Shown here piece after piece: positions 1 through 64,000 of a stretch of 64,000 nucleotides of DNA. A program made the translations under genes and the position numbers. Below the pieces are notes generated by a model. The model had not been told where the DNA came from. It saw only the letters and a list, made by a program, of their open reading frames with translations, and did not search any database. Position 1 is the first letter of the stretch. Each line of letters starts with the position of its first letter. This DNA comes from Microbispora sp. H11081 (GTDB lineage Bacteria; Actinomycetota; Actinomycetes; Streptosporangiales; Streptosporangiaceae): positions 496,001 through 560,000 of the forward strand of contig NZ_JABBWV010000002.1 in the NCBI RefSeq assembly GCF_012999535.1, in the 5' to 3' direction.

Positions 1-2007
1 ACCCTCGCCGTCGTCAGGGACGACCGCTGGGGCCGCACGTACGAGGGCTACTCTGAGGACCCCCGCGTCACCCGCGCGTACGGCTACGAGGTCGTGCGCG
101 GCCTCCAGGGCGGCGGCCCACGCGGGCTGGGCGAGCGGGGCGTGATCGCGACGGCCAAGCACTTCATCGGCGACGGCGGCACGCTCAAGGGGCAGGACCA
201 GGGGGTCAACCCCTCGTCCGAGGCCGACATGGTCGACATCCACGGCCAGGGCTACTACGGCGCGCTCGCCGCCGGGGCGCAGACCGTCATGGCGTCCTTC
301 AACAGCTGGACCAACGAGGACCTCGGCATCACCGAGGGCAAGGTGCACGGCAGCGAGAAACTGCTCACCGAGGTGCTCAAGCGGAAGATGGGCTTCGACG
401 GCGTGGTCGTCGCCGACTGGAACGGCATCGGTCAGGTCGCCGGCTGCACGAACTCGAACTGCGCCCGGGCGATCAACGCCGGCATCGACGTGGTGATGGT
501 GCCCAACGACTGGAAGGCGTTCGTCTCCACCACGATCGCCCAGGTCGAGGCGGGGGAGATCCCGAGGTCCCGGATCGACGACGCCGTGACGCGCATCCTG
601 CGGGTGAAGCTGCGGGCGGGCCTGTTCGACGCGCCCAAGCCCTCCGCGCGCCCCGGCGCGGGCTCGGCGAAGGCCCTGCAGGCGCGGGCGCTGGCCAGGA
701 AGGCGGTGCGGGAGTCGCAGGTCCTGCTGAAGAACGACCGCAAGGTCCTCCCGCTGTCCCCCCGGTCGAAGGTGCTGGTGGTCGGCAAGAGCGCCGACAG
801 CATGCAGAACCAGGCCGGCGGCTGGACCCTCACCTGGCAGGGCACGGGCAACACCAACGCCGACTTCCCGAACGGCACGACCATCCTGGGCGGCCTGCGG
901 GAGGTCCTCGGCGCGGACCAGGTGACCTTCAGCGAGACGGCCGACGGCGTGGACCCCGGCGCGTACGACGCGGTGATCGCCGTGATCGGCGAGACGCCGT
1001 ACGCCGAGGGCGTGGGCGACCTCGCCCGCCGTTCGCTGGAGGCCGCCGTCCTCTACCCCGGCGACCTCGCGGTGCTCGACAAGGTGTCCGGCAAGGGCGC
1101 GCCGGTCGTCACCGTCTACGTCACGGGCCGCCCGCTGCACGTGAACAAGGAGCTCAACCGGTCGGACGCGTTCGTGGTCGCCTGGCTGCCCGGCACCGAG
1201 GGCGGCGGTGTGGCCGACCTGCTGGTCAGGAGCCGTGACAGCGGCCCCGGCTACACGGGCACGCTGTCGTACTCGTGGCCGAGGAGCGCCTGCCAGACGC
1301 CGCTGAATCCCGGGCAGGAGGGCTACGACCCGCTCTTCCCGCTGGGCTACGGCCTGCGTTACGGGCAGACCGGGGCGGTCGGCGCGCTCGACGAGACCTC
1401 GCCCGGGCCTGGCTGCTCCGGCACGGGCGGCGGCGGCACCGCGACGGAGGACCTGGAGGTCTACAACCGTCAGGACGTGGCGCCGTACAGGAGCTACATC
1501 GGCTCGGCCGAGAACTGGGGCGGCACGGAGATCGGCGTTGACGGCGAGGCGGCGCACGCGGAGATCGCGGTCGTCCCGTCGGACGTCACCGTGCAGGGCG
1601 ACGGGCTGAAGGCGACCTGGAACGGCGCGGGGGCGGCGCAGCTCTACATGCAGGACCCCGCGGGCGGCAGCGACCTGCGCGGCTACCTGAACGCCGGCGC
1701 GGCGCTGGTCTTCGACACGATCGTCCACCAGCCGCCGGCGGCCCGCACGGTGATCAGCGCGCACTGCGTCTACCCGTGCCTCGCCGAGGTCGTGGCGACG
1801 TCGCTGTTCCAGGGGCTGCCCGTGGGCACGAAGGCGACCGTCAAGATCCCGGTGTCCTGCTTCTCGCCTAACCTGGACTTCGAGAACGTCAACACGCCGT
1901 TCCTCGTCTACACCGACGGCGCGTTCTCCGCCTCGTTCGCGAACGTCCGGTGGGTGCCGGGCGCGGCCGGGGACACCGACGCCCGAAACTGCGCGGACCT
2001 GACATAG
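1..2007 (+). CDS. GH3 beta-glucosidase, 5' end outside window
   Basis: Glycoside hydrolase family 3 enzyme that releases glucose (or a similar sugar) from beta-glucans or glucosides. The frame is open from base 1 (DDRWGRTYEGYSEDP, typical of the family), so the gene starts upstream; the GTG at 94 is only internal. Seen: KHFIGDGG (about 155-178), the nucleophile motif VVADWNG with its Asp codon at 415-417, then the alpha/beta sandwich domain (LLKNDRKVLPL) and a C-terminal extension from about 1450 onward resembling the beta-sandwich tail of ExoP-type exo-glucan hydrolases. The order GH3-N, GH3-C, extra C-terminal domain fits secreted ExoP-like enzymes. Whether a signal peptide is present cannot be judged. 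A strong hairpin follows the stop. The exact sugar specificity is unknown. Confidence 0.9.
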   Translation, partial: TLAVVRDDRWGRTYEGYSEDPRVTRAYGYEVVRGLQGGGPRGLGERGVIATAKHFIGDGGTLKGQDQGVNPSSEADMVDIHGQGYYGALAAGAQTVMASFNSWTNEDLGITEGKVHGSEKLLTEVLKRKMGFDGVVVADWNGIGQVAGCTNSNCARAINAGIDVVMVPNDWKAFVSTTIAQVEAGEIPRSRIDDAVTRILRVKLRAGLFDAPKPSARPGAGSAKALQARALARKAVRESQVLLKNDRKVLPLSPRSKVLVVGKSADSMQNQAGGWTLTWQGTGNTNADFPNGTTILGGLREVLGADQVTFSETADGVDPGAYDAVIAVIGETPYAEGVGDLARRSLEAAVLYPGDLAVLDKVSGKGAPVVTVYVTGRPLHVNKELNRSDAFVVAWLPGTEGGGVADLLVRSRDSGPGYTGTLSYSWPRSACQTPLNPGQEGYDPLFPLGYGLRYGQTGAVGALDETSPGPGCSGTGGGGTATEDLEVYNRQDVAPYRSYIGSAENWGGTEIGVDGEAAHAEIAVVPSDVTVQGDGLKATWNGAGAAQLYMQDPAGGSDLRGYLNAGAALVFDTIVHQPPAARTVISAHCVYPCLAEVVATSLFQGLPVGTKATVKIPVSCFSPNLDFENVNTPFLVYTDGAFSASFANVRWVPGAAGDTDARNCADLT

Positions 2008-2013
2008 CGGCAC

Positions 2014-2060
2014 GTGAGCGCCCCCTGAGGCCGTGCGGTCCAGGGGGCGCTCACGATTTT
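2014..2060 (+). terminator. Intrinsic terminator after GH3 gene
   Basis: A perfect 14-bp inverted repeat (2014-2027 with 2041-2054, 13-nt loop) is followed by GATTTT. It starts six bases after the GH3 stop, so it probably ends that transcript. Confidence 0.8.
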
Positions 2061-2075
2061 CCAAGATTGACACAG

Positions 2076-2087
2076 TAGCCTGACCGG
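2076..2087 (+). promoter_or_regulatory. Putative leaderless -10 box
   Basis: TAGCCT at 2076-2081 lies six bases before the ATG at 2088, and no Shine-Dalgarno sequence is present. This fits the TAnnnT-N6/7-start arrangement of actinobacterial leaderless transcripts. No convincing -35 is visible. Confidence 0.4.
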
Positions 2088-3563
2088 ATGTCCGTCGATG
2101 TTGTGGAAAGGCGCCGGAGCGAGATCGGGCAGGAGGCTCCACCTCCCGCCCGGCCCCGGCCGTCGTCCCCGGCGCCGCGGCAGGGGTGGCTGGACGCGCT
2201 GCGCGGCCTCGCCGCGGTCGTCGTGGTGTTCGAGCACTGCCTGGACGCGCTGTTCCCCGAGGTGCGCGCCGGCGTCAGCCCGTGGTTCAACTTCGGCCAG
2301 TACGGCGTGCTGGTGTTCTTCCTCGTCAGCGGATACGTGGTGCCGGTCTCGCTGGAGCGGCGCGGCAGCGTCGGCGGGTTCTGGATCAACCGCGTCTTCC
2401 GCCTCTATCCCCTGTGGCTGGTCGCGGCGGCGGCGGGCACGGTGTTCGCCGTCGTGGGCGTGTACTCCCGGCTGCCGCCCAGGGTGGCGGACGACCCGGG
2501 CACCGCGCTCCTCGCGCACCTGACGATGCTGCAGGACTTCCTCCAGGTGGACGGCGTCGTCAACGTCTTCTGGACGCTGTCGTACGAGATGGTCTTCTAC
2601 CTGCTCGTGACGGCGATGTTCGTGGCCGGCGCGCACCGCGCGAGCACGACCGGCATGCTCGGCTTCGCCGTGGCGGCCGTCACCGTGGGGGGCCTGCTGC
2701 CCGCGGGCGCGCTGTCGCGCGGCGCGGGCACCGCCCAGGTCGTGGTGATCACGGTGGTCGTCCTGCTCGCGGCGGCCGTGTCGGTCGCGGCGGGCGGCCG
2801 GGCGCGGGTGTTCGGCACCGTGGGGGCGGCCGTGCTGGCTCTCGTGCTGCTCGGCGTCAACAGCCGCATCGGGGCGTGGCAGAGTCTCGCCATCCTCGCC
2901 ACGATGTTCGCCGGCACCGTGCTCTACCGGCTCGACCAGGGGCGGCGTCGCAGGGGGACGACCTGGGCGCTGGCCTGCGTGCCGTTCGCGTCCGTCGCGG
3001 CCGCGTGGGCGTTCGGCCCCGGCTGGGGCATGCCCGGCGACCAGGCGCTGGCGTTCACCCGGGGCTGGTCCACCGCCGTCGCCGCGGCGTGGGCGACGTT
3101 CCTGGCCGCCCGTCTCCTGCGGAGCAGGCCGATGCCCCGCGTCCTCGTGTGGCTCGGCCTGGTCAGCTACTCCGTCTACCTGCTGCATCCGCTCGCCGTG
3201 CAGGTGCTCAGGCGGCTCACCATGGACCCGGGCCGGTTCTCCCTGGTGGAACGGCTGGCCATGGGCGTCCTGCTGCTGGCGGTGGTGCTCGCCTGCGCCG
3301 CGCTGACCCACCGGTTCGTGGAGCGTCCGGCCCAGTCCCTGGGCCGCCGCCTGTCACGTGCGGCGCACGCCATGTCCTCGCGCCCGCCCGGCCGGGGGCC
3401 CGAGCCTGCCCGCGCCCAGCAGGATCGCCAGCAGCAAGGCGGTGACCAGCGCGAACGAGGCGGGGAGCCCGGCCTGGGCGGCGATCGCGCCGATCGCGCC
3501 CGGCGCGAAGAAACCCGACGTGTAGCTGACGGTGGCCGCTCCGGCGACGCCCTCGCTCGGTGA
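2088..3563 (+). CDS. Acyltransferase 3 family membrane protein
   Basis: Integral membrane O-acyltransferase (OafA/WecH type) that would move an acyl group onto a cell-surface or exported saccharide. Seen: the start of the fold, WLDALRGLAAVVVVFEHCLD (residues about 34-53), with the usual catalytic-type His; about ten hydrophobic segments; and the end of the fold at SYSVYLLHP and THRFVERPAQ (about 405-420). The last 70 residues or so are Arg/Gln-rich, unlike the rest, and lie antisense to the next gene, so the true domain ends near 3350 although the frame stays open to 3563. No SD precedes the ATG; a TAGCCT box six bases upstream suggests leaderless translation. The acceptor is unknown. Confidence 0.85.
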   Translation: MSVDVVERRRSEIGQEAPPPARPRPSSPAPRQGWLDALRGLAAVVVVFEHCLDALFPEVRAGVSPWFNFGQYGVLVFFLVSGYVVPVSLERRGSVGGFWINRVFRLYPLWLVAAAAGTVFAVVGVYSRLPPRVADDPGTALLAHLTMLQDFLQVDGVVNVFWTLSYEMVFYLLVTAMFVAGAHRASTTGMLGFAVAAVTVGGLLPAGALSRGAGTAQVVVITVVVLLAAAVSVAAGGRARVFGTVGAAVLALVLLGVNSRIGAWQSLAILATMFAGTVLYRLDQGRRRRGTTWALACVPFASVAAAWAFGPGWGMPGDQALAFTRGWSTAVAAAWATFLAARLLRSRPMPRVLVWLGLVSYSVYLLHPLAVQVLRRLTMDPGRFSLVERLAMGVLLLAVVLACAALTHRFVERPAQSLGRRLSRAAHAMSSRPPGRGPEPARAQQDRQQQGGDQRERGGEPGLGGDRADRARREETRRVADGGRSGDALAR

Positions 3564-4538
3564 GGCGGCGGCGTTTCCCGCCGCCGCGAACACCAGCGGG
3601 ACGACCACCGCGATCCCGACGCCGATCAGCATGAACCCGGCCGTGGCCGGCACCGGGGTGCGGGAGACCACGACGAGCAGCCCGCCGAGCGACGCCAGCG
3701 CCGCGCCGCCGCGCACGGTCGCGACAGGACCCAGCCGCCGCACCACCGCGTCGCCGCAGAACCGCCCCACGGCCATCATGCAGGCGAAGGCCGTGTACGC
3801 CGCGGCGCCCACCGCCTGGGACGCGCCGGCGACCTCGCGGAGATAGACGGCGCACCAGTCCTGGGCGGCGCCCTCGCCGAACACCGCGCAGAAGCCCACC
3901 AGCCCGATGAGCAGCACCCCACGTGACGGCAGCACGAAGTGGGGCGGCGCCGGCTCGTCCCCGGCCGCCCGCACGTCGAGCAGCAGCGGCCCCACGGCCA
4001 GGGCCACGAGGAACAGCACGACCGCGGCCCCGGCGAGATGGAGCCGGGCGTCGACGCCCGCGCTCGCGGCCAGCGTGCCCACCGCGCCGCCCGCCAGCGT
4101 GCCCAGACTCCACGTCCCGTGCAGCCCGGACATGATCGACCGGCCGAGCCGCTGCTCGGCCACCACCCCCTGGGCGTTCATCGCGACGTCGGCCACGCCC
4201 GCCACCGCGCCGTACACCAGGAGCGCCGCGAACAGCAGGGGGAGATCCGGAGCCAGCGGGGGCAGGACGAGGACCAGGCACCACAGGCCGATGGAGACGC
4301 GCGTCACGGCCCGCCCGCCGAAGCGGTGCGTGAGGCGGCCCGCGGTCGGCATCGCGAGGATCGAGCCGGCGGCGGGCGCGAGCAGGGCGAGCCCGAGGGC
4401 GCCGGGCCCGGCCCCGACGTGGTCCTGGATCCAGGGGATGCGGGAGGCGAAGCCGCCGGTCACGGCCCCGTGCAGGGCGAAGACGACCGACACCGCGAAT
4501 CTGGCCCGTTTCAGCTCCCGAAGATCCACGACCAACAC
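3354..4538 (-). CDS. MFS transporter (FucP/YbjJ-like)
   Basis: Twelve-helix major facilitator carrier, 394 residues. The start is the GTG at 4538 (VLVVDLRELKRARFAVSVVF), preceded by GGAGG seven bases upstream; a frame open further upstream has no transporter character. Helix pattern, the RLTHRFGGRAVTR loop between TM2 and TM3 and the internal repeat near PVATVRGGAAL resemble the YbjJ/inner-membrane MFS group. Substrate unknown. It is convergent with the acyltransferase, with a 210-bp overlap of the two frames, and divergent from the VWA lipoprotein at 4707. Confidence 0.85.
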   Translation of the reverse strand: MLVVDLRELKRARFAVSVVFALHGAVTGGFASRIPWIQDHVGAGPGALGLALLAPAAGSILAMPTAGRLTHRFGGRAVTRVSIGLWCLVLVLPPLAPDLPLLFAALLVYGAVAGVADVAMNAQGVVAEQRLGRSIMSGLHGTWSLGTLAGGAVGTLAASAGVDARLHLAGAAVVLFLVALAVGPLLLDVRAAGDEPAPPHFVLPSRGVLLIGLVGFCAVFGEGAAQDWCAVYLREVAGASQAVGAAAYTAFACMMAVGRFCGDAVVRRLGPVATVRGGAALASLGGLLVVVSRTPVPATAGFMLIGVGIAVVVPLVFAAAGNAAASPSEGVAGAATVSYTSGFFAPGAIGAIAAQAGLPASFALVTALLLAILLGAGRLGPPAGRARGHGVRRT

Positions 4539-4706
4539 GGTATGTCCTCCTGGGACGGCTCCGGGAGTGTGACCCCTGAGGCAGGGGTGACGTACCGGGC
4601 CTCGATGATCACGAGCGGGGAACGGTTCGCCCTCACTTGGATGACCGAGGCGGCGCACGGCCGTCCGTGGTCCGTCCCAGAGGGTGGACCTACCTCGGAG
4701 GCGCCC

Positions 4707-6206
4707 ATGAAGAAGTCCAGCCCGATCCTCGCGGTTCTGACCATGATCGCCCTGCTGTTCGCCACCGCCTGTGCCGTCGGGCCGGTCGCGCCGGACGCCG
4801 GGGCGAGAGCGCCGGCCGCTCCCCGGGGATTCCCGGACTCGGCCCGGCACGACGACACCGGCGCGGAGATGCCCTCACTCGACAGGGAAGAGGGCGAGCA
4901 CCGCGCGGAGGAGCCCTCGACCTTCGCCCTCGACGTCGACACGGCCTCCTACGGCTACGCCCGCCGTGCCCTGCGGGAGGGGCGCCTGCCGGAACCGGGG
5001 CAGGTGCGTACGGAGGAGTTCGTCAACGCCTTCCGCCAGGACTACGCGGAGCCGGACGGCGACGGCTTCGCCGTCCACCTCGACGGGGCCAGGCTGCCCG
5101 GGGAACAGGCGGCGCTGCTCCGCGTCGGCCTGCAGACCCGCGAGCCGGACGCGGCGGTGCGGCGGCCCGTCAGCCTGACATTCGTGGTCGACGTCTCCGG
5201 GTCGATGGCCGAGCCGGGCAGGCTCGACCTCGTGCGCCGGGCGCTGCACACGCTCGTCGACCAGCTCGTGCCCGGCGACCAGGTGTCCATCGTGTCCTTC
5301 CGCGAAACGGCTCACGTGGTCGCGGAGACGACGGCGGTCACCTACCGGTCCGAGCTGCACGAGGCCGTCGACATGCTCGGCGCCGGCGGATCGACCAACC
5401 TGTCGGACGGCCTGGAGACCGGCTTCCGCCTGGCGGCCGGCGCCTTCCGCGAGGACGTCACCAACCGCGTCGTCCTGCTCTCCGACGGCCTGGCCAACAC
5501 CGGCGAGACCGCCTGGCGGGCGATCCTCGACCGGGTGAGCGAGTACGCGGGGAAGAAGATCACCCTCCTGTGCGTGGGCGTCGGCCGCGAGTACGGCGAC
5601 GAGCTCATGGAGCAGCTCGCGGACAGGGGCGACGGCGCGGCCGTGTACGTCTCCACGGAGGACGAGGTGCGCAAGGCCTTCACAGAACGGCTCACCACCA
5701 CGCTGGAGGTGCGCGCCCGGGACGCCAAGGCGCAGGTCTCCTTCAACCCGTCGGCGGTCGAGTCGTACTCGCTCCTCGGCTACGAGGACCGCGCGCTGGC
5801 CTCGGAGGACTTCCGTGACGACAGCAAGGACGGCGGAGAGATCGGTCCCGGTCACTCGGTGACAGCGCTCTACCGGGTACGCCTGCGCCCGGGCGCGGAC
5901 GGCCGGCTCGCCACCGCCACCGTGCGCTGGCTGGACCCAGACACCCGCCGGCCGTCCGAGGCGGACCGGAGCGTCGACGTGTTCGCGCTGGCCCCGGCCC
6001 TGTGGGGGAGCGCCTCCGTCCGGCTCCAGGTCGACGCCGTGGCCGCCGATCTCGCCGGGCATCTGCGCGGCCGGGGGTCCGGGAAAGGCGGGACCTGGAG
6101 CCTCGCCGAGCTGATCGACCAGGCCGACCGCCTGGCGGCGCGGACCGATGACCCGGCCGTGACCGAGCTGGTCACACTGCTGCGCACTACCCGCGACCTG
6201 GGCTGA
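4707..6206 (+). CDS. VWA-domain lipoprotein (YfbK-like)
   Basis: Secreted, lipid-anchored von Willebrand factor A protein of 499 residues. The ATG at 4707 begins a short basic n-region, a hydrophobic core and a lipobox-like FATAC, so Cys23 is the likely lipidated residue. Domains in order: VWA N-terminal region (FALDVDTASYGYARRALREG, about 70-90), VWA with an intact MIDAS motif D162-x-S164-x-S166, and a DUF3520-type C-terminal region (about 350-470). This is the layout of YfbK and bacterial proteins called Ca-activated chloride channel homologues, which are not channels but probably metal-dependent adhesion or assembly scaffolds. It stands alone between a divergent MFS gene and a strong terminator. 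Confidence 0.88.
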   Translation: MKKSSPILAVLTMIALLFATACAVGPVAPDAGARAPAAPRGFPDSARHDDTGAEMPSLDREEGEHRAEEPSTFALDVDTASYGYARRALREGRLPEPGQVRTEEFVNAFRQDYAEPDGDGFAVHLDGARLPGEQAALLRVGLQTREPDAAVRRPVSLTFVVDVSGSMAEPGRLDLVRRALHTLVDQLVPGDQVSIVSFRETAHVVAETTAVTYRSELHEAVDMLGAGGSTNLSDGLETGFRLAAGAFREDVTNRVVLLSDGLANTGETAWRAILDRVSEYAGKKITLLCVGVGREYGDELMEQLADRGDGAAVYVSTEDEVRKAFTERLTTTLEVRARDAKAQVSFNPSAVESYSLLGYEDRALASEDFRDDSKDGGEIGPGHSVTALYRVRLRPGADGRLATATVRWLDPDTRRPSEADRSVDVFALAPALWGSASVRLQVDAVAADLAGHLRGRGSGKGGTWSLAELIDQADRLAARTDDPAVTELVTLLRTTRDLG

Positions 6207-6231
6207 CGTCCCGTACGAGGACGGCGGCGCG

Positions 6232-6270
6232 CGGCCCGGTGCGCCCTGGAGCCCAGGGCGCACCGGGCCG
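6232..6270 (+). terminator. Long perfect hairpin terminator
   Basis: An 18-bp perfect inverted repeat with a 3-nt loop (6232-6249, 6253-6270) 25 bp after the VWA gene. There is no U-tract, which is common for actinomycete terminators. Confidence 0.75.
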
Positions 6271-6348
6271 GGTGCCGGGGGCGGCGTTCGGGGTAAGGGC
6301 GGAAAGACCATAGGGTCGTCCCGTGCACAGTCGCCCCGTCAGGAGCGA

Positions 6349-6372
6349 GACCAGGAGCAGGACCAGGAGCAG
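6349..6372 (+). repeat. 12-bp tandem repeat in helicase leader
   Basis: GACCAGGAGCAG occurs twice in tandem immediately before the helicase start, with a third, imperfect copy just upstream. Each copy carries an AGGAG ribosome-binding core; the last is correctly placed for the ATG at 6376. Confidence 0.7.
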
Positions 6373-6375
6373 GAC

Positions 6376-8091
6376 ATGGCCGTGAACGAGATCGACGACG
6401 AAGCCGGATTCGCGGACCTGGCACTGGGCCCAGAGCTCCTGAAGGCCCTGTCCGGCCTGGGCTACGAGGAACCCACGCCGATCCAGCGTGAGGCGATCCC
6501 GCCGTTGCTGGAGGGCCGCGACCTGCTCGGCCAGGCCGCGACCGGCACGGGCAAGACGGCCGCGTTCGCCCTGCCCATGCTCCAGCGGCTGCACAGCGGC
6601 CACCCGCTGGGCGAGGAGGGCGGAAGCGTGGAGCCGGCCGGGCTCGTGCTCGTGCCGACCCGTGAGCTGGCCGTCCAGGTCTCGGAGGCCATGCACCGCT
6701 ACGGCCGCGACCTCGGCACGCGGGTGCTGCCCATCTACGGCGGCCAGCCGATCGGGCGGCAGTTGCGGGCGCTGGAGCGCGGCGTGGACGTCGTCGTCGC
6801 CACGCCTGGACGGGCGCTCGACCACATCGGCAGGGGCACCCTGCCACTGAAGAGCCTGCGGATGGTCGTCCTCGACGAGGCCGACGAGATGCTCGACATG
6901 GGCTTCGCCGACGACATCGAGGCGATCCTCCAGGACACCCCCGAGCAGCGGCAGACCGTGCTGTTCTCCGCCACCATGCCGCCGCGCATCGACGGGATCG
7001 CCCGCCGCCACCTGCGCGAGCCGGTGCGGATCAGGATCGAGCGGGAGGCGCCCGCCGCCGGCGAGGCGCCGCTCATCCGGCAGAGCGCCTACATCGTCTC
7101 CCGGGCCTACAAGCCGGCGGCGCTGGGCCGGGTGCTCGACGTGGAGGCCCCCACCGCGGCGATCGTGTTCTGCCGCACCCGCGAGGAGGTCGACCAGCTC
7201 ACCGAGACCATGAACGGCCGGGGCTACCGCGCCGAGGCCCTGCACGGCGGCATGGGGCAGGAGCAGCGCGACCGGGTCATGAGCAGGCTGCGCAGCGGGA
7301 CCGCCGACCTGCTCGTCGCGACCGACGTGGCCGCCCGCGGCCTCGACATCGAGCAGCTCACCCACGTCATCAACTACGACGTGCCGTCCGCCCCGGAGTC
7401 GTACGTCCACCGCATCGGCCGGGTGGGCCGGGCCGGACGCGAGGGCGTCGCGATCACGCTCGCCGAGCCGCGCGAGCACCGGATGCTCAAGACCATCGAG
7501 CGCGTCACCCGCAGCAGGATCGCGGTCGAGAAGGTGCCGACGGTCGCCGACCTGCGCGCCCGGCGGCTGGAGCTGACCCGCGCCGCGCTGCAGGAGAGCC
7601 TGATGGAGGACGGCGACCTCGACCGCTTCCGCGTGGTGGTGGAGACGCTGGCCGACGAGTTCGACCTGGTCGCCATCGCGCTCGCGGCGGTCAAGCTCGC
7701 GCACGAGTCCACCGGCGCCGCCGCCGACGAGGAGGAGATCCCCGAGATCGCGCCGCGCGCCCAGCGGCCCGAGCGCGGGCCGCGCGACGACAGGCAGGGC
7801 CGCGACGACCGGCGCGGGCGGCGCGCCGGCGGCCCGATGAGCCGCGTCTTCGTCGGCGCGGGCCGCACCGCCGGCGTGCGCCCCCAGGACATCGTCGGCG
7901 CGATCACCGGGGAGACCCGGGTCAGCGGGCGGGAGATCGGGGCGATCGAGATCGCCGACCGGTTCACCCTGGTCGAGATCCCCGACGGGGCCGTGGACGA
8001 GGTGGTCGCGGCGCTGCGCCGCACCACCATCAAGGGCAAGAGGCCGATCGTGCGGAGGGACCGCGACGACGCCCCGCGCGGCCGTCGCTGA
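6376..8091 (+). CDS. DEAD-box ATP-dependent RNA helicase
   Basis: ATP-dependent RNA-unwinding protein, 571 residues, of the DeaD/CsdA group involved in ribosome assembly and mRNA turnover, often in the cold. Seen in order: Q motif PTPIQ (about 35-39), Walker A ATGTGKT (55-61), PTRELA, TPGR, DEAD (167-170), SAT, ATDVAARGLD and HRIGRVGRAGR (about 350-360). A charged linker rich in Arg/Asp (about 455-490) leads to a C-terminal DbpA/CsdA-type RNA-binding domain (RVFVGAGRTAGVRPQDIVGAI onward) and a basic tail. All catalytic motifs are intact. The last AGGAG copy of the leader repeat sets the start. Monocistronic. Confidence 0.95.
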   Translation: MAVNEIDDEAGFADLALGPELLKALSGLGYEEPTPIQREAIPPLLEGRDLLGQAATGTGKTAAFALPMLQRLHSGHPLGEEGGSVEPAGLVLVPTRELAVQVSEAMHRYGRDLGTRVLPIYGGQPIGRQLRALERGVDVVVATPGRALDHIGRGTLPLKSLRMVVLDEADEMLDMGFADDIEAILQDTPEQRQTVLFSATMPPRIDGIARRHLREPVRIRIEREAPAAGEAPLIRQSAYIVSRAYKPAALGRVLDVEAPTAAIVFCRTREEVDQLTETMNGRGYRAEALHGGMGQEQRDRVMSRLRSGTADLLVATDVAARGLDIEQLTHVINYDVPSAPESYVHRIGRVGRAGREGVAITLAEPREHRMLKTIERVTRSRIAVEKVPTVADLRARRLELTRAALQESLMEDGDLDRFRVVVETLADEFDLVAIALAAVKLAHESTGAAADEEEIPEIAPRAQRPERGPRDDRQGRDDRRGRRAGGPMSRVFVGAGRTAGVRPQDIVGAITGETRVSGREIGAIEIADRFTLVEIPDGAVDEVVAALRRTTIKGKRPIVRRDRDDAPRGRR

Positions 8092-8178
8092 CCATCCCCG
8101 AGGCGCGCCGCCGGAGCCGGGCGGCCGCCGCTCCCGCGTACGGCCGTCCTCCCGGGGCCATGCGGTCCCGGTTGGGAC

Positions 8179-8196
8179 GGCCGCGCGGACGCGGCC
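8179..8196. terminator. Small hairpin between convergent genes
   Basis: A 7-bp perfect GC stem with a CGGA loop directly abuts the stop codon of the GH39 gene, between it and the convergent helicase gene. It may serve both; the stem is short. Confidence 0.35.
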
Positions 8197-9834
8197 TCAG
8201 ACCGCCTGCCGCAACGACATGACGGCCCATGGCGCGAGTTCGACGTCGAGATCGAGCACACCGGTGTCCGGCACGGTCAGGGTGAACCTGAGGAGCGAGT
8301 CGGCGGCCCCGCGCAGGTGCTCGTTCTCGGCCCTGGTCGGGTTGAGAGGGGATCCGAGCCGATACCAGGCCTCGGCGGCGTTCCCGTGCTCCCAGTCCAC
8401 GATCTCGACGAGGAAGGCGGCGCCCGGTTCCAGCCCGCCGATCGAGTGGTGGATCCGCCGGCTCGGCCCCACCTCGGCCAGCGCGCGTACCGCCGGATAG
8501 GAGGTCTGCGCCGGGAGGCCGCGCAGGGCCATGTCCTCGGGGTAGTTGTAGAACACCGCCGACACGGCCGAGGTGCGGCTGTCACGGGTGACGACCCCGT
8601 CGGGCGTCGCGAGGAGCAGCCGGTCGCCGAGCCCTGCCAGCATTGCGAACGCGTGGAAGGTGGGCTTGGGCACGCCCCACTCGTTCACCACGCCGAACCC
8701 GCCGTGGAACGGCCCGATCCCGGCGCCGCCCTCCTCGAACACATCGGTGAAGGTCCAGTAGGAGATCGAGTCGGCGAGGGCGGCGCAGCGCAGGTAGGCC
8801 CGGGTGATGTAGGCCGCCGCGAACGGCGTGTCGTGGACGAAGTCGCGCGATGACGGCGACGTCGACCACTCCGTGATGTGGATCTCCGCATCGGGGTAGG
8901 CGCTGTTCTTCACGAGCTCGCGGAGCAGGGTCAGGTCGTCGAACGTCGCGTCGGCGTACCGGGTGATCTGCACCGCCTCGCCGTCGGCCGCGAAGGCGAA
9001 GTCGGTGGGGTAGGTGTGGGTCGAGACGAAGTCCACCGGGAGGTCGCGGGCGGCGCACCAGGCGAGGAAGTCCTCGATCCACACCGGCCGCCAGTCGAGC
9101 GCGTCCACGTCGGTCGCCGCGGCCGTCGCGTGGGTGGCGGAGCGGTCCTCGACCTCGCCCTTGTAACGGTCGTCGGGCACGAAGACGCTCGTCGCGGGCC
9201 CTCCCACCTTCAACGCGGGGTCGATGTCCTTGATCGCCCGCACGGTCCGCTCGTAGAGCTCGAAGTATTCGGTCTTCGTCCCGGTCCAGAAGTGCGGGAC
9301 GAGGTTCGGCTCGTTCCACACCTCGAACCGCCACTCCCGCACCTCGTCGAGGCCGTACCGGCCGATCCAGTGCTCGACCGTCCTGCTCACCAGTTCGACC
9401 CAGCGCCCCATGTCCTTGGGCGGGCTGCAGTGCGCGCCCCACCAGAACACCGTGCCGGTGACCGTCGCGAGCTCGCGCGGCATGAAGCCCAGCTCGACGA
9501 ACGGGCGGACACCCTGGTCGAGGATGAAGTCGAACACCTTGTCCACGTAGCTGAACGTGTGGACGGGCGAGGCGAGCGGCGCGTCCGGTCCGAACCCGCC
9601 GCCGTAGCTCTCCCGGTAGACGAACATGTCGTCGTGGAAGAGGCCGTGGAAGCGGACGTACCGGAACCCGCAGGCGGCGACGACCTCGGCGAACTGCCGC
9701 TGCCAGTCCGCGCGCAACGCCTCGTTCGCCCGCCCCGCGCCGACGCACCCGGTCCACAGGTGCGGGAACGCGCTCTCTTCGCGCGGCTCTCCGTCGATCC
9801 GCAGCCGTGGGCCGAACACGCCGTCGCCCGCCAT
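8197..9834 (-). CDS. GH39 beta-xylosidase-like glycosidase
   Basis: Glycoside hydrolase family 39 enzyme of 545 residues, expected to release xylose (or a related sugar) from oligosaccharides with retention. Seen: the acid/base motif EVWNEPN with Glu175, the nucleophile motif HITEWSTS with Glu322, the early RFHGLFHDDM strand, and a C-terminal beta-sandwich from about 430. There is no signal peptide, so it acts inside the cell on imported oligosaccharides. Start: the ATG at 9834 (MAGDGVFGP), with a GAGAGAGAAG stretch upstream; the frame is open to 9930 but that part overlaps the regulatory region. Divergent from a LacI-family gene, its probable repressor. The exact sugar is not certain. Confidence 0.88.
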   Translation of the reverse strand: MAGDGVFGPRLRIDGEPREESAFPHLWTGCVGAGRANEALRADWQRQFAEVVAACGFRYVRFHGLFHDDMFVYRESYGGGFGPDAPLASPVHTFSYVDKVFDFILDQGVRPFVELGFMPRELATVTGTVFWWGAHCSPPKDMGRWVELVSRTVEHWIGRYGLDEVREWRFEVWNEPNLVPHFWTGTKTEYFELYERTVRAIKDIDPALKVGGPATSVFVPDDRYKGEVEDRSATHATAAATDVDALDWRPVWIEDFLAWCAARDLPVDFVSTHTYPTDFAFAADGEAVQITRYADATFDDLTLLRELVKNSAYPDAEIHITEWSTSPSSRDFVHDTPFAAAYITRAYLRCAALADSISYWTFTDVFEEGGAGIGPFHGGFGVVNEWGVPKPTFHAFAMLAGLGDRLLLATPDGVVTRDSRTSAVSAVFYNYPEDMALRGLPAQTSYPAVRALAEVGPSRRIHHSIGGLEPGAAFLVEIVDWEHGNAAEAWYRLGSPLNPTRAENEHLRGAADSLLRFTLTVPDTGVLDLDVELAPWAVMSLRQAV

Positions 9835-10019
9835 GAGCTCACTTCTCTCTCGATCGTCCGGTAGCTCGAAAACATTTCGCAACATCTTCGATGTGTCCAG
9901 GACACTAAATGGGGCAAACTGCGCTGTCAACGGCCCGGAATCGGCCGGTTCCTACTGTTACATCGGCGAAAATCACGCATGATAAATTCGAAAAAATTTC
10001 GGAGCCGGAAGGAGCCCTG
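9835..10019. promoter_or_regulatory. Divergent GH39/lacI control region
   Basis: 185 bp between the two divergent starts, clearly more AT-rich than its surroundings. It contains GAAAAAATTTC (about 9989-10000), an imperfect dyad, on the regulator side, and CGAAAACATTTCGC near 9868 on the GH39 side. These are candidate LacI-family operators. TAAATT near 9983 could be a -10 for the regulator gene. Confidence 0.45.
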
Positions 10020-11063
10020 ATGGTGCGGCGAGGTCGTTCCGAGCGAGCCACCCTTGCTGATGTCGCCCGAGTGGCCGGCGTCTCGCCGACGACCGCGTCC
10101 AAGGTCCTCAACGGCCGCAGCGACGTGGGGCGGAGCACCCGGGAGCGAGTCCTCTCGGTGATGGCCGAGCTCGGCTACAAGCCGACGGCGGTGCGTCACG
10201 AACGCGCGCGGGGCCGGGCCCTCGTCACCATGCTCGACTTCGTGGAGTCCCGCTACGCCGGGACGGTGCTCCAGGGGATCCTCATGGCCGCGACCTCCGC
10301 GCAGGCCGAGCTCGTCCTCCGCCTGCCGCCCGGCGAGCCGATCAGCACGACCCGTACGGCGGCGCGTGCCTGGGTGGATGAGCAGAAGGAGTCCGGAGTC
10401 GCGGGTCTCGTGGCGCTCGCCGTCGCGGTGCCCGACGCGGTGCTCCTCGCCGCGGAGGATCTCGGGATGCCCGTCGTGACGATCGACCCGATCGACACGA
10501 CGGAGTCGCGTGTCGTCAGCATCGGCTCGACCAACTGGGCGGGCGGGCGCTCGGCGACCGAGCACGTCATCAGGCTCGGCCATCGCAGGATCGCCTGGAT
10601 CGGCGGCCCGCCGGGCTCGGCCCCCTCGGCGGAGCGGTTCCACGGCTACCAGGCCGCGCTCGACTCGGCCGGCATCGCGCAGGACCGCGCGCTGATCCGC
10701 AACGAGGCCTTCTCCGTCGAGGCGGGCCTGCGGCACGGCCGTGACGTCCTCGCGCTCGGCGAACGGCCGACCGCGATCGTGGCGGGCAACGACGAGATCG
10801 CCGTCGGCGTCCTCGCGGCGGCGAAGGAGGCGGGCGTCGCCGTCCCGGGAGAGCTGTCGGTCACCGGGTTCGACGACACCCCGCAGACCGAGTGGACCAC
10901 GCCCCGGCTCACGTCCGTCAGGCAGCCTCTCGTCGGCATGGGCCGCATGGCCGTCGAGACCGTCCTCGCCATGGCGGACGGCGTCCAGCCCGCCTCCCGC
11001 CATCTCCAGCTCGCGACGACCCTCAGCGTCCGCGACTCGACGGGCCCCGCTCCGTCGCGCTGA
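10020..11063 (+). CDS. LacI-family transcriptional regulator
   Basis: Sugar-responsive repressor, 347 residues. An N-terminal LacI helix-turn-helix (TLADVARVAGVSPTTASKVLNGR, about 11-33; hinge near 50-60) is followed by a periplasmic-binding-protein-like sugar-sensing domain ending in SVTGFDDTPQTEWTTPRLTSVRQP. The ATG at 10020 has AAGGAG six bases upstream; an in-frame earlier start at 9909 would run through the AT-rich control region and is unlikely. Divergent to the GH39 gene, so its ligand is probably a xylo-oligosaccharide or similar sugar (inference). Its 3' end overlaps the convergent CopD-CtaG gene by 41 bp. Confidence 0.92.
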   Translation: MVRRGRSERATLADVARVAGVSPTTASKVLNGRSDVGRSTRERVLSVMAELGYKPTAVRHERARGRALVTMLDFVESRYAGTVLQGILMAATSAQAELVLRLPPGEPISTTRTAARAWVDEQKESGVAGLVALAVAVPDAVLLAAEDLGMPVVTIDPIDTTESRVVSIGSTNWAGGRSATEHVIRLGHRRIAWIGGPPGSAPSAERFHGYQAALDSAGIAQDRALIRNEAFSVEAGLRHGRDVLALGERPTAIVAGNDEIAVGVLAAAKEAGVAVPGELSVTGFDDTPQTEWTTPRLTSVRQPLVGMGRMAVETVLAMADGVQPASRHLQLATTLSVRDSTGPAPSR

Positions 11064-12903
11064 CCGGCCCGGGCGCCGTGTCCCGCCGCGGAGCGCCCCG
11101 CCCGGCGAGCACCAGCGCGAGCAGGCCCGCGAGCACGGCGACGGTCACGCCCGTGCCGAGCAACGCGCCGAGCCGCTGGTCGGCCGCCCGTTCAGGCGCC
11201 CACGGCAGTTCCAGCGCGGCGTACCACTCCGGAGCCTGCGGCGGCCCCGCGAGCACCGCCAGGCCCGTCCACGCGCGTACGGCGATCGCCCCCGCGAGCA
11301 TCCAGACGCGCGCCTGCGGCCGGACCGCGCGGGCGGGCGGGTCCACACCGGCCGCCACCACGAGGAAGAGCACCGCGGTGACCGTCACCACCGTCTGCGC
11401 GGCCAGTCGCTGGGCGAGGCTCGGCTGGGCCTGCTGGAACAGGCCCGTCAGGTACAGCGCCGGATACGGCAGCACGTACAGCGCGAGGGCCGTCACCGGA
11501 TGGGACAGCGCGCGGCCCGCCTGGCCCGCGAAGGGCGCCGAGCCCGGGAGCGCCCGCCGCCACAGCGTCAGCGGGGCGCCGAAGACCAGCAGGACCGGCC
11601 CCACCGCGCCGAGCAGCGCGTACTGCGCCGCGTGCGCGGAGAACACCGCGGGCGCGTAGGCCGCCACCCCGCCCGACGTGGCGTAGCCGAGCACGGCCAG
11701 GCCGGCGATCCACGACGCGGTGCGCGCGGCCGGCCACCGCTCGGCGGCCCCCGGCGGCGCGGCGCGCGACAGCCGCCGCACACCCGCCAGGTACGCGGCG
11801 AGGGCCGCGGCCAGCAGGAGCAGCGCGATCGGATCGGGCCGCACCTCGGTGGCGAGCGTCCCAGGGGAGAGGGCGGGCAGTGCGTATCCCAGCGCGTCGT
11901 GCTGATGCGGGGCCGCCGGCGCGGGCGGCGGGGGCGTGCGGCCAAGCGCCACGGCCAGGCCGAGGGCCCCGGCCATCACCACGATCTCGCCGCAGGCGAG
12001 TCGGAGGAACGGCGCGCGGGCCCCGCCGGACTCCATCGCCCTGATGGTCCCGCGCCGGTGCCGCCACCCGAACCAGCCGAGCGCGGCCAGCGCGGCGATC
12101 TTCGCCAGCACGAGCAGGCCGTACCGCGACTGCCAGAGCGGCGGCAGCGAGCCGAGCCTGACCCAGGCGTTGAGCGCGCCGGACGCCCCGACGGCGGCGA
12201 AGCAGCCCAGCGCGAGCGCGCTGAAGCGGCGCACGGCGACGGTGAGCGCGGGCGCGGCGCGCAGGTGCGCCAGGAGGGCGTACAGGCCGCCGACCCACAG
12301 CGCGACGGCCGCGACGTGTGCCATCAGGCTGAGGACGGCGAGGTTGTGGTCGGCCGCCGAGGCCGAGTGGCCCACGTACGCGGGGGGCAGCAGCGCGAGG
12401 ACCGCCACGGCGAGCAGCGCGGGCCGCAGGAGCGGGCCGTCCGGCAGGAGCGAGCAGACGGCGACCGCCAGGGCCGCGGCCGTCACCGTCAGGAACGCCT
12501 GTCCCTGCGGGACGTGGAAGACGAAGGCGGGCAGCGCGCCGGAGCGCAGCGCGTCGCCGGGAGGCAGCCCGAGGAAGTCCGACAGCGTCAGGACCTCGGT
12601 GACCGCGGCGCTCGCCGCCCAGCCGAGCGCCCAGGCCCCGGCCGCCCGCACGACGGCCCTGCCGCTCGCGGGGGAGAGGACGGCGGCGGCCAGCAGGGCC
12701 CCGACCGTGGCGGCGGCGCAGACGTCGTGCACGAGGCGCACGACCGGCAGCCCCCAGGCGGTCAGCGCACCGGGTGAGGGCAGCCCCGGGATCGCCGGGC
12801 TCGGCCGGGCGCCGCCGAACCACAGGGCGGCCAGCAGCACGGTGAACGCCGTCGCGGCGACGGCGGGGACGACCACGCCGCGGAGGCGCTGGGGAGATGT
12901 CAT
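11023..12903 (-). CDS. CopD / CtaG fusion membrane protein
   Basis: Polytopic membrane protein of 626 residues joining a CopD-type copper transport domain (roughly 1-310, with VGHSASAADHNLAVLSLMAHVAAVALWVGGL-type His/Met helices) to a caa3 cytochrome oxidase assembly CtaG domain (roughly 340-600, with AHAAQYALLGAVGPVLLVFG). Such fusions are common in actinobacteria and are thought to bring copper to the oxidase or across the membrane. The ATG at 12903 has GAGGA eight bases upstream. It faces the small membrane protein, YcnI, DyP and PCuAC genes to the right, all consistent with copper handling. Confidence 0.9.
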   Translation of the reverse strand: MTSPQRLRGVVVPAVAATAFTVLLAALWFGGARPSPAIPGLPSPGALTAWGLPVVRLVHDVCAAATVGALLAAAVLSPASGRAVVRAAGAWALGWAASAAVTEVLTLSDFLGLPPGDALRSGALPAFVFHVPQGQAFLTVTAAALAVAVCSLLPDGPLLRPALLAVAVLALLPPAYVGHSASAADHNLAVLSLMAHVAAVALWVGGLYALLAHLRAAPALTVAVRRFSALALGCFAAVGASGALNAWVRLGSLPPLWQSRYGLLVLAKIAALAALGWFGWRHRRGTIRAMESGGARAPFLRLACGEIVVMAGALGLAVALGRTPPPPAPAAPHQHDALGYALPALSPGTLATEVRPDPIALLLLAAALAAYLAGVRRLSRAAPPGAAERWPAARTASWIAGLAVLGYATSGGVAAYAPAVFSAHAAQYALLGAVGPVLLVFGAPLTLWRRALPGSAPFAGQAGRALSHPVTALALYVLPYPALYLTGLFQQAQPSLAQRLAAQTVVTVTAVLFLVVAAGVDPPARAVRPQARVWMLAGAIAVRAWTGLAVLAGPPQAPEWYAALELPWAPERAADQRLGALLGTGVTVAVLAGLLALVLAGRGAPRRDTAPGPVSATERGPSSRGR

Positions 12904-13119
12904 CGTCGGCGTCCTCGGCTCGGCACCGGTGATCGATTGCGAGTATGGCCCACCGAGTGTCCGCGCGGGAGACCACGCCTGACGACCGGCCGCCGCCAGC
13001 GCGTTCCGTTGAAACGTTCACGGCTCGTCCGGGGGCCGTCGCGGCGCGTTTCTCGTGGTGTGCGGAGGGCCGCCGACGACCCGGCCTAGATCGCCGGGGT
13101 GTGAGACAATCCCGGCGAC

Positions 13120-13713
13120 ATGCGCGCCTCACTCTCCCTCCGGCTCGCGCGGGCGGCCTCGTTCTCCGCCGTCTGCGTGCTCCTCGCCGTCGGCGCGCAC
13201 CGGTTCGCCGGCGGAGGCGGGCCCGCGCCGGGCGCGCTCCTCACGGGCGTGCTCGTGGTCACGGCGGGCGCGGCCGTCGCCGCGGGCAGGCAACGGTCGC
13301 CCCAGGCGATCGCCGGCCTGCTGATCGGCGCCCAGGCCTTCCTGCACTGGCTCCTCGAGGCCACGGCCTCCGCCACGGAGGCGAGGCATCCGACGTGGCA
13401 CGGCGGCCTGAGCGCGCAGACCGGCATGCTCACCGCCCACCTCACCGCGGCGCTGCTCACCGGATGGTGGCTGGCCCGCGGCGAGGAGGCGCTGTGGACG
13501 GTGCTGCGCACGGCCGGGGCGGGAGTGGCCGGCTGCCTGCGGGCCGTGGCCGCGCTGCTGGCCGCGCTGACGGCGCCGCGGGGAGCGGATCTCGCCGCCG
13601 CACGGCGTCCTCGCCGGCGTTTCCGGCCCGGCGCCGGGGGCGAGGGCCGCACCGCGGGCGCGCTGCGGCACGTCGTCGTCCGGCGCGGGCCGCCTGGTCT
13701 TCCCGTCTTCTGA
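13120..13713 (+). CDS. Small membrane protein, copper locus (paralogue A)
   Basis: I do not recognise a named family. 197 residues with about four hydrophobic segments in the first 150 and a basic C-terminal tail ending in VVRRGPPGLPVF. It is a clear paralogue of the product of 16614-17189: both begin with LRLARAA(S/A)F(S/T)AVC, have a central His (ALH/AFLH), share a block with an H-rich loop, a Met, then AH, LT and WLARGE-ALW-LLR-type spacing, and end with RRGPP. His, Met and Trp in membrane segments plus the neighbours (YcnI, PCuAC, CopD-CtaG) suggest a metal-related role; this is inference. The ATG at 13120 has little SD, and a short GC hairpin with a GACAAT box lies just upstream. Located 101 bp before YcnI and probably co-transcribed. 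Confidence 0.7.
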   Translation: MRASLSLRLARAASFSAVCVLLAVGAHRFAGGGGPAPGALLTGVLVVTAGAAVAAGRQRSPQAIAGLLIGAQAFLHWLLEATASATEARHPTWHGGLSAQTGMLTAHLTAALLTGWWLARGEEALWTVLRTAGAGVAGCLRAVAALLAALTAPRGADLAAARRPRRRFRPGAGGEGRTAGALRHVVVRRGPPGLPVF

Positions 13714-13814
13714 GCCTGTCGCGCGGGTGGCGCACGACTCCGGGGGATCGATCCCTTCCCTCCCGGGGCATCCCCGCGCGCCTTCGTAACCTCGCAGACG
13801 ACTGGAGAAGCCCC

Positions 13815-14555
13815 ATGACCTCGTACGTCCGTCGCGCGGCCGCCGTCACCGCCGGTGCCCTCGCGCTCACCCTCGGCCTCGCCGTGCCCGCTCTCGCCCA
13901 CGTCACCGTCAACCCCGGCACCGCCGTCCAGGGCGGCTGGACCAAGATCGCCTTCCGCGTGCCCAACGAGCGGGACAACGCCTCGACCACCAAGGTCGAG
14001 GTCGAGTTCCCCACCGACCACCCGCTGCCGTTCGTGTCCGTACGCCCCGTGCCCGGCTGGGACGTGAAGCTCACCCGCGGCAAGCTGCCCAAGCCCGTCC
14101 AGTCGGACGCCGGCGACACGATCACCGAGTCGGTGCTGAAGATCACCTGGTCCGGCGGGAAGATCGAGTCCGGCCAGTTCCAGGAGTTCGAGGCCTCTGT
14201 CGGGCCGCTGCCGAAGAACGTGGACGCGCTCACCTTCCCCACCGTGCAGACCTACTCCAACGGTGAGGAGGTCAAGTGGGCGGACGCGCCGAAGACCGAC
14301 GGCTCAGAGGCCGAGCACCCCGCGCCGGTGCTCAAGCTCGTCGCCGCCGCGGAGGGGGAGGACGGCCACGCCGCCGCCCCGACCGCTGCCGCGCCCGCCG
14401 CGCAGCCCACGGTGGCCGCCGCCGCCCACGACGAGGACGACGACGAGGACGAGGGCGGGAACACCACGGCCCTGGTGCTCGGCGGCGTCGGCCTCGTCGC
14501 CGGCCTGGTCGGGGCGGGGGCGGGCCTGACCGCCCTGCGCCGTTCGCGGGGCTGA
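13815..14555 (+). CDS. YcnI-like copper-binding protein (DUF1775)
   Basis: Exported, membrane-anchored YcnI-family protein, 246 residues. Signal peptide 1-28 ending PALA, so the mature protein starts with His (HVTVNPGTAVQGGW). In Bacillus YcnI the N-terminal His, with a Trp and Glu, binds Cu(II); here the N-terminal His and candidate Glu/Trp residues are present. The DUF1775 domain covers about 29-170, followed by an Ala/Pro linker, an acidic DEDDDED stretch and one C-terminal TM helix (about 215-238) with an RRSR stop-transfer. GGAG lies 8-9 bases before the ATG. Downstream are a terminator and the convergent DyP/PCuAC operon. Confidence 0.92.
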   Translation: MTSYVRRAAAVTAGALALTLGLAVPALAHVTVNPGTAVQGGWTKIAFRVPNERDNASTTKVEVEFPTDHPLPFVSVRPVPGWDVKLTRGKLPKPVQSDAGDTITESVLKITWSGGKIESGQFQEFEASVGPLPKNVDALTFPTVQTYSNGEEVKWADAPKTDGSEAEHPAPVLKLVAAAEGEDGHAAAPTAAAPAAQPTVAAAAHDEDDDEDEGGNTTALVLGGVGLVAGLVGAGAGLTALRRSRG

Positions 14556-14602
14556 TCCCGGGGAGCACGGGCGACTCGGCCCCCGGGCGTGAGTCGCCTT
14601 AC

Positions 14603-14642
14603 GCGAGGAGCGGGAGACCCGGCAGGGCCTCCCGCTCCTCGC
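14603..14642. terminator. Bidirectional terminator between YcnI and DyP
   Basis: A perfect 14-bp inverted repeat (14603-14616 with 14629-14642) centred between two convergent genes. Confidence 0.75.
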
Positions 14643-14663
14643 GGGCCGGTCACCCCGGCCGGA

Positions 14664-15875
14664 TCAGGACAGCAGGGTCTCGCCGATCCAGCCGTCCGCG
14701 GCGCATCCGGGCGGCACGGCGAAGACGGCCGACCCGATGGCCGTGATCCACTGGTTCAGCAGATCCATCTCCGCCATCCGCGCCTGGATCGGGACGAACT
14801 GCCGGTCCACGTCGGCCTGGTAGGACGCGAACAGCAGTCCGGCGTCCGGCCGTCCCTCCGGGCTGAGGCCGTCCTCGTAGTTGTAGGCGCGGCGCAGGAT
14901 CCGCTGGCCGGGGTCGGCCGTCCGGACGCGCCGGATGTGGGCGAACTCGGAGATCACCGGCAGGCCCGACGGGCCGAGCGCGGCGAAGTCGGGCTCGTCG
15001 GTCTCGGCCTGCCCGGTCAGCGGCGCGCCGTTGTCCAGCCGCCGCCCGACGCTGAACTCCTTGGCGGTCCGGTCCGCGGCGTCCCACTTCTCCAGGTCCA
15101 TCCGGATGCGCCGCAGCACCAGCGTGCTGCCGCCGCGCAGCCACCCGTCGCGCACCCACACCGCCCGCTCGAAGTCGGGCGACCCCGGCGTCGGGTTGAC
15201 GGTGCCGTCGAGCTGGCCCATCAGGTTGCGCTGGGTGGTGCCGGGCGCGCGGACCTGCGGGCTCTGCCGGAAGCCGTGCTGGGTCCAGCGCACGGTCGCG
15301 AAGGAGCGGGCGTCCTTGACGAGCACGCGTAAGGCGTGCGCCAGCGTGACGCGGTCGTCCGCGCACACCTGGAGCAGCAGGTCGCCGCCGCTCCAGCGGG
15401 GTTGCAGGGCGTCGCCCTTGAACGCTCGCAGCGGCTTCGGCGCCAGGCCTTCGGCCCCCGCCGCCTCGAACAGCCCGGCGCCGAACCCGAAGGTGACGGT
15501 GAGCCGGGCGGGCAGCAGCGCCAGTTCCGCGTCGGTGTCGGCGAGGGCGGGCTCGCCCCGGGTGAGCCGTCGCGCGTCGTCGGTCAGCAGCCGCATCAGG
15601 CGGATCAGCGCCGCACGATCGGTCCCCGGCCGCAGGTCGAACCCGGCGAACACCCCGAACGTCTGCGGAGGGGTCGCGATGCCCGCCTGGTGGACGCCGT
15701 GGAAGGGCTCGACGGCGTCACCGCCGGGGAGCGGCGCGGGCCCGGCCGCCGCGCCACGGGCCGCCGGCACGGCGGAGACGGGCGCGCAGGCGGCCGCCGC
15801 GGCGGCGGCCGCCCCTCCCGCGAGCAGGCCGCGCCTGGTGAGCCGCCGCCCCATCGAGTTCTCGCGCTCACCCAT
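14664..15875 (-). CDS. Tat-exported DyP-type heme peroxidase
   Basis: Dye-decolourising peroxidase, 403 residues, exported folded with its heme by the Tat route. The N-terminus has LTRRGLLAGG (twin-arginine) and a long Ala h-region ending AAAACAP, so it may even be a Tat lipoprotein. DyP hallmarks: GQLDG (220-224, catalytic Asp223 of GxxDG) and the proximal heme ligand in EFAHIRRV (His313). The general form resembles EfeB/YwbN deferrochelatases, but no EfeU/EfeO genes are nearby. The ATG at 15875 overlaps the PCuAC stop by 8 bp (translational coupling); an alternative ATG lies at 15854. Co-expression with a copper chaperone is the main contextual clue. Confidence 0.92.
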   Translation of the reverse strand: MGERENSMGRRLTRRGLLAGGAAAAAAAACAPVSAVPAARGAAAGPAPLPGGDAVEPFHGVHQAGIATPPQTFGVFAGFDLRPGTDRAALIRLMRLLTDDARRLTRGEPALADTDAELALLPARLTVTFGFGAGLFEAAGAEGLAPKPLRAFKGDALQPRWSGGDLLLQVCADDRVTLAHALRVLVKDARSFATVRWTQHGFRQSPQVRAPGTTQRNLMGQLDGTVNPTPGSPDFERAVWVRDGWLRGGSTLVLRRIRMDLEKWDAADRTAKEFSVGRRLDNGAPLTGQAETDEPDFAALGPSGLPVISEFAHIRRVRTADPGQRILRRAYNYEDGLSPEGRPDAGLLFASYQADVDRQFVPIQARMAEMDLLNQWITAIGSAVFAVPPGCAADGWIGETLLS

Positions 15876-16443
15876 GGGGGGCGTACGACTCGTTGCCGCC
15901 GGCGAAGTCCTTGGCCACCGCGGTGAAGGACACCGTCCTGCCGTCCTTCAGGGTGAGCGTGAACGGCACCTCGGCGCCGGGCTCGACGGGCGTGCGGACG
16001 TCCATGAGCATGATGTGGTCGCCGCCGGGCTCCAGCACGTGCCGCCCGCCGGCGGGGATCACGATCCCGCCCTGCTTGCGGCGCATGGTCGTGGCGCCGG
16101 CGTCTCCGGTGACCTCGTGGAGTTCCACGGAGGGGGAGACGGGCGTGCTCGCCCCGACGACGGTGATCGCCTCGCCGGTGGTGTTGACGAGCGTGCCGAA
16201 GGCGGCGCTCATGCCCGAGTGGGCCGTCTTCACCCACGGATCGCTGACCGACAGCGGGGCGGCGGCCGGTGTGGCGGGCACGGAAGCAGGCGCGGAGGCA
16301 GGCGCTGTGGCGGGAGCCGAGGCGGAGACCTGCGCCGCCACCGGCGACACGGCGGTGGTGGAGGCCGGAGCGGCGCAGGCGGACGCGGTCAGGAGGGCGG
16401 CGATCGCCGCCGGGATGACACGGTGAACGGTCGTGCTGGTCAT
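15868..16443 (-). CDS. PCuAC-type copper chaperone lipoprotein
   Basis: Periplasmic/extracytoplasmic Cu(I) chaperone of the PCuAC (DUF461) family, 191 residues, which delivers copper to the CuA or CuB site of cytochrome oxidase. The ATG at 16443 has an AGAAGG SD. Signal peptide with lipobox TASAC, so it is lipid-anchored. After a Thr/Ala/Pro-rich spacer the domain shows the copper motif residues: SGMSAAFG (Met), VELHEV (His), MRRKQGG and HIMLMD (His and Met). It is the second gene of the minus-strand set paralogue B - PCuAC - DyP. Confidence 0.92.
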   Translation of the reverse strand: MTSTTVHRVIPAAIAALLTASACAAPASTTAVSPVAAQVSASAPATAPASAPASVPATPAAAPLSVSDPWVKTAHSGMSAAFGTLVNTTGEAITVVGASTPVSPSVELHEVTGDAGATTMRRKQGGIVIPAGGRHVLEPGGDHIMLMDVRTPVEPGAEVPFTLTLKDGRTVSFTAVAKDFAGGNESYAPHG

Positions 16444-16613
16444 GCGGAAGCCTTCTCTCGGTCGTCCGGCGGGCACTCGGGCGCGTCCCGTGCGCCGGGC
16501 GCGGCTGAGAACCGGGGACACGCGCGCGGGCGTGCTCCGCCGGGAAAGATGTGATCACGCCCCGAGCCCTTGGCGGCCGGGAGCGCGGTGAGGAGCGCGG
16601 TAGGAGCGCCGTC

Positions 16614-17189
16614 TCAGCGGGACGGCAGGAGAAGGCGTGGCGGGCCCCGCCGGGTGACGCAGTGACGCGGCGCGACGGAGCGGGGGACACGCGGCTCGGC
16701 CGGGTGCGGCGACGCAGGGGGCGTGCGCACGGGTGGCGCGGGATCGCGGGCGATCCTGGTCAGGCGTACGGCGAGCCGCCGCAGCAGCGCCCACAGGGCG
16801 GCCTCGCCCCTGGCGAGCCACAGCGACGTCAGCACCACCGCCCAGCCGTGGGCGATGAGCATCCCCAGGCCGGGCCCGGCGTGCGGGTGCCCGGCCACGA
16901 CGCCCAGGGCGGGCGCCGGTGACAAGGGCGCCGGTGACAAGGGCGACGAAAGGGCGAACAGCACGTGCAGCGCGACCTGCAGGACCGCGAGCAGCGGGAG
17001 GATCGAGCGAAGCGTGCGTTCCCGGCCGGACAGGGGCAGCGCGGCGGCGAACACCCCGGGCAGCCCGAGCGCGAGCGCGTCTGGGGCGACCGCGCCGCCG
17101 CCGAACAGGTGCGCCAGCACGCCGAGGCCGAGGCACACCGCGGTGAAGGCGGCGGCCCTGGCGAGGCGGAGCGGCGACGTGACCTGCAT
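16614..17189 (-). CDS. Small membrane protein, copper locus (paralogue B)
   Basis: Unrecognised family; 191 residues, about four hydrophobic segments, a Pro/Arg-rich C-terminal tail ending RRGPPRLLLPSR. Paralogue of the product of 13120-13713 (see shared LARAA-F-AVC start, central ALHVLF, HPHAGPGLGMLIAH, WLARGEAALWALLR). Start: the ATG at 17189 (MQVTSPLRL), without a good SD; CATATT nine bases before it may be a leaderless -10. It lies 170 bp upstream of PCuAC on the same strand, so it probably heads that operon, as paralogue A heads the YcnI operon. This symmetrical arrangement is the main hint to a role in copper trafficking. Confidence 0.68.
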   Translation of the reverse strand: MQVTSPLRLARAAAFTAVCLGLGVLAHLFGGGAVAPDALALGLPGVFAAALPLSGRERTLRSILPLLAVLQVALHVLFALSSPLSPAPLSPAPALGVVAGHPHAGPGLGMLIAHGWAVVLTSLWLARGEAALWALLRRLAVRLTRIARDPAPPVRTPPASPHPAEPRVPRSVAPRHCVTRRGPPRLLLPSR

Positions 17190-17320
17190 GGCACTGCCAA
17201 TATGACATGCCAGGGGGCCGGTCCCCCCTCCGGGACGCCGTGTCGCCCTGGTGGTCCGTTCCGCCCGCGGCCGACGCCTGTTCTCCGGCCACGGGCCCGC
17301 GACCCCGGGCTCGGGGGCGC

Positions 17321-18244
17321 TCAGGGGTCCGCCCGCCCGCGCTCCCGCCGGCGGTACTCGGACGGCGAACTGCCGGTGATCCGCTTGAACGCGGTGCTGA
17401 GGGCGCTTTCCGAGCCGTACCCGACGGCGCGGGCGATCGTGGCGAGCGTGTCGCCGCCGTCGCGCAGGCTCCGGGCGGCGAGTTCGATGCGCCATTGGGT
17501 GAGGTAGTCCAGGGGGCCGCGGCCGACCGTGTCCTTGAACCGCGCGGCGAGGGTGGACCGGGACACCGCGCCGGCCCTGGCCAGCTCCGCGACGGTCCAC
17601 GGGTGGCCGGGCCGCGCGTGCATGGACCGCAGCGCGGCCGCGACCACGGGGTCGGCGAGACCGGAGAGCCAGCCCGACACCGCGCGGGGCTCGCGGGCGA
17701 GATGCAGCCGCAGGACGTGGATGAGCATGACCACGGCGAGATGCTCGGCCGCGAGCGTCGAGCCGATCGCCCGGCCCCGGAGCTCGGCGTCGATCTGTTC
17801 GAGGGCCCACCGAACCGCGCCCGCCTCGCCGGTCTCCGCGGGGACGTGGATGACCGGCGGCAGCCCGTCGAGCAGGAGCGAGCGGGCCCGGTCGCCGAAC
17901 GAGAAGCGGCCGCCGATGAGAAGCGTGTCCGTTCCGTCCCCGACGTGGGGGAGGCCGTCACCGGCCGCCGCCCACAGCGGTCCTGCGTCGACGGGGACGG
18001 CATGCGGGTCGCTGAGGAGCGTGAAGCCGAGCGGGCGCGTGAGCAGGAAGCAGTCGCCCTCCGCCAGGGAGATCGGCGCGTCGAGGCCCTCGACGTCCAG
18101 GAGGCACCGGCCGCGCTGCAGAGCGTTGAACTTCACGCCGTCCGGCGCCTCGAAGCGCACGGCCCAGCGGCCTCCCGCCGACATGCCCGTGGACAGGTGC
18201 GCCCTGGTGCCGAGCAGCGCGAGCACGTCTTCGAGCGGATCCAT
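17321..18244 (-). CDS. AraC-family regulator with cupin domain
   Basis: 307-residue transcription factor: an AraC-binding-type cupin_6 domain (about 1-190, starting MDPLEDVLALLG) and a C-terminal double HTH (about 205-300) with SRSTLAARFKDTVGRGPLDYLTQWRI and ATIARAVGYGSESALSTAFKRITGSSPSEYRR. CCGGAG precedes the ATG. It is divergent from an SDR gene with only 100 bp between starts; AraC cupin_6 genes are often paired with an oxidoreductase they control, so the SDR is the likely target. Inducer unknown. Confidence 0.92.
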   Translation of the reverse strand: MDPLEDVLALLGTRAHLSTGMSAGGRWAVRFEAPDGVKFNALQRGRCLLDVEGLDAPISLAEGDCFLLTRPLGFTLLSDPHAVPVDAGPLWAAAGDGLPHVGDGTDTLLIGGRFSFGDRARSLLLDGLPPVIHVPAETGEAGAVRWALEQIDAELRGRAIGSTLAAEHLAVVMLIHVLRLHLAREPRAVSGWLSGLADPVVAAALRSMHARPGHPWTVAELARAGAVSRSTLAARFKDTVGRGPLDYLTQWRIELAARSLRDGGDTLATIARAVGYGSESALSTAFKRITGSSPSEYRRRERGRADP

Positions 18245-18332
18245 CGGTTCTCCGGGAGTGATCAGATGGTGGTTGGACGATCGATGAAGTCTGTCGGACT
18301 TTCCGCTATAGAGCGTCCGGATGCGGCGCTTT

Positions 18333-18344
18333 TAGCGTAGCCGC
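18333..18344 (+). promoter_or_regulatory. Putative leaderless -10 box for SDR
   Basis: TAGCGT at 18333-18338, six bases before the ATG at 18345, with no SD in between. Confidence 0.4.
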
Positions 18345-19301
18345 ATGAACAACAACAGCACTCAGGTCCGTTTCACCACTCCGTTCCACTCCCACGCCAC
18401 CGCCGCCGAGGTCGTCGAGGGGGTGGACCTGTCCGGGCGGCGCGTCGTCGTCACCGGCGGCGCCGCGGGCATCGGCGCGGAGACCGTACGCGTCCTGGCC
18501 GGGGCCGGGGCGGAGGTCACCGTCGCCACCCGCGACGCGGCCGCGGCGGAGTCGATGGCGGCGAGCCTCGCCGGCGCGCCGGGAACCGTGCGGTCCGCCA
18601 CGCTCGACCTGGCCGATCTGTCGTCCGTCGCGGCGTTCGTGGCTGACTGGCGCGGCCCGCTCGACGTGCTGGTCGCCAACGCCGGGGTCATGGCGCTGCC
18701 GGCCCGCCAGGTCACCGCCCAGGGCTGGGAGATGCAGCTCGCGACCAACTATCTCGGACATTTCGCCCTCACTGTGGGCCTGTACGGCAGCCTGCGGGCG
18801 GCGGGCCGGGCCCGGATCGTCGTCGTCAGTTCCGGCGCCCACACCGCGACGCCGTTCGACTTCGACGACCCGCAGTTCGAGCGCCGGCCCTACCACCCGT
18901 GGACGGCCTACGCGCAGTCCAAGACGGCGGACGTCCTGCTTGCGGTCGGCGCGCGCCGGTGGGCGGCCGACGGGATCACGGCGAACGCGCTCAACCCCGG
19001 CTGGATCTTGACGAACCTCTCGCGCCACATGGACGAAGCGGCCATGCGCGAGATGGGCGCGATCGACGAGAACGGTGAGATCATCCCGCAGCCCTACCTC
19101 AAGACGGTCGCCCAGGGCGCGGCGGTGTCGGTGCTGCTGGCGGCCTCCCCCCTGGTGGAAGGCGTGACCGGCCGCTACTTCGAGGACAACCAGGAGGCCC
19201 CGCCCGCCGTCCCCGGGGTCCCGGGCGGCGTGGCGGCCCATGCGCTCGACGGGGACGCGGCGGACCGCCTGTGGGACTACGCGAGCGCCGCGCTCGGCTG
19301 A
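18345..19301 (+). CDS. SDR oxidoreductase
   Basis: Classical short-chain dehydrogenase/reductase, 318 residues. Seen: [17 protein letters not shown] (cofactor loop, about 39-55), NAGVMA (about 108-113), the active-site Ser in VVVSSGA and Tyr-x3-Lys in [11 protein letters not shown]. The C-terminal part ([33 protein letters not shown]) is typical of the retinol-dehydrogenase/WW-domain-oxidoreductase-like group. Substrate unknown. Probably controlled by the divergent AraC regulator. A truncated relative of this gene lies at 34387-34626. Confidence 0.9.
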
Positions 19302-19420
19302 GCGCCCTGGAGGCCGTTCACCCCTGGCTGTCACAGAAGCGGGGCCTGTCCGGTCCTAGCTGCCGTACGCCCCCGCCGGAAGGGCGGGGAGCGAAAGGGA
19401 AGCATCGTGGAGGTGCGGCA

Positions 19421-20188
19421 ATGAAGATCGTGGTCGTCGGCGGCAGCGGGCTGATCGGCAGCGGGGTCGTCGACAGGCTCGGCGCCCAGGGGCACGAGGC
19501 GGTGGTGGCCACTCCAAGGACGGGGGTGAACGCCGTCACGGGGGAAGGACTCGCCGAGGCGCTCAAGGGCGCCTCGGTGGTGGTCGACGTGGCGAACTCG
19601 CCGTCCTGGGAGGACGGCCCGGTGCTGGAGTTCTTCACCACCGCCACCCGCAACCTGCTGGCGGCGGAGACGGAGGCGGGGGTGGGCCATCACGTCGCGC
19701 TGTCGATCGTCGGAACCTCCCGGCTGCCGGAGAACGGGTACTTCCGGGCCAAGCACGCGCAGGAGGAACTGATCACCGCCTCGGCGATCCCCCACACGAT
19801 CGTGTACGCGACGCAGTTCTTCGAGTTCGTCGGCGGCATCGCCGACGCGGCCACCGAAGGGGACACCGTCCGGGTGGCGCCGGTGCTGTTCCAGCCGATC
19901 GCGGCCACGGACGTCGCGGACGCGGTGGCCGGGGCCGCGGTGAGCCCGCCCGCGGGCGGCGTCGAGATCGCCGGCCCTGAGCGCTTCGGCTTCGACGAGG
20001 TGATCAGGCGGGCGCTCGAAGCCCGCGGCGACTCCCGCCGGGTGGTGGCCGACCCGGACGCCCGCTACTACGGCTCCAAGCTCCAGCAGGGCAGCCTGGT
20101 GCCCGAGGGCGACGCCGAACTCGGCCGTACGCGCTTCGCCGACTGGCTCAGGCAGGACGTGGCGGAGCGGGGCCGGGCGAGGGCCTGA
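19421..20188 (+). CDS. NAD(P)H-binding atypical SDR (NmrA-like)
   Basis: 255 residues with an N-terminal Rossmann motif VVVGGSGLIGSGV and a NAD(P)H-binding domain of the atypical SDR group (SDR_a / YwnB-NmrA like). HVALSIVGTSRLPENGYFRAKHAQEE and QPIAATDVADAV are typical of this group, which in actinomycetes often accompanies regulators or acts as a quinone/redox-sensing reductase. Substrate unknown. Start at 19421 with GTGGAGG nine bases upstream. Followed by a strong terminator; 119 bp after the SDR gene, so co-transcription is possible but not shown. Confidence 0.85.
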   Translation: MKIVVVGGSGLIGSGVVDRLGAQGHEAVVATPRTGVNAVTGEGLAEALKGASVVVDVANSPSWEDGPVLEFFTTATRNLLAAETEAGVGHHVALSIVGTSRLPENGYFRAKHAQEELITASAIPHTIVYATQFFEFVGGIADAATEGDTVRVAPVLFQPIAATDVADAVAGAAVSPPAGGVEIAGPERFGFDEVIRRALEARGDSRRVVADPDARYYGSKLQQGSLVPEGDAELGRTRFADWLRQDVAERGRARA

Positions 20189-20192
20189 GAAG

Positions 20193-20227
20193 GCCGGGGC
20201 GCCGGTCCGGTCGACCGGCGCCCCGGC
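20193..20227 (+). terminator. Intrinsic hairpin terminator
   Basis: A perfect 15-bp inverted repeat with a 5-nt loop (20193-20207 with 20213-20227), starting 5 bp after the stop of the NmrA-like gene. Confidence 0.75.
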
Positions 20228-20336
20228 AGCCCCGATGGCTCCCGGCCTCCCGTCGGCGCCGCGCCCGCGTGGCTTAGGAAATGGGTCGTTTGGGCACTTC
20301 AAGAGGTATCGGGGGCGATTCTCTATGGGGGGAACC

Positions 20337-20561
20337 ATGGCTGTATCGGCTGACCTGGCGAAGCTGCTCGACCGCGAGTACGAGGACAAGACCCTGGACG
20401 AGATCATCAAGGCGCCGGTGGACGCGCTTTCCGGGGTGAGCGCGTCGGACGCGGAGATGCTGCAGAAGGCGTTCCACATCAAGACGGTCGGCGACCTCGG
20501 CCGCAACAAGTTCTTCCGGGCGGCCACCGCGCTCGTGGATCTCACCGACAGCAAGAAATAG
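20337..20561 (+). CDS. Conserved small helical protein, unknown function
   Basis: 74 residues with no signal peptide or TM segment. The sequence (LAKLLDREYEDKTLDEI, APVDALSGVSASDAEML, AFHIKTVGDLGRNKFFR) is helical and has the look of a helix-hairpin-helix-like fold: GVSASDAEMLQKAFHIKTVGDLG matches the generic pattern in which a small loop is followed by a helix and T(V/I)xDL. I do not know a function. Start: the ATG at 20337 with GGGGAA immediately upstream; an in-frame ATG at 20325 is possible. Monocistronic between a terminator and the kinase promoter. Confidence 0.7.
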   Translation: MAVSADLAKLLDREYEDKTLDEIIKAPVDALSGVSASDAEMLQKAFHIKTVGDLGRNKFFRAATALVDLTDSKK

Positions 20562-20588
20562 GCGGGTCCCCCACGCCGCCGGCGGCCG

Positions 20589-20618
20589 TTGAAAAGAATT
20601 TCCGCCGCCTTGTAGGTT
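20589..20618 (+). promoter_or_regulatory. Promoter of the amino-sugar kinase gene
   Basis: TTGAAA (20589-20594), an 18-bp spacer and TAGGTT (20613-20618). The -35 overlaps GAAAAGAATTTC (20591-20602), an imperfect A-tract dyad that could be an operator. Confidence 0.5.
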
Positions 20619-20646
20619 GATGGAAGAGATCTGCAGGGGGGCGGCC

Positions 20647-21645
20647 GTGGGGGCTCTGTACGTCGGCGTGGACGGGGGAGGCACCAGCACGCGCTGCGTC
20701 GTGGCCACCGAGTCGGGCGAGATCGCCGGACGCGGGCGGGCCGGCGGCGCCAACGCGATCTCGGTCCCCGACCCGGCCGCCAACCTGCGCGCCGCGCTGC
20801 TCGGCGCGCTGGCGGGCCTGGATCGCACGTCGGTCGCCGGTGGCGTGTTCGGCCTGGCCGGAGCGGCCCGCGCGGCGGAGCCCGCGGAGCGGGCCTGGCG
20901 GGAGGCGGGGCTCGCCGGGCGGCCCGCGGTGGTCGCCGACGTGCTCGTCGCCTTCGCGGGGGCCACGGAGGAGCCGGACGGCGCCGTCCTGGTGGCAGGC
21001 ACCGGCGCGATCGGCGCGCGTGTCCGCGACCGCCGGGTCGTACGGCGGGCCGACGGCCTCGGCTGGATCCTGGGCGACGAGGGCTCGGGGGTGTGGCTGG
21101 GCCGCCGGGCCGCGGCCGCGGCGCTGAACGCGATCGACGGCCGTGGCGCGCCCACCGTGCTGGTCGCCCGTGTGGCCGAGGCCGTGCTGGGCGCCGGGGC
21201 GGCCGGCGAGGACGACGGGCCCGCGCTGGCCCAGGCCCTGGTCGCGGCCGTGTACGCGCGGGTCGCCGAGGCCGGCCCCGCCTGGCTCGGCACGCTCGCG
21301 CCCGTGGTGGACGCCGCCGCCCACGAGGGAGACGAGGTCGCCCGTGGCGTCGTCGCGGAGGCGGCGCGCCGGCTGTGCCGTACGGCACGGGTCGTCACAG
21401 GGGAACCCGCCGGGGCGGCGCGGCCGGCGGGCGGCGGTGGGCCCCTGGTGCTCGCGGGGTCGCTGCTGACCGAGCCGACCGAGCTCGCCCACCTGGTCAC
21501 GGCCGAGCTGGGCAGGCGGGCCACGCTGGTGCGCGTGAGGGACGCCGCGGCCGGCGCGGCAGCGCTCGCGGTGCGCGCGGCCCTTCCCGGCGACCCGCGC
21601 GCCGCCGAGGCGCACCGCGCGCTGATCGGGCAGGAGGGCGCATGA
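20647..21645 (+). CDS. BadF-type GlcNAc/MurNAc kinase
   Basis: ATP-dependent amino-sugar kinase of the BadF/BadG/BcrA/BcrD ATPase family (ASKHA fold), 332 residues. Seen: phosphate-1 motif VGVDGGGTSTR (about 6-16), FGLAGAAR, VAGTGAIGARV and GWILGDEGSGVWLG (phosphate-2/adenosine regions). Relatives phosphorylate GlcNAc, and MurK of Clostridium acetobutylicum phosphorylates both MurNAc and GlcNAc at C6. With MurQ and NagZ in the same locus, a MurK-like role is the best reading. Start: GTG at 20647 after AGGGGGG; an ATG at 20620 is in frame but has no SD. It heads the salvage locus. Confidence 0.85.
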   Translation: MGALYVGVDGGGTSTRCVVATESGEIAGRGRAGGANAISVPDPAANLRAALLGALAGLDRTSVAGGVFGLAGAARAAEPAERAWREAGLAGRPAVVADVLVAFAGATEEPDGAVLVAGTGAIGARVRDRRVVRRADGLGWILGDEGSGVWLGRRAAAAALNAIDGRGAPTVLVARVAEAVLGAGAAGEDDGPALAQALVAAVYARVAEAGPAWLGTLAPVVDAAAHEGDEVARGVVAEAARRLCRTARVVTGEPAGAARPAGGGGPLVLAGSLLTEPTELAHLVTAELGRRATLVRVRDAAAGAAALAVRAALPGDPRAAEAHRALIGQEGA

Positions 21646-21726
21646 GCGTGCGAAGCGAACGCGTCGGCGAGCACTGCGCGCGCCTCGGGCGCGATCCGGC
21701 TTCGAGCCGCCCGGCAAGGAGGCGGC

Positions 21727-23199
21727 ATGGGTGACCGCGAGCTGGACCGGATGGCGATGGCGGTGCTCCAGCCCGGCTTCGACGGCACGGAGCCGCCCGC
21801 CTGGCTGCGGCGGGCGCTCGCGGACGGCCTGGGCGGCGTGGTCCTGTTCGCGCGCAACGTCACCGGCCAGGAGGGGACGGCCGCCCTGGTCGCCGCGCTG
21901 CGCGGGGAACGGCCGGACGTGGTCGTCGCCGTGGACGAGGAGGGCGGCTCCGTCACCAGGCTGGAGGCCGCGGGCGGCAGTTCGTGGCCGGGAAACCTGG
22001 CGCTGGGCGTCGCCGGAGACCCGGCGCTGACCCGCCGGGTGGCGCGGCAGATCGGCCGGATGGTCGCGGCCGTGGGCGTCACCCTCGACTACGCCCCGGT
22101 CGTGGACGTCAACGCCGACCCCCGCAACCCCGTCATCGGCGTGCGCTCCTTCGGCGCCGATCCGGGGGAGGTCGGCCGCCACGCCGCCGCGTGGATCGAG
22201 GGACTGCAGAGCGCGGGGGTGGCCGCCTGCGCCAAGCACTTCCCCGGGCACGGCGACACCGTGACCGACTCCCACTTGGCGCTGCCCGCCGTACGGGCCT
22301 CACGGGAGGTCCTGGAACGGCGCGACCTGCCGCCCTTCAGGGCCGCCATCGCGGCCGGGGTGCGCGCGGTGATGTGCGGGCACCTGCTCGTCCCCGCCGT
22401 CGACGCGCTGCCCGCGACGCTGAGCCGGGCGGTGCTGACCGGCCTGCTGCGGGAGGAACTGGGGTTCGAAGGGCTGGTGGTGACCGACGCGATCGAGATG
22501 CGGGCCGTCGCCGCCCTGCACCCGCCCGGCGAGATCGCGGTCCGCGCGCTGGCCGCGGGCGCGGACGCCGTCTGCGTCGGGGTGTCCTCGGCCAGGGGGG
22601 AGAGCGTGTACGGCCTGCGCGACGCGATCACCTGCGCGGTCCGCGAGGGCCGGCTGGCGGAGGAGCGCCTGGCCGAGGCGGCGGGCCGGGTCGCGGACCT
22701 GGCCGCGTGGTACGACGCGCAGGCGGAGGCGAGGAAGGCGGTGGCCCGCGACGACGCCGACGAGGGTCTCGGCCTGGTGGCGGCGACGGCGGCGCTGCGC
22801 GCGACCCCGGCGGAGCCCGGGGGAGCGCTGACCCGGGCGCCGCTGGTGGTGCGCCTGGCGGCGCGGCCCAGCCAGGCCGTCGGCCGCGCGACCCCGCTCA
22901 CCTTGGGGGAGGCGCTCGGCGAACTCCTGCCGGGGACGCGGACGGCCGAGGTGGACGAGGAAGGGCGGCTGCCCGACCTGGGCGAGGCGGAGCGCCCTGT
23001 GGTGATCGCGGTCCACGACGCCGTGCGGCACGCCTGGATACGGCGGCTCCTGGAGGAGGCGCTGTGGGCCCGCCCGGACGCGATCGTGGTGGAGACCGGG
23101 GTGCCGGGGCCGCCCGCCGGGCGGCTGTATCTCGCGACCCACGGCAGCTCCACGGCCTGCGCGCGGGCCGCGGCCCGCTGGCTCACCGGAGGCGGCTGA
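21727..23199 (+). CDS. nagZ: NagZ-type GH3 beta-N-acetylglucosaminidase
   Basis: Removes terminal GlcNAc from GlcNAc-MurNAc muropeptides. 490 residues: a GH3 TIM barrel with KHFPGHGDTVTDSH (170-183; His175 and Asp177 form the dyad typical of NagZ) and nucleophile Asp254 in VVTDAIEM, followed by a C-terminal domain of about 160 residues like that of two-domain Gram-positive NagZ. No signal peptide is seen, so it should act in the cytoplasm, unlike the secreted Bacillus enzyme. AAGGAGG lies perfectly before the ATG. 81 bp after the kinase gene and likely co-transcribed. Confidence 0.92.
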   Translation: MGDRELDRMAMAVLQPGFDGTEPPAWLRRALADGLGGVVLFARNVTGQEGTAALVAALRGERPDVVVAVDEEGGSVTRLEAAGGSSWPGNLALGVAGDPALTRRVARQIGRMVAAVGVTLDYAPVVDVNADPRNPVIGVRSFGADPGEVGRHAAAWIEGLQSAGVAACAKHFPGHGDTVTDSHLALPAVRASREVLERRDLPPFRAAIAAGVRAVMCGHLLVPAVDALPATLSRAVLTGLLREELGFEGLVVTDAIEMRAVAALHPPGEIAVRALAAGADAVCVGVSSARGESVYGLRDAITCAVREGRLAEERLAEAAGRVADLAAWYDAQAEARKAVARDDADEGLGLVAATAALRATPAEPGGALTRAPLVVRLAARPSQAVGRATPLTLGEALGELLPGTRTAEVDEEGRLPDLGEAERPVVIAVHDAVRHAWIRRLLEEALWARPDAIVVETGVPGPPAGRLYLATHGSSTACARAAARWLTGGG

Positions 23200-23249
23200 C
23201 CCACCTCCGGGCACTGCTGTCAGGGAAGTATCCGCAGGTAGCAGCCCTG

Positions 23250-23261
23250 GTAAAAGTTTTC
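23250..23261. promoter_or_regulatory. Candidate operator upstream of importer operon
   Basis: GTAAAAGTTTTC is an almost perfect 12-bp dyad in otherwise GC-rich DNA, about 30 bp upstream of the -35. A similar A-tract dyad overlaps the kinase promoter. Confidence 0.35.
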
Positions 23262-23290
23262 TCCACTTAAGCGTCTCTGCGTGGAAAAAA

Positions 23291-23320
23291 TTGACGCCAT
23301 CGTGCGAGCGCCCGTATTGT
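23291..23320 (+). promoter_or_regulatory. Promoter of the ABC importer operon
   Basis: TTGACG (23291-23296), 18-bp spacer, TATTGT (23315-23320); good matches to a housekeeping promoter. The leader of about 20 nt holds an AGGAG SD for the ATG at 23349. Confidence 0.6.
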
Positions 23321-23348
23321 CCAGGCAATCGGGAACCAGGAGCAGCCC

Positions 23349-25169
23349 ATGAAGCGACTCGCGGCGATCGTGGCTCTGGCGTCGATCGTCACAGCCACCG
23401 CCTGCGGCACTACCGGTACGACGGACACCGCCCAGCAGGGCGACGGTGTGTACACCACGATCGACGGCAGCAAGCAGATCAACGCCAGCGCGCCGATCAA
23501 CCCGTTCAACCCCGTCGGATCGGTCTTCTCGGGATACAACGGCATGGCGCTGGCGTGGCCCAAGAACGACCCCACGGATCCGAACCAGTTCTACCCGGCC
23601 ATCGCCAGGAGCTGGAGCATGTCCGCGGACCGGTCTGAGGTCGTCATCTACCTGCAGCCCGACGCCAGGTGGTCCGACGGCAAGCCGGTGACCAGTGAGG
23701 ACGTGCGCGTCTCCGTCGGCCTCGCCTACACCCAGGGCGGCACGGCGTACGCGCTCGACCCCAAGGCGGCCGGAGCCGCCGCCGACATCCAGGTCGTCGA
23801 CCCCAAGACGATCCGGGTGACCCAGGGCGCCAACCGCAGTTCGACGTTCCTCGCGAACCTGCTGTCGACCGTGGTCGTGCCCGCGCACGTGTTCGGGACG
23901 CTGCTGCCGGCCGGATTCTGGGAGACGCTCAAGGTCGCCCAGCGCGGCCAGGGCGAGGTGGCCGAGAAGGCGAAGAACCAGATCACCGGGCTCGCGGAGA
24001 AGGTCATCGCCTTCGACCCCGGCCACGACGTGTCGGCGGGACCGTTCGTGCTGGAGCGGGTGAACCCGGGCGCGGCGCTGCTGAAGCGCAACCCCTACTT
24101 CTACGCCAGGCAGAACATCGCGCCGGAGAAGGTGAAGATCCTCAACTACACCGGCAACGAGCAGATCTGGAACTACCTGATCGCCGGCCGGCTGGACAAC
24201 GCCCCCTTCACCTCCGTGCCCACCGCCGTCATGGAGCGCATCCGCGACGCCAAGGGCAGCAAGGTGATCAAGGGCTACTCGCCGGTGGCCGTGTCGCTCG
24301 CGTTCAACCAGTCGCACAAGCCGTACGACAACGTGCACGTGCGCCGGGCGATGGCCTACCTGATCGACCGCGCCCAGGTCACCAAGATCGCCTCGCCGGA
24401 GGGCGGCACCCCCGCCGCCACCACCTCGGGCATCCACGCCAAGGCGGCCAGGGCCTGGCTCGGCGACGGGTTCGACACCCTGGAGCCCTACCGGGTCGAC
24501 CCCGCCAAGGCCGACGCCGAGCTGAAGGCGGCGGGCATGACCAAGCGGGGCGGCCGGTGGGCGCTGCCGGACGGCAGCCCGTGGAAGGTCCGCATCCACG
24601 TGCCCGCGTCGTTCTCCGACTGGGTCGCCGCGGCCAAGTCGATCACCAGCCAGCTCAGCGACCACGGCATCGACGCCAGCGTGGTCACCGCGGCCGACTA
24701 CACGCTCTATCTCGGCGAGCTCGCCGAGGGCAAGTACGACCTCGGGTTCTGGCTCATCGGCCTCGGCCCCTCGCCGTACAACATCTTCCAGCGGCTGTTC
24801 GGGCAGGCGAACGGCTGGCAGATGTTCGGCGGCAGGCTGCGCCACGTCGCGCCGGGCACCGAGGGCAACTGGATGGGCGGGCCGGAGAAGGTCGACGCCC
24901 GCGCCGCCGGCATGGTCGACCCGGGCCAGCTGACCAGCAAACTGAGCTTCGCGTCCGAGGACGAGCAGAAGCGCATCGTCGGCGTCCTGGCCAGGGTCGC
25001 CAACGAGCAGCTCCCCGTCGTCCAGCTGTGGGACTACGTGAACACCCAGTTCGTGAACACCACCCGGTACACGGCATTCCCGCCCGACGACGACGAGTCC
25101 CTGCGGCTGTCGTCCGGCGTGTGGATGCAGCTCGGGATGATCAAAAAGTCGGAGAAGGTGCAGGCATGA
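23349..25169 (+). CDS. Peptide/muropeptide ABC binding lipoprotein
   Basis: Family 5 extracellular solute-binding protein, 606 residues. Signal peptide with lipobox ATAC (Cys20 of MKRLAAIVALASIVTATAC), then GTTGTTD linker. SBP_bac_5 signatures: RSWSMSADRSEVVIYLQPDARWSDGKPVTSEDV and VRRAMAYLIDRAQVTKIA. It captures the substrate for the following permeases and ATPases. The position inside a NagZ/NamZ/MurQ locus suggests muropeptides or MurNAc-peptides rather than ordinary peptides (inference; Dpp/Mpp systems are known to import cell-wall peptides). AGGAG before ATG. The stop overlaps the next start (ATGA). Confidence 0.9.
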   Translation: MKRLAAIVALASIVTATACGTTGTTDTAQQGDGVYTTIDGSKQINASAPINPFNPVGSVFSGYNGMALAWPKNDPTDPNQFYPAIARSWSMSADRSEVVIYLQPDARWSDGKPVTSEDVRVSVGLAYTQGGTAYALDPKAAGAAADIQVVDPKTIRVTQGANRSSTFLANLLSTVVVPAHVFGTLLPAGFWETLKVAQRGQGEVAEKAKNQITGLAEKVIAFDPGHDVSAGPFVLERVNPGAALLKRNPYFYARQNIAPEKVKILNYTGNEQIWNYLIAGRLDNAPFTSVPTAVMERIRDAKGSKVIKGYSPVAVSLAFNQSHKPYDNVHVRRAMAYLIDRAQVTKIASPEGGTPAATTSGIHAKAARAWLGDGFDTLEPYRVDPAKADAELKAAGMTKRGGRWALPDGSPWKVRIHVPASFSDWVAAAKSITSQLSDHGIDASVVTAADYTLYLGELAEGKYDLGFWLIGLGPSPYNIFQRLFGQANGWQMFGGRLRHVAPGTEGNWMGGPEKVDARAAGMVDPGQLTSKLSFASEDEQKRIVGVLARVANEQLPVVQLWDYVNTQFVNTTRYTAFPPDDDESLRLSSGVWMQLGMIKKSEKVQA

Positions 25170-26200
25170 CGCACGCGGTCCCGGGGCGTCCCCGGCTGGG
25201 CGCCGTCGCCAGGAAGGCCGGCGGCCATGTGGTTCGCGGCCTGGTCATGATCTGGGTCGTCGCCACCATCAGCTTCGTCATCATCCGGGAGATTCCCGGC
25301 AACCCCGTGCTGGGGCAGTACGAGAGCCTGATCCAGAAGGGCATGTCGCCCGAGCAGGCCGAGCGGGCCACCGCCGTCCTGTACGGCTTCCTGCCCACCG
25401 GCAGCCTGTGGGAGCAGTACGTCGGCTACATGGGCTCGCTGCTCCACCTCGACCTCGGGCGCTCGCTGAGCACGCCCGGGGTGGAGGTGACCACGCTGAT
25501 CGGGCACGCGGCGCGGTGGACCGTGCTGCCGGTACTCGCCGGCACGCTGCTGAGCTTCCTGCTCGGCGTGACCATGGGCGTCTACGCCGCGATCAAGCGG
25601 TCCGGCAAGCTCGGCGACATGCTCGCGCTGTCGGGCTCGCTGCTGCACGGCGTGCCCGTGTACGTCATCGGCCTGCTGCTCACCGCGATCTTCGCAACCC
25701 TGTGGCCGATCATGCCGTCGGGCGGGCCGGTCGACGTCGAGTTCGTCCCCGGCTTCAACGCCGGCTACATCGGCTCGCTCGTCCACCACGCCGTGCTGCC
25801 GGTCGTCACGTACACGCTGGCCAGCTACGGCGGATGGATCCTGGCGATGAAGTCCAACGTGGTCGCCGTGCTCGGCGACGACTTCATCCTCGCGGCCGAA
25901 CTGCGCGGGCTGCGGCGCGGCTTCGTGTTCCGGTATCTCGCGCGCAACGCGATCCTGCCGCTGTTCACGATCCTCGCCCTGTCGATCGGCATGCTGTTCG
26001 GCGGCTCGATCTTCATCGAGCAGATCTTCAACTACCCGGGCCTCGGCCTGCTGCTCGTCGACAGCATCAGCAGCCGCGACTACGCCCTGATGGGCGGCAC
26101 GTTCCTGGTGATCACGGTGGGCATCGTCGTCGCCAACATCGCCGCCGACCTGCTGTACACGGCGATCGACCCGCGGGTCAGGAGCGGAGGCGCGGCATGA
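25166..26200 (+). CDS. ABC permease, DppB/OppB type
   Basis: First integral membrane subunit, 344 residues. Long periplasmic-type N-terminal region after TM1 (VVATISFVIIREIPGNPVLGQYE) and binding-protein-dependent transport signature with an EAA-like loop at AAELRGLRRGFVFRYLARNAILP (about 235-257), as in DppB. Five to six TM helices. Starts in the stop of the lipoprotein gene (ATGA), and its stop overlaps the next start in the same manner. Confidence 0.92.
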   Translation: MTHAVPGRPRLGAVARKAGGHVVRGLVMIWVVATISFVIIREIPGNPVLGQYESLIQKGMSPEQAERATAVLYGFLPTGSLWEQYVGYMGSLLHLDLGRSLSTPGVEVTTLIGHAARWTVLPVLAGTLLSFLLGVTMGVYAAIKRSGKLGDMLALSGSLLHGVPVYVIGLLLTAIFATLWPIMPSGGPVDVEFVPGFNAGYIGSLVHHAVLPVVTYTLASYGGWILAMKSNVVAVLGDDFILAAELRGLRRGFVFRYLARNAILPLFTILALSIGMLFGGSIFIEQIFNYPGLGLLLVDSISSRDYALMGGTFLVITVGIVVANIAADLLYTAIDPRVRSGGAA

Positions 26201-27129
26201 CCGTCATCGTCAGCCCCGGAGGGGCGATCGATCCCGGCGCCGCGCCGGCCAGGAGCACCCGGGCCACGCTGCGGCGCAACTTCTGGCGCGGGGTGTGGCG
26301 GGTGCTGCGGCGCAAGCCCAGCCGCATGGCGGGCGTGGTCATCGTCGCCGTGTTCGCGCTCATGGGCGTTGCGGGGCCGCTGCTCTACCCCGCCCAGTTG
26401 CCGCGCGACGACAACGCGCTGTACGCGGCGCCGAGCCTGGCCCACCCCTTCGGCACCGACTTCGAGGGCACGGACGTGCTCGCGCTGGTCATCACGGGCG
26501 CCCGCTACGTGCTGCTGACCGGCCTGGCCACGGCCGTCATCACGGTCGCGCTCGGCACGCTCATCGGGCTGGTCGCGGGCTTCCACCGCGGCCGGTGGGA
26601 CACGCTGCTCATGCGGCTGACCGACATGAACCTCGCGATCCCCGGCCTGCCGCTGCTGCTCGTGCTGTCCACGGTGTGGAAGTTCGAGAGCCCGCTGGAG
26701 ATGGGCCTGGTGCTGGGGATTCTCGGCTGGGGCGGCATCGCCCGCGCCGTGCGGTCGCAGACGCTGTCGCTGCGCGAGCGCGGCTTCATCGAGGCGGCCC
26801 GCGGCCTCGGCCTGCCGACGCGGCACATCATCGGCCGCGAACTGCTGCCGAGCATGGCGCCGTACATCGCGATGAACATGCTCATCGCCGTAACGGGCGC
26901 GGTGTACGCCCAGGTGGGCCTGTTCTTCCTCGGCGTGCTGCCGTTCGAGTCGAACAACTGGGGGGTGATGCTGAACCTCGCGGTGTTCAACGGCGGGGCG
27001 CTCACCACCCCGGCGGCGCTGCCGTACCTGCTGGCCCCGCTGATCGCGATCCTGCTGCTCACCCTGGGCATCGTGCTGATCGTGGACGCCATGGACGAGA
27101 TCTTCAACCCCCGCCTGCGGGAGGAGTAG
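26197..27129 (+). CDS. ABC permease, DppC/OppC type
   Basis: Second membrane subunit, 310 residues, with the N-terminal OppC_N segment (WRVLRRKPSRMAGVVIVAVF, AHPFGTDFEGTDVLAL) and the EAA loop FIEAARGLGLPTRHIIGRELLPS. The ATG overlaps the upstream stop (ATGA). Works with the DppB-like subunit as a heterodimer. Confidence 0.92.
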   Translation: MTVIVSPGGAIDPGAAPARSTRATLRRNFWRGVWRVLRRKPSRMAGVVIVAVFALMGVAGPLLYPAQLPRDDNALYAAPSLAHPFGTDFEGTDVLALVITGARYVLLTGLATAVITVALGTLIGLVAGFHRGRWDTLLMRLTDMNLAIPGLPLLLVLSTVWKFESPLEMGLVLGILGWGGIARAVRSQTLSLRERGFIEAARGLGLPTRHIIGRELLPSMAPYIAMNMLIAVTGAVYAQVGLFFLGVLPFESNNWGVMLNLAVFNGGALTTPAALPYLLAPLIAILLLTLGIVLIVDAMDEIFNPRLREE

Positions 27130-27134
27130 CCCCT

Positions 27135-28193
27135 ATGACCGCTCACACGGCCGCACGGCACCCGGCAGCACGTGACATCGAAGCACGTGACATAGCAGCA
27201 CCGGGGGTCCGGATCCGGGACCTCACGGTCGTCTACAAGACGCCGTCCGGAGAGCTGCCCGCCGTACGCGGCGTCGACCTCACGCTCGCCCCCGGCACGA
27301 TCACCGGCGTCGTCGGCGAGTCCGGCTCTGGCAAGTCGACGCTCGCGCTCTCGCTGCTCAACGCCGTGCAGCCGCCCGGCAGGATCGCCGCGGGCACCGT
27401 CGAGATCGACGGCCTCGGCGACGTGCTGACGCTGCGGGGCGAGGACCTGCGGCGCGCCCGCGGCAGCCAGGTCGGGTACGTCTTCCAGGCGGCCCAGAAC
27501 TCGCTGAACCCCCTGAAGACCATCGGCAAGCAGTTGCTCGACCTCGGCCGCTCCCACGACGTGGCGGACCTGCGGGCGCTGGTGCGCGACGCCAAGGACC
27601 TGCTCGCCCGCATGGGCATGGACGGCGCCCGCGTGCTCGACTCCTACCAGCACGAGCTGTCCGGCGGCATGCGCCAGCGGGTCGGGATCATGCTCGCGCT
27701 CGCCCTGAACGCCAAGGTCGTCGTCCTGGACGAGCCCACCACCGCCCTCGACATGATCACGCAGGCCACGATCCTGCGGATCATCCGCGAGGTCCACGAG
27801 GAGCGGGGTCTCACCACACTGGTGATCACGCACGACGTGGGCGCCGTGGCCGAGGTCGCCGACAGCCTCGCCGTCATGTACGGCGGGCGGGTGGTCGAGC
27901 ACGGCCCGGTGACCGAGGTGCTCGGCGACGCCCACCACCCCTACACGCAGGGCCTGATCAGGGCGATCCCGCGGCTGACCGGCGACCTGTCGCTGGCCAG
28001 GGCGCTGCCCGGCCGTCCGCCGACGCTCGGGACGCTGCCCACGCAGGGCTGCGTGTTCCGCGAGCGCTGCGAGCGGCGCCTGGAGGTGTGCGAGACCGAC
28101 GAGCCCATGGCCGTCAACAGGGACGGCCGCACCGTCGCCTGCCACGCCACCGACCGCCACCTCACGCTGGTCAAGCGGAAGGAGTTCGTGTGA
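27135..28193 (+). CDS. ABC ATPase, DppD/OppD type
   Basis: ATP-hydrolysing subunit, 352 residues. Walker A GESGSGKST, Q-loop region, signature LSGGMRQRV, Walker B VVVLDEPTTALD and the H-loop His in VITHDVG. The C-terminal oligopeptide_ATP extension includes GCVFRERCERRLEVC, a four-Cys cluster that in relatives holds an iron-sulphur or metal site. The N-terminus carries a short tandem duplication (ARDIEARDIAA; direct repeat around 27170-27199), possibly dispensable. GAGGAG precedes the ATG at 27135. The stop overlaps the next gene (GTGA). Confidence 0.92.
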   Translation: MTAHTAARHPAARDIEARDIAAPGVRIRDLTVVYKTPSGELPAVRGVDLTLAPGTITGVVGESGSGKSTLALSLLNAVQPPGRIAAGTVEIDGLGDVLTLRGEDLRRARGSQVGYVFQAAQNSLNPLKTIGKQLLDLGRSHDVADLRALVRDAKDLLARMGMDGARVLDSYQHELSGGMRQRVGIMLALALNAKVVVLDEPTTALDMITQATILRIIREVHEERGLTTLVITHDVGAVAEVADSLAVMYGGRVVEHGPVTEVLGDAHHPYTQGLIRAIPRLTGDLSLARALPGRPPTLGTLPTQGCVFRERCERRLEVCETDEPMAVNRDGRTVACHATDRHLTLVKRKEFV

Positions 28194-29209
28194 TCACGGG
28201 GACCGGCATCACCAAGGTCTTCAGGCAGCGCGGCGGGCTGCTCGGGGGCCGCGAGGTGCGCGCGCTGCGCGGCGTGGACTTCGCCATCGCCAAGGGCGGC
28301 TCCGTCTCGTTCATCGGCGAGTCGGGCAGCGGCAAGACCACCCTCGGCCGGATCGTCGCCGGGCTGGAGACGTGCGACTCCGGCGAGATCGTCATCGACG
28401 GCGTGCCGATGTCGTCGCTGAGCCACCGCAGGCGGCAGCCGTACTTCCGCCGGGTCCAGCTCATCCACCAGGACCCCTACTCGGCGCTCAACCCCACGAG
28501 GACGATCCACCAGGCGCTGGAGGCGCCGCTGCGGCTGCGCGCCGGGCAGACGGGCCGGTCGAGGTCGTGGATCGACGATCGGGCCGAGGAACTGCTGGCG
28601 ATGGTGGGCATCGACCCCGGCTACGTGCTGCCGCGCTACCCCCACCAGTTGTCGGGCGGCATGCGCCAGCGCGTGGTGATCGCCCGCGCGCTCACCATGG
28701 ACCCGGAGGTCCTGGTCGCCGACGAGGCCGTCTCGATGATCGACGTGTCCCTGCGCCTGGGCATCCTCGCGCTGCTGAGGGACCTGCGCGAGCGGCTCGG
28801 CGTCGGGGTGCTGTTCATCACCCACGACATCGCCACCGCCCGCTACATCGGCGGCGACGGCGAGCTGTACGTGCTCTACCGCGGTCAGGTCGTCGAGCGG
28901 GGCGCCACCGAGAAGATCATCGCCGACCCGGTCCACCCGTACACGCAGTCGCTGCTGTCGGCGACCCCGGTGCTGCACGGCCTGGAGAGGCCGGGCGCGG
29001 AGCGGGTCGTGCCGCGGGAGATGCAGCGGGAGGGGCTGCCCGACGGCGGGTGCCTGTTCGCGCGGCGCTGCCCGTTCGCCACCGAACGCTGCGAGAGCGA
29101 GATGCCCGTGCTGGGCCGCTACGGCGGGGAGGGAACGCCGGCCGAGCAGGAGCACGCCTGCTTCCATCCCCAGCGGCGTGCCGTGATCCCGGTGGGGGTG
29201 GGCGAGTGA
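28190..29209 (+). CDS. ABC ATPase, DppF/OppF type
   Basis: Second ATPase, 339 residues. Walker A GESGSGKTT, signature LSGGMRQRV, Walker B VLVADEA followed by SMID, where the usual Pro after DE is Ala and the D-loop is Met-Ile-Asp rather than Ala-Leu-Asp; such variants are tolerated in this subfamily. C-terminal Cys cluster GCLFARRCPFATERC. Start GTG at 28190 in the upstream stop (GTGA), preceded by AAGGAG. Partner of the DppD-like ATPase. Confidence 0.92.
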   Translation: MITGTGITKVFRQRGGLLGGREVRALRGVDFAIAKGGSVSFIGESGSGKTTLGRIVAGLETCDSGEIVIDGVPMSSLSHRRRQPYFRRVQLIHQDPYSALNPTRTIHQALEAPLRLRAGQTGRSRSWIDDRAEELLAMVGIDPGYVLPRYPHQLSGGMRQRVVIARALTMDPEVLVADEAVSMIDVSLRLGILALLRDLRERLGVGVLFITHDIATARYIGGDGELYVLYRGQVVERGATEKIIADPVHPYTQSLLSATPVLHGLERPGAERVVPREMQREGLPDGGCLFARRCPFATERCESEMPVLGRYGGEGTPAEQEHACFHPQRRAVIPVGVGE

Positions 29210-30081
29210 CGGACATCGCCCCTGTCGCCGTCGACGACCGGGTGGCGGACGTCGCGGCCGCCGCCCTGTGGGCGGACGCCGCGGACGCCCCGCCGGTCGT
29301 CCGGCGGCTGGCCGACCCGCCGCCGGAGCGCGAGTGGACCGTCCTGTCCACGCCGGGCCGCGAGGGCGTCGTGTTCGCCTCCGTCGGCGTGGACGGCGGC
29401 CACACCACGGGCCACGTCGACCTGATCGCCGTGGATCCCGCCGCCCAGGGCCGGGGGATCGGGCGGGCGCTCGCCGGCGCGGCCGAGGAGTGGATGCGGG
29501 CACACGGCGCCACCGAGGCGAGGTTCGCCGGCAACCCGCCCTGCTACGCCTGGCCGGGGATCGACGTGCGCTACACTCCGGCGGCCTGCCTGGCCGAACG
29601 CATGGGCTACGAGCGCTACCGCGTCGCCTGGAACATGACGGCGGAACTGCCGGCCCGCTACGACGAGGCCGAGCACGAGGCCGACCTCGCGAAGCTCGCC
29701 GAGGCCGGAGTGACGGTCGCGGCGGCGCCGGCCGGTGAGCGAGCGGAGATCGCTGACTTCGTCCGCGGGCAGTGGAACGACAACTGGGCCTGGGAGGCCG
29801 CGCAGGCGACCGGCCTCCGTTACGCGGAGCGCGACGGGGAGATCCTCGGCTTCGCCGCCTGGGGCGCCCGGCCGCTGTGGTTCGGCCCGATGGGCACGGC
29901 GCAGGCCGCCCGCGGGCTCGGCGTGGGCCGGGTGCTGCTGCGCCGCTGCCTCGCCGACCAGGCCGCCGCGGGCCAGACGTCCGCGCAGATCGGCTGGGTC
30001 GGCCCGATCCGCTTCTACTCCCGGGCGGTGGGCGCCCGCGCCGAGCGGGTGTTCTGGCTCTACCGCCGCGCCCTGGACTGA
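29206..30081 (+). CDS. Tandem GNAT acetyltransferase in muropeptide operon
   Basis: 291 residues with two GNAT-type N-acetyltransferase domains in tandem. The first contains the acetyl-CoA loop motif VDPAAQGRGIGRALAG (about 80-95), the second GLGVGRVLLRRCL (about 232-244). Translation is coupled to the ATPase gene (GTG at 29206 inside its stop, GTGA), so it belongs to the import operon. Function not known; a role in acetylating imported amino sugars or peptides is a guess. Its stop is 2 bp from the stop of the convergent namZ. Confidence 0.82.
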   Translation: MTDIAPVAVDDRVADVAAAALWADAADAPPVVRRLADPPPEREWTVLSTPGREGVVFASVGVDGGHTTGHVDLIAVDPAAQGRGIGRALAGAAEEWMRAHGATEARFAGNPPCYAWPGIDVRYTPAACLAERMGYERYRVAWNMTAELPARYDEAEHEADLAKLAEAGVTVAAAPAGERAEIADFVRGQWNDNWAWEAAQATGLRYAERDGEILGFAAWGARPLWFGPMGTAQAARGLGVGRVLLRRCLADQAAAGQTSAQIGWVGPIRFYSRAVGARAERVFWLYRRALD

Positions 30082-30083
30082 TG

Positions 30084-31193
30084 TCAGCGGTACAGCAGCT
30101 CACCCCGGGGCGGGCCAGGCGGGGGGCACAGCTCCCTGGGGTCGAGGCCTGCCTCCAGGTGCTCGCGCAGCGACGCCGAGCCCCACAGCAGGTCGAGGAA
30201 CGGCTCGCAGCCGAAGTCGCCCGGATAGAGGGCCCGCAGCACGTGCAGGACGGACACGCCCGTGAGCACCGGCAGGAAGGCCCGCCGGTCGGTCACGTGC
30301 AACTGCACGCCGCGCACCCCGACGCCCGCGTGCCTGCCGAAGGTCGGGGTGAACCACGTGTCGCGGAAGCGCACCCCGGGCAGGCCGAGGTCGTTGAGCG
30401 CCGACGCGAACCGGCCGTCCGCGTACGGCGCGCCGACCAGCTCGAACGGCCGGGTCGTGCCGCGGCCCTCGGCGGCGTTCACGCCCTCCAGCAGCCCGGT
30501 GCCGGGATAGACCAGGGCGGTGTCGAGGGTCGGCATGTTGGCCGACGGCATCACCCAGGGCAGCCCGGTGCGGTCGAACCACCACTCCCTGCGCCAGCCC
30601 TCCACGGGCACGACCTCCAGATCCGCGCCGAGCGCGCGGTTGACGGTCAGCGCGATCTCGCCGGGCGTGAGGCCGTGCCGTACGGGCAGGGGGGCGCGGC
30701 CGACGAAGCTCGCGAACGCCGGGTCGAGCACCGGGCCCTCCGCCACCGCGCCGCCGATCGGGTTGGGCCGGTCGAGCACGGTGAACCGCAGCCCGAGCCT
30801 GGCCGCCGAGCCCATCAGGTCGTACATCGTCCAGACGTAGGTGTAGAAACGCGCGCCCACGTCGCACACGTCGAAGACGAGCGCCTTCACCCCGGACGAC
30901 GCGACCAGCGCGTCCAGTTCGTCGCCCGACCGCCGGTAGGTGTCGAGCACGGGCAGGCCGGTGACCGGGTCGGTGGAGTCGCCCTCGCCGCCGCCCGCCT
31001 GCGCCGTGCCGCGCAGGCCGTGCTCAGGGCTGAACAACGTGGTCACGGGCACTCCCGCGGCCAGCAGGGCGGGTGCGGCGGCGGTCAGATCGGGCAGGAC
31101 CCCTGTGGGGTTGGTGACGAGCCCGACCCGTCCGCGTCCGGCGCCCGGCACGCCCGCCAGCCGCTCGAGACCCGTACGCACGCGATGACCCAT
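30084..31193 (-). CDS. namZ: NamZ-like exo-beta-N-acetylmuramidase (DUF1343)
   Basis: DUF1343 family (glycoside hydrolase family 171); the Bacillus member NamZ removes MurNAc from the non-reducing end of peptidoglycan fragments. 369 residues with family blocks RVGLVTNPTGV, LFSPEHGLRG, FDVCDVGARFYTYVWTM, DRPNPIGG, WVMPSANMPT and GTGLLEGVNAAEGRGTTRPFE, the latter two holding the proposed catalytic Glu residues. No signal peptide is evident, so it is probably cytoplasmic here. Start: the ATG at 31193, with GGAG a few bases upstream; only 24 bp separate it from the divergent murQ start. Confidence 0.9.
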   Translation of the reverse strand: MGHRVRTGLERLAGVPGAGRGRVGLVTNPTGVLPDLTAAAPALLAAGVPVTTLFSPEHGLRGTAQAGGGEGDSTDPVTGLPVLDTYRRSGDELDALVASSGVKALVFDVCDVGARFYTYVWTMYDLMGSAARLGLRFTVLDRPNPIGGAVAEGPVLDPAFASFVGRAPLPVRHGLTPGEIALTVNRALGADLEVVPVEGWRREWWFDRTGLPWVMPSANMPTLDTALVYPGTGLLEGVNAAEGRGTTRPFELVGAPYADGRFASALNDLGLPGVRFRDTWFTPTFGRHAGVGVRGVQLHVTDRRAFLPVLTGVSVLHVLRALYPGDFGCEPFLDLLWGSASLREHLEAGLDPRELCPPPGPPRGELLYR

Positions 31194-31217
31194 CAAGCAC
31201 TCCGAAGCCGAGGAACC

Positions 31218-32132
31218 ATGACGCAGCCCACGACGCAATCACTCGCCGTTCTCGCCACAGAACAGAGCGATCCCCGCTTCAGCGGAATCGACACGCTGCC
31301 GACGGAGGAGATCGCGCGGCTCATGAACACCGCAGACGCCGCCGTCCCGGCCGCGGTGGGCCGCGCCGTCCCGGAGATCTCCGCGGCGATCGACGCGATC
31401 GCGGCGCGGATGGCCGACGGGGGCAGGCTCCTCTACGTCGGCGCGGGCACCTCAGGGCGGCTCGCGGTGCTCGACGCGTCCGAGTGCCCGCCGACCTTCG
31501 GCACGCACCCCGACCTCGTCCAGGGCATCATCGCGGGCGGCGAGGCCGCGCTGGTGCGGTCGGTCGAGGGCGCGGAGGACGACGCGGAGGCGGGCGCCGC
31601 CGTGATCCGCGCGAAGGCGGTCGGCCCGCTCGACTCCGTCGTCGGCATCTCCGCCAGCGGGCGCGCGCCGTACGTCGTCGCGGCGGTCGAGCAGGCCAGG
31701 CGGCTCGGCGCGCTGACCGTGGGCGTGGCCTGCAACACCGGCACTCCGCTCGCGCGGGCGGCCGACCACGCGATCGAGGCCGTCGTGGGACCCGAGGTGG
31801 TCACCGGCTCGACGCGGCTGAAGGCCGGCACGGCCCAGAAGCTGGTCCTCAACATGATCTCGACGATCACCATGATCAGGTCGGGCCGGACGTACGGGAA
31901 CTACATGGTCGACGTCGTGGCCAGCAACTCCAAGCTGGTCGACCGGGCGGCCCGCATCGTCTCCGACATCACCGGCACGCGGGTGCCCCGGGCCAGGGAG
32001 GTCCTGGAGGACGCCGGGCGGGACGTGAAGACGGCCGTCGTGATGATCGAACGCGGCGTGGGCGCCGACGACGCCCGCGCGCTGCTCGCGGCGCACGGCA
32101 ACCGGCTCGGCCCGGCGCTGCGCGGCGCCTGA
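31218..32132 (+). CDS. murQ: N-acetylmuramic acid 6-phosphate etherase
   Basis: MurQ cleaves the lactyl ether of MurNAc-6-P to GlcNAc-6-P and D-lactate, the step that makes MurNAc usable. 304 residues with an SIS domain: VGAGTSGRLAVLDASECPPTFG (74-95, Glu89 corresponding to the catalytic Glu in E. coli MurQ), SVEGAEDD (about 115-122, second acidic position), GISASGRAPYV and GSTRLKAGTAQKLVLNMIST. AGGA lies just before the ATG at 31218. Divergent from namZ and followed at 6 bp by the serine hydrolase gene. No MurR/RpiR regulator is adjacent, unlike in Bacillus and E. coli. Confidence 0.95.
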   Translation: MTQPTTQSLAVLATEQSDPRFSGIDTLPTEEIARLMNTADAAVPAAVGRAVPEISAAIDAIAARMADGGRLLYVGAGTSGRLAVLDASECPPTFGTHPDLVQGIIAGGEAALVRSVEGAEDDAEAGAAVIRAKAVGPLDSVVGISASGRAPYVVAAVEQARRLGALTVGVACNTGTPLARAADHAIEAVVGPEVVTGSTRLKAGTAQKLVLNMISTITMIRSGRTYGNYMVDVVASNSKLVDRAARIVSDITGTRVPRAREVLEDAGRDVKTAVVMIERGVGADDARALLAAHGNRLGPALRGA

Positions 32133-32138
32133 TCGCGA

Positions 32139-33173
32139 ATGGGGCCCGATCACATGCTCGAGGACGTCCTGCGGGCCGCGGTGCCCGAGGTGGCCTCGGC
32201 GGCGGTGGCCCTGATCGCCGTCGACGGGCGCACGGTCGCCGGGGCCGCCGTGGGGGAGGCCGCGCGGTACGCCGACGCGTCCGGCGGGCTGCTGCCGCAG
32301 CGGCCGCCCGTGACGGCGGACGCGCTCTTCGACATCGCGTCCCTGAGCAAGATGTTCACCGCGGCGGTGCTGGTCTCGCTGGCCGGGGAGGGCGCGCTCG
32401 ACCTCGACGAGCCGGTGGCCGTCCGGCTGCCCCGGTTCTACCGGAGCAGGCCGGAGATCACCGTACGGCACCTGCTGACGCATTCGGCGGGCCTGCCCGC
32501 GAGCCGCCGGGTGGAGGAGGAGCCGGAGGAGGCCCGCTGGGACCTCGTCCTGTCCACCCCGGCGCAGGGGCCGCCGGGCACGCACCTCTACTCGGACGTC
32601 GGCATGATCACGGCGGGGCGGGTGGCCGAGGCCGCGGGCGGGGCGCCGCTGGACGTGCTGGTGCGCGAGCGGGTCACCGGACCGCTCGGCCTGTCCGCCA
32701 CGACGTACGGGCCGGTCGACCCGGGCCGGGCCGTCGCCACGGAGTTCAAGCGCGGCACGTGCGTCAGGGGCGAGGTGCACGACGAGACGGCGTACGCGCT
32801 GGGCGGCGTGGCCGGGCACGCGGGGCTGTTCTCCACGGCCGCCGACCTCGTGCGCTTCGGCGAGGCGCTGCGCACCGGAGGCGGGCCGATGCTGCCCGCC
32901 GAGTGGACCGCGGAGATGCTGCGCGACCAGGGGGTGCCCGGGGCCGCCTTCCGCCAGGGGCTCGGGGTGCGGATCGGCGATCCCGCCATCGTGGGGCCGC
33001 TCACGGGCGCGTTCGGCCACTCGGGTTTCACCGGCACGTCGCTGGTCGTCGATCCCGTCCGCCGGCTGACCGTCGTGCTGCTCACCAACAACGTCCATCC
33101 GCTCAGGGGACGGCCCGGCATTCGCGACCTGCGGCACGCCGTCGCGGCGGAGGCGCTGCGCCTGGCCGGCTGA
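32139..33173 (+). CDS. Serine hydrolase, beta-lactamase family (AmiE-like)
   Basis: Class C beta-lactamase/penicillin-binding fold, 344 residues (339 from the ATG at 32154). Nucleophile motif SLSK in FDIASLSKMF (about 67-70), YSD as the Y-x-N equivalent (about 147-149) and HSGFTG as the KTG equivalent. No signal peptide. In Bacillus subtilis the murQ-murR-murP-amiE-nagZ-namZ locus has a protein of this type, AmiE, which cuts the peptide from MurNAc; the neighbourhood here makes the same role likely, but an esterase or carboxypeptidase cannot be excluded. 6 bp after murQ, so almost certainly co-transcribed. Confidence 0.85.
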   Translation: MGPDHMLEDVLRAAVPEVASAAVALIAVDGRTVAGAAVGEAARYADASGGLLPQRPPVTADALFDIASLSKMFTAAVLVSLAGEGALDLDEPVAVRLPRFYRSRPEITVRHLLTHSAGLPASRRVEEEPEEARWDLVLSTPAQGPPGTHLYSDVGMITAGRVAEAAGGAPLDVLVRERVTGPLGLSATTYGPVDPGRAVATEFKRGTCVRGEVHDETAYALGGVAGHAGLFSTAADLVRFGEALRTGGGPMLPAEWTAEMLRDQGVPGAAFRQGLGVRIGDPAIVGPLTGAFGHSGFTGTSLVVDPVRRLTVVLLTNNVHPLRGRPGIRDLRHAVAAEALRLAG

Positions 33174-33184
33174 GCCTGGCGCAT

Positions 33185-33208
33185 GTTTGATCCTCCTCCT
33201 CCGGGTCA
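33185..33208 (+). promoter_or_regulatory. SigB-like promoter candidate
   Basis: GTTT (33185-33188), 14 bp, GGGTCA (33203-33208) resembles the GTTT-N14/16-GGGTAT pattern of SigB-type stress sigma factors; the last two bases deviate. Confidence 0.3.
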
Positions 33209-33243
33209 GTAGGCAGACCGACCCCCCGAGGAGAGGAGCTGTG

Positions 33244-34056
33244 ATGACGACCGCGCATCAGGCCGGACAGCGGATGGAGGGTGCGGCCAGGAGAGCGGCC
33301 GACCACCCCGCCATGGAGAAGCTCGCCAAGGTCGGATTCGCCGCCCGGGGCGTCCTCTACGCCATCATCGGCTTCGTCGCCCTCCAGATCGCCTTCGGCG
33401 GGGGCGGCGAGGCCGACAAGAGCAGCGCGATCCAGATCGTGCGCGACTCGCCCATGGGCGACCCCCTGCTGTGGATCATGGCCGTCGGCCTGGCCGCGCT
33501 GGCGATCTGGCAGATCTCCGAGGCGGTGTGGGGCCGTCCCGAGGTCAAGGACCGCGTGGAGTCCGTGGCCAGGGCCGTCGTCTACGCGGGACTCGTGTTC
33601 TCGATGGTGGCCCTGCTCACGCGGAACAAGGCCGCCTCCTCGTCCGACAGCCAGTCGAAGGACGTCACCAAGGCGCTTTTCGAGCTGCCGGGCGGTCAGT
33701 TCCTGGTCGGCCTGCTGGCGCTCGGCGTGATCGCCCTCGGCGTCTACTGGATCTACGAGGGCTGGACCGAGAAGTTCATGAAGGACATGCACGTGACCAC
33801 GCCTCGCGCCCGCGGCGTCGTGACCAAGCTCGGCAAGGCCGGCTACATCGCCCGCGGCGTCATCGCGCTGGCCGCCGGCGTCCTGATCGGCAAGGCCGCC
33901 ATCACCTACGACCCCGACAAGGCGGCCGGCATCGACGGCGCGCTGAAGTCGCTCGCCGACACCCCCGCGGGACCGTGGCTGCTCGTCGTGGTCGCGCTCG
34001 GCCTGGTGCTGTTCGCCGCCTACTGCTTCGCGGAGGCCCGCTGGCACCGCGTCTGA
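33244..34056 (+). CDS. DUF1206 membrane protein
   Basis: Membrane protein of 270 residues made of three repeated units (about 24-90, 107-180, 196-265), each starting with a G-(F/Y)-xARG-type stretch: VGFAARGVLYAIIG, VARAVVYAGLVF, AGYIARGVIALAAG. Each unit has two TM helices, six in total. This is the DUF1206 pattern; no biochemical function is established. GAGGAGAGGAG lies before the ATG at 33244. The possible SigB-like promoter would put it in a stress regulon. Confidence 0.88.
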   Translation: MTTAHQAGQRMEGAARRAADHPAMEKLAKVGFAARGVLYAIIGFVALQIAFGGGGEADKSSAIQIVRDSPMGDPLLWIMAVGLAALAIWQISEAVWGRPEVKDRVESVARAVVYAGLVFSMVALLTRNKAASSSDSQSKDVTKALFELPGGQFLVGLLALGVIALGVYWIYEGWTEKFMKDMHVTTPRARGVVTKLGKAGYIARGVIALAAGVLIGKAAITYDPDKAAGIDGALKSLADTPAGPWLLVVVALGLVLFAAYCFAEARWHRV

Positions 34057-34075
34057 GCTGATCCAGGGCGCCGGC

Positions 34076-34388
34076 TCAGGTCGCCGCCCCGGACGACGTA
34101 CGGCGCAGGCCGTCCATGAGCAGGTCGAGCAGCCGCCCGGCCTGCTCTCTCTGTGCGGGCTCCCCCGCGGCGAAGCAGACGCCGTTCACGCCCGCGAGCA
34201 CGTCCTCGGCCGCCACGTCCCGCCGCAGCGTCCCCGCCGCGCCGCCCGCGTCGAGCAACGCGCCGATCGTCCCGGCCAGCAGCTCACGGCTGTGCGCGTA
34301 CGGATCGGCGCCGGAGGCGATCACGGCGCGCAACGCGCCGGCCATGCCCCCGCTTGGTCGCCAGGTAGTCGACGAAACTCGAGCGCAT
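34076..34388 (-). pseudogene. Relic of a TetR-family regulator (C-terminal half)
   Basis: Only the C-terminal ligand domain of a TetR-type repressor remains. FVDYLATKRG (reading from 34388) is cut by a one-base frameshift in the run of five C at 34347-34351; removing one base restores KRG-MAGALRAVIASGADPYA through LLDLLMDGLRRTSSG. The N-terminal helix-turn-helix is missing altogether: upstream sequence turns into an SDR fragment on the opposite strand. The frameshift could be a homopolymer sequencing error, but the loss of the DNA-binding half cannot. Confidence 0.78.
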
Positions 34389-34626
34389 GCGCACCCGGGT
34401 GGGCGGAGACGGTCCCGCGTGGAAGACGGCCGAGCAGGGCGCGGCCACCTCCGTGCTGGCCGCGGCCTCGCCGCTGCTGGAGGGCGTCACCGGGCGGTAC
34501 TTCGAGGACTGCCAGGAGGCGGAGCCCCACCGGCCGGGCACCCGGCGGGGAGTGGCGGCGTACGCGCTCGACCCCGAGGCGGCCACCCTGCTGTGGCAGG
34601 TGTCGGTGGACCTGCTCGACCTGTGA
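34387..34626 (+). pseudogene. Relic of an SDR gene (C-terminal third)
   Basis: About 70 residues ([50 protein letters not shown]) match the C-terminal end of SDRs like the one at 18345-19301. The Rossmann cofactor motif and catalytic Tyr-Lys are absent. It abuts the tetR relic in divergent orientation, as if an internal deletion removed the 5' parts of both genes together with their shared promoter. Confidence 0.78.
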
Positions 34627-34746
34627 AATCCGCCACGGTCCGCCCCGGACGAAACCCGGTGAGACCCGGTGACACCCCGTCTCACCTGGGCGGACTCTGA
34701 GGATCTCTTTCTTCTCCGCACGGTCACGGGACCTGCGGCCCGAATC

Positions 34747-34769
34747 CTGTCCGATCGGTCAGCTAGGGT
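34747..34769 (+). promoter_or_regulatory. TetR operator overlapping leaderless promoter
   Basis: CTGTCCGATCGGTCAG (34747-34762) is a 16-bp palindrome with one mismatch per half, of the type bound by TetR repressors. TAGGGT (34764-34769) follows directly and lies seven bases before the ATG at 34777. The arrangement predicts autorepression of the TetR-MMPL operon. Confidence 0.65.
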
Positions 34770-34776
34770 GTCCGCC

Positions 34777-35325
34777 ATGGCGCGTTCCGCAACCACGCTA
34801 CGCGCGGACATTCTCGACTCCGCGGTGCGGCTGTTCGCCGCGCACGGCTTCCGCGGCACCTCCCTGCAGGAGATCGCCACGGACGCCGGCTGCTCCAAGG
34901 CGTCCTTGCTCTACCACTTCACGAACAAGGACGCGATCTTGACGGAGCTGCTGGCGCCCGTCGGGGCGCAGGTCGCCGAACTCGAGGCGCGGCTCGCCCG
35001 GCTCGACGGCGAGGCGGCCGCCCGGGCCGCCGTCGACGCGCTCGTCGACCTGTCCCTGCGCTTCCGGCTCCAGGTGAAGATCCTTCTGCTGGACGTCGAC
35101 ACCCTGATCAACCGGCCGGAACTGCCGGACGTCGACGGCTTCATGGCACGTCTGACGGACGCGCTGTCCGGCCGCTCGGCCGACCAGCCGGCCCGGGTCT
35201 GGGCCTGGATGGCGATGCTGGGGATCATCCTGACCAGCGCCGGCGAGTGCGGGGTCCCCGAGGGGACGCTGCGCGCGGAGCTGACCCGCGGGGCGCTGCG
35301 CACGCTCGGCCTGCCGGCCTGCTGA
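34777..35325 (+). CDS. TetR-family regulator of MMPL transporter
   Basis: 182 residues. N-terminal TetR HTH: RADILDSAVRLFAAHGFRGTSLQEIATDAGCSKASLLYHF (about 9-48) with the standard recognition helix KASLLYHF. The variable C-terminal domain is short. No SD; a -10-like TAGGGT 7 bases upstream and a palindrome right before it suggest a leaderless, autorepressed transcript. 23 bp before the MMPL gene, its obvious target. Inducer unknown. Confidence 0.9.
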   Translation: MARSATTLRADILDSAVRLFAAHGFRGTSLQEIATDAGCSKASLLYHFTNKDAILTELLAPVGAQVAELEARLARLDGEAAARAAVDALVDLSLRFRLQVKILLLDVDTLINRPELPDVDGFMARLTDALSGRSADQPARVWAWMAMLGIILTSAGECGVPEGTLRAELTRGALRTLGLPAC

Positions 35326-35348
35326 CCTTCGGAAGAAAGAGTTCTGTT

Positions 35349-37499
35349 GTGGCAACCCTGCTGTACCGGCTGGGCCGGTTCTCCTTCCGCCGCCGCGGGC
35401 GCGTGACCGCCGTGTGGCTGCTGCTTCTCGCGGTCCTGGGCCTGGCCGCCGCGGCGTTCCAGGGCCCGACCAGCGACAAGTTCGCCATGCCGGGCACCGA
35501 GTCACAGCGGGCGCTGGACGCCCTGGCCAAGGAGTTCCCCCAGGCGAGCGGGGTCACCGGCACCATCGTCGTCGCCGCGCCGCAGGGCGGGAAGCTCGAC
35601 CCGGCCGCGGTCGCGCCCGTGGTCAAGGAGGCCGCGGCCATCCCCGGCGTCGTCGCCGCCATGGATCCGTTCCGGTCCGGCGCCGTCTCCCAGGACGGCC
35701 GCTACGCCCTGATCCAGGTGCAGTTCGACCGCGGGGCCGAGGACGTGACCGAGGCCCAGCGCGCGGCGTACCTGAAGGCCGGGTCGTCGGCGCAGGGGCT
35801 GCGGGTCGAGCACGGCGGCGAGGTCCTGAAGAGCGCGCCGGAGGTCGGCGGGTCGGAGGCGATCGGCGTCGTGATCGCCGCGGTCGTCCTGATCATCACC
35901 TTCGGCTCGCTGGTCGCCGCGGGCATGACCCTGCTGAACGCGCTGATCGGCGTGGGGGCCGGCATGGGCGGCCTGTTCGCGCTCAGCGGCGTCGTCGAAC
36001 TGACCTCCGTCACGCCGGTGCTGGCGCTGATGCTGGGCCTGGCCGTCGGCATCGACTACTCGCTGTTCATCACCTCCCGCTACCGCCAGTTCCTGGCCGA
36101 GGGCCTGGCGCCGGATGAGGCCGCGGGCCGGGCGGTCGGCACCGCCGGATCGGCGGTCGTGTTCGCCGGCGCCACCGTGGTCATCGCGCTCGCCGGCCTG
36201 TCGGTGGTCGGCATCCCGTTCCTGAGCGTGATGGGCCTGGCCGCCGCGGGCACCGTGGCCGTCGCCGTGCTGGTCGCCCTCACGCTGCTGCCCGCCTTCC
36301 TGTCGTACGCCGGAGCCCGGGTGCTGCCCCGCGCGCAGCGCGCGGGCGGGAACGCGGACGCGGGCGGCCAGGGCTTCGGCTACACGTGGGGGCGGGTGGT
36401 GGCCCGGCTGCGCGTGCCGATCCTGCTGGCGGGGGTCGTCGTCCTCGGCGCGCTCACGCTGCCGGCCCAGGACCTGCGGCTGGCCCTGCCCGACGCCGGC
36501 GCCGCCGCTCCCGGCACCCCGGCCCGCGACGCCTACGACCTGACCAGCGAGGGCTTCGGCGAGGGCTTCAACGCCCGCCTGATCGCCGTGGTCTCCGCCG
36601 CCGACCCCGCGGCCACGACCGCCGCCGCCGGTGAGGCCGCCCGGCTGATCCAGCAGACCCCCGGAGTGCTGGCCGTGGCCCCGCCGCAGCCCAACGCCGC
36701 GGGCACCACCGCGCTGCTGGCCATCATCCCCAAGGCCGGGCCCACCGCCGCGGCCACCGAGGACGCCGTCCACGCCATCCGCGCCAAGGTCGCCGCGATC
36801 GGCGGCGCCGAGATCGCCGTCACCGGCGCCACGGCCGTCGGCATCGACGTCTCGGACAAGCTCTCCGACGCCATGCCCGTCTACCTGCTGCTGGTGGTCG
36901 GCCTGTCGGTGCTGCTGCTCATGCTCGTCTTCCGCTCGATCCTGGTCCCGGTCAAGGCGGCGCTGGGCTTCCTGCTGACCGTCGGCTCGACCTTCGGCAT
37001 CACCGTGGCGATCTTCCAGGAGGGTCACCTGGCCGGTCTGCTGGGTGTGGACGTGCCGGGCCCGCTGGTGAGCTTCCTGCCGATCCTGCTCATCGGCATC
37101 CTGTTCGGCCTGGCCATGGACTACGAGGTGTTCCTGGTCTCGCGGATGCGCGAGGACCACGTGCACGGCGACACCCCTCTCCAGGCGACGATCAACGGCA
37201 TGGGGCACAACGCCCGGGTCGTCACCGCGGCGGCGCTGATCATGACGGCCGTGTTCGGCGGGTTCGTGTTCATGGACGACCCGATCATCAAGTCCATGGG
37301 CTTCGCCCTCGCCATCGGCGTGCTCATCGACGCCTTCGTCGTCCGGATGACCCTCGTCCCGGCCGTGATGTCCATGCTCGGCCGCGCCGCCTGGTGGCTG
37401 CCCCGCGGCCTGGACCGGGTGCTGCCCGACCTCGACGTCGAGGGTGAGCGCCTGCGGCGCCACCTCACCACTCTCCCCGAGTCGGCCGAAGTGAAGTGA
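35349..37499 (+). CDS. MMPL/RND-family transporter
   Basis: 716 residues, two MMPL halves each with one TM, an extracytoplasmic domain (about 40-180 and 400-530) and five TM helices, 12 TM in total. Seen: GLAVGIDYSLFITSRYRQFLAEG (about 231-253) and its counterpart FGLAMDYEVFLVSRMRED, with the conserved Asp-Tyr pairs that carry proton flow. Exports lipids, drugs or both; the neighbouring TetR suggests inducible efflux. Start: GTG at 35349 with GAAAGAG about nine bases upstream. Confidence 0.92.
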   Translation: MATLLYRLGRFSFRRRGRVTAVWLLLLAVLGLAAAAFQGPTSDKFAMPGTESQRALDALAKEFPQASGVTGTIVVAAPQGGKLDPAAVAPVVKEAAAIPGVVAAMDPFRSGAVSQDGRYALIQVQFDRGAEDVTEAQRAAYLKAGSSAQGLRVEHGGEVLKSAPEVGGSEAIGVVIAAVVLIITFGSLVAAGMTLLNALIGVGAGMGGLFALSGVVELTSVTPVLALMLGLAVGIDYSLFITSRYRQFLAEGLAPDEAAGRAVGTAGSAVVFAGATVVIALAGLSVVGIPFLSVMGLAAAGTVAVAVLVALTLLPAFLSYAGARVLPRAQRAGGNADAGGQGFGYTWGRVVARLRVPILLAGVVVLGALTLPAQDLRLALPDAGAAAPGTPARDAYDLTSEGFGEGFNARLIAVVSAADPAATTAAAGEAARLIQQTPGVLAVAPPQPNAAGTTALLAIIPKAGPTAAATEDAVHAIRAKVAAIGGAEIAVTGATAVGIDVSDKLSDAMPVYLLLVVGLSVLLLMLVFRSILVPVKAALGFLLTVGSTFGITVAIFQEGHLAGLLGVDVPGPLVSFLPILLIGILFGLAMDYEVFLVSRMREDHVHGDTPLQATINGMGHNARVVTAAALIMTAVFGGFVFMDDPIIKSMGFALAIGVLIDAFVVRMTLVPAVMSMLGRAAWWLPRGLDRVLPDLDVEGERLRRHLTTLPESAEVK

Positions 37500-37594
37500 C
37501 GCGAAGGCCGGAGGTCCCGTCGCGGCGGGACCTTCGGCGCTCGCACGCCCGATGGGCGGACGGTCTGATGGAAGAAGCGGAAAAGGAGGATCTC

Positions 37595-38455
37595 ATGATC
37601 GTGGTGGGTGTCGACGGCTCCCAGGCCGGACTTGCGGCCGCGGCCTGGGCGGCCAGGGAGGCCGCCCTGCGCCGCGTCCCCCTGCGGATCGCCAACGCGA
37701 TCCCCGCCTGGGCGTGTTCGAGCACCCAGGAGGGGCGGTACGCGAGCGTCGCCGCGTGGATGCGCGACGGCGCGGCGGCCGTGCTCGCGGCCGCCGCCGA
37801 GCGGGCCGGCCGGGAGGCGCCCGAGGTGGAGGCCGACACCGCGATCCTGGCCGGAGACCCGCGCCCGGCGCTGATCGAGGCGGCCGCGGACGCCGATCTC
37901 CTGGTGCTCGGCAACCACGGGCTCGGCGGCTTCCGCGGCCTGCTGCTCGGCTCGGTCGCGTACGGCGTCGCGGGGCACGCTCCGTGCGACGTGGTCGTCG
38001 TGCGGGAGGGGCCGGCGGCGCCGCGCCCGGAGATCGTGGTGGGGTTCGACGGATCCGCCGCCTCCGAGAAGGTGCTCGACTTCGCCTTCGCCGAGGCGGC
38101 CCTGCGCGGGTCGGGCCTGCGGGTGGTGCACGCCTACAGCCCGCTGGACGCGGGCGGCGGCTTCGCGCCGATCCCCGACGACTTCGACGACGAGAAGATC
38201 GAGGCGCGGATGGTCAAGGAGGCGCTCTCCGGGCGTCGCGCGCTCTACCCCGACGTCAAGGTCGTCGAGGAGGTCGTCCAGAGCCACCCCGTGGACGCGC
38301 TGCGGCACGCGTCGGCGGACGCCGAACTGCTCGTCATCGGCTCCCACGGCAAGGGCGGGTTCAGCGGGCTGCTCCTCGGATCGGTCTGCCAGGCCATGCT
38401 GCAGCACGCGAGGTGCCCCATGGCCGTGGTGCGCGCCCCCGCGCAGGCGGGCTGA
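37595..38455 (+). CDS. Universal stress protein, two UspA domains
   Basis: 286 residues, two tandem UspA domains (1-143, 148-280). Each begins with a nucleotide-binding start (IVVGVDGSQAG, IVVGFDGSAAS) and ends with the ATP loop G-x2-G-x9-G-S: GNHGLGGFRGLLLGS and GSHGKGGFSGLLLGS, so both should bind ATP. AAAGGAGGA precedes the ATG at 37595. Tandem-UspA proteins in actinobacteria respond to hypoxia or stationary phase; no regulator site was seen here. Ends in a strong terminator. Confidence 0.93.
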   Translation: MIVVGVDGSQAGLAAAAWAAREAALRRVPLRIANAIPAWACSSTQEGRYASVAAWMRDGAAAVLAAAAERAGREAPEVEADTAILAGDPRPALIEAAADADLLVLGNHGLGGFRGLLLGSVAYGVAGHAPCDVVVVREGPAAPRPEIVVGFDGSAASEKVLDFAFAEAALRGSGLRVVHAYSPLDAGGGFAPIPDDFDDEKIEARMVKEALSGRRALYPDVKVVEEVVQSHPVDALRHASADAELLVIGSHGKGGFSGLLLGSVCQAMLQHARCPMAVVRAPAQAG

Positions 38456-38474
38456 GCGGTAGGGGCTGAACACG

Positions 38475-38521
38475 CGAAACGCCCCCGGCGGCCCGGAAAC
38501 CGGGCCGCCGGGGGCGTTTCG
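38475..38521. terminator. 22-bp perfect bidirectional terminator
   Basis: A perfect 22-bp stem with an AAA loop (38475-38496 with 38500-38521) between the convergent usp and rbpA genes. GAAAC and GTTTC at the base give an A/T-tract on both strands. Confidence 0.9.
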
Positions 38522-38527
38522 GGCGTC

Positions 38528-38872
38528 CTACGCGCTCTTGCGCCGCTGCTCGCGCAGAATGGCGAGCCGCTCGTTCAGCACCTCTTCGAGGTCCTCGATC
38601 GAGCGGCGCTCCAGCAGCATGTCCCAGTGGGTCCGCGGGGGCTTCGCCTTCTTCTGCTGGGGCTGCTCCGCGTCCACCCGCAGCGCCGGGCTGCCGCAGT
38701 GACGGCACTCCCAGGTCGTGGGAATCTCGGCTTCGACGGCGAGCGGTACGGTGGTCAGATGGCCCTTGGGGCACGTGTAGGACACCTCCTGACGCGGGGC
38801 CAGGTCGGTGTTGCGGTCGTTCTCGTAGCTGGTCGCGCCGAGCCGGGTACCGCGAAGTGCACGCTCGCCCAT
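38528..38872 (-). CDS. rbpA: RNA polymerase-binding protein RbpA
   Basis: Actinobacterial general transcription factor that binds the principal sigma factor and RNA polymerase and stabilises the open complex. 114 residues: an N-terminal tail with the core-interacting GTRLGATSYENDRN stretch, a zinc-type core with Cys34, His38, Cys56 and Cys59 (CPKGH, CRHC), a basic linker (KKAKPPRTHWDMLLERRS) and a sigma-interaction domain (EDLEEVLNERLAILRE). AGGAGG lies eight bases before the ATG at 38872. Upstream is a perfect SigR-type promoter, as reported for rbpA in Streptomyces coelicolor. Confidence 0.96.
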   Translation of the reverse strand: MGERALRGTRLGATSYENDRNTDLAPRQEVSYTCPKGHLTTVPLAVEAEIPTTWECRHCGSPALRVDAEQPQQKKAKPPRTHWDMLLERRSIEDLEEVLNERLAILREQRRKSA

Positions 38873-38927
38873 GTCTTCAAGCCTCCTGAGGTCCCCGCCT
38901 TCGAGGGGTTCGTTCGCCACCGCGTAC

Positions 38928-38954
38928 AACGCCTGATACCGTGTGTGGATTCCC
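38928..38954 (-). promoter_or_regulatory. SigR-type promoter of rbpA
   Basis: On the minus strand GGGAAT is followed by 18 bases and GTT, an exact match to the GGAAT-N18-GTT consensus of the thiol-oxidative-stress sigma factor SigR. The GTT lies about 56 bp before the rbpA start. Confidence 0.75.
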
Positions 38955-39111
38955 AGCCGAGACCTGATCCAATCGCGCTTTTTCCGTCCCTGTGGTCTCA
39001 GATGTGCGGCATGAAGTGAGCCGCCGGCATCGGCGGTCCGCCGCCCCCTTCCCGGCCCCTTCCGCGGCCGGTGGGCGCGGCACGGGCGACCACTCCCGGT
39101 GACACCCGCTC

Positions 39112-40461
39112 TCAGATGTGGCTGGGGACCTCGTTGCCCGCCTCGCGGATGGCCCTGGGCAGGTTGACGGTGGCGAGCAGCACGAAGCCGACGACGAAGA
39201 ACACGACCAGCGAGACGATCGCGGTGCGGTAGCTGTCGGTGAGCTGGAGCGCCAGCGTCAGGGTCAGGGAGCCGAGGAAGGCCGACCCCTTGTCGCTGAT
39301 CTGGTACAGGCTGAAATACTCCGCCTCCCGGCCCGGCGGGATCACCAGGGAGTACAGCGAGCGGGACAGCGCCTGCGTGCCGCCCATGACGATCGCGATG
39401 GCGAAGGCGATCGCGTAGAACTGGACCGCCGCGCCCTTCTGCAGGAAGTAGGCCACCCCCACCACCACCGTCCACACGACCAGGCTGGCCAGGACCGTGC
39501 GCTTGGTCCCGATCCTGGCCGCGAGCCGCGCGAGCCCGAGCGCGCCGCCGACCGCGACGAACTGCACCATGAGGATCGCCCCGATCTGGTGCGTCTGGCT
39601 CAGCCCCAGCTCCTGGTCGGCGTACGTGGCGGAGAAGCCGATCACCGTCTGCACACCGTCGTTGTAGACCAGGTAGGCCGCGAGGAACAGCAGCGTGCGG
39701 GGGTAGCGCCGCAGGTCGGCGATCGTACGGCCGAGCTGGCGGACGCTGCCCGCCACGGCCCTGGCCGCGGTCGCCTCGTGGACGGGCACCCGGCGGTTGC
39801 GCAGCCGCAGCATCGGGATGAGCGTGAACACGCCCCACCACAGACCCGCCGAGGCCAGGCTGATCCGTACCGCCAGGCCCTCCTCGACCCCGCCCGACAG
39901 GTAGACGACCAGGTTGAGCGCGAGCAGCAGGCCGCCGCCGAGGTAGCCGAAGCCCCACCCCCTGCTGGAGACCGCGTCGCGTTCCTCCGCGCCGGAGATC
40001 TGCGGCAGGAAGGAGTCGTAGACCACGATCGACGCGCCGAACGCCACGTTGGCGACCAGGAACAGCGCGCCGCCGAGCAGGTAGGCGTCGCCCGACACGA
40101 GGTAGAAGCCGAGCGTGGCCGTCGCCCCCAGGTAGGCGAGGACCCCCAGCATCTGCTTCTTGCGCCCCGTGTGGTCCGCGACGGCGCCGATGATCGGCAT
40201 GATCACGATCTGCAGCAGCACCGAGATCGTCACCAGCGTGGTGAAGTACGCCTTCGGCCGCAGGTCAAGGCCGAGGAACGACACGAAGCCGCTCTCGCCG
40301 CCCGCCGCCGTCGTGGCGACCGAGGTCAGGTACGGCCCGAGGAAGACGGTCAGGACGGTCGTCTGGAAGGCCGAATTCGCCCAGTCGTACCAGTACCAGC
40401 CGCGTTGCTCGCGCCGTCGCGCCTCGGGGATCTCCTCCTGGACGACCTGGGGGGCGGTCAT
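39112..40461 (-). CDS. UMF1-family MFS transporter
   Basis: 449 residues, 12 TM, of the MFS group UMF1/Atg22-like. Diagnostic start EQRGWYWYDWANSAFQTTVLTVFLGPYLT (about 18-46), DHTGRKKQML between TM2 and TM3, and YNDGVQTVIGF in the second half. GAGGAGAGA lies before the ATG. Substrate unknown in bacteria. Located 28 bp after the glycerophosphodiesterase gene on the same strand, so the pair may be an operon for glycerophosphodiesters (inference). Confidence 0.88.
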   Translation of the reverse strand: MTAPQVVQEEIPEARRREQRGWYWYDWANSAFQTTVLTVFLGPYLTSVATTAAGGESGFVSFLGLDLRPKAYFTTLVTISVLLQIVIMPIIGAVADHTGRKKQMLGVLAYLGATATLGFYLVSGDAYLLGGALFLVANVAFGASIVVYDSFLPQISGAEERDAVSSRGWGFGYLGGGLLLALNLVVYLSGGVEEGLAVRISLASAGLWWGVFTLIPMLRLRNRRVPVHEATAARAVAGSVRQLGRTIADLRRYPRTLLFLAAYLVYNDGVQTVIGFSATYADQELGLSQTHQIGAILMVQFVAVGGALGLARLAARIGTKRTVLASLVVWTVVVGVAYFLQKGAAVQFYAIAFAIAIVMGGTQALSRSLYSLVIPPGREAEYFSLYQISDKGSAFLGSLTLTLALQLTDSYRTAIVSLVVFFVVGFVLLATVNLPRAIREAGNEVPSHI

Positions 40462-40489
40462 GTTCTCTCCTCGCCGGTGTGGGGGGCCG

Positions 40490-41287
40490 TCACGGCGCGG
40501 CGGACCGGGGGTGCCACTGCCCGCGCGACTTGAGCACGTCGCGCAGGCCGCTGACGTTGTCGGTCATGATGCCGTCGACGCCGAGATCGAGCAGGTGGGC
40601 CATCGTCACCGGGTCGTTCACCGTCCACACGTGCACCTGCATGCCGATCGCGTGCGCGGTGCGCACCAGGGCGCGGGTGGTCACCCGCAGGCCGCGGAAC
40701 CCGATGGGCGCCTGCGCGCACGGCACCCCGGCCCTGGCCAGCCCGGACAGCAGCCTGCCGTACCCGCCGCCCATCGCGGCCGTGCGCAGCGCGGCCAGGC
40801 CGCGCGGGCCGAGCGAGAAGCAGACCTCCCGGTCGATCGCGCGCCGGGCGCGGGCCAGCCGCACGTCGGAGAACGACGTCAGGCACACCCGGTCGTAGGC
40901 GCGGGTGCGGCGGATCGCCCGGGCGAGCGGCGCGATCACGGCGCTCTCCTTGACGTCGATGTTGAACCGGGCGTCCGGCCAGGTGCCGAGCAGGTCCTCC
41001 ATCAACGGGATCTCGTGCCTGCCGCCGATCCTGGCCTGGCGGACCTCCCGGTAGGGCAGCCGGGAGACGCGGCCGGTGCGGTCGGTCACGCGGTCGAGGG
41101 TGTGGTCGTGGAACGCGAGCAGGACGCCGTCGGCGGTCGCGTGCGCGTCGGTCTCCAGGTAGGTGTAGCCGAGTTCGACCGCACGGGAGAACGCTTCCAT
41201 CGTGTTCTCGCGCGCTTCCGCCGCGCCGCCTCGATGCGCGAAGGCGAGCGGGCCCGGGTGGTCGAGAAACGCGAAACGGCGGTGCAC
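40490..41287 (-). CDS. Glycerophosphodiester phosphodiesterase
   Basis: GDPD-family TIM-barrel enzyme that hydrolyses glycerophosphodiesters to glycerol-3-phosphate and an alcohol. 265 residues with FAHRGG (His18), ENTMEAF, the metal ligands Glu45 and Asp47 in LETDAHATADG, FHDHTLDR (His60) and a metal-binding Glu in NIDVKES. The C-terminal IGMQVHVWTVNDPVTMAHLLDLGVDGIMTDN is typical. No signal peptide, so it acts in the cytoplasm. Start GTG at 41287 with no clear SD. First gene of a pair with the UMF1 carrier. Confidence 0.93.
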   Translation of the reverse strand: MHRRFAFLDHPGPLAFAHRGGAAEARENTMEAFSRAVELGYTYLETDAHATADGVLLAFHDHTLDRVTDRTGRVSRLPYREVRQARIGGRHEIPLMEDLLGTWPDARFNIDVKESAVIAPLARAIRRTRAYDRVCLTSFSDVRLARARRAIDREVCFSLGPRGLAALRTAAMGGGYGRLLSGLARAGVPCAQAPIGFRGLRVTTRALVRTAHAIGMQVHVWTVNDPVTMAHLLDLGVDGIMTDNVSGLRDVLKSRGQWHPRSAAP

Positions 41288-41344
41288 GAGAGGAGTATGC
41301 CGGGTCCCGGCCGAACAGTCAGGGCACGTAGGTGAACATTTGCG

Positions 41345-41677
41345 TCACAAGAGTCCCTTGTCCTCTTCGAGGCGAGGTTCCGGCGCGATGTGACGAGGTT
41401 CACGCGGGGTCTCGTCCTCCGCCAGGAGACCGGCCAGGTGGGCGGCGATGGCGTCGATCGTGGGATGGTCCCAGGCCAGGGTCGGCTCGACCAGGAGGCC
41501 GACGGCCTCTTCCACGTCGACGCACAGGCTGAGCGCGTGGACCGAGTCCAGCCCGTACGCCCGGAGCTTGACCGCCGGGTCGATCTCCGCGGCCGGCAGC
41601 CCGAGATAGCCGGACACCCGCTCGACGAGCCAGTGCCGCAGGGCGTCGTGGGTCCACAAACCGGGGGCGGCGCTCAT
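41345..41677 (-). CDS. Acyl carrier protein of FAAL operon
   Basis: 110 residues; the carrier domain covers about 10-85 with the phosphopantetheine Ser45 in GLDSVHAL. The tail (about 86-110, EDETPREPRHIAPEPRLEEDKGLL) is charged and probably disordered. The start overlaps the stop of the ligase gene (ATGA), so the two products are made in step; the ligase would load a fatty acyl chain on this carrier. Confidence 0.92.
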   Translation of the reverse strand: MSAAPGLWTHDALRHWLVERVSGYLGLPAAEIDPAVKLRAYGLDSVHALSLCVDVEEAVGLLVEPTLAWDHPTIDAIAAHLAGLLAEDETPREPRHIAPEPRLEEDKGLL

Positions 41678-43347
41678 GCGACGGTCTCGGGCAGGCCGCG
41701 CAGCGCGGGCGCCAGTTCGGCGTGCAGCGGGGTGAGGCCTCCGCCGAGGAACAGCTCGCGCATGTGGCGGCGGCGAAGCTTGCCGCTCGTGGTCTGCCGC
41801 ACCGTGCCCCGGGTCACCAGGAGCAGGCTCAGCGGGACACCGAACTCCCGCGTCAGCCGGTCCATGACCCGGTCGGCCGTCTCGCCGAGTGTCGCCGGCT
41901 GGCGCATGCGCACCTCCTGCACCAGGACGACGTGCTCCCCGCCGTCCCCGCCGCGGACGCCGAAGGCGGCGCCGCGCCCCGCGCCGGGATTGGCCCGCGC
42001 GGCCGCCTCCTCCAGGTCCTGGGGGTAGAGGTTGCGGCCGTTGACCACGATCACGTCCTTGATCCGTCCCGTCACGTAGAGCTGGCCGTCGAGCAGGAAC
42101 CCCAGGTCGCCGGTGCGCAGCCAGCGGCCGTGCCGCGCCGAGCCGTCGGCGGGGAAGGTGGCGCGGGTCTCCGCCGGGCGGCCTCGATAGCCGAGGGCGA
42201 CGCTGGGGCCCGCCACCCAGATCTCCCCGATCTCGCCGTCGGGGACGGGGCCGAGGCCGTGCGGATCGACGATGCGCAGGTCGAGCCCGGAGGGCGGGCC
42301 GCACGCGACCAGGGGCGTCCCCCCGGGCGCGGGGACCGCCCGGTGCAGTTCCAGGGCGGCGGGGTCGAACTCGCGCACGGTCACGCCCTGGCCCTGCGGC
42401 ACGCAGGTGACCATCAGGGTGCACTCGGCTAGGCCGTAGCCGGGACACCAGGTGGCCGGGCGGAAGCCCGCGGGGGCGAACCGCCGCTCGAACTCGGCGA
42501 GTGTGCCCGCCCGGATCGGCTCGGCTCCGCTGATCGCCATGGTCAGCGTGGACAGGTCGAGGCCGGCGAGTTGTTCGTCGGTGATCCTGCGCGTGCACCA
42601 GGCGTACCCGAAGTCCGGGGACACGGTCCAGTCCGCGCCGTACCGGCTGATCAGCTCGAGCCAGCGCACCGGGCGCGCGACGAACGCCGCCGGTGACATG
42701 AACACGAGGTCGGCGCCCGCGTGGAGCGCCTGCAACTGGAGGCCGACCAGGCCCATGTCGTGGTAGTGAGGGAGCCACCCGGCCAGCCGCCGCACCGGCC
42801 TCTCCCGGGCCAGCAGGCGGAACAGCTCCAGGTTGTGCAGCAGGTTGCCGTGCGAGATCTCGACCCCGCGCGGGTCGCTCGTCGATCCCGAGGTGTACTG
42901 CAGGTAGGCGAGGGTGTCCGCGGTCATGGCCGGCGGGGTCCAGGCGTCCGGATCGGCGGTGCCGGGATCGGCCACGCGCGCCGACAGATCGGACAGCCCG
43001 GGCGCGTGCGCGGCATCGGTCAGGACCATCCGGGCCCCCGCGTCCCCCATCAGGGCCCGTACGCGGTTCGCGTGCGGCGCGCCCGTGTCCGGCAGGGGCG
43101 CGGGGATCGCGGGCACCCGGGCGTAGAGACAGCCGAGGAACGCGACGGTGAAGTCGAGCCCCGCCGGGTAGAGCAGCAGCACCGGCCGATCGGTCAGGCC
43201 GTGCCGGGCGAGCCACACGGCGGTGGCGCGCGCCCGCCTGTCCAGCTCGGGGAAGCCCAGCCGGACCGGGGTGCCGTCGTCCCGCAGGAAGACCAGCTCC
43301 CGGTCCTCACGGAGGCGGCTCCGCACGTGCGTGACGAAGTCGGTCAT
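41674..43347 (-). CDS. Fatty acyl-AMP ligase
   Basis: Adenylate-forming enzyme of the FAAL group, 557 residues, which makes acyl-AMP and passes the acyl chain to a carrier protein instead of CoA. Seen: LQYTSGSTSDPRGVEISH (P-loop), LPHYHDMGLVG, GYGLAECTLMV, RTGDLGFLLDGQLYVTGRIKD and the A10 Lys in TTSGKLRRR. LPHYHDMGL and the P-loop form match FAALs, not CoA ligases. Start: the ATG at 43347, overlapping the stop of the reductase gene. The partner ACP follows directly. Confidence 0.92.
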   Translation of the reverse strand: MTDFVTHVRSRLREDRELVFLRDDGTPVRLGFPELDRRARATAVWLARHGLTDRPVLLLYPAGLDFTVAFLGCLYARVPAIPAPLPDTGAPHANRVRALMGDAGARMVLTDAAHAPGLSDLSARVADPGTADPDAWTPPAMTADTLAYLQYTSGSTSDPRGVEISHGNLLHNLELFRLLARERPVRRLAGWLPHYHDMGLVGLQLQALHAGADLVFMSPAAFVARPVRWLELISRYGADWTVSPDFGYAWCTRRITDEQLAGLDLSTLTMAISGAEPIRAGTLAEFERRFAPAGFRPATWCPGYGLAECTLMVTCVPQGQGVTVREFDPAALELHRAVPAPGGTPLVACGPPSGLDLRIVDPHGLGPVPDGEIGEIWVAGPSVALGYRGRPAETRATFPADGSARHGRWLRTGDLGFLLDGQLYVTGRIKDVIVVNGRNLYPQDLEEAAARANPGAGRGAAFGVRGGDGGEHVVLVQEVRMRQPATLGETADRVMDRLTREFGVPLSLLLVTRGTVRQTTSGKLRRRHMRELFLGGGLTPLHAELAPALRGLPETVA

Positions 43348-44408
43348 GCGGGCAACCCCTCCTTGACATACCAGGAGACCAGCCGGTCGAGGACCTGGGG
43401 GGTGACCGCGGGCGGGGCCGTCGCCTCCCGCCACGCGAAGTCGTACCGATGCCTGAAGTAGGTCGCGGTGTACTTGGCCCGCATGTTGACCACCGCCTCG
43501 AAGCGGCTGAACGGCCTGTCGCGGATCTCCTCCGGCGTGGCGGCGACCAGCTCGATCGGCAGCCGGTCGTTGATCACGCCGAACAGGTCGCGCACCGGCA
43601 CGGTGGTTCCGTGCACCACGTGGGAGACCGGGCGCTCCGGGTCGGCGGCGGCGAGCGCGAGCAGCCGGGAGACCGTGGTGTCGACGGGGGTCAGATGGAG
43701 GCCGGAGCCCGGATGGCAGGGGATGCGGACCCGTTCCCCCGGCGTCCGCCGGGCGAAGAAGGCGATCACCCGGAGGAAGTCGTACAAGCCGTAGTCGGTC
43801 AGCGCCCGCCCGGTGCGGGAGTGCCCGACCATCACGCCCAGCCGGGCGACCAGGGCGGCGCCCTCGCGGACGGACCGCGACCGGGCCAGCGCGATCTCCG
43901 CCTCGCGTTTGGAGTATTCGTAGAAGTTGCGGAACCGGTCAGGGGGAGCGTGCGACGGCCAGTCCTCGGGAACGGGGCCCTCGCTTTCGAGCCCGCACTG
44001 GTAGGCCGTCCCGACGTGGATGTAGCGCGAGCCCGGCCGGGCGTGCCGTTCGTAGGCGGACAGTGCGTTCGCCGATCCCGTCACGTTCACGTTCAGGAGC
44101 TCCTCCTCGCGGCGTGGGAAGAAGGTGACGAGCGCGGCGACGTGCCAGTAGACGCACGGCTCGGCGAAGACCTCGGCGACAGGGAGGCCGAGGTCGGGCC
44201 GGTCGAGCGCGAGCCCGCGCACGCGCAGGCGGCCCGCCGGGGACTCGCGGAGGCCGAGGCAGCTCAGCGCGTCCGCGACCCGGCGGCGCACCACGTCGGC
44301 GGACGCGCGGGCGAGGGCGATCACCTCGTCTCCCCGGGCCAGCAGAGCGGCGATGAGATGGGAGGCCACGAAGCCGTTGGCCCCGTCGATCACATGGACG
44401 CGCACCAC
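43344..44408 (-). CDS. Thioester-reductase-like SDR
   Basis: Extended SDR of 354 residues resembling the reductase domains that release acyl chains from carrier proteins (male-sterility/NAD_binding_4 type). Cofactor motif GANGFVASHLIAALLARG (9-26), a Ser/Thr in IHVGTAYQ and YEYSKREAE (Tyr-x3-Lys). Short for this family and without its own carrier domain. First gene of the operon, GGAAGG before the GTG start at 44408 (alternative GTG at 44405). The likely chemistry is reduction or modification of the acyl-ACP made by the downstream genes; a sugar epimerase is less likely given the neighbours. Confidence 0.75.
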   Translation of the reverse strand: MVRVHVIDGANGFVASHLIAALLARGDEVIALARASADVVRRRVADALSCLGLRESPAGRLRVRGLALDRPDLGLPVAEVFAEPCVYWHVAALVTFFPRREEELLNVNVTGSANALSAYERHARPGSRYIHVGTAYQCGLESEGPVPEDWPSHAPPDRFRNFYEYSKREAEIALARSRSVREGAALVARLGVMVGHSRTGRALTDYGLYDFLRVIAFFARRTPGERVRIPCHPGSGLHLTPVDTTVSRLLALAAADPERPVSHVVHGTTVPVRDLFGVINDRLPIELVAATPEEIRDRPFSRFEAVVNMRAKYTATYFRHRYDFAWREATAPPAVTPQVLDRLVSWYVKEGLPA

Positions 44409-44440
44409 GACACCTTCCCATGAGTGCTAGCGGAAGGTAA

Positions 44441-44463
44441 AGTCACGATCGCTCACAGTGACT
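44441..44463. promoter_or_regulatory. Inverted repeat in divergent FAAL/EF-hand region
   Basis: AGTCAC and GTGACT, separated by 11 bp, in the 69-bp region between two divergent starts; a possible operator. Confidence 0.35.
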
Positions 44464-44477
44464 AAGCGGGAGGGTGC

Positions 44478-45041
44478 ATGCTCAACGACCTGCAGCAGCG
44501 CAAGCTGGCCCATCTGTTCACGCTCCTCGACGTGGACGACGACGGGACCGTCGACAAGATGGACTACGCCGCCTCGGCCGACCGGCTGGTGAACGCGTTC
44601 GGGTTCGCGCCGGGCTCCGAGGAGTCGCGGCGGGTCAGGGACCGGTACGCGAGACTGTGGGACGAGGTGACCCTGCCCATGGACGCGGACGGGGACGAGC
44701 GGGTCGGGCTGCAGGAGTTCACGGCCGGATTCGGCCGGTTCGTCACGCAGCCCGAGGCGGGCTACCGGACCCACATCGCGCCGGTCGCCGACGCCTTCTA
44801 CGACCTCATGGACACCGACGGAGACGGCAGGATCACCCGGGTCGAGTACCTGCGGATGGCCGGGAGCGCGTTCCGCATGTCGGAGGCGAACGCCGTCGTC
44901 GCGTTCGACCATCTCGACCTGGACGGCAACGGCTCGTTGAGCCGGGAGGAGCTGCACCTGGCCAACGAGCAGTTCTTCCGCAGCCCGGACGCGCGATGTC
45001 ACGGCAACTGGCTGTTCGGCCCGCTCCCGGCACAGGGCTGA
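44478..45041 (+). CDS. Calerythrin-like EF-hand calcium-binding protein
   Basis: 187 residues with four EF-hand loops: D18-D29 (ends in Asp rather than Glu at position 12), D69-E80 (with Asp73 then Glu in the Gly position, weak), D112-E123 and D147-E158 (canonical). The arrangement resembles actinobacterial calerythrin / sarcoplasmic calcium-binding-like proteins, which act as Ca2+ buffers or sensors. No signal peptide. GGGAGG lies 4-5 bases before the ATG. Divergent from the FAAL operon with only 69 bp between starts, so control may be shared. Confidence 0.9.
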   Translation: MLNDLQQRKLAHLFTLLDVDDDGTVDKMDYAASADRLVNAFGFAPGSEESRRVRDRYARLWDEVTLPMDADGDERVGLQEFTAGFGRFVTQPEAGYRTHIAPVADAFYDLMDTDGDGRITRVEYLRMAGSAFRMSEANAVVAFDHLDLDGNGSLSREELHLANEQFFRSPDARCHGNWLFGPLPAQG

Positions 45042-45090
45042 GCCGAGACGCCCCGGGCCGTTCCCGGACGTCCGCGTCCTTGGGCGGCCC

Positions 45091-45642
45091 CTACTCGGCG
45101 GGCGCCGCCCACTCGCGCCGGCGGGCCTCCGCCATGGCGATGGCCGCGGCGACCGCCACGTTGACCGACCCGACCCTGCCGACCTGGGGGATGTAGGCCA
45201 CCGAGTCCGCCGCCTCCAGGGCGGCGGGGGAGCAGCCGTGGTCCTCGCTGCCGAGCACCAGGCAGACGTCGCCGTCGAGCTTGGCCTCGTGCAGCGGCTC
45301 GGCGTCGCCGGTCAGCTCGACGGCGACGACCCGGAAGCCCTCCTCCCGGGCGGCGCGCACGGCCTCGGCCACCGGGACGGGCTCGTGCCACTGGACCAGC
45401 CGGTCGGTGCCCAGCGCGGTCTTCTGCGCCTTGGGGTTGGTGGGCGGGGTGGCGTTGCCGGCCAGCCAGACCGTCTCCACGCCGAAGGCGGCGGCCGTAC
45501 GGAAGATCGAGCCGATGTTGAAGGGGCCGGTCACCGATTCGAGGATCAGCGCGAGCCGGCCCTCGGTGTTGCGGCGCCAGGTGCGGTTGAGCCGCTTGAC
45601 GTCCGTCGGCTTGAGCTGCCTGCGCGGGTTCTGGATGCTCAT
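45091..45642 (-). CDS. TrmH/SpoU-family RNA 2'-O-methyltransferase
   Basis: 183 residues, a knotted SPOUT methyltransferase acting on tRNA or rRNA ribose. Motif 1 LILESVTGPFNIGSIFRTAAAFG (about 31-53, with Asn and Arg conserved), motif 2 LVLGSEDHGCSP, motif 3 IPQVGRVGSVNVAVAAAIAM. Start: the ATG at 45642 (MSIQNPRRQLKP), 7 bp after the upstream methyltransferase gene, so the two form an operon. Confidence 0.92.
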   Translation of the reverse strand: MSIQNPRRQLKPTDVKRLNRTWRRNTEGRLALILESVTGPFNIGSIFRTAAAFGVETVWLAGNATPPTNPKAQKTALGTDRLVQWHEPVPVAEAVRAAREEGFRVVAVELTGDAEPLHEAKLDGDVCLVLGSEDHGCSPAALEAADSVAYIPQVGRVGSVNVAVAAAIAMAEARRREWAAPAE

Positions 45643-45649
45643 CGGGCGC

Positions 45650-46273
45650 TCATCGCTCCTGGGTCTCGATGCCGGCGGCGGGGCGGGCGTCGACCCGCAG
45701 GACACGGTAGGCCGACCGGGAGGCCAGCCGTGAGGTGGGCCAGCCCCGGTCGTTCAGCCAGCGCTGCAGGGAGTCTGAGCCGAGGTGCTTCTGCACGACC
45801 AGATAGGCGCTGCCGTCCGGGCTGAGCCGGTCGAGCCACCGCGTGAGCATCTCGTGGAGCGCGGCCTTGCCGATCCGGATGGCGGGGTTCGACCAGATGG
45901 CCCGGAACCGGACGTCGTCCGGCATCTCGTCGGCGTGCACCGACCTTACTTTGTCAAGGCCGGCGCTCCTGGCGTTCCGCTCGCACAGCTCCACCGAGCG
46001 CCGGTTCACGTCGACGGCCCAGACCGTCGCGCCGGGCGCCCGCGACGCCATCGTCAGCGCGACGGGCCCGTAGCCGCAGCCGAGGTCGAGGAGGTCGCCC
46101 TCGGCCGGAGGCGGCGGGACGGTCTCCAGCAGCACGCGGGTCCCCGCGTCGATCCGTTCTGGGGAGAACACCCCCCGGTCGGTCTCCAGCCTCAGGTGCA
46201 GGTCGGGGAGGACCAGGGTGACCGAGCCCGGCCGGCTCGCCGCCTGGGGACTCTCCTCGAAGTAATGGGCCAC
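45650..46273 (-). CDS. Class I SAM methyltransferase, RsmC-like
   Basis: 207 residues, SAM-binding motif LLDLGCGYGPVALTMA (about 60-75) and the substrate motif SNPAIRIGK in place of the usual NPPFHxG, so likely an rRNA guanine N2-methyltransferase of the RsmC/RlmG group or a relative. Starts with GTG at 46273 (VAHYFEESPQA); TACGTT lies seven bases before it and no SD is present, so leaderless. Followed by the TrmH-like gene. Confidence 0.85.
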   Translation of the reverse strand: MAHYFEESPQAASRPGSVTLVLPDLHLRLETDRGVFSPERIDAGTRVLLETVPPPPAEGDLLDLGCGYGPVALTMASRAPGATVWAVDVNRRSVELCERNARSAGLDKVRSVHADEMPDDVRFRAIWSNPAIRIGKAALHEMLTRWLDRLSPDGSAYLVVQKHLGSDSLQRWLNDRGWPTSRLASRSAYRVLRVDARPAAGIETQER

Positions 46274-48171
<1,898 letters not shown>

Positions 48172-48177
48172 ACGCCG

Positions 48178-48212
48178 GGCCGTGCCCGTCCCCGCAGGGG
48201 ACGGGCACGGCC
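48178..48212. terminator. Bidirectional terminator
   Basis: A perfect 16-bp stem with a GCA loop (48178-48193 with 48197-48212) between the convergent aminopeptidase and VWA genes. Confidence 0.8.
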
Positions 48213-48220
48213 CTCGCGGC

Positions 48221-49168
48221 TCAGGGGATGCGGGCGCCGAGGAGGATCGCGGCGGCGGCCGCCAGCAGGCCCGCGATGATCGCGGCGACGAGGAACCGCT
48301 GGGTGATCTCCTGGTGCACGACCTTGTATCCGAGCGAGGTGCCGATCTGCGCGTACACGTCGCGCAGTTCGCTGCCCGACTCCGCGGTGTACGCCCGGCC
48401 CCCGGTGCCCTCCGACAGCGACCTCAGCGTGGCCTTGTTGACCGGGACCTGCACCGACCGGTTGTCGATGGTGACCGTGCCCTCCGGCGTGCCGTACGCG
48501 ATCGTGGACACCGGCACCTTGGCGCCGACCGACTCCTCGATGGCCTCGTTGACCGACCGGCCCGAGGTGTTGTCGCCGTCCGACAGCAGCACGATCGCCG
48601 ACGGGGGCGGGTCGGTGACCGCCCGCTGGTCGAACGACCTGATCGAGTCGAGCGAGTCGAACACGGCCTCGCCGATCGCGGTGCCCGGCCGGGTGGTCAG
48701 GCTGGAGATCGCGGTGTTCACGGCGGCGTGGTCGGTGGTGGGGGAGATGACGACGGCGGCCGACCTGGCGAAGGCCACGACCCCGACGTTGAACCGCTCG
48801 GGCAGGTCGTCGACGAACTGCTGGGCGGCCTGCTTGGCCGCGACGAGCCGGGTGGGGGCGACGTCGGCCGACTCCATCGACAGCGACACGTCCACCGCGA
48901 CCATGATGGTGGCGCGGTCGCGGGGCACCTTCACCGCGCCCGCGGGCCTGGCCGCGCCGAGGACCAGCAGGCTCATCATGACGAGGAACAGCACGGCGGG
49001 CACGTGCCGCCGCCAGGTGGGCCGCTCGGGCGCGACCAGCGACAGCAGCGCGAGGTTCGTGAAGCGCACGGTGTAGCGCCGGCGCGCGAACTGCGCCGCG
49101 ACGTACGCCGCGACCATCGCGGCGACCAGGACGAACAGCCACAGCCATCCGGGGGACAGGAACGTCAT
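48221..49168 (-). CDS. BatA-like VWA membrane protein
   Basis: 315 residues. Two N-terminal TM helices (about 8-25, 55-73), a VWA domain with intact [16 protein letters not shown] (about 90-100) and one C-terminal TM helix (about 290-310). This BatA-type architecture is the third part of MoxR-DUF58-VWA operons. The ATG at 49168 overlaps the DUF58 stop (ATGA). Likely function: a metal-dependent assembly scaffold remodelled by the MoxR ATPase. Confidence 0.9.
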
Positions 49169-50085
49169 GCGCCCGCCTTCCCGCCGGCGGCCCGGCGCAG
49201 CAGATGGGAGGTCCGCCGCTGCCGCAGCACGAACTCGGCGATGTCGAACACCCAGTCGCGGTCGGTGCGCAGCACGAGGTGGGCCGCCCCGGCCCGGCGC
49301 AGCGCCGCCCGGGTCGCCCCGCGCTGCTCGGCCGCCGCCTCGGCGTACCGCGCCCTGAGCGTGTGCGACAGCCGGACCCCGCGCGACCGCCCGGTCTCCG
49401 GGTCGGCGAGGGTGACGAAACCGACGTCGGGCAGCTCCAGCTCGCGGGGATCGATGATCTCCACGGCTAGCACCTGGTGCCGCGCGGCCAGGCGGCGCAG
49501 CGGCGGCTCCCAGGAGTCCGGCGGGTCGAGGAAATCGGAGACGACGACCCGCAGCCCGCGTTTGCGGTGCGCGGGCGCCATCATCTCCAGAGCCTCCCCG
49601 AGGTCCACCGCGCCCTGCGCGGGCGGCGCGCTCAGCAGCGAGTGCAGCAGAGCGTACAGCCGGGACCGGCCGGACTTGGCCGGATAGCGGTGCACGTCGC
49701 CGCCGTACAGGATGTAGGCGCCGAACCGGTCGCCGACCCGGCTCGCGAGGATCCCGATCGCCCCGACGGCGCTGACGACGAGGTCGCGCTTGGACATGCT
49801 CGCCGTGCCGAACTCCATGCTGGCCGACAGGTCGGCGAGCACCCACGTCTCCAACTCCCGGTCGGCGATCAGGTCGCGCACGTGCGGGACCGTCGTGCGC
49901 GCGGTCACCGCCCAGTCCATGCGGCGCACGTCGTCCTCGCCCGGCACGTAGACGCGGCTGTCGCCGTGCTCGCCTCCCGGCCCGGGAATCAGTCCCTGGT
50001 GGCGGCCCTGCAGCAGGCCGTCCAGCCGCCGCACCACCGTCAGCTCCAGCCGCCGCAGTGCCTGGTCGGGGTTGGCCGGGCTCAC
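49165..50085 (-). CDS. DUF58 protein
   Basis: 306 residues. The DUF58 signature is in [28 protein letters not shown] (about 40-67), and a degenerate VWA-like half follows ([22 protein letters not shown]-like). GTG at 50085 sits in the MoxR stop (GTGA), which is why it is chosen over 50103. Works with MoxR and the BatA-like protein. Confidence 0.9.
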
Positions 50086-51125
50086 CGCATGCCCTGGTTC
50101 CACACGACGAGCGGCGGCGGCACCGCCTGCAGGACCATGCGTACGACGTCGTCGGGGTCCACCTCGTCGGCCAGCGCGTCGAAGGTCAGCATGAGCCGGT
50201 GCGACATGACGTCCACCGCCACGTCGCGGATGTCGTCGGGCAGCAGGTAGTCGCGCCCGCGCAGCAGGGCCAGGGCCCGCCCGGCGGAGATCAGGCCCAG
50301 CGTCGCCCGGGGGCTGACCCCGATCTCGATCGTGTCCCGCAGGTCGGCCAGGCCGTAGTCCTCGGGGGTGCGCGTCGCCATGACGAGCCGTACGACGTAG
50401 TCGGCCACGAGCTGGTGGACCGACACCTCCTCGGCCATGTCCTGCAGCCGCACCAGCGTGGCGGGGTCGAGCACCGGCCTGGGCACGGGCGGGCGCACGC
50501 TCATCCGCTGCAGGATCTCCAGCTCCTCGTGCGCGCTCGGGTGCGACACGCGCACCTTGAACAGGAACCGGTCGCGCTGCACCTCGGGCAGCGGGTAGAC
50601 GCCCTCCGACTCGATCGGGTTCTGCGTTGCCAGCACGACGAACGGCCGGGGCAGCGGGTGGGTGCGCCCCGCGAGCGTCACCTGCCGCTCGGCCATCACC
50701 TCGAGCAGGGCCGACTGCACCTTCGCCGGAGCGCGGTTGATCTCGTCGGCCAGCAGGAAGTTGGCGAACACCGGCCCGAGCTCGACGTCGAACTTCTCGG
50801 TGCTCGGGTGGTAGACGCGGGTGCCGACGATGTCGCTCGGCACCAGGTCGGGAGTGAACTGGATGCGGGCGAACGTCCCGCCCACGACGGTGGCCAGCGT
50901 CGAGGCGGCCAGCGTCTTGGCGACTCCCGGGACGCCTTCGAGCAGGCAGTGTCCCCGGGCGAGCAGCGCCACCAGCAGCCGCTCGACCATGTGCTCCTGT
51001 CCGACGATCACTCGCCGGACCTCGGCCAGCGCCTCCCGCAGGGCGTCCAGCCGGGCCTCGCCCTCCTCCTGCTCCGTCACGCCCTCGCCGGGCTCGGGGT
51101 CACTGCGTTCATGGGCAACGGTCAT
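50082..51125 (-). CDS. MoxR-family AAA+ ATPase
   Basis: 347 residues. Walker A GVPGVAKT (about 64-71), Walker [10 protein letters not shown] (about 123-131), sensor ATQNPIES, arginine finger region PEVQRDRF and the C-terminal lid with [24 protein letters not shown]. MoxR ATPases act as chaperones for VWA proteins or metal-enzyme assembly. First gene of the three-gene operon; SD weak (ACAGG) before the ATG at 51125. Divergent from the pseudokinase-like gene with 97 bp between. Confidence 0.93.
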
Positions 51126-51222
51126 GCCTGTTATTCAATCGTGACTCGGCTGGAGAATCCATTTCTCTCCCATTTGCCCGTCCCGGCGCGCGCCACACCC
51201 CCTGCCGCGCCCGTGTGTTTTC

Positions 51223-51984
51223 ATGTGGAGGATGGTCACTCCGCTGCAGTACGGCGACCCGCCCCACGTGGGGCCGTTCGCACTGCAGGCACGTCTGCGC
51301 ACGGCCCCGGCCGGGCTCGTCTACCTGGGGCAGGCCCCCGACGGCCGGGTGGTGTCGGTGGCCGTCCTGTCGAACGGCGCCGCCCTCGACGCCGCCGCCA
51401 GGGACCGGTTCGTCACCGCGATCAGGGACGCGCAGGTCAGGGCGGGCGTACGCGGGTGGGGCGCCTCGCTGGTCGACCGGGTGCGCGGCCGGCTGCCCGC
51501 GGACATGCCTCCCGTCCTGGCGATGCAGGACGGGCCCGCGCCCTGGGTGGCCGTGCCCTATCTGGCGAACGGCCCGGGGGCCGAGCGGTTCCTCGACCCG
51601 GTGCCGGTGTCCGGCACGCTGACGGGGCGGCGGCACGGCCCCGACTTCGTGCACCACTGGCTGGGCGACCGCACCCCCGCGCTGCCCGGCCCGCCCCCGC
51701 CGCCTCCGCCGCCGACGGCGACCAAGCGGTCGGTCGTGCTGGCCTCGACGCTGCTGGCCACGCTTGTGCTCATGCTGCTGCTCGTCGTCTGGATGCTGCT
51801 GTTCCGCGGGGAGGACGAGCAGGAGCCGCCCCGCCCGCTGCCGAACACGCAGTTCGTGCCGACCCCGCCGCCGGAGCCCACCTCGCCCGAGCCGCAGTTG
51901 CCCACGCCGGGACCGTCCGGCGGCGGCGAGGACAGCGGAAGCCCCTGGCCCGACGACCTCTTCGGCGGCCGGGGCCCGATCTGA
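51223..51984 (+). CDS. Membrane protein with degenerate kinase N-lobe
   Basis: 253 residues (250 if the ATG at 51232 is used; both have poor SD spacing). Residues about 7-70 (GDPPHVGPFALQARLRT, AGLVYLGQAPDGRVVSVAVL, RDRFVTAIRDAQVR) follow the N-lobe of actinobacterial Ser/Thr kinases (G-x-Y-L-R, VYLG-R-PDGR, VAVKVL), but the Gly-rich loop is TAPAG and the ATP Lys is gone. No C-lobe exists. After a Pro-run (PPPPPPPP) there is one TM helix (about 168-190) and a Pro-rich tail. Not catalytic; possibly a sensor or binding module. Function not known. Confidence 0.7.
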   Translation: MWRMVTPLQYGDPPHVGPFALQARLRTAPAGLVYLGQAPDGRVVSVAVLSNGAALDAAARDRFVTAIRDAQVRAGVRGWGASLVDRVRGRLPADMPPVLAMQDGPAPWVAVPYLANGPGAERFLDPVPVSGTLTGRRHGPDFVHHWLGDRTPALPGPPPPPPPPTATKRSVVLASTLLATLVLMLLLVVWMLLFRGEDEQEPPRPLPNTQFVPTPPPEPTSPEPQLPTPGPSGGGEDSGSPWPDDLFGGRGPI

Positions 51985-52157
51985 CGCCGATCAGGCGGAG
52001 TCGCGCAGGCCGAGGACGGCGGTGATCGCGAGCGGTGGAGCCGCCGCGCGGTCACCCGCCCAGTATCTCGGCGGGGTGGTCCGACGGCCGGTTCGCTAGT
52101 GGCTAGAAATTTAACTTCTAACAAAGCCGTGGCGAAGGGTTCCTGCCCCCATGTAGT

Positions 52158-52166
52158 CGTCGTTAG
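52158..52166 (+). promoter_or_regulatory. CGTCGTTAG box before SDR
   Basis: CGTCGTTAG, 34 bp from the start of the SDR gene; followed by CATCC. The same word recurs at other promoters of this cluster. It overlaps a TAGCAT -10-like element. Confidence 0.4.
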
Positions 52167-52200
52167 CATCCCGTCCATCAGGAAAGATCAGGAGGCTTCC

Positions 52201-52965
52201 GTGGGGCGTTCGCTCGAAGGGATGCCGGTACTCGTCACCGGCGGCGGATCCGGGATCGGTGAGGCGGTGGTCTACCGGCTGGTCAAGGCCGGGGCGAGGG
52301 TGACGCTGGCCGGCCGGCGCGCGGTCAAGGTCGAGGAGGTCGCCCGGCGGGCGGGCGCCGGCGCGTGCGGTGTCGTCGCGGACGTCACCATCGCCGCGGA
52401 CCGCGAGCGGATGGTCGCCCGGGCCGTGGAGCACGGCGGCGGGCTTGAGGCGGTGGTGCACGCCGCGGGCAACATGTATCGCGGCCCGCTGGAGACGCTC
52501 GACGAGCAGGCGTTGTACGACGTGTTCGCCTCCAACACGATCGGCCCCATGATGCTGACCGGGAAGGCCCTGCCGCACCTGCGGGAGCGCTCCGGCGTCG
52601 TGGTCTTCTTCGGCTCGGTGCACACCCAGCGCGCCTTCCCCGGCGCCTCCCCGTACGCCGCGACCAAGGGCGCGCTCGAGACGCTGACCGGGGTCCTGGC
52701 GGCGGAGCTGGGGCCGCAGGGGGTGCGGGTCGGCTGCGTCCGCCCGGGCGGAGTGCTGACCGAGATCAACCAGCGGGCGGGTCTCATGGACGACGCCGCC
52801 GCCGCGCAACGCATGCGCTCGCTCGGCCCGGCCCACGCGCTGGGCCGCGCGGGCACCGTGGACGAGGTCGCCGAGGCCGTCGAATACCTGATCGCGGCGG
52901 AGTGGGCGACGGGCGCCGTGCTCACCATCGACGGCGGCCTCGGCCTCGGCGTCACCAACGCCTGA
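52201..52965 (+). CDS. SDR oxidoreductase
   Basis: 254 residues, classical SDR. TGGGSGIGEAVVYRL (about 11-25), HAAGNMYRGPL (NAG equivalent), FFGSVHTQ with catalytic Ser, SPYAATKGALETL (Tyr-x3-Lys) and IDGGLGLGV C-terminus. Start: GTG at 52201 with AGGAGG six bases upstream. First gene of the oxidative cluster; the CGTCGTTAG box upstream links it to the others. Substrate unknown. Confidence 0.9.
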   Translation: MGRSLEGMPVLVTGGGSGIGEAVVYRLVKAGARVTLAGRRAVKVEEVARRAGAGACGVVADVTIAADRERMVARAVEHGGGLEAVVHAAGNMYRGPLETLDEQALYDVFASNTIGPMMLTGKALPHLRERSGVVVFFGSVHTQRAFPGASPYAATKGALETLTGVLAAELGPQGVRVGCVRPGGVLTEINQRAGLMDDAAAAQRMRSLGPAHALGRAGTVDEVAEAVEYLIAAEWATGAVLTIDGGLGLGVTNA

Positions 52966-53058
52966 TCGGGCGCCTCGCACGCGAACCCGGGCGCGGGGCG
53001 GCGGCGGAGGTCGCGCGGGAGTGCGCGCCCGCCGCTCAGATGGGCGCCCTGACTCGCG

Positions 53059-53964
53059 TCAGCGAGGCGTGCCGGTCCCCCGCCGCCGCCCGGCGCCGGG
53101 GGAGGGGGAGGGGGCCGCGCCTGCTCCCCTCCTGAGCAGGGTCGCGGGTGCGCCGTGGTCGGCGCGCAGGCGCAGCAGAGCCGGATCCGACGTCCAGAAG
53201 GACTCGAAGTCCTCCGCGGCGAACTTCTCCGCGATCAGGTGCATCGCGATGTCGTGGCGCACGTACTCGACCGCGACCAGGACCACGGCGGGGTCGTCGG
53301 TGTAGACGCCCCAGGCGTCGTCGTTGACCACGCCGCCGATGACGGCCTGCTCCCGGTCGGCCACCACGACCAGCAGCCGGCAGCCCAGGTTCTCCAGTGC
53401 CACCGTGGGGCTGGAGAACCGGTGCCTGGTGGTGCGGCCCACGGGGTCGGGGTCGTCGCCGAAGACGACGGCCGAGACGTCGACGCCGTCGGCCTCGGCC
53501 CTGCGGGCCAGCGGCTTGAGCGGCTCGATCTCCGCCGGCCAGCCGGACAGGAAGAGGTCTCTGCGCGCCGCGGCGACCACGTCCTCGGCCCGGGTGAGCA
53601 GCGACGACCGGTCGGTGAGGTTGTGGATCAGCCGCACCTGGGTGGGCGAGGCCACCTCGGGCAGCGACTCGCGCAGCGCGCCGATCGACTGGTCGAACTC
53701 GCGTCGCATCCGGTCGAGGAGCGACATCGGGGGCAGCGAGATGTAGCCCGTGCCCCCTTCGCCGAGCCGCACCTCGTAGGCGGCGCCCCGGCCCACGAGC
53801 TTGCCCAGCGTCTCGTAGACCGTGCTGCGCGGCACCCCGGAGCGCTTCGCCACCTCGTAGCCGTTGAGCGGGGCGCCGGCCGCCACGAGCGCGACGTACG
53901 CCTTCGCCTCGTAGCCCGACATGCCGAGGCGCTGGAGCTCTTCGATCACCCTCTGTTGAGACAC
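53059..53964 (-). CDS. TrmB-family transcriptional regulator
   Basis: 301 residues. N-terminal TrmB HTH (LQRLGMSGYEAKAYVALVAAGAPLNGYEVAKRSGVPRSTVYETLGKL, about 10-56), then a PLD-like effector domain typical of TrmB proteins (about 110-260) and a Pro/Arg-rich tail. TrmB regulators sense sugars or other small molecules. Start: GTG at 53964; the strong AGGAGG sits 16 bases upstream, properly spaced only for an out-of-frame ATG, so the start is uncertain. Divergent from the amidohydrolase gene; the likely regulator of the cluster (inference). Confidence 0.88.
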   Translation of the reverse strand: MSQQRVIEELQRLGMSGYEAKAYVALVAAGAPLNGYEVAKRSGVPRSTVYETLGKLVGRGAAYEVRLGEGGTGYISLPPMSLLDRMRREFDQSIGALRESLPEVASPTQVRLIHNLTDRSSLLTRAEDVVAAARRDLFLSGWPAEIEPLKPLARRAEADGVDVSAVVFGDDPDPVGRTTRHRFSSPTVALENLGCRLLVVVADREQAVIGGVVNDDAWGVYTDDPAVVLVAVEYVRHDIAMHLIAEKFAAEDFESFWTSDPALLRLRADHGAPATLLRRGAGAAPSPSPGAGRRRGTGTPR

Positions 53965-54085
53965 GTTGTCATCGTCGCACCTCCTGGAGGTCCGGGACGA
54001 ATTCCCGTCCCGGCCGGGGCCAGTCTAGTCAGGGCGAGCAATAGTCGTTAACCTTCACACGCATAGCGCTTGACGAGGAGGGCCG
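53965..54085. promoter_or_regulatory. Divergent regulator/amidohydrolase control region
   Basis: 121 bp. Contains GGGACG-AATTCC-CGTCCC (53994-54011), a 6-bp dyad, and AGTCGTTA (54043-54050), a variant of the box seen at 52158 and 60616, 36 bp before the amidohydrolase start. Confidence 0.45.
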
Positions 54086-55447
54086 ATGGGCGACAGCATC
54101 CTGATCACCGGAGGCACCGTCATCGACGGGACCGGCGCCGCGCCACGAGCCGGCGAGGCGGTGCTCGTGCGGGGCGACCGGATCGCCGCGCTGGGCGCGG
54201 AGGCGCTCGCCGAAGCCGAGGCGGCCGGAGTGGACGAGCGGATCGACGCGAGCGGGCGCACGGTCATGCCGGGGCTGATCGACGCCCACACCCACCTCAG
54301 CTTCGGCGAGCCGACCGGCAACGACGAGCTCTTCCACCACAGGACGCAGGGCTACAGCTCGATGCTGTCGGCCTACCACGCGCGCAAGGTGCTGCGGGCC
54401 GGGGTGACCGGTGTGCTCGACGCCGACTGCCTGTGGTCCATCGGGGTCGAACTGCGCGACGCGATCGACACCGGCATCGTGGAGGGCCCCCGGATGCGCG
54501 CCGGGGGACAGGCCCTGATGACCATGCTCGGCGGCACGGCCGGCCGGATGATCGCCGACGAGGGCACCACCGGATACGCGACCGTCGTGCACAACCGCGA
54601 CATGATGGTCAAGGAGGTACGGCGCCAGATCAAGTACGGCGTCGACTGGATCAAGATCATGGTCACCGGTCTCATCCCGTCCATGAAGGGTCCGGAGGTC
54701 CAGGTCTGGAGCCTCGACGAGCTCCGCGCCGTCTGCGACACCGCCCACGAGCTGAACACCAAGGTCGTCGCGCACTGCCGCAACTCGTCGAGCACCCGCG
54801 ACGCGGCCAGGGCGGGCGTCGACCTGATCTACCACGCCTCGTACATGGACGACGAGGCGCTCGACGCCGTCGTCGAGTCCGGCAGCGCGCTGTGCCCGAC
54901 GTTCACGCTCCTCGGCAACCTCGCCGACTACGGTGGCAAGATCGGCAGCGCGCCCGAGCTGCTCGACGTGTTCCGCGCCGAGATCGAGGTCACCGCCGCG
55001 CAGATGGCCAAGGCGCACGCCGCAGGCGTGCCGTTCCTCACCGGCTCGGAGACCGGCTTCGCGGTCACCCCCGTCGGTGAGTGGCACGCCCGCGAGCTGG
55101 AGATGTTCGTCCAATACATGGGCATGACGCCGATGGAGGCGATCGTCGCCGCCACCCGCAACGGCGCCTTCGCGCTGCGCATGGAGGGCGAGGTAGGCAC
55201 GCTGGAGACGGGCAGGCTCGCCGACATCCTCGTCGTCGACGGCGACCCGCTGAAGGACGTCACGATCCTGCAGGACCGCACGAGGATCGCCGAGGTGATC
55301 AAGGGCGGGCGGCGGATCGACATCACCACCCCGATCCCCGAACGCCGGATGCGCTCCACCGACCAGGTCCGGTTCCTCGCGTCCTGTCCCCTCACCCGCG
55401 GGCTCGCCCTGACCGAGGAGCAACTGGAGAAGCTGGCCCGTGTCTGA
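54086..55447 (+). CDS. Metal-dependent amidohydrolase (imidazolonepropionase-like)
   Basis: 453 residues, amidohydrolase superfamily TIM barrel with beta-sandwich. Metal and catalytic residues: DAHTHL (His-x-His, about 70-72), a candidate carbamylated Lys in WIKIMVTG, VAHCR and YHASY (two His). The Asp expected in the last strand (usually GTDSG) appears as Glu in FLTGSETGFAV. Similar enzymes are prolidases, Xaa-Pro dipeptidases and imidazolonepropionases. GAGGAGG before the ATG. The stop overlaps the start of the next gene by 8 bp. Substrate unknown. Confidence 0.88.
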   Translation: MGDSILITGGTVIDGTGAAPRAGEAVLVRGDRIAALGAEALAEAEAAGVDERIDASGRTVMPGLIDAHTHLSFGEPTGNDELFHHRTQGYSSMLSAYHARKVLRAGVTGVLDADCLWSIGVELRDAIDTGIVEGPRMRAGGQALMTMLGGTAGRMIADEGTTGYATVVHNRDMMVKEVRRQIKYGVDWIKIMVTGLIPSMKGPEVQVWSLDELRAVCDTAHELNTKVVAHCRNSSSTRDAARAGVDLIYHASYMDDEALDAVVESGSALCPTFTLLGNLADYGGKIGSAPELLDVFRAEIEVTAAQMAKAHAAGVPFLTGSETGFAVTPVGEWHARELEMFVQYMGMTPMEAIVAATRNGAFALRMEGEVGTLETGRLADILVVDGDPLKDVTILQDRTRIAEVIKGGRRIDITTPIPERRMRSTDQVRFLASCPLTRGLALTEEQLEKLARV

Positions 55448-56504
55448 CCCTCGCCCCGCCGCCGGGACCGGCCCGTCGGCCGGCCCGCGCGCGCCGGTGA
55501 TCGACGTGCACGCGCACGCCGTGCTGGAGGTCAGCCTCGGGGCGGCGGGCGCCGCGGGGCCGGAGCTCGGCGTCTCGGCCGACGGCACGCCCTTCTACCG
55601 CGTCGGCGACTACGTCCTGCACGGCGTGCGCTACGCGGGCGGCCCCTTCATGGACGTGGACGTCCGTGTCGCGGCCATGGACGCGGCGGGCATCGACGTG
55701 CAGGTGCTGTCGCCCAACCCGCTCACCTACTTCGACCGGCTGGACACCGGCCCGGCGGTGGCCTTCGCGCGTGCGCACAATGACGCGCTGGCCGAGACGG
55801 TGGCGAAGCACCCGGCGCGGCTGCTCGGCGCCGCCCAGCTGCCGGTGCAGGACGTCGCCGCGTCGATCGCCGAGGCCCGGCGTGCCGTACGCGAACTGGG
55901 ACTGGCGGCCGTGTACGTCGGCACCGACCCCGCCGGGCGCACCCTGGACGACCCGGAGCTCGACCCGCTCTACGAGGCGCTCGTCGACCTGGACGTGCCG
56001 CTGTTCGTCCACCCGTCGCCGCTCGGCCCGGACGGGCCGCCGGCGGACCCCAGGCTCCGGCGCTTCGACCTCGACCTGCTCTTCGGGTTCGCTCGCGACG
56101 AGACGCTCGCCGTGGCCGCGCTGATCTTCGGTGGCGTGCTCGACCGGCACCCCGGCCTGGACGTGTGCGTCTCGCACGGGGGCGGCGCGGCCGCGTTCGT
56201 CGCGGGGCGGTTCGCCCAGGCGGTGGACCGGCGCCCCTGGGCCGGTGCGAGGCTGCGGGAGAACGGGTTCGCGCACTACTACCGCCGCCTGTGGTTCGAC
56301 ACCCACGTGCACGACGAGCTGTCGCTGAGGCTGCTCGCCGAGCACGCGGGCACCGAGCGGCTGGTCTACGGCACCAACTTCGCCGGCTGGGACTCTGGCG
56401 CCCACGAGAGCCAGGGGATCGACCCGGAGATCCTCTCGGCCAACGCCCGCAGGCTCCTGCGCCTGCCCGGCCCTGCCGCCGGGGAGGTCCGGTGCGTGCC
56501 GTAG
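55440..56504 (+). CDS. Amidohydrolase 2 / ACMSD-like protein
   Basis: 354 residues, amidohydrolase_2 family (decarboxylases and hydrolases of carboxylic aromatic or keto acids). VIDVHAHAVLE (His-x-His), FVHPSPLG and VSHGGGAAAF (His residues), and YGTNFAGWDSG at the last strand, where relatives have GTD or GSD, so Asn replaces the metal Asp and the next Asp is shifted. Start GTG at 55440 after GGAGA. Coupled to the previous gene; overlaps the next by 13 bp. Confidence 0.85.
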   Translation: MSDPRPAAGTGPSAGPRAPVIDVHAHAVLEVSLGAAGAAGPELGVSADGTPFYRVGDYVLHGVRYAGGPFMDVDVRVAAMDAAGIDVQVLSPNPLTYFDRLDTGPAVAFARAHNDALAETVAKHPARLLGAAQLPVQDVAASIAEARRAVRELGLAAVYVGTDPAGRTLDDPELDPLYEALVDLDVPLFVHPSPLGPDGPPADPRLRRFDLDLLFGFARDETLAVAALIFGGVLDRHPGLDVCVSHGGGAAAFVAGRFAQAVDRRPWAGARLRENGFAHYYRRLWFDTHVHDELSLRLLAEHAGTERLVYGTNFAGWDSGAHESQGIDPEILSANARRLLRLPGPAAGEVRCVP

Positions 56505-57187
56505 TGCTGTCGGGCGGGCTCACCCACGACTTCCCCGCCACCACGGCCTGTCTGGTGGACCTGCTGTCCGGGCAGGGCCTGTCCGCCGAGGTCCACACCG
56601 ATGTCGACGCGGCCCTGCGCGCTCTGCCGGGTGCGGCGCTGCTGGTGGTGAACGCGCTGCGCTGGACGATGACCGGGCCGGGCACCCCCGCCCGCTACCG
56701 GATGCTCGCCGGAGCTGAGGGCGCGAGCCCGTCCCCGGGCGCCAGGGCCGCGCTGGCGGCCCACCTGGATGCGGGCGGCGGAGTGCTCGGCCTGCACACG
56801 GCGAGCATCTGCTTCGACGACTGGCCGGAGTGGGGGCGGACGCTCGGCGGGGCCTGGGTGTGGGGCCGCTCGCACCACCCGCCGATCGGCCCGGCGGTCG
56901 AGGTGCGGCCGGGCGGCGGGCACGAACTGGTGGACGGCCTCGATCCCTTCACCGTCGTCGACGAGGTGTACGGGGATCTGGACCTGGCGCCGGGGATCGT
57001 CCCGCTGCTGACGGCCCGGCAGCCCGCGGGGCCGGACACCGGCAGCGTGCAGCCTCTGCTGTGGGCCCGCGAGCACGGCGGCGGCCGGGTCGTCTACGAC
57101 GCGCTCGGCCACCACCCGCCGTCGTACGAGGTGCCGGAGCACCACGAGATCCTGCGCCGGGCGGTCCGCTGGACCACGCGCGGCTGA
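56492..57187 (+). CDS. ThuA-like domain protein
   Basis: 231 residues of the ThuA (trehalose utilisation) class-I-glutamine-amidotransferase-like fold: AVVLSGGLTHDFPATTACL (about 4-22), GGGVLGLHTASICFDDWPEW, WGRSHHPPIGPAVEV, and GRVVYDALGHHPPSY near the C-terminus. ThuA-like proteins occur in sugar and glycoside catabolism; none has a clear reaction. Start: GTG at 56492 with GGGGAGG, overlapping the upstream stop by 13 bp. Third gene of the amidohydrolase operon. A tandem repeat follows it. Confidence 0.85.
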   Translation: MRAVVLSGGLTHDFPATTACLVDLLSGQGLSAEVHTDVDAALRALPGAALLVVNALRWTMTGPGTPARYRMLAGAEGASPSPGARAALAAHLDAGGGVLGLHTASICFDDWPEWGRTLGGAWVWGRSHHPPIGPAVEVRPGGGHELVDGLDPFTVVDEVYGDLDLAPGIVPLLTARQPAGPDTGSVQPLLWAREHGGGRVVYDALGHHPPSYEVPEHHEILRRAVRWTTRG

Positions 57188-57238
57188 CCCGCGCGGGTGC
57201 GGACGACGGTGCGCCGCCCCTCGCCGCGACGCACCCCG

Positions 57239-57311
57239 ATCCGGTCAGGCCCCCATCCGGTCAGGCCCCCATCCGGTCAGGCCCGATCCGGTCAGGCCCG
57301 ATCCGCTCAGG
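57239..57311. repeat. Five-copy 15/16-bp tandem repeat
   Basis: ATCCGGTCAGG occurs at 57239, 57255, 57271, 57286 and (as ATCCGCTCAGG) 57301, spaced 16, 16, 15 and 15 bp by C-rich spacers. The last copy covers the stop codon of the SDR gene ending at 57307. Between convergent genes; too short for CRISPR. Confidence 0.9.
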
Positions 57312-58086
57312 ACTCGGCGAAGCCGACGGAGTCGACAGACGCGGGGCGCGGCAGCGAGGCCAGCGTGCTCTTGATCAGGCCGCCGTCGACCGCGAGCGTC
57401 TGGCCGCTGACATAGGCGGACTTCTCCGAGCCGAGGAAGAGCACCGCGGCGGCGACGTCCTCGGCCGAGCCGAGCCGCGCCAGCGGCACCGCGCCCTCGC
57501 GCACCCGCCGCACCTCGGCATCGGCGTAGATGGCGTCCGACATGCCCGCGTGGATCAGCCCGGGAGCCACGCAGTTGACCCGGATGCCGTGCCTGGCCCA
57601 CTCCATCGCCATGTGCTCGGTCAGCCGGACGACGCCGGCCTTGCTGGCCGAGTAGGCGCCCGCGTTCGGGGCCGCAGCGAGGCCGTTGATCGAGGCCAGG
57701 TTGACGATCGCGCCCCCGCCGGCCTCCGCCATCGTCTTCGCGAGCGTCCTGCCGACGATGAACGTACCCGTCAGGTTGACCCGCAGCGCGGCCTCCCACT
57801 CGTCCACCGGGAGGTCGAGCAGCGGGCCGAACCGCACGATGCCGGCGTTGTTCACCACCAGGCGCGGAGGTTCGGGCAGCCGCGCCGCCGCGGCGCGCAC
57901 CGACTCCTCGTCTGAGACGTCGACGGCCGCGCCCAGGCACGCCTCCCCGATGGCGCGGGCCGTCTGCTCGACGGCGTGGCCGTCGATGTCCCACGCGGCG
58001 ACCCGGTAGCCCTCTTTCACCGCGTACTCGGCGATGACGGCTCCGATGCCGTGCGCCGCCCCGGTCACCACGGCCCATTTCGTCAT
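57307..58086 (-). CDS. SDR oxidoreductase
   Basis: 259 residues: TGAAHGIGAVIAEYA (about 8-22), NNAGIVRFGPL, NLASINGL (Ser), YSASKAGVV (Tyr-x3-Lys), and SGQTLAVDGG. Complete classical SDR active site. The last residues (PRPASVDSVGFAES) are encoded next to the tandem repeat and may be variable. GGGGAGAG before the ATG at 58086. Upstream (minus strand) CGTAGTTATAG resembles the cluster box. Confidence 0.9.
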   Translation of the reverse strand: MTKWAVVTGAAHGIGAVIAEYAVKEGYRVAAWDIDGHAVEQTARAIGEACLGAAVDVSDEESVRAAAARLPEPPRLVVNNAGIVRFGPLLDLPVDEWEAALRVNLTGTFIVGRTLAKTMAEAGGGAIVNLASINGLAAAPNAGAYSASKAGVVRLTEHMAMEWARHGIRVNCVAPGLIHAGMSDAIYADAEVRRVREGAVPLARLGSAEDVAAAVLFLGSEKSAYVSGQTLAVDGGLIKSTLASLPRPASVDSVGFAES

Positions 58087-58222
58087 TGCGTCTCTCCCCT
58101 TGTCGGCCTGCCCCGCCAGCTGCCAGAGCGTCGTCATAACTATAACTACGCTAAGGATCGCGGACCTTCATGGCGCGTCCTTTCACGAGCTGTTCACACG
58201 GGGCAACCGGCACGACACACGC

Positions 58223-58963
58223 TCACAGGAGCGCCTGGTACGCCCCGCCGTCGACGGGCACCGCCGCTCCGGTGAGGTACCCGGCCTGCGCCGAGCACAG
58301 GAACGCGACGACCGCGCCCAGATCGGCCGGCTCGCCCAGCCGCCCCGCGGGGACGTCGCCCAGCGGCGGGCTGTCGCCGTACACCTGTGCGACGCGTTCC
58401 GTGCGGTGCAGTCCGGGCTGCACGGAGTTCACCGTGATGCCCTCCGCGGCCACCTCGCGGGCCAGCGTCCGCAGGAAGCCCGTGGCCCCCGCGCGGGCGG
58501 TGTTAGACAGCGCGAGGTTGGGGTACGGCTGCCGCACGCCGAGCGAGGTGATCGCCACGATCCGGCCCCAGCCGTGCTCCCGCATGAAGGGCAGCGCCGC
58601 CAGGGACATCCGGACGACGGCGAGCAGGCTGCGTTCGAGCGCCGGCTGATACGCCTCGGGCGGCGTCCGCGCGATCGTGCCGGGCGGCGGGCCGGGCCCG
58701 TTCACCACCAGGATGTCGAGGCCGCCCAGCAGCGCCGCCGCGTCCTCCACGAAGCCGGCGGCGCCGTCCGGCTCCGCGACGTCGGCGCGCAGCCAGCGCA
58801 CGCCGGGCCCGAGCCGCCCGGCCGCGGCGCGGGCCCGGCCTTCGTCGGAGCCGCAGATCACGACCTGCGCGCCCTCCGCGGCCAGCGCGGCCGCGCTGGC
58901 GTACCCCAGCCCTGCGGTGGCCGCCGCCACGGCCGCGCGGCGCCCCCGGATCCCGAGGTCCAC
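58223..58963 (-). CDS. SDR-fold protein lacking the Tyr-Lys pair
   Basis: 246 residues, SDR fold: VAAATAGLGYASAAALA (cofactor loop), VNGPGPPPGT in place of NNAG, ITSLGV (Ser) and C-terminal TGAAVPVDGG. At the active site the expected Tyr-x3-Lys is LALSNTARAG, so Asn and Arg stand there. A subfamily of SDRs with PGP and SNTARA exists in actinobacteria. May still bind NAD(P). Start: GTG at 58963 with weak SD. Its start lies 60 bp after the ferredoxin stop on the same strand. Confidence 0.8.
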   Translation of the reverse strand: MDLGIRGRRAAVAAATAGLGYASAAALAAEGAQVVICGSDEGRARAAAGRLGPGVRWLRADVAEPDGAAGFVEDAAALLGGLDILVVNGPGPPPGTIARTPPEAYQPALERSLLAVVRMSLAALPFMREHGWGRIVAITSLGVRQPYPNLALSNTARAGATGFLRTLAREVAAEGITVNSVQPGLHRTERVAQVYGDSPPLGDVPAGRLGEPADLGAVVAFLCSAQAGYLTGAAVPVDGGAYQALL

Positions 58964-59023
58964 GGCTACGGCCCCGGCCTCATGGCGGGGCGCCCGCCAG
59001 AACGCTCCGCCGCCACGGCCCGC

Positions 59024-59242
59024 TCAGTGGACATCGATCTCCTCGTCTCCGTCGAAGACGCGGACGGCGCCGGAGGGGCAGTCGCGGGCGATGGCGAAGA
59101 TCTGCTCGTCGGCCGGCCGCGGCCCGCCGGGGACCAGTTCGACGATCTCGTCATCGTCGAACCGGAACACCTCCGGCGACTCGGCCACGCACCTGCCGGA
59201 GCTGATGCACAGGTCCCGCTGCAACTCGATCCGATACGTCAC
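59024..59242 (-). CDS. 3Fe-4S-type ferredoxin for P450
   Basis: 72 residues. Cys18 CISSGRC and a distal CPSGA give the C-x5-C-xn-C-P pattern of single-cluster 3Fe-4S ferredoxins that feed electrons to actinobacterial P450s. Start GTG at 59242 in the P450 stop (GTGA), so made together with the P450 encoded at 59239-60459. No ferredoxin reductase is in the window. Confidence 0.9.
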   Translation of the reverse strand: MTYRIELQRDLCISSGRCVAESPEVFRFDDDEIVELVPGGPRPADEQIFAIARDCPSGAVRVFDGDEEIDVH

Positions 59243-60459
59243 TCGTCCCCTCCGAACAGGACCGGGTAGGAGCCCCAGTAGGGCCGCTGGGTGTTGGCGT
59301 CGCGCTGCGGCGGGTTGTCGGGGTCGCGGCGCACCCGCGCCGCGAACATCCGCTGGACCACGCCGGTGACCAGGCCGAACAGGTGCTCGTCCGGATCCGC
59401 GCCGACCCGCTGCACGACTCCGGCGGCCAGGTCCTGGCCGATGCACACGTGCATTCCGGCGGCGAAGCTCAACCCGAAGGGAGCGACGTTCGCGGGGAGC
59501 GTGCGGTGCGGGTCGAACTCGGCGGCGTCCGGGCCGAAGACCTCAGGGTCGCGGTTGACAGCCTGCAGGTCGATCACCACGGTCGCGCCCTCGGGGATCT
59601 CGACGCCCGAGCGCAGCGAGACCGGCGCCAGGGCGCGCCGCCGGCCGATCGGGCTCGACGGGTTGAGGCGCACGGTCTCGTGCACGCAGCGCTGGACGAA
59701 CAGCGGGTCGGTGGCGGCGAGCCCGGTGTCCTCCGGGTGCGCCTCGATCCAGCCCAGGATGTGGTCGACCGAGCGGACGAACGCCGTGGCGCTGGTGTGG
59801 GCGCCGGCCAGCAGGAAGAACGCGACCTCCCTGCGGATCACCTCGGGCGGCAGCCGCAGCTCGCCGGTGTGGCGCAGCAGGGTGGTGAGCACGTCGCTGG
59901 GGACGTCGGCGTCCTCACCGGCGGCCTCCCGCTCCAGCAGTTCGGTGCGGCGGGCGATGGAGGGGGCCAGGAACTCCGCGTCCCAGTCCTCCAGCGCCTG
60001 CGCGATCACGCGCCGCTGCGCCGCCTTGGCCTTCGTGGAGTGCGCGAGCGTGGCGCCCTCGATGAACCTCATCATGTAGGCGTAGAGCCGCCGGCTCTCC
60101 TCGGCGGTGCCCTCCGGGCGGTCGACGCCCGCGGTCAGCGCGGCGAGGTTGAGCATCAGCTCGTGTCCGAGGTGCACCAGGTCGACGCGGCCCTCCGCCT
60201 GGTACGGGGCCAGGGTCTGCTCGATCACCCCGGGGAACAGCTCGCGTTCGTAGCGCTCGAAGACCTCGCGCCGGAACATCCGGTTCTCCACCCGGCGCCG
60301 GGACCTGTGCTCTTCGCCGTGCAGGTTCACCAGAACGTCGGCCATCACGACCTCGCCCTCGTCGTAGAGGGACTGGCGCAGGTCCTTGCTGCGATAGGCG
60401 TCCTTGGCGTCGGCGAAAGTGGTGAGGACGATGGTGGTCTCTTCGGCGACGGCTGTCAT
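59239..60459 (-). CDS. Cytochrome P450 (paralogue 1)
   Basis: 406 residues, heme monooxygenase. Heme motif FAAGMHVCIG with ligand Cys339, E261-x-x-R264 (ETVR), helix C HRSRRRVENRMF (about 51-62). The I-helix motif is AGAHTSA with His221 where Asp/Glu normally precedes Thr, unusual. The N-terminus is short. CGGAGGAG before the ATG at 60459. Paralogue of the divergent P450 at 60654 (shared LYDEGxVVMAD, RRRVENRxFRR, CVHETxRLxPxSP). Coupled to a ferredoxin gene. Substrate unknown. Confidence 0.92.
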   Translation of the reverse strand: MTAVAEETTIVLTTFADAKDAYRSKDLRQSLYDEGEVVMADVLVNLHGEEHRSRRRVENRMFRREVFERYERELFPGVIEQTLAPYQAEGRVDLVHLGHELMLNLAALTAGVDRPEGTAEESRRLYAYMMRFIEGATLAHSTKAKAAQRRVIAQALEDWDAEFLAPSIARRTELLEREAAGEDADVPSDVLTTLLRHTGELRLPPEVIRREVAFFLLAGAHTSATAFVRSVDHILGWIEAHPEDTGLAATDPLFVQRCVHETVRLNPSSPIGRRRALAPVSLRSGVEIPEGATVVIDLQAVNRDPEVFGPDAAEFDPHRTLPANVAPFGLSFAAGMHVCIGQDLAAGVVQRVGADPDEHLFGLVTGVVQRMFAARVRRDPDNPPQRDANTQRPYWGSYPVLFGGDE

Positions 60460-60549
60460 GTCGACTCGCTCCTCCGTTGGCGCCGACCGGGTCGGGGGAC
60501 ACCCGGTCGCCACTGAGGGTCTCGTGACGCGCTAAGCGGAGTCAAGACC

Positions 60550-60633
60550 CTAACGACGAGCGGGGCAGGCATTAGCGCCACCAGGATCTTTTCTCGAACC
60601 AGTGTCCGCTGATAGCGTCGTTAGCGTTCTAAC
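60550..60633. promoter_or_regulatory. Divergent P450 promoter boxes
   Basis: In the 194-bp region between two P450 starts: CTAACGACG (60550-60558, the box on the minus strand), CGTCGTTAG (60616-60624) and the perfect palindrome GTTAGCGTTCTAAC (60620-60633) overlapping it. The second box sits 38 bp before the start of the plus-strand P450 gene. Confidence 0.55.
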
Positions 60634-60653
60634 CTCGTGAGCTCAGGGAGCGC

Positions 60654-61904
60654 GTGGCGATGACGACGATCACCCTTGACGGCTACGCCGACGTACGGGA
60701 GGCCTTCCGGCTGCGCGACCTGAAACAGGCGCTCTACGACGAGGGCGGGGTCGTGATGGCCGACTGCCTTCTGGTGCTGCACGGTGAGGACCACCGCGTA
60801 CGCCGCAGGGTGGAGAACCGGCTGTTCCGCCGCGGCACGTTCCGGCACTGGGAGCGCGAGTTCCTGCGCGACGTCGTACGGGACACGCTGGCGCCGTTCG
60901 CAGCGGAAGGCCGCGCGGACCTGGTCGAGCTCGGCTACCGCACGATCATGAGTCTGACCGCGCTGGTCGCGGGCGTCGACCGGCCCACCGGCGGCGCGGA
61001 CGAGGCGGACGCGCTCTACCGCTACGCGAAGAAGTTCTCCGAGGGCGCCACCCTGGTGCACACCACCCGCGACCCGGAGACCGTACGGGCCGAGGTACGT
61101 GCGGCGCTCGAGGAGTTCGACGCGACGTTCCTGCGGCCCTCCATGGCCCGCCGCCGCGAGCTGCTGGACCGGCACGCGGCGGGCGAGCTGAGCGAGCAGG
61201 ACCTGCCCCGCGACGTGCTCACTGGACTGCTGCGCCACCAGGACGAGCTCGGCGTCGACCACGAGATCCTGCTCCGCGAATGCGCCTTCTACCTGCAGGC
61301 GGGCTCGCACAGCACCGCCGACGCGTTCACGCACTCGGCCGACGAGTTCTTCGCCTGGCTCCGCCGCGACCCGGCCGCGGCGGGGAAGGCGCTCGACGAC
61401 CCGGTCCTGCTCCAGCGCTGCGTGCACGAGACCCTGCGCCTGCACCCGGCCAGCCCCGTCGCGCGGCGCCGGGCGCTCGCCCCGGCCGTGCTGCGCGGCG
61501 GCACCGAGATCCCCGAGGGCGCGGTCGTCGTGCTGGACATCGCGGCGGCCAACCGCGACCCGCGGGTGTTCGAGCGGCCGGACGAGTTCGACCCGCTGCG
61601 CGAGGTCCCGGCCGGCGTCCCCAGGTGGGGCCACGCCTTCGGCGGGGGCATGCACGCCTGCATCGGCACCGAGCTCGCCGGCGGCGTCCCCGAGGTGGAC
61701 AGTGCGGTGGTGGACGGCCCGGTGGCGGACGGTGCGGCGGCGGACGGTGCGGAGCAGGAGCACGAGCGGGTGCTCGGCACCGTCACGCTCATGCTGTCGG
61801 CGCTGCTCGCCGCCGGCGCGAGGTCCGACCCGCAGCGGCCGCCGCGGCGGGACCCGAACTCCTCGCGGGACCACTTCGCGTCCTATCCGGTGGTGTTCGG
61901 ATGA
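60654..61904 (+). CDS. Cytochrome P450 (paralogue 2)
   Basis: 416 residues from GTG at 60654 (414 from ATG at 60660; GGGAG suits either). Heme motif FGGGMHACIG with Cys336, ETLR (E259, R262), I-helix AGSHSTA with His219 instead of the acid. After the Cys motif a low-complexity insertion (VVDGPVADGAAADGAEQEHE; tandem 15-bp repeats near 61705-61750) is absent from paralogue 1. Divergent from the ferredoxin-linked P450. Could use the same ferredoxin. Confidence 0.92.
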   Translation: MAMTTITLDGYADVREAFRLRDLKQALYDEGGVVMADCLLVLHGEDHRVRRRVENRLFRRGTFRHWEREFLRDVVRDTLAPFAAEGRADLVELGYRTIMSLTALVAGVDRPTGGADEADALYRYAKKFSEGATLVHTTRDPETVRAEVRAALEEFDATFLRPSMARRRELLDRHAAGELSEQDLPRDVLTGLLRHQDELGVDHEILLRECAFYLQAGSHSTADAFTHSADEFFAWLRRDPAAAGKALDDPVLLQRCVHETLRLHPASPVARRRALAPAVLRGGTEIPEGAVVVLDIAAANRDPRVFERPDEFDPLREVPAGVPRWGHAFGGGMHACIGTELAGGVPEVDSAVVDGPVADGAAADGAEQEHERVLGTVTLMLSALLAAGARSDPQRPPRRDPNSSRDHFASYPVVFG

Positions 61905-61997
61905 GGCCGCCCACCGGGTGACCGGGCGACTCCTCGCCGCGGCGCGCGCGAGGGACGCGGCCACGGCGGATCCGGCGGAGGAGCAGGGCGAACGCGA

Positions 61998-62027
61998 GGG
62001 CCCGGCCGCGATGTCACGGCCGGGCCC
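61998..62027. terminator. Bidirectional terminator
   Basis: Perfect 11-bp stem with an 8-nt loop (61998-62008 with 62017-62027) between the convergent P450 and FAD-subunit genes. Confidence 0.7.
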
Positions 62028-62066
62028 CCGACGTCCCCCGGAACCCGGGCGCGGTGGCCCGGGCGG

Positions 62067-62884
<818 letters not shown>

Positions 62885-62888
<4 letters not shown>

Positions 62889-63352
62889 CGCGCGCCTCCG
62901 TTCGCGGCCGCCCACCGGACCGACTCGACGATCATCTGATAGCCGGTGCACCGGCACATGTTGCCCTTCAGCCCATTGCGTATCTCCTGCTCCGTCGGGT
63001 CGGGCCGTTCGGCGAGCAGCGCGGTGGCGGCCATGACCATGCCCGGCGTGCAGAACCCGCACTGCAGGCCGTGACACTGCCGGAAGCCCTCCTGCACCGG
63101 TGACAGCCCGTCCTCCCCGGCCAGCCCCTCGATCGTGGTGACCGCGCGGCCGTCGGCCTGCGCGGCCAGGACGGTGCAGGACTTGACGGCCACGCCGTCG
63201 AGCAGCACCGTGCAGGCTCCGCAACTGGAGGTGTCGCAGCCGATGTGGGTCCCGGTCAGGGACAGCGTGTCGCGCAGGAAGTGGACGAGCAGCAGCCGGG
63301 GCTCCACCTCCCGGGTGTGCGGCTGTCCGTTGACGGTGATCTCAACGCGCAT
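62885..63352 (-). CDS. Molybdenum hydroxylase 2Fe-2S subunit (CoxS-like)
   Basis: 155 residues with two [2Fe-2S] clusters. Plant-type cluster: [23 protein letters not shown]-terminal cluster: CGFCTPGM and CRCTGY. All eight Cys are present. Its start overlaps the large-subunit stop by 11 bp. Carries electrons from the Mo site to FAD. Confidence 0.95.
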
Positions 63353-64000
63353 CGTGCATGACCTTCCAGACTCGTTCCGGCGTGCAGGGCATCTCCACGT
63401 CGCGTACGCCGAGGTGGGCCAGCGCGTCCACCACGGCGTTCACCACGGCCTGCGGCGCGGCCGTCGCCCCCGCCTCGCCGAGCCCCTTGGCGCCGAGCGG
63501 GTTGAAGCTGGACTTCGTCTCGATGTGATGGGTCTCGTACGAGGGCAGGTCGAGCGGGCCCGGCACCATGTAGTCCTCCAGCGAGGCGGCGAGCGGCCGG
63601 CCGCCGGGGTCGAACGCGACCTTCTCGTACAGCGCCTGCGCGATGCCCTGGGCGACGCCGCCGTGGATCTGCCCGCGCGCCGTCAGCGGGTTGATGACGG
63701 TGCCGCAGTCGTCCACGCAGACGTAGCGCAGGACCGTCACCCGCCCGGTGTCCCTGTCGATCTCCACCACGCACCCGTGCGCGCCGCTCGGGTAGCTGAG
63801 GTTCTTCGGCTCGTAGTAGGCGGTGTGCTCCAGGCCGAGCGCGGTCCCCTCGGGCAGCAGGTGCGGCTTGAAGGCGCGCACGGCCACCTCGGCCATGGTG
63901 ACCGTCGCCTCGGGCACGCCCTTGATCTGGAACCCGTCGCCCACCGGCACCACGTCGTCGGCTTCGGCCTCCAGCATGTGCGCGGCGATGGTCCTCGCCT
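63342..64000 (-). CDS. Molybdenum hydroxylase large subunit (CoxL-like), partial
   Basis: C-terminal 219 residues only; the frame remains open to the window edge ([17 protein letters not shown]), so the ATG at 63977 is not the start. Typical Mo-binding domain end: [66 protein letters not shown] and [31 protein letters not shown], with GAKGLGEAG holding the catalytic Glu. Substrate (CO, purine, aldehyde, N-heterocycle) cannot be told: the AYRCSFR/VAYRGAGR region lies outside. The P450s and amidohydrolases favour an N-heterocycle or aldehyde over CO (inference). Confidence 0.93.

Follow-up and report, generated by a model that had tools for sequence, protein, structure and literature searches.

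A family of four-helix membrane proteins encoded ahead of exported copper and redox proteins in Actinomycetes: candidate copper-handling partners

Two gene sets in Microbispora, each headed by a related membrane protein

The window analyzed here is a stretch of 64,000 nucleotides from Microbispora sp. H11081. Among its copper-related genes are those of two small membrane proteins, hereafter A and B (Table 1). The original prediction had described six genes as one copper locus framed by two paralogues, and all six are indeed present where it placed them. Its framing stood in part: both sets are headed by a member of the same family, but the CopD-CtaG gene, which is divergent from A, is not a constant element. 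In two other Microbispora another gene separates CopD-CtaG from A (an alpha-galactosidase gene in one of them, locus L075), and in G001 and G011 a long distance or a contig boundary separates the A-YcnI set from the B-PCuAC-DyP set. Because the spacing to CopD-CtaG varies and the two sets are separate in some genomes, we consider A-YcnI and B-PCuAC-DyP to be the fixed units; this comparison of neighbour order rules out the whole six-gene block as a single conserved unit.

Table 1 Features of the copper-related genes and putative promoters in the window
Feature	Position	Strand	Remarks
CopD-CtaG fusion, CtiP-like	11023-12903	-	divergent from A; spacing to A differs within the genus
Promoter-like stretch of A	13092-13117	+	adjoins start codon; kept in the alignment of four Microbispora; putative role
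Paralogue A, four transmembrane segments (TM)	13120-13713	+	H27, Q72, H76, M103, H107, C-terminal RRGPP; directly 5' of ycnI
YcnI (DUF1775), partner of A	13815-14555	+	PF07987, 1.3e-50; signal peptide end ...ALA-HVTV; C-terminal TM
DyP-type peroxidase	14664-15875	-	Tat-like signal RRLTRRGLL; 365 bits vs EfeB equivalog cut-off 428
PCuAC copper chaperone, partner of B	15868-16443	-	PF04314, 9.9e-35; lipoprotein-type N-terminus
Paralogue B	16614-17189	-	H27, Q71, H75, M110, H114, RRGPP; directly 5' of PCuAC-DyP
Promoter-like stretch of B	17190-17213	-	adjoins start codon; CATATT box; alignment of four Microbispora; putative role

The promoter-like stretch of A holds an inverted repeat, CGCCGGG-N12-CCCGGCG, surrounding a GACAAT box, and no CsoR-type operator (TACCC-N3-8-GGGTA) was found within the window. 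The PCuAC and DyP genes overlap by 8 bp. The peroxidase falls below the TIGR01412 equivalog cut-off and is thus not assigned to EfeB, the iron-uptake DyP. Elsewhere in the same genome there are five CopC matches, as well as a second YcnI on another contig, which is encoded beside a CopC protein and has no family member nearby among the matches listed. SCO1-SenC had no match anywhere in this genome, which therefore lacks the Streptomyces-type arrangement of Sco beside PCuAC.

A and B were confirmed as paralogues, each heading its own set, by a full-length alignment with 39% identity (BLASTP E 2e-24). The alignment also bore out the motifs said to be common to both, namely LARAA-F-AVC, a membrane histidine, a His-containing loop with GM, WLARGE-ALW, and a C-terminal RRGPP. 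A search with P0001 against 60 related genomes gave a match at E<=0.01 in 38 of them. Since so many related genomes match and the shared positions are invariant in a diverse alignment, the likeness of A and B goes beyond composition. Within Microbispora, dN/dS was 0.23-0.43 for B and 0.45-0.82 for A, indicating purifying selection. In the tree, within the taxonomic family of this genome, the A group (all before YcnI except one labelled CopC) and the B group (before PCuAC, with one FecCD outlier) are well-supported sisters. As sister groups with differing partners, A and B most likely derive from a single duplication after which each kept a different partner.

Distribution, conserved residues and predicted topology of the family

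The family to which A and B belong is unnamed and absent from the libraries we searched, although the kind of process it appears to serve is a known one. No significant Pfam or NCBIfam match was obtained for A, B, and 18 diverse members searched singly, nor did A, B, or a profile of 18 diverse members find a PDB sequence match above noise. Several known families are also membrane proteins of copper or redox operons (CopD, PF05425; Caa3_CtaG; PepSY_TM; MauE/DoxX), but they displayed no Pfam or profile-profile similarity to this one. The hhalign probability against CopD and CtaG was 0.1%, which places the family outside CopD and Caa3_CtaG and excludes A and B as degenerate halves of either protein. 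Against PepSY_TM, MauE/DoxX, FecCD, and DUF6153 it was 0.1-0.2%, with MauE and DUF6153 represented by single sequences. In the literature searched, no functional study dealt with the RRGPP motif or with SCO3968.

A family profile (A1) built from 18 members detected the family in 106 of the 196 Actinomycetes genomes that were sampled, each of the 106 having one to eight copies. In a phylum-wide sample, matches were confined to genomes of the class Actinomycetes, and no relatives were found among viral contigs. A degenerate-pattern scan of named genomes with a single protein recovered three Microbispora loci and nothing else.

Conservation was assessed on a non-redundant set of 109 sequences, drawn from the loci that were retrieved. 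H27 and H107 are present in all of them, R11 in 99%, and E122 in 94% (D otherwise). The C-terminal R-G-P-P reaches 98-100%, a figure possibly inflated in part, as the search profile contains the motif. Q72 and H76 are each found in 86% and M103 in 83%; these three residues are retained in most copper-linked members, and the exceptions fall largely within one non-copper clade. The original prediction had pointed to conserved His, Met, and Trp in the membrane segments. This holds across the wider family for His (H27, H107, and H76) and for Met (M103), but conservation of W117 is moderate (76%). Both A and B carry H27, H107, R11, E122, and the C-terminal RGPP, as well as Q72-H76-M103 and a His/Met-rich loop between TM3 and TM4, in which His is modest.

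The hydropathy profile of B displays four transmembrane segments. Its TM3-TM4 loop is free of K/R, whereas the tail after TM4 has 14; in A, TM4 lies under the simple threshold used. The K/R distribution in B suggests that the TM3-TM4 loop is outside and that both termini are cytoplasmic. With this topology, H27, H76, and M103 would be situated towards the outer side of the membrane, with Q72 and H107 about a turn deeper but still in its outer part. Two AlphaFold runs with eight sequences gave poor models (pLDDT 59 and 54, pTM ~0.3), and a Foldseek search with the better of these low-confidence models gave no meaningful match (best E 8.4).

Downstream partners and a clade altered at the predicted site

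Genomic neighbours were listed for at least 149 copies from 67 genomes after split matches were joined, weaker matches lying outside this set. Among the 149 listed copies, 79 have ycnI or PCuAC no more than 4 kb away, where random placement in genomes of ~7 Mb predicts about 0.4. For 68 of these 79, at least one of YcnI and PCuAC is downstream on the same strand. At the level of genomes, YcnI or PCuAC occurred in 99 of 106 family-bearing against 42 of 90 family-free genomes, a comparison that ignores kinship. The expected co-occurrence with ycnI and PCuAC was therefore observed, and the homologues are not scattered away from copper genes. Conversely, no listed family member was near 88 of 139 YcnI genes and 43 of 86 PCuAC genes, so the family is not obligatory for either.

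Downstream of the remaining 70 listed copies we found genes for PepSY_TM proteins, CopC, Sco, DyP, a cupredoxin, DsbA-like thioredoxins, and ECF sigma factors, along with DUF1775 proteins whose divergence had hidden them from the first search, Peripla_BP_2/FecCD importers, a Ferric_reduct protein, and a Penicillinase_R regulator. A recognizable same-strand downstream partner is present in 106 of the 109 non-redundant members: YcnI (26), ECF (16), DsbA (16), PepSY_TM (14), CopC (13), PCuAC (8), Sco (6), FecCD (4), and DyP, cupredoxin, and Penicillinase_R (one each), a few of these labels having been assigned by reading and most of those later checked against Pfam. Three members have none of these labels, one of which (L130) has a Ferric_reduct protein downstream according to Pfam. 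As the other categories were named after looking, the fair prior count is 55 of 109 (YcnI, CopC, PCuAC, Sco, DyP, and cupredoxin). The median gap between member and partner is 99-338 bp for partner classes with more than one member, FecCD excepted. A number of ECF-linked members are in addition immediately preceded by DyP or PCuAC. In four genomes (L083, L110, L112, L118) CopC lies in the same open frame as the family member, a possible fusion; however, CopC still begins with a start and a signal peptide of its own, and in L082 a stop interrupts the frame.

Across the complete tree, 34 changes of partner label are required, compared to a minimum of 11 and to 73 with shuffled labels, which suggests that partners are inherited yet have been swapped many times. 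One group of Streptomyces members is linked to DsbA. In this clade the site reads H-E-D-L-H instead of H-Q-H-M-H in 15 of the 16 DsbA-linked sequences. The TM3-TM4 loop has 3.9 H+M per 100 aa, as opposed to 10-17 in the main copper-linked groups (rank test p 3e-9, kinship ignored), and contains two Cys on average. The His/Met-rich loop is found in all larger partner groups save this one, and the most Met-rich loops belong to ECF-linked members. Loss of the site residues and of the loop was probably a single event. The DsbA-linked clade, which is devoid of exactly the residues proposed to handle copper, thus provides an internal natural control.

A predicted copper-handling role and its rivals

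Based on these findings, we postulate that the family comprises four-helix, outer-face copper-handling partners of the adjacently encoded proteins, a reading to which we assign a probability of roughly 0.55, copper binding itself being predicted from sequence. It draws on the proximity of 79 of the listed copies to YcnI or PCuAC genes, on the near-universal downstream partner, on co-occurrence by genome, on the conserved His/Met residues together with the clade that lost them, on the well-supported separation of the A and B clades, on the open frame shared with CopC in four genomes, and on the K/R distribution in B. The suggestion of a new copper-handling partner has thus survived the tests of co-occurrence and of His/Met conservation, but the range of partners proved wider than had been foreseen, extending to PepSY_TM, DsbA-like thioredoxins, ECF sigma factors, and metal ABC importers, and none of the findings was specific to cytochrome oxidase metallation, the other function suggested. 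Against this reading weigh the partners that have no tie to copper (DsbA, ECF sigma factors, FecCD importers, the Penicillinase_R regulator), the many YcnI and PCuAC genes with no listed family member nearby, and the poor AlphaFold models.

Under the copper-handling reading, these small proteins, with four transmembrane segments and both termini in the cytoplasm, would act with the extracytoplasmic protein encoded downstream. The outer TM3-TM4 loop, enriched in His and Met, may catch copper or dock a copper-loaded partner. Copper would then be held within the outermost third of the bilayer, putatively coordinated by the conserved H27 (TM1), Q72/H76 (TM3), and M103/H107 (TM4). As gene order suggests, A might exchange it with YcnI, and B with PCuAC and DyP, in either direction, so that cuproenzymes are loaded or copper is imported with CopD-CtaG. 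The invariant RGPP tail could touch a common partner in the cytoplasm. Duplication and partner swapping, which are evident on the tree, would have allowed one scaffold to serve many metal-redox proteins.

Three other roles are live rivals. The proteins could be membrane redox adapters in which H27 with H107 (or H76) ligates haem b, or in which the site meets menaquinone, and which give electrons to the partner or take them from it; their tasks might be to reduce Cu(II), to serve PepSY_TM, ferric-reductase-like proteins, or DyP, or to re-oxidize DsbA. PepSY_TM, a Ferric_reduct protein, and DsbA-like thioredoxins are indeed among the partners, and the only fully invariant histidines, H27 and H107, are retained in the DsbA-linked clade. 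Nevertheless, a haem protein has no need of the His/Met-rich loop that only this clade lacks among the larger groups, the inferred topology places H27, H76, and H107 towards the outer edge rather than at mid-depth, and hhalign revealed no profile similarity to PepSY_TM. We consider both the adapter and the tasks proposed for it unlikely.

A role in copper sensing, with the outer site as detector and the RGPP tail controlling a cytoplasmic factor, in the manner of an anti-sigma factor for the downstream ECF, is quite unlikely in our view. No other soluble part is as conserved as the tail motif, and the 16 members directly followed by an ECF sigma factor had no recognized anti-sigma gene beside those inspected, but no regulator adjoins the gene in most contexts and none of the anti-sigma domains in Pfam or NCBIfam resembles the family. 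Frequent partner swapping and the position of the gene ahead of many different exported proteins would equally suit a metal-free membrane scaffold that anchors or assembles the partner after secretion, its His and Met being structural. We hold such a scaffold to be improbable, given that a number of partners (YcnI, PCuAC, CopC) are themselves anchored, as lipoproteins or by their own transmembrane segment, and that loss of the His/Met features tracks the one non-copper clade.

Known copper systems offer points of comparison for the proposed copper-handling role. CopD, for instance, has a putative intramembrane copper site too. The genes of Corynebacterium glutamicum for copper deprivation (CtiP, CopC cg1884, PCuAC cg1883, DyP cg1881; PMC9145763, PMC7764795) have a CopD-CtaG fusion, PCuAC, and a DyP-type peroxidase in common with the window, and the available portions of those accounts describe no family member. 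In C. glutamicum, the stability of the bc1-aa3 supercomplex depends on CtiP (PMC9145763). The CopD-CtaG protein of the window is built like CtiP, so by analogy a role in copper supply to the oxidase is possible. In ycnKJI of Bacillus subtilis, YcnI is beside a CopD protein, as in the window, and the portions of the reports available (PMC8424229, PMC13344008) mention no family member.

In Streptomyces, an 'integral membrane protein' (3968) and a 'hypothetical membrane protein' (3967) are encoded upstream of sco (PMC3603459), and sco, ecuc, SLI_4212, and dtpA have been studied as an operon including dtpA (PMC4736821). On one strand of locus L149, Pfam matches identify a family member, DUF1775, Sco, PCuAC, CopC-CopD-YtkA, and DyP; the gene order of L148 is the same, and by gene order we read both as Streptomyces. 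Since this order matches the sco operon, the family member is most likely the equivalent of SCO3968, an assignment made by position. The window differs from the sco operon (SCO3968-SCO3963) in that its genes form two sets, A-YcnI and B-PCuAC-DyP, each with a family member, in a genome without Sco.

More tentatively, and with considerable doubt, the family might be a single modular scaffold on which, in Actinomycetes, most extracytoplasmic systems for copper and metal-redox chemistry rely as their common membrane partner. It would have an outer metal site, a loop whose His/Met or Cys content varies with the partner, and a universal RGPP tail leading to one common cytoplasmic factor. The unnamed membrane protein that comes first in such operons, and that also occupies the SCO3968 position beside the Streptomyces sco operon, is easily tested, and it is a candidate for the missing component of copper supply to exported YcnI, PCuAC, and Sco in actinobacteria.

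Start-proximal stretches and flanking genes in Microbispora

Alignment of four Microbispora revealed near-identity immediately 5′ of the start codons of both paralogues, A (directly before ycnI) and B (directly before PCuAC-DyP). Both stretches resemble the -10 box of a leaderless promoter; that of A is enclosed by an inverted repeat. The stretches of A and B are unlike one another; hence, the two gene sets need not share one common regulator. An AraC-type regulator gene lies beside B, a position retained in other Microbispora.

Coordinates of the features flanking A and B (window unless a locus is named)
Feature	Position	Placement	Basis
Promoter-like stretch	13092-13117	before A start codon	alignment of four Microbispora
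Promoter-like stretch	17190-17213	before B start codon	alignment of four Microbispora
AraC-type regulator with Cupin_6 domain	17321-18244	same strand as B, directly upstream of B	
Secreted alpha-galactosidase gene with ricin-type lectin domain	L075:4123-5817	between CopD-CtaG and A	Pfam
Gene similar to the L075 alpha-galactosidase gene	L077:4155-5819	between CopD-CtaG and A	by position

An alpha-galactosidase-type gene separates CopD-CtaG and A in two Microbispora loci (L075, L077), and is absent from this position in the window and in a third, L076. Searches of the whole genome containing the window recovered five CopC matches and no Sco homologue, though PCuAC, YcnI, and CopD-CtaG are present.

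Gene partners of the wider family

In four loci from other genomes (L083, L110, L112, L118), a stop-free reading frame runs from the family member through the CopC gene, and CopC retains its own signal peptide. A fusion protein of the two is possible.

A separate clade adjoins a DsbA-like thioredoxin gene in L084, L087, and other Streptomyces-type loci. Its members display E-D-L in place of the proposed copper residues Q-H-M (Q72, H76, M103) and two Cys in the TM3-TM4 loop, and they may have a role in thiol oxidation instead of copper. In L087, a gene read as dnaE also lies near the family member.

Units with ECF sigma factors

Eight small units (L085, L086, L104, L106, L114, L117, L121, L145) consist of a family member and an ECF sigma factor. 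No anti-sigma gene was recognised in the units inspected. The family members of the eight units frequently display a Met/His-rich loop. In these units the membrane protein may act as the sensor.

Follow-up and report, generated by a model that had tools for sequence, protein, structure and literature searches.

What could a fatty acyl-AMP ligase (FAAL), an acyl carrier protein (ACP) and an SDR make together when they are encoded side by side with no assembly line around them, and do these three genes represent the whole unit? The question is raised by a locus of Microbispora sp. H11081 situated in the 64-kb stretch of DNA analysed here (hereafter, the window). The answer we favor, with a probability of about 0.6, is that a self-contained cassette of four genes encodes a split carboxylic acid reductase accompanied by a calcium-binding EF-hand partner, with the chemistry predicted rather than observed.

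Layout of the Locus

The preliminary description of this DNA listed three coupled genes with ATGA overlaps, and all of them were recovered on the minus strand at essentially the same positions. A fourth gene, divergent from the trio, had been missed. The features are as follows:

43344–44408, minus strand: SDR, probably of the thioester-reductase type (354 aa, GTG start), with a GANGFVA cofactor loop, the triad T134/Y163/K167 and a GHSRTG stretch
41674–43347, minus strand: FAAL (557 aa), ATGA overlap of its start with the SDR stop
41345–41677, minus strand: stand-alone ACP (110 aa) with a GLDSV motif, Ser45 codon at 41545–41543, ATGA overlap with the FAAL stop
44409–44477, strandless: divergent spacer (69 bp) with a conserved ACTTTAC-like core, a probable two-way promoter region
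44478–45041, plus strand: EF-hand protein of the sarcoplasmic calcium-binding/calexcitin type (187 aa), with four canonical-looking loops, divergent from the trio

On the minus strand, the genes are ordered SDR, FAAL, ACP and joined by four-base ATGA overlaps; the EF-hand gene is read in the opposite direction, 69 bp from the SDR start. The domain families were recognised with scores of 191 bits (AMP-binding, FAAL), 49 bits (PP-binding, ACP) and 74 bits (NAD_binding_4, SDR).

The surroundings were correctly described as devoid of NRPS, PKS and desaturase genes: condensation-domain, ketosynthase and PF00487 desaturase matches occur in the genome, but none of them lies inside the window. The host does possess NRPS and PKS genes elsewhere, the closest condensation domain being located ca. 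70 kb away.

A Unit of Four Genes

Eleven complete cassettes were available for comparison: nine loci from the search of genome contigs, one more Microbispora locus (L089) and the window itself. All four genes occur together in every one of them, with all frames intact. Thus, the conservation of the SDR–FAAL–ACP set was confirmed (11/11), but the three-gene operon of the preliminary description proved to be too small: the trio stands, and the unit is redefined from three genes to four. The SDR/FAAL overlap is kept in all 11 loci and the FAAL/ACP overlap in seven, while in four Microtetraspora loci the earliest possible ACP start falls 0–30 nt past the FAAL stop. Ten short loci (L002–L011) contain the SDR, the EF-hand gene and a partial FAAL and end ahead of the ACP position; most of them seem to be duplicates of the loci from the named genomes.

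In nine genomes of three genera, frames and gene order are kept at 79–90% protein identity of the SDR and FAAL. The dN/dS ratio in the five loci compared was 0.25–0.36 for SDR and FAAL and 0.24–0.41 across SDR, FAAL and the EF-hand protein. Conservation of this kind, along with these dN/dS values, indicates that the arrangement is not a product of chance.

The cassette resides in five settings: the TrmH/GDPD junction in Microbispora, one that M. fusca and M. malaysiensis have in common, and a separate one for each of M. glauca, M. niveoalba and Sinosporangium. Apart from a distant transporter match (43%), the comparison of these settings revealed nothing but the cassette in common, and the fetched, partly annotated flanks of the other settings showed no recognisable NRPS or PKS. 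In carriers from the other genera, the cassette sits away from the TrmH–GDPD site; the native pair was intact and empty in all five such carriers examined, with 63–139 bp between the two matches. Since the four genes remain together across five settings with little else in common, the unit is these four genes. The gene set, its protein families and catalytic residues, the conservation of the unit and the difference of its sites are all read from the sequences themselves.

An ordinary lipopeptide start module was also considered for this locus and rejected: the window has no NRPS/PKS match, and none was recognised in the partly annotated flanks.

The Ligase and Its Carrier Protein

The identification of the ligase as a fatty acyl-AMP ligase held up: it is supported as being of the FAAL type, nearer to FAALs than to CoA ligases. 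Of its 15 best PDB matches, six are named as AMP ligases (FadD23, FadD28, FadD32, Fatty Acyl-Adenylate Ligase), and the other nine, recorded under different names, are presumably FAALs as well. The top match scored 358 bits vs. 61 bits for the CoA ligase FadD13, so the identity of a CoA ligase was rejected; transfer to CoA alone was one of the outcomes that the preliminary description had named against its reading. The distance from the YG[LM]AE to the GEIW motif is 65 residues in all ten FAAL orthologues vs. 43 in each of five NRPS adenylation domains. The longer stretch is as expected for the FAAL-specific insertion, judging from its length alone; rejection of CoA does not depend on this insertion exclusively (PMC8460268).

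The carrier protein reported beside the ligase was likewise found, with a PP-binding domain and a phosphopantetheine serine kept in 11/11 loci. Among NCBIfam models, it scores best against the N-terminal carrier domain of Pks13, a domain loaded by a FAAL. Elsewhere in the host genome, the phosphopantetheinyl transferase family is matched four times, so the ACP can be armed. In other respects, the ACP is less uniform: the Asp preceding the serine is replaced by Glu in 4/11 loci (ESI instead of DSI/DSV), the final ca. 20 residues lack conservation, and dN/dS amounts to 0.27–0.71, above that of the other cassette genes. The ESI motif belongs to the ACP genes at about 10.7–11.1 kb of loci L035, L036, L038 and L039.

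The SDR: Thioester Reductase or Epimerase Relative?

The preliminary description assigned the SDR to the chain-release reductases. By profile, it resembles thioester reductases more than epimerases: NAD_binding_4 scores above Epimerase (74 vs. 49 bits), and the control epimerase L103 displays the reverse (52 vs. 183 bits). The top NCBIfam model is the thioester reductase TIGR01746, which matches all ten orthologues. When the profile built from ten orthologues was compared with the PDB, its first five matches (MxaA, Nrp reductase, AusA twice, and an NRPS) were all reductase domains. T134, Y163 and K167 are invariant in 10/10 orthologues. Thus, the profiles bear the assignment out, but the curated cut-off does not: the SDR scores 67 bits to TIGR01746, far under the required 213 bits.

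Grouping of the SDR with sugar epimerases, named in the preliminary description as an outcome speaking against its reading, was not seen in the profile search: no sugar epimerase was present among the PDB matches at E <= 0.01. In a tree of 28 rows, the SDR forms a long branch of its own, placed with epimerases at weak support (73/48). The predicted structure model of the SDR is of low quality (pLDDT 41.9).

A different role of this enzyme should be considered, namely that of an alcohol/keto SDR of epimerase-like descent modifying the ACP-bound chain, with FAAL and ACP acting as stated and the chain released by some other enzyme. Both the score below the thioester-reductase cut-off and the tree placement would suit such a role. 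Still, we deem it unlikely: the order of the two Pfam scores, reversed in the control epimerase, and the PDB matches point the other way, and the cassette lacks any other release enzyme. Furthermore, the [GAS][HDS]SxT stretch (GHSRTG in this SDR) recurs in 11 of the set's 23 other distinct SDRs, the three epimerase-type rows among these 23 all lacking it.

The host genome encodes a second reductase-like SDR (L104, C10:94000-108000), which scores 87 bits to NAD_binding_4 and is situated ca. 0.7 kb from a ketosynthase.

The EF-Hand Protein and the Shared Spacer

The product of the divergent gene is a putative calcium binder of the sarcoplasmic/calexcitin type. A profile search aligned it with juvenile hormone diol kinase, a Streptomyces calcium-binding protein, calerythrin and calexcitin, in each case covering most of the matched protein, and most of the loop ligand positions are invariant in ten orthologues. 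According to the structure model (pLDDT 83.7), which superposes on 7pjd with a TM-score of 0.88–0.90, the protein is a full-length compact four-EF-hand fold; coelenterazine-binding protein is also among the fold matches. The XopAW identity was dismissed, as the NCBIfam score of 55 bits (cut-off, 120 bits) is far too low and is taken to reflect a general EF-hand likeness.

The spacer between the EF-hand and SDR genes measures 68–75 bp in 12 loci and retains an ACTTTAC-like core, so it is a probable two-way promoter region. An orthologous EF-hand gene (>400 bits) was detected, among 296 genomes of the class, only in the carriers of the cassette, the next match scoring 135 bits. A chance neighborhood was rejected on the grounds that this gene travels with the trio into every setting and has a strong orthologue in carriers alone.

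Relatives of the EF-hand protein are found in other actinobacteria; 12 regions around such relatives were fetched, the neighbors being inspected in seven. They adjoin a molybdopterin oxidoreductase in four of these (L096, L097, L098 and L100; around 7.0–8.2 kb); one lies beside an acyltransferase/ketosynthase set, one beside a histidine-specific methyltransferase and one near a short-chain dehydrogenase. Their position next to various enzymes suggests that EF-hand proteins of this sort are enzyme companions, perhaps a general family of them. The same observation can be turned around: if the relatives adjoin unrelated enzymes, the association may be loose, and the protein could be a separate calcium buffer merely sharing a promoter region with a trio that is itself a split reductase. 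We regard this as somewhat unlikely given the confinement of the strong orthologue to carriers and its presence with the trio in every setting.

Relatives of the FAAL–ACP Pair

The 20 best-scoring FAAL places outside the carriers were retrieved with 15–18 kb of sequence each. An ACP match was present in 19 of these stretches (one of them weak) and acyl-CoA dehydrogenases in seven; all 20 lacked both an SDR like that of the cassette and an EF-hand gene. In the top group (L113–L118), NRPS adenylation frames lie beside the FAAL–ACP pair in 5/6 loci. The ACP next to nearly all relatives and the NRPS next to the top group suggest that the pair stems from a common stock of lipid-loading modules, and, within this sample of 20, only the cassette joins such a pair to the SDR and the EF-hand gene.

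The closest FAAL (60%) and ACP (60%) seen outside the carriers belong to the FAAL–acyl-CoA dehydrogenase–ACP set of S. cattleyicolor pSCAT (L110 10425-16033, where the plasmid collection lists no genes), which differs in having a dehydrogenase in place of the SDR and no EF-hand gene near. In a plasmid of M. intracellulare (L112 5544-11917), the gene adjoining an ACP encodes an SDR from the same broad family; an adenylation protein and a chlorinating enzyme are encoded close by.

The NRPS neighbors of the top group, together with the NRPS and PKS genes elsewhere in the host, bring up another scenario, in which FAAL–ACP primes a distant NRPS/PKS in trans, in the manner of its closest relatives in lipopeptide clusters, with the SDR and EF-hand genes only incidental to it. 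It seems very unlikely: incidental genes are hard to reconcile with four genes staying together in five settings, with flanks (partly annotated) where no NRPS/PKS was recognised, or with the lack of such an SDR or EF-hand gene around the 20 nearest FAALs.

Distribution, Loss and Probable Movement

Of 249 genomes from the order, 12 have orthologues above 750 bits; three further matches are distant (52–78 bits). In the class sample, strong matches were found in 3/394 genomes, all of them Microbispora. After searching 14 other genomes of the genus, the carriers number 7/15. In seven of the eight Microbispora non-carriers, TrmH and GDPD are 72–320 bp apart; in one, another reading frame intervenes, namely an unrelated one of 817 aa at the junction (L087 4326-6779).

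At the TrmH–GDPD junction of the genome G238 (L086, about 7735–8055), remnants persist from the end of the EF-hand gene, the start of the SDR gene and the end of the ACP gene. This deletion scar shows that the cassette has been lost at least once. A weaker scar, comprising the ACP end alone, was found in the non-carrier G155. The presence of carriers and non-carriers inside one genus, one of the latter with a deletion scar, constitutes a natural experiment.

The genera g35, g32 and g40, which stand closer to Microbispora by the identity of the flanking transporter (75–83%), have no strong SDR match, while the carriers from other genera are more distant (65–73%). Within Microbispora, the cassette is mostly more diverged than its neighbors (SDR dN 0.058–0.069 vs. 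0.017–0.062); between genera, its dN is equal or lower (0.08–0.14 vs. 0.10–0.27). The site differences, the patchiness and the rate comparison suggest that the cassette was probably exchanged horizontally; ancient presence followed by loss and rearrangement is a possible alternative. A tblastn search of the plasmid collection with the SDR returned one record at 24% identity, so no vehicle was found there.

Proposed Function

In the proposed pathway, every chemical step is inferred, as are the substrate, cofactor, product, expression and the role of the EF-hand protein. The FAAL would use ATP to convert a free fatty acid into acyl-AMP and load the acyl group onto the ACP, at the phosphopantetheine arm carried by Ser45. 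The SDR would then reduce the acyl-ACP thioester with NAD(P)H to an aldehyde, possibly further to an alcohol. Taken together, the trio would function as a carboxylic acid reductase does, with the activities divided among three proteins. The EF-hand protein would be the trio's own calcium-binding partner, with the shared 69-bp spacer driving its expression; at a guess, it may control the enzymes in response to calcium or serve to hold the hydrophobic product.

The earlier functional interpretation, i.e., loading of a fatty acid on the ACP and its reduction, is partly supported. Points against the split-reductase reading are the SDR score (67 of 213 bits), the 73/48 tree, the ESI motif in 4/11 ACPs and the ACP dN/dS of 0.27–0.71. 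A bolder version of it depicts the cassette as a mobile, calcium-controlled fatty-aldehyde factory off any assembly line, where the EF-hand protein switches the enzymes or binds and releases the product, much as coelenterazine-binding protein takes up and releases its hydrophobic ligand on calcium; this extension is speculative and rather improbable. Should the EF-hand protein be a calcium sensor, a calcium-to-lipid link would become directly testable with four small genes.

Comparison with Known Systems

Carboxylic acid reductases are single adenylation–carrier–reductase proteins. Their three functions, and the sequence in which these act, match those proposed for the cassette, but they reside on one polypeptide, whereas the cassette has three separate genes, with a FAAL as the adenylating enzyme, and may work like one. 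If so, it would represent a three-protein alternative to carboxylic acid reductases, yielding fatty aldehydes without CoA. On the EF-hand side, sarcoplasmic calcium-binding proteins, calexcitin, juvenile hormone diol kinase and calerythrin share the full-length four-EF-hand fold; they are ca. 27% identical to the cassette protein, which is tied to a fatty-acid operon.

In the portions of PMC11837247 considered, JamA/JamB and other stand-alone FAAL–ACP pairs feature a FAAL beside its own ACP, as in the cassette, but feed PKS/NRPS or desaturase steps, unlike the cassette. According to a term search, the main text of this 2025 FAAL review (PMC11837247) contains no words that start with reductase, aldehyde or EF-hand. 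Full-text searches, with most subscription journals outside their scope, retrieved neither a pairing of FAAL with EF-hand nor a report joining FAAL, thioester reductase, ACP and fatty aldehyde; FAAL and thioester reductase occurred together in six papers. Overall, similar chemistry is known from tambjamine biosynthesis; the FAAL–ACP–SDR combination with an EF-hand protein was not found in the literature searched.

In the passages of PMC9594044 available, TamA/TamH from the tambjamine YP1 pathway of Pseudoalteromonas tunicata likewise proceeds from an adenylating domain via ACP loading to reduction of acyl-ACP to a fatty aldehyde: a C12 acid was converted into C12-ACP and then into the aldehyde in vitro, and the TamH reductase used acyl-ACP but not acyl-CoA. 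At the same time, TamA is an adenylation–ACP fusion, unlike the separate FAAL and ACP of the cassette, and the TamH reductase, fused to a transaminase and resembling cyanobacterial acyl-ACP reductases, is of another type than the SDR. The tambjamine genes are part of a 19-gene operon (PMC5939613, in part), and the passages of PMC9594044 and PMC5939613 mention no EF-hand gene for this system, unlike the cassette. Thus, TamA/TamH is the nearest tested precedent for the split-reductase chemistry, yet with another type of reductase.
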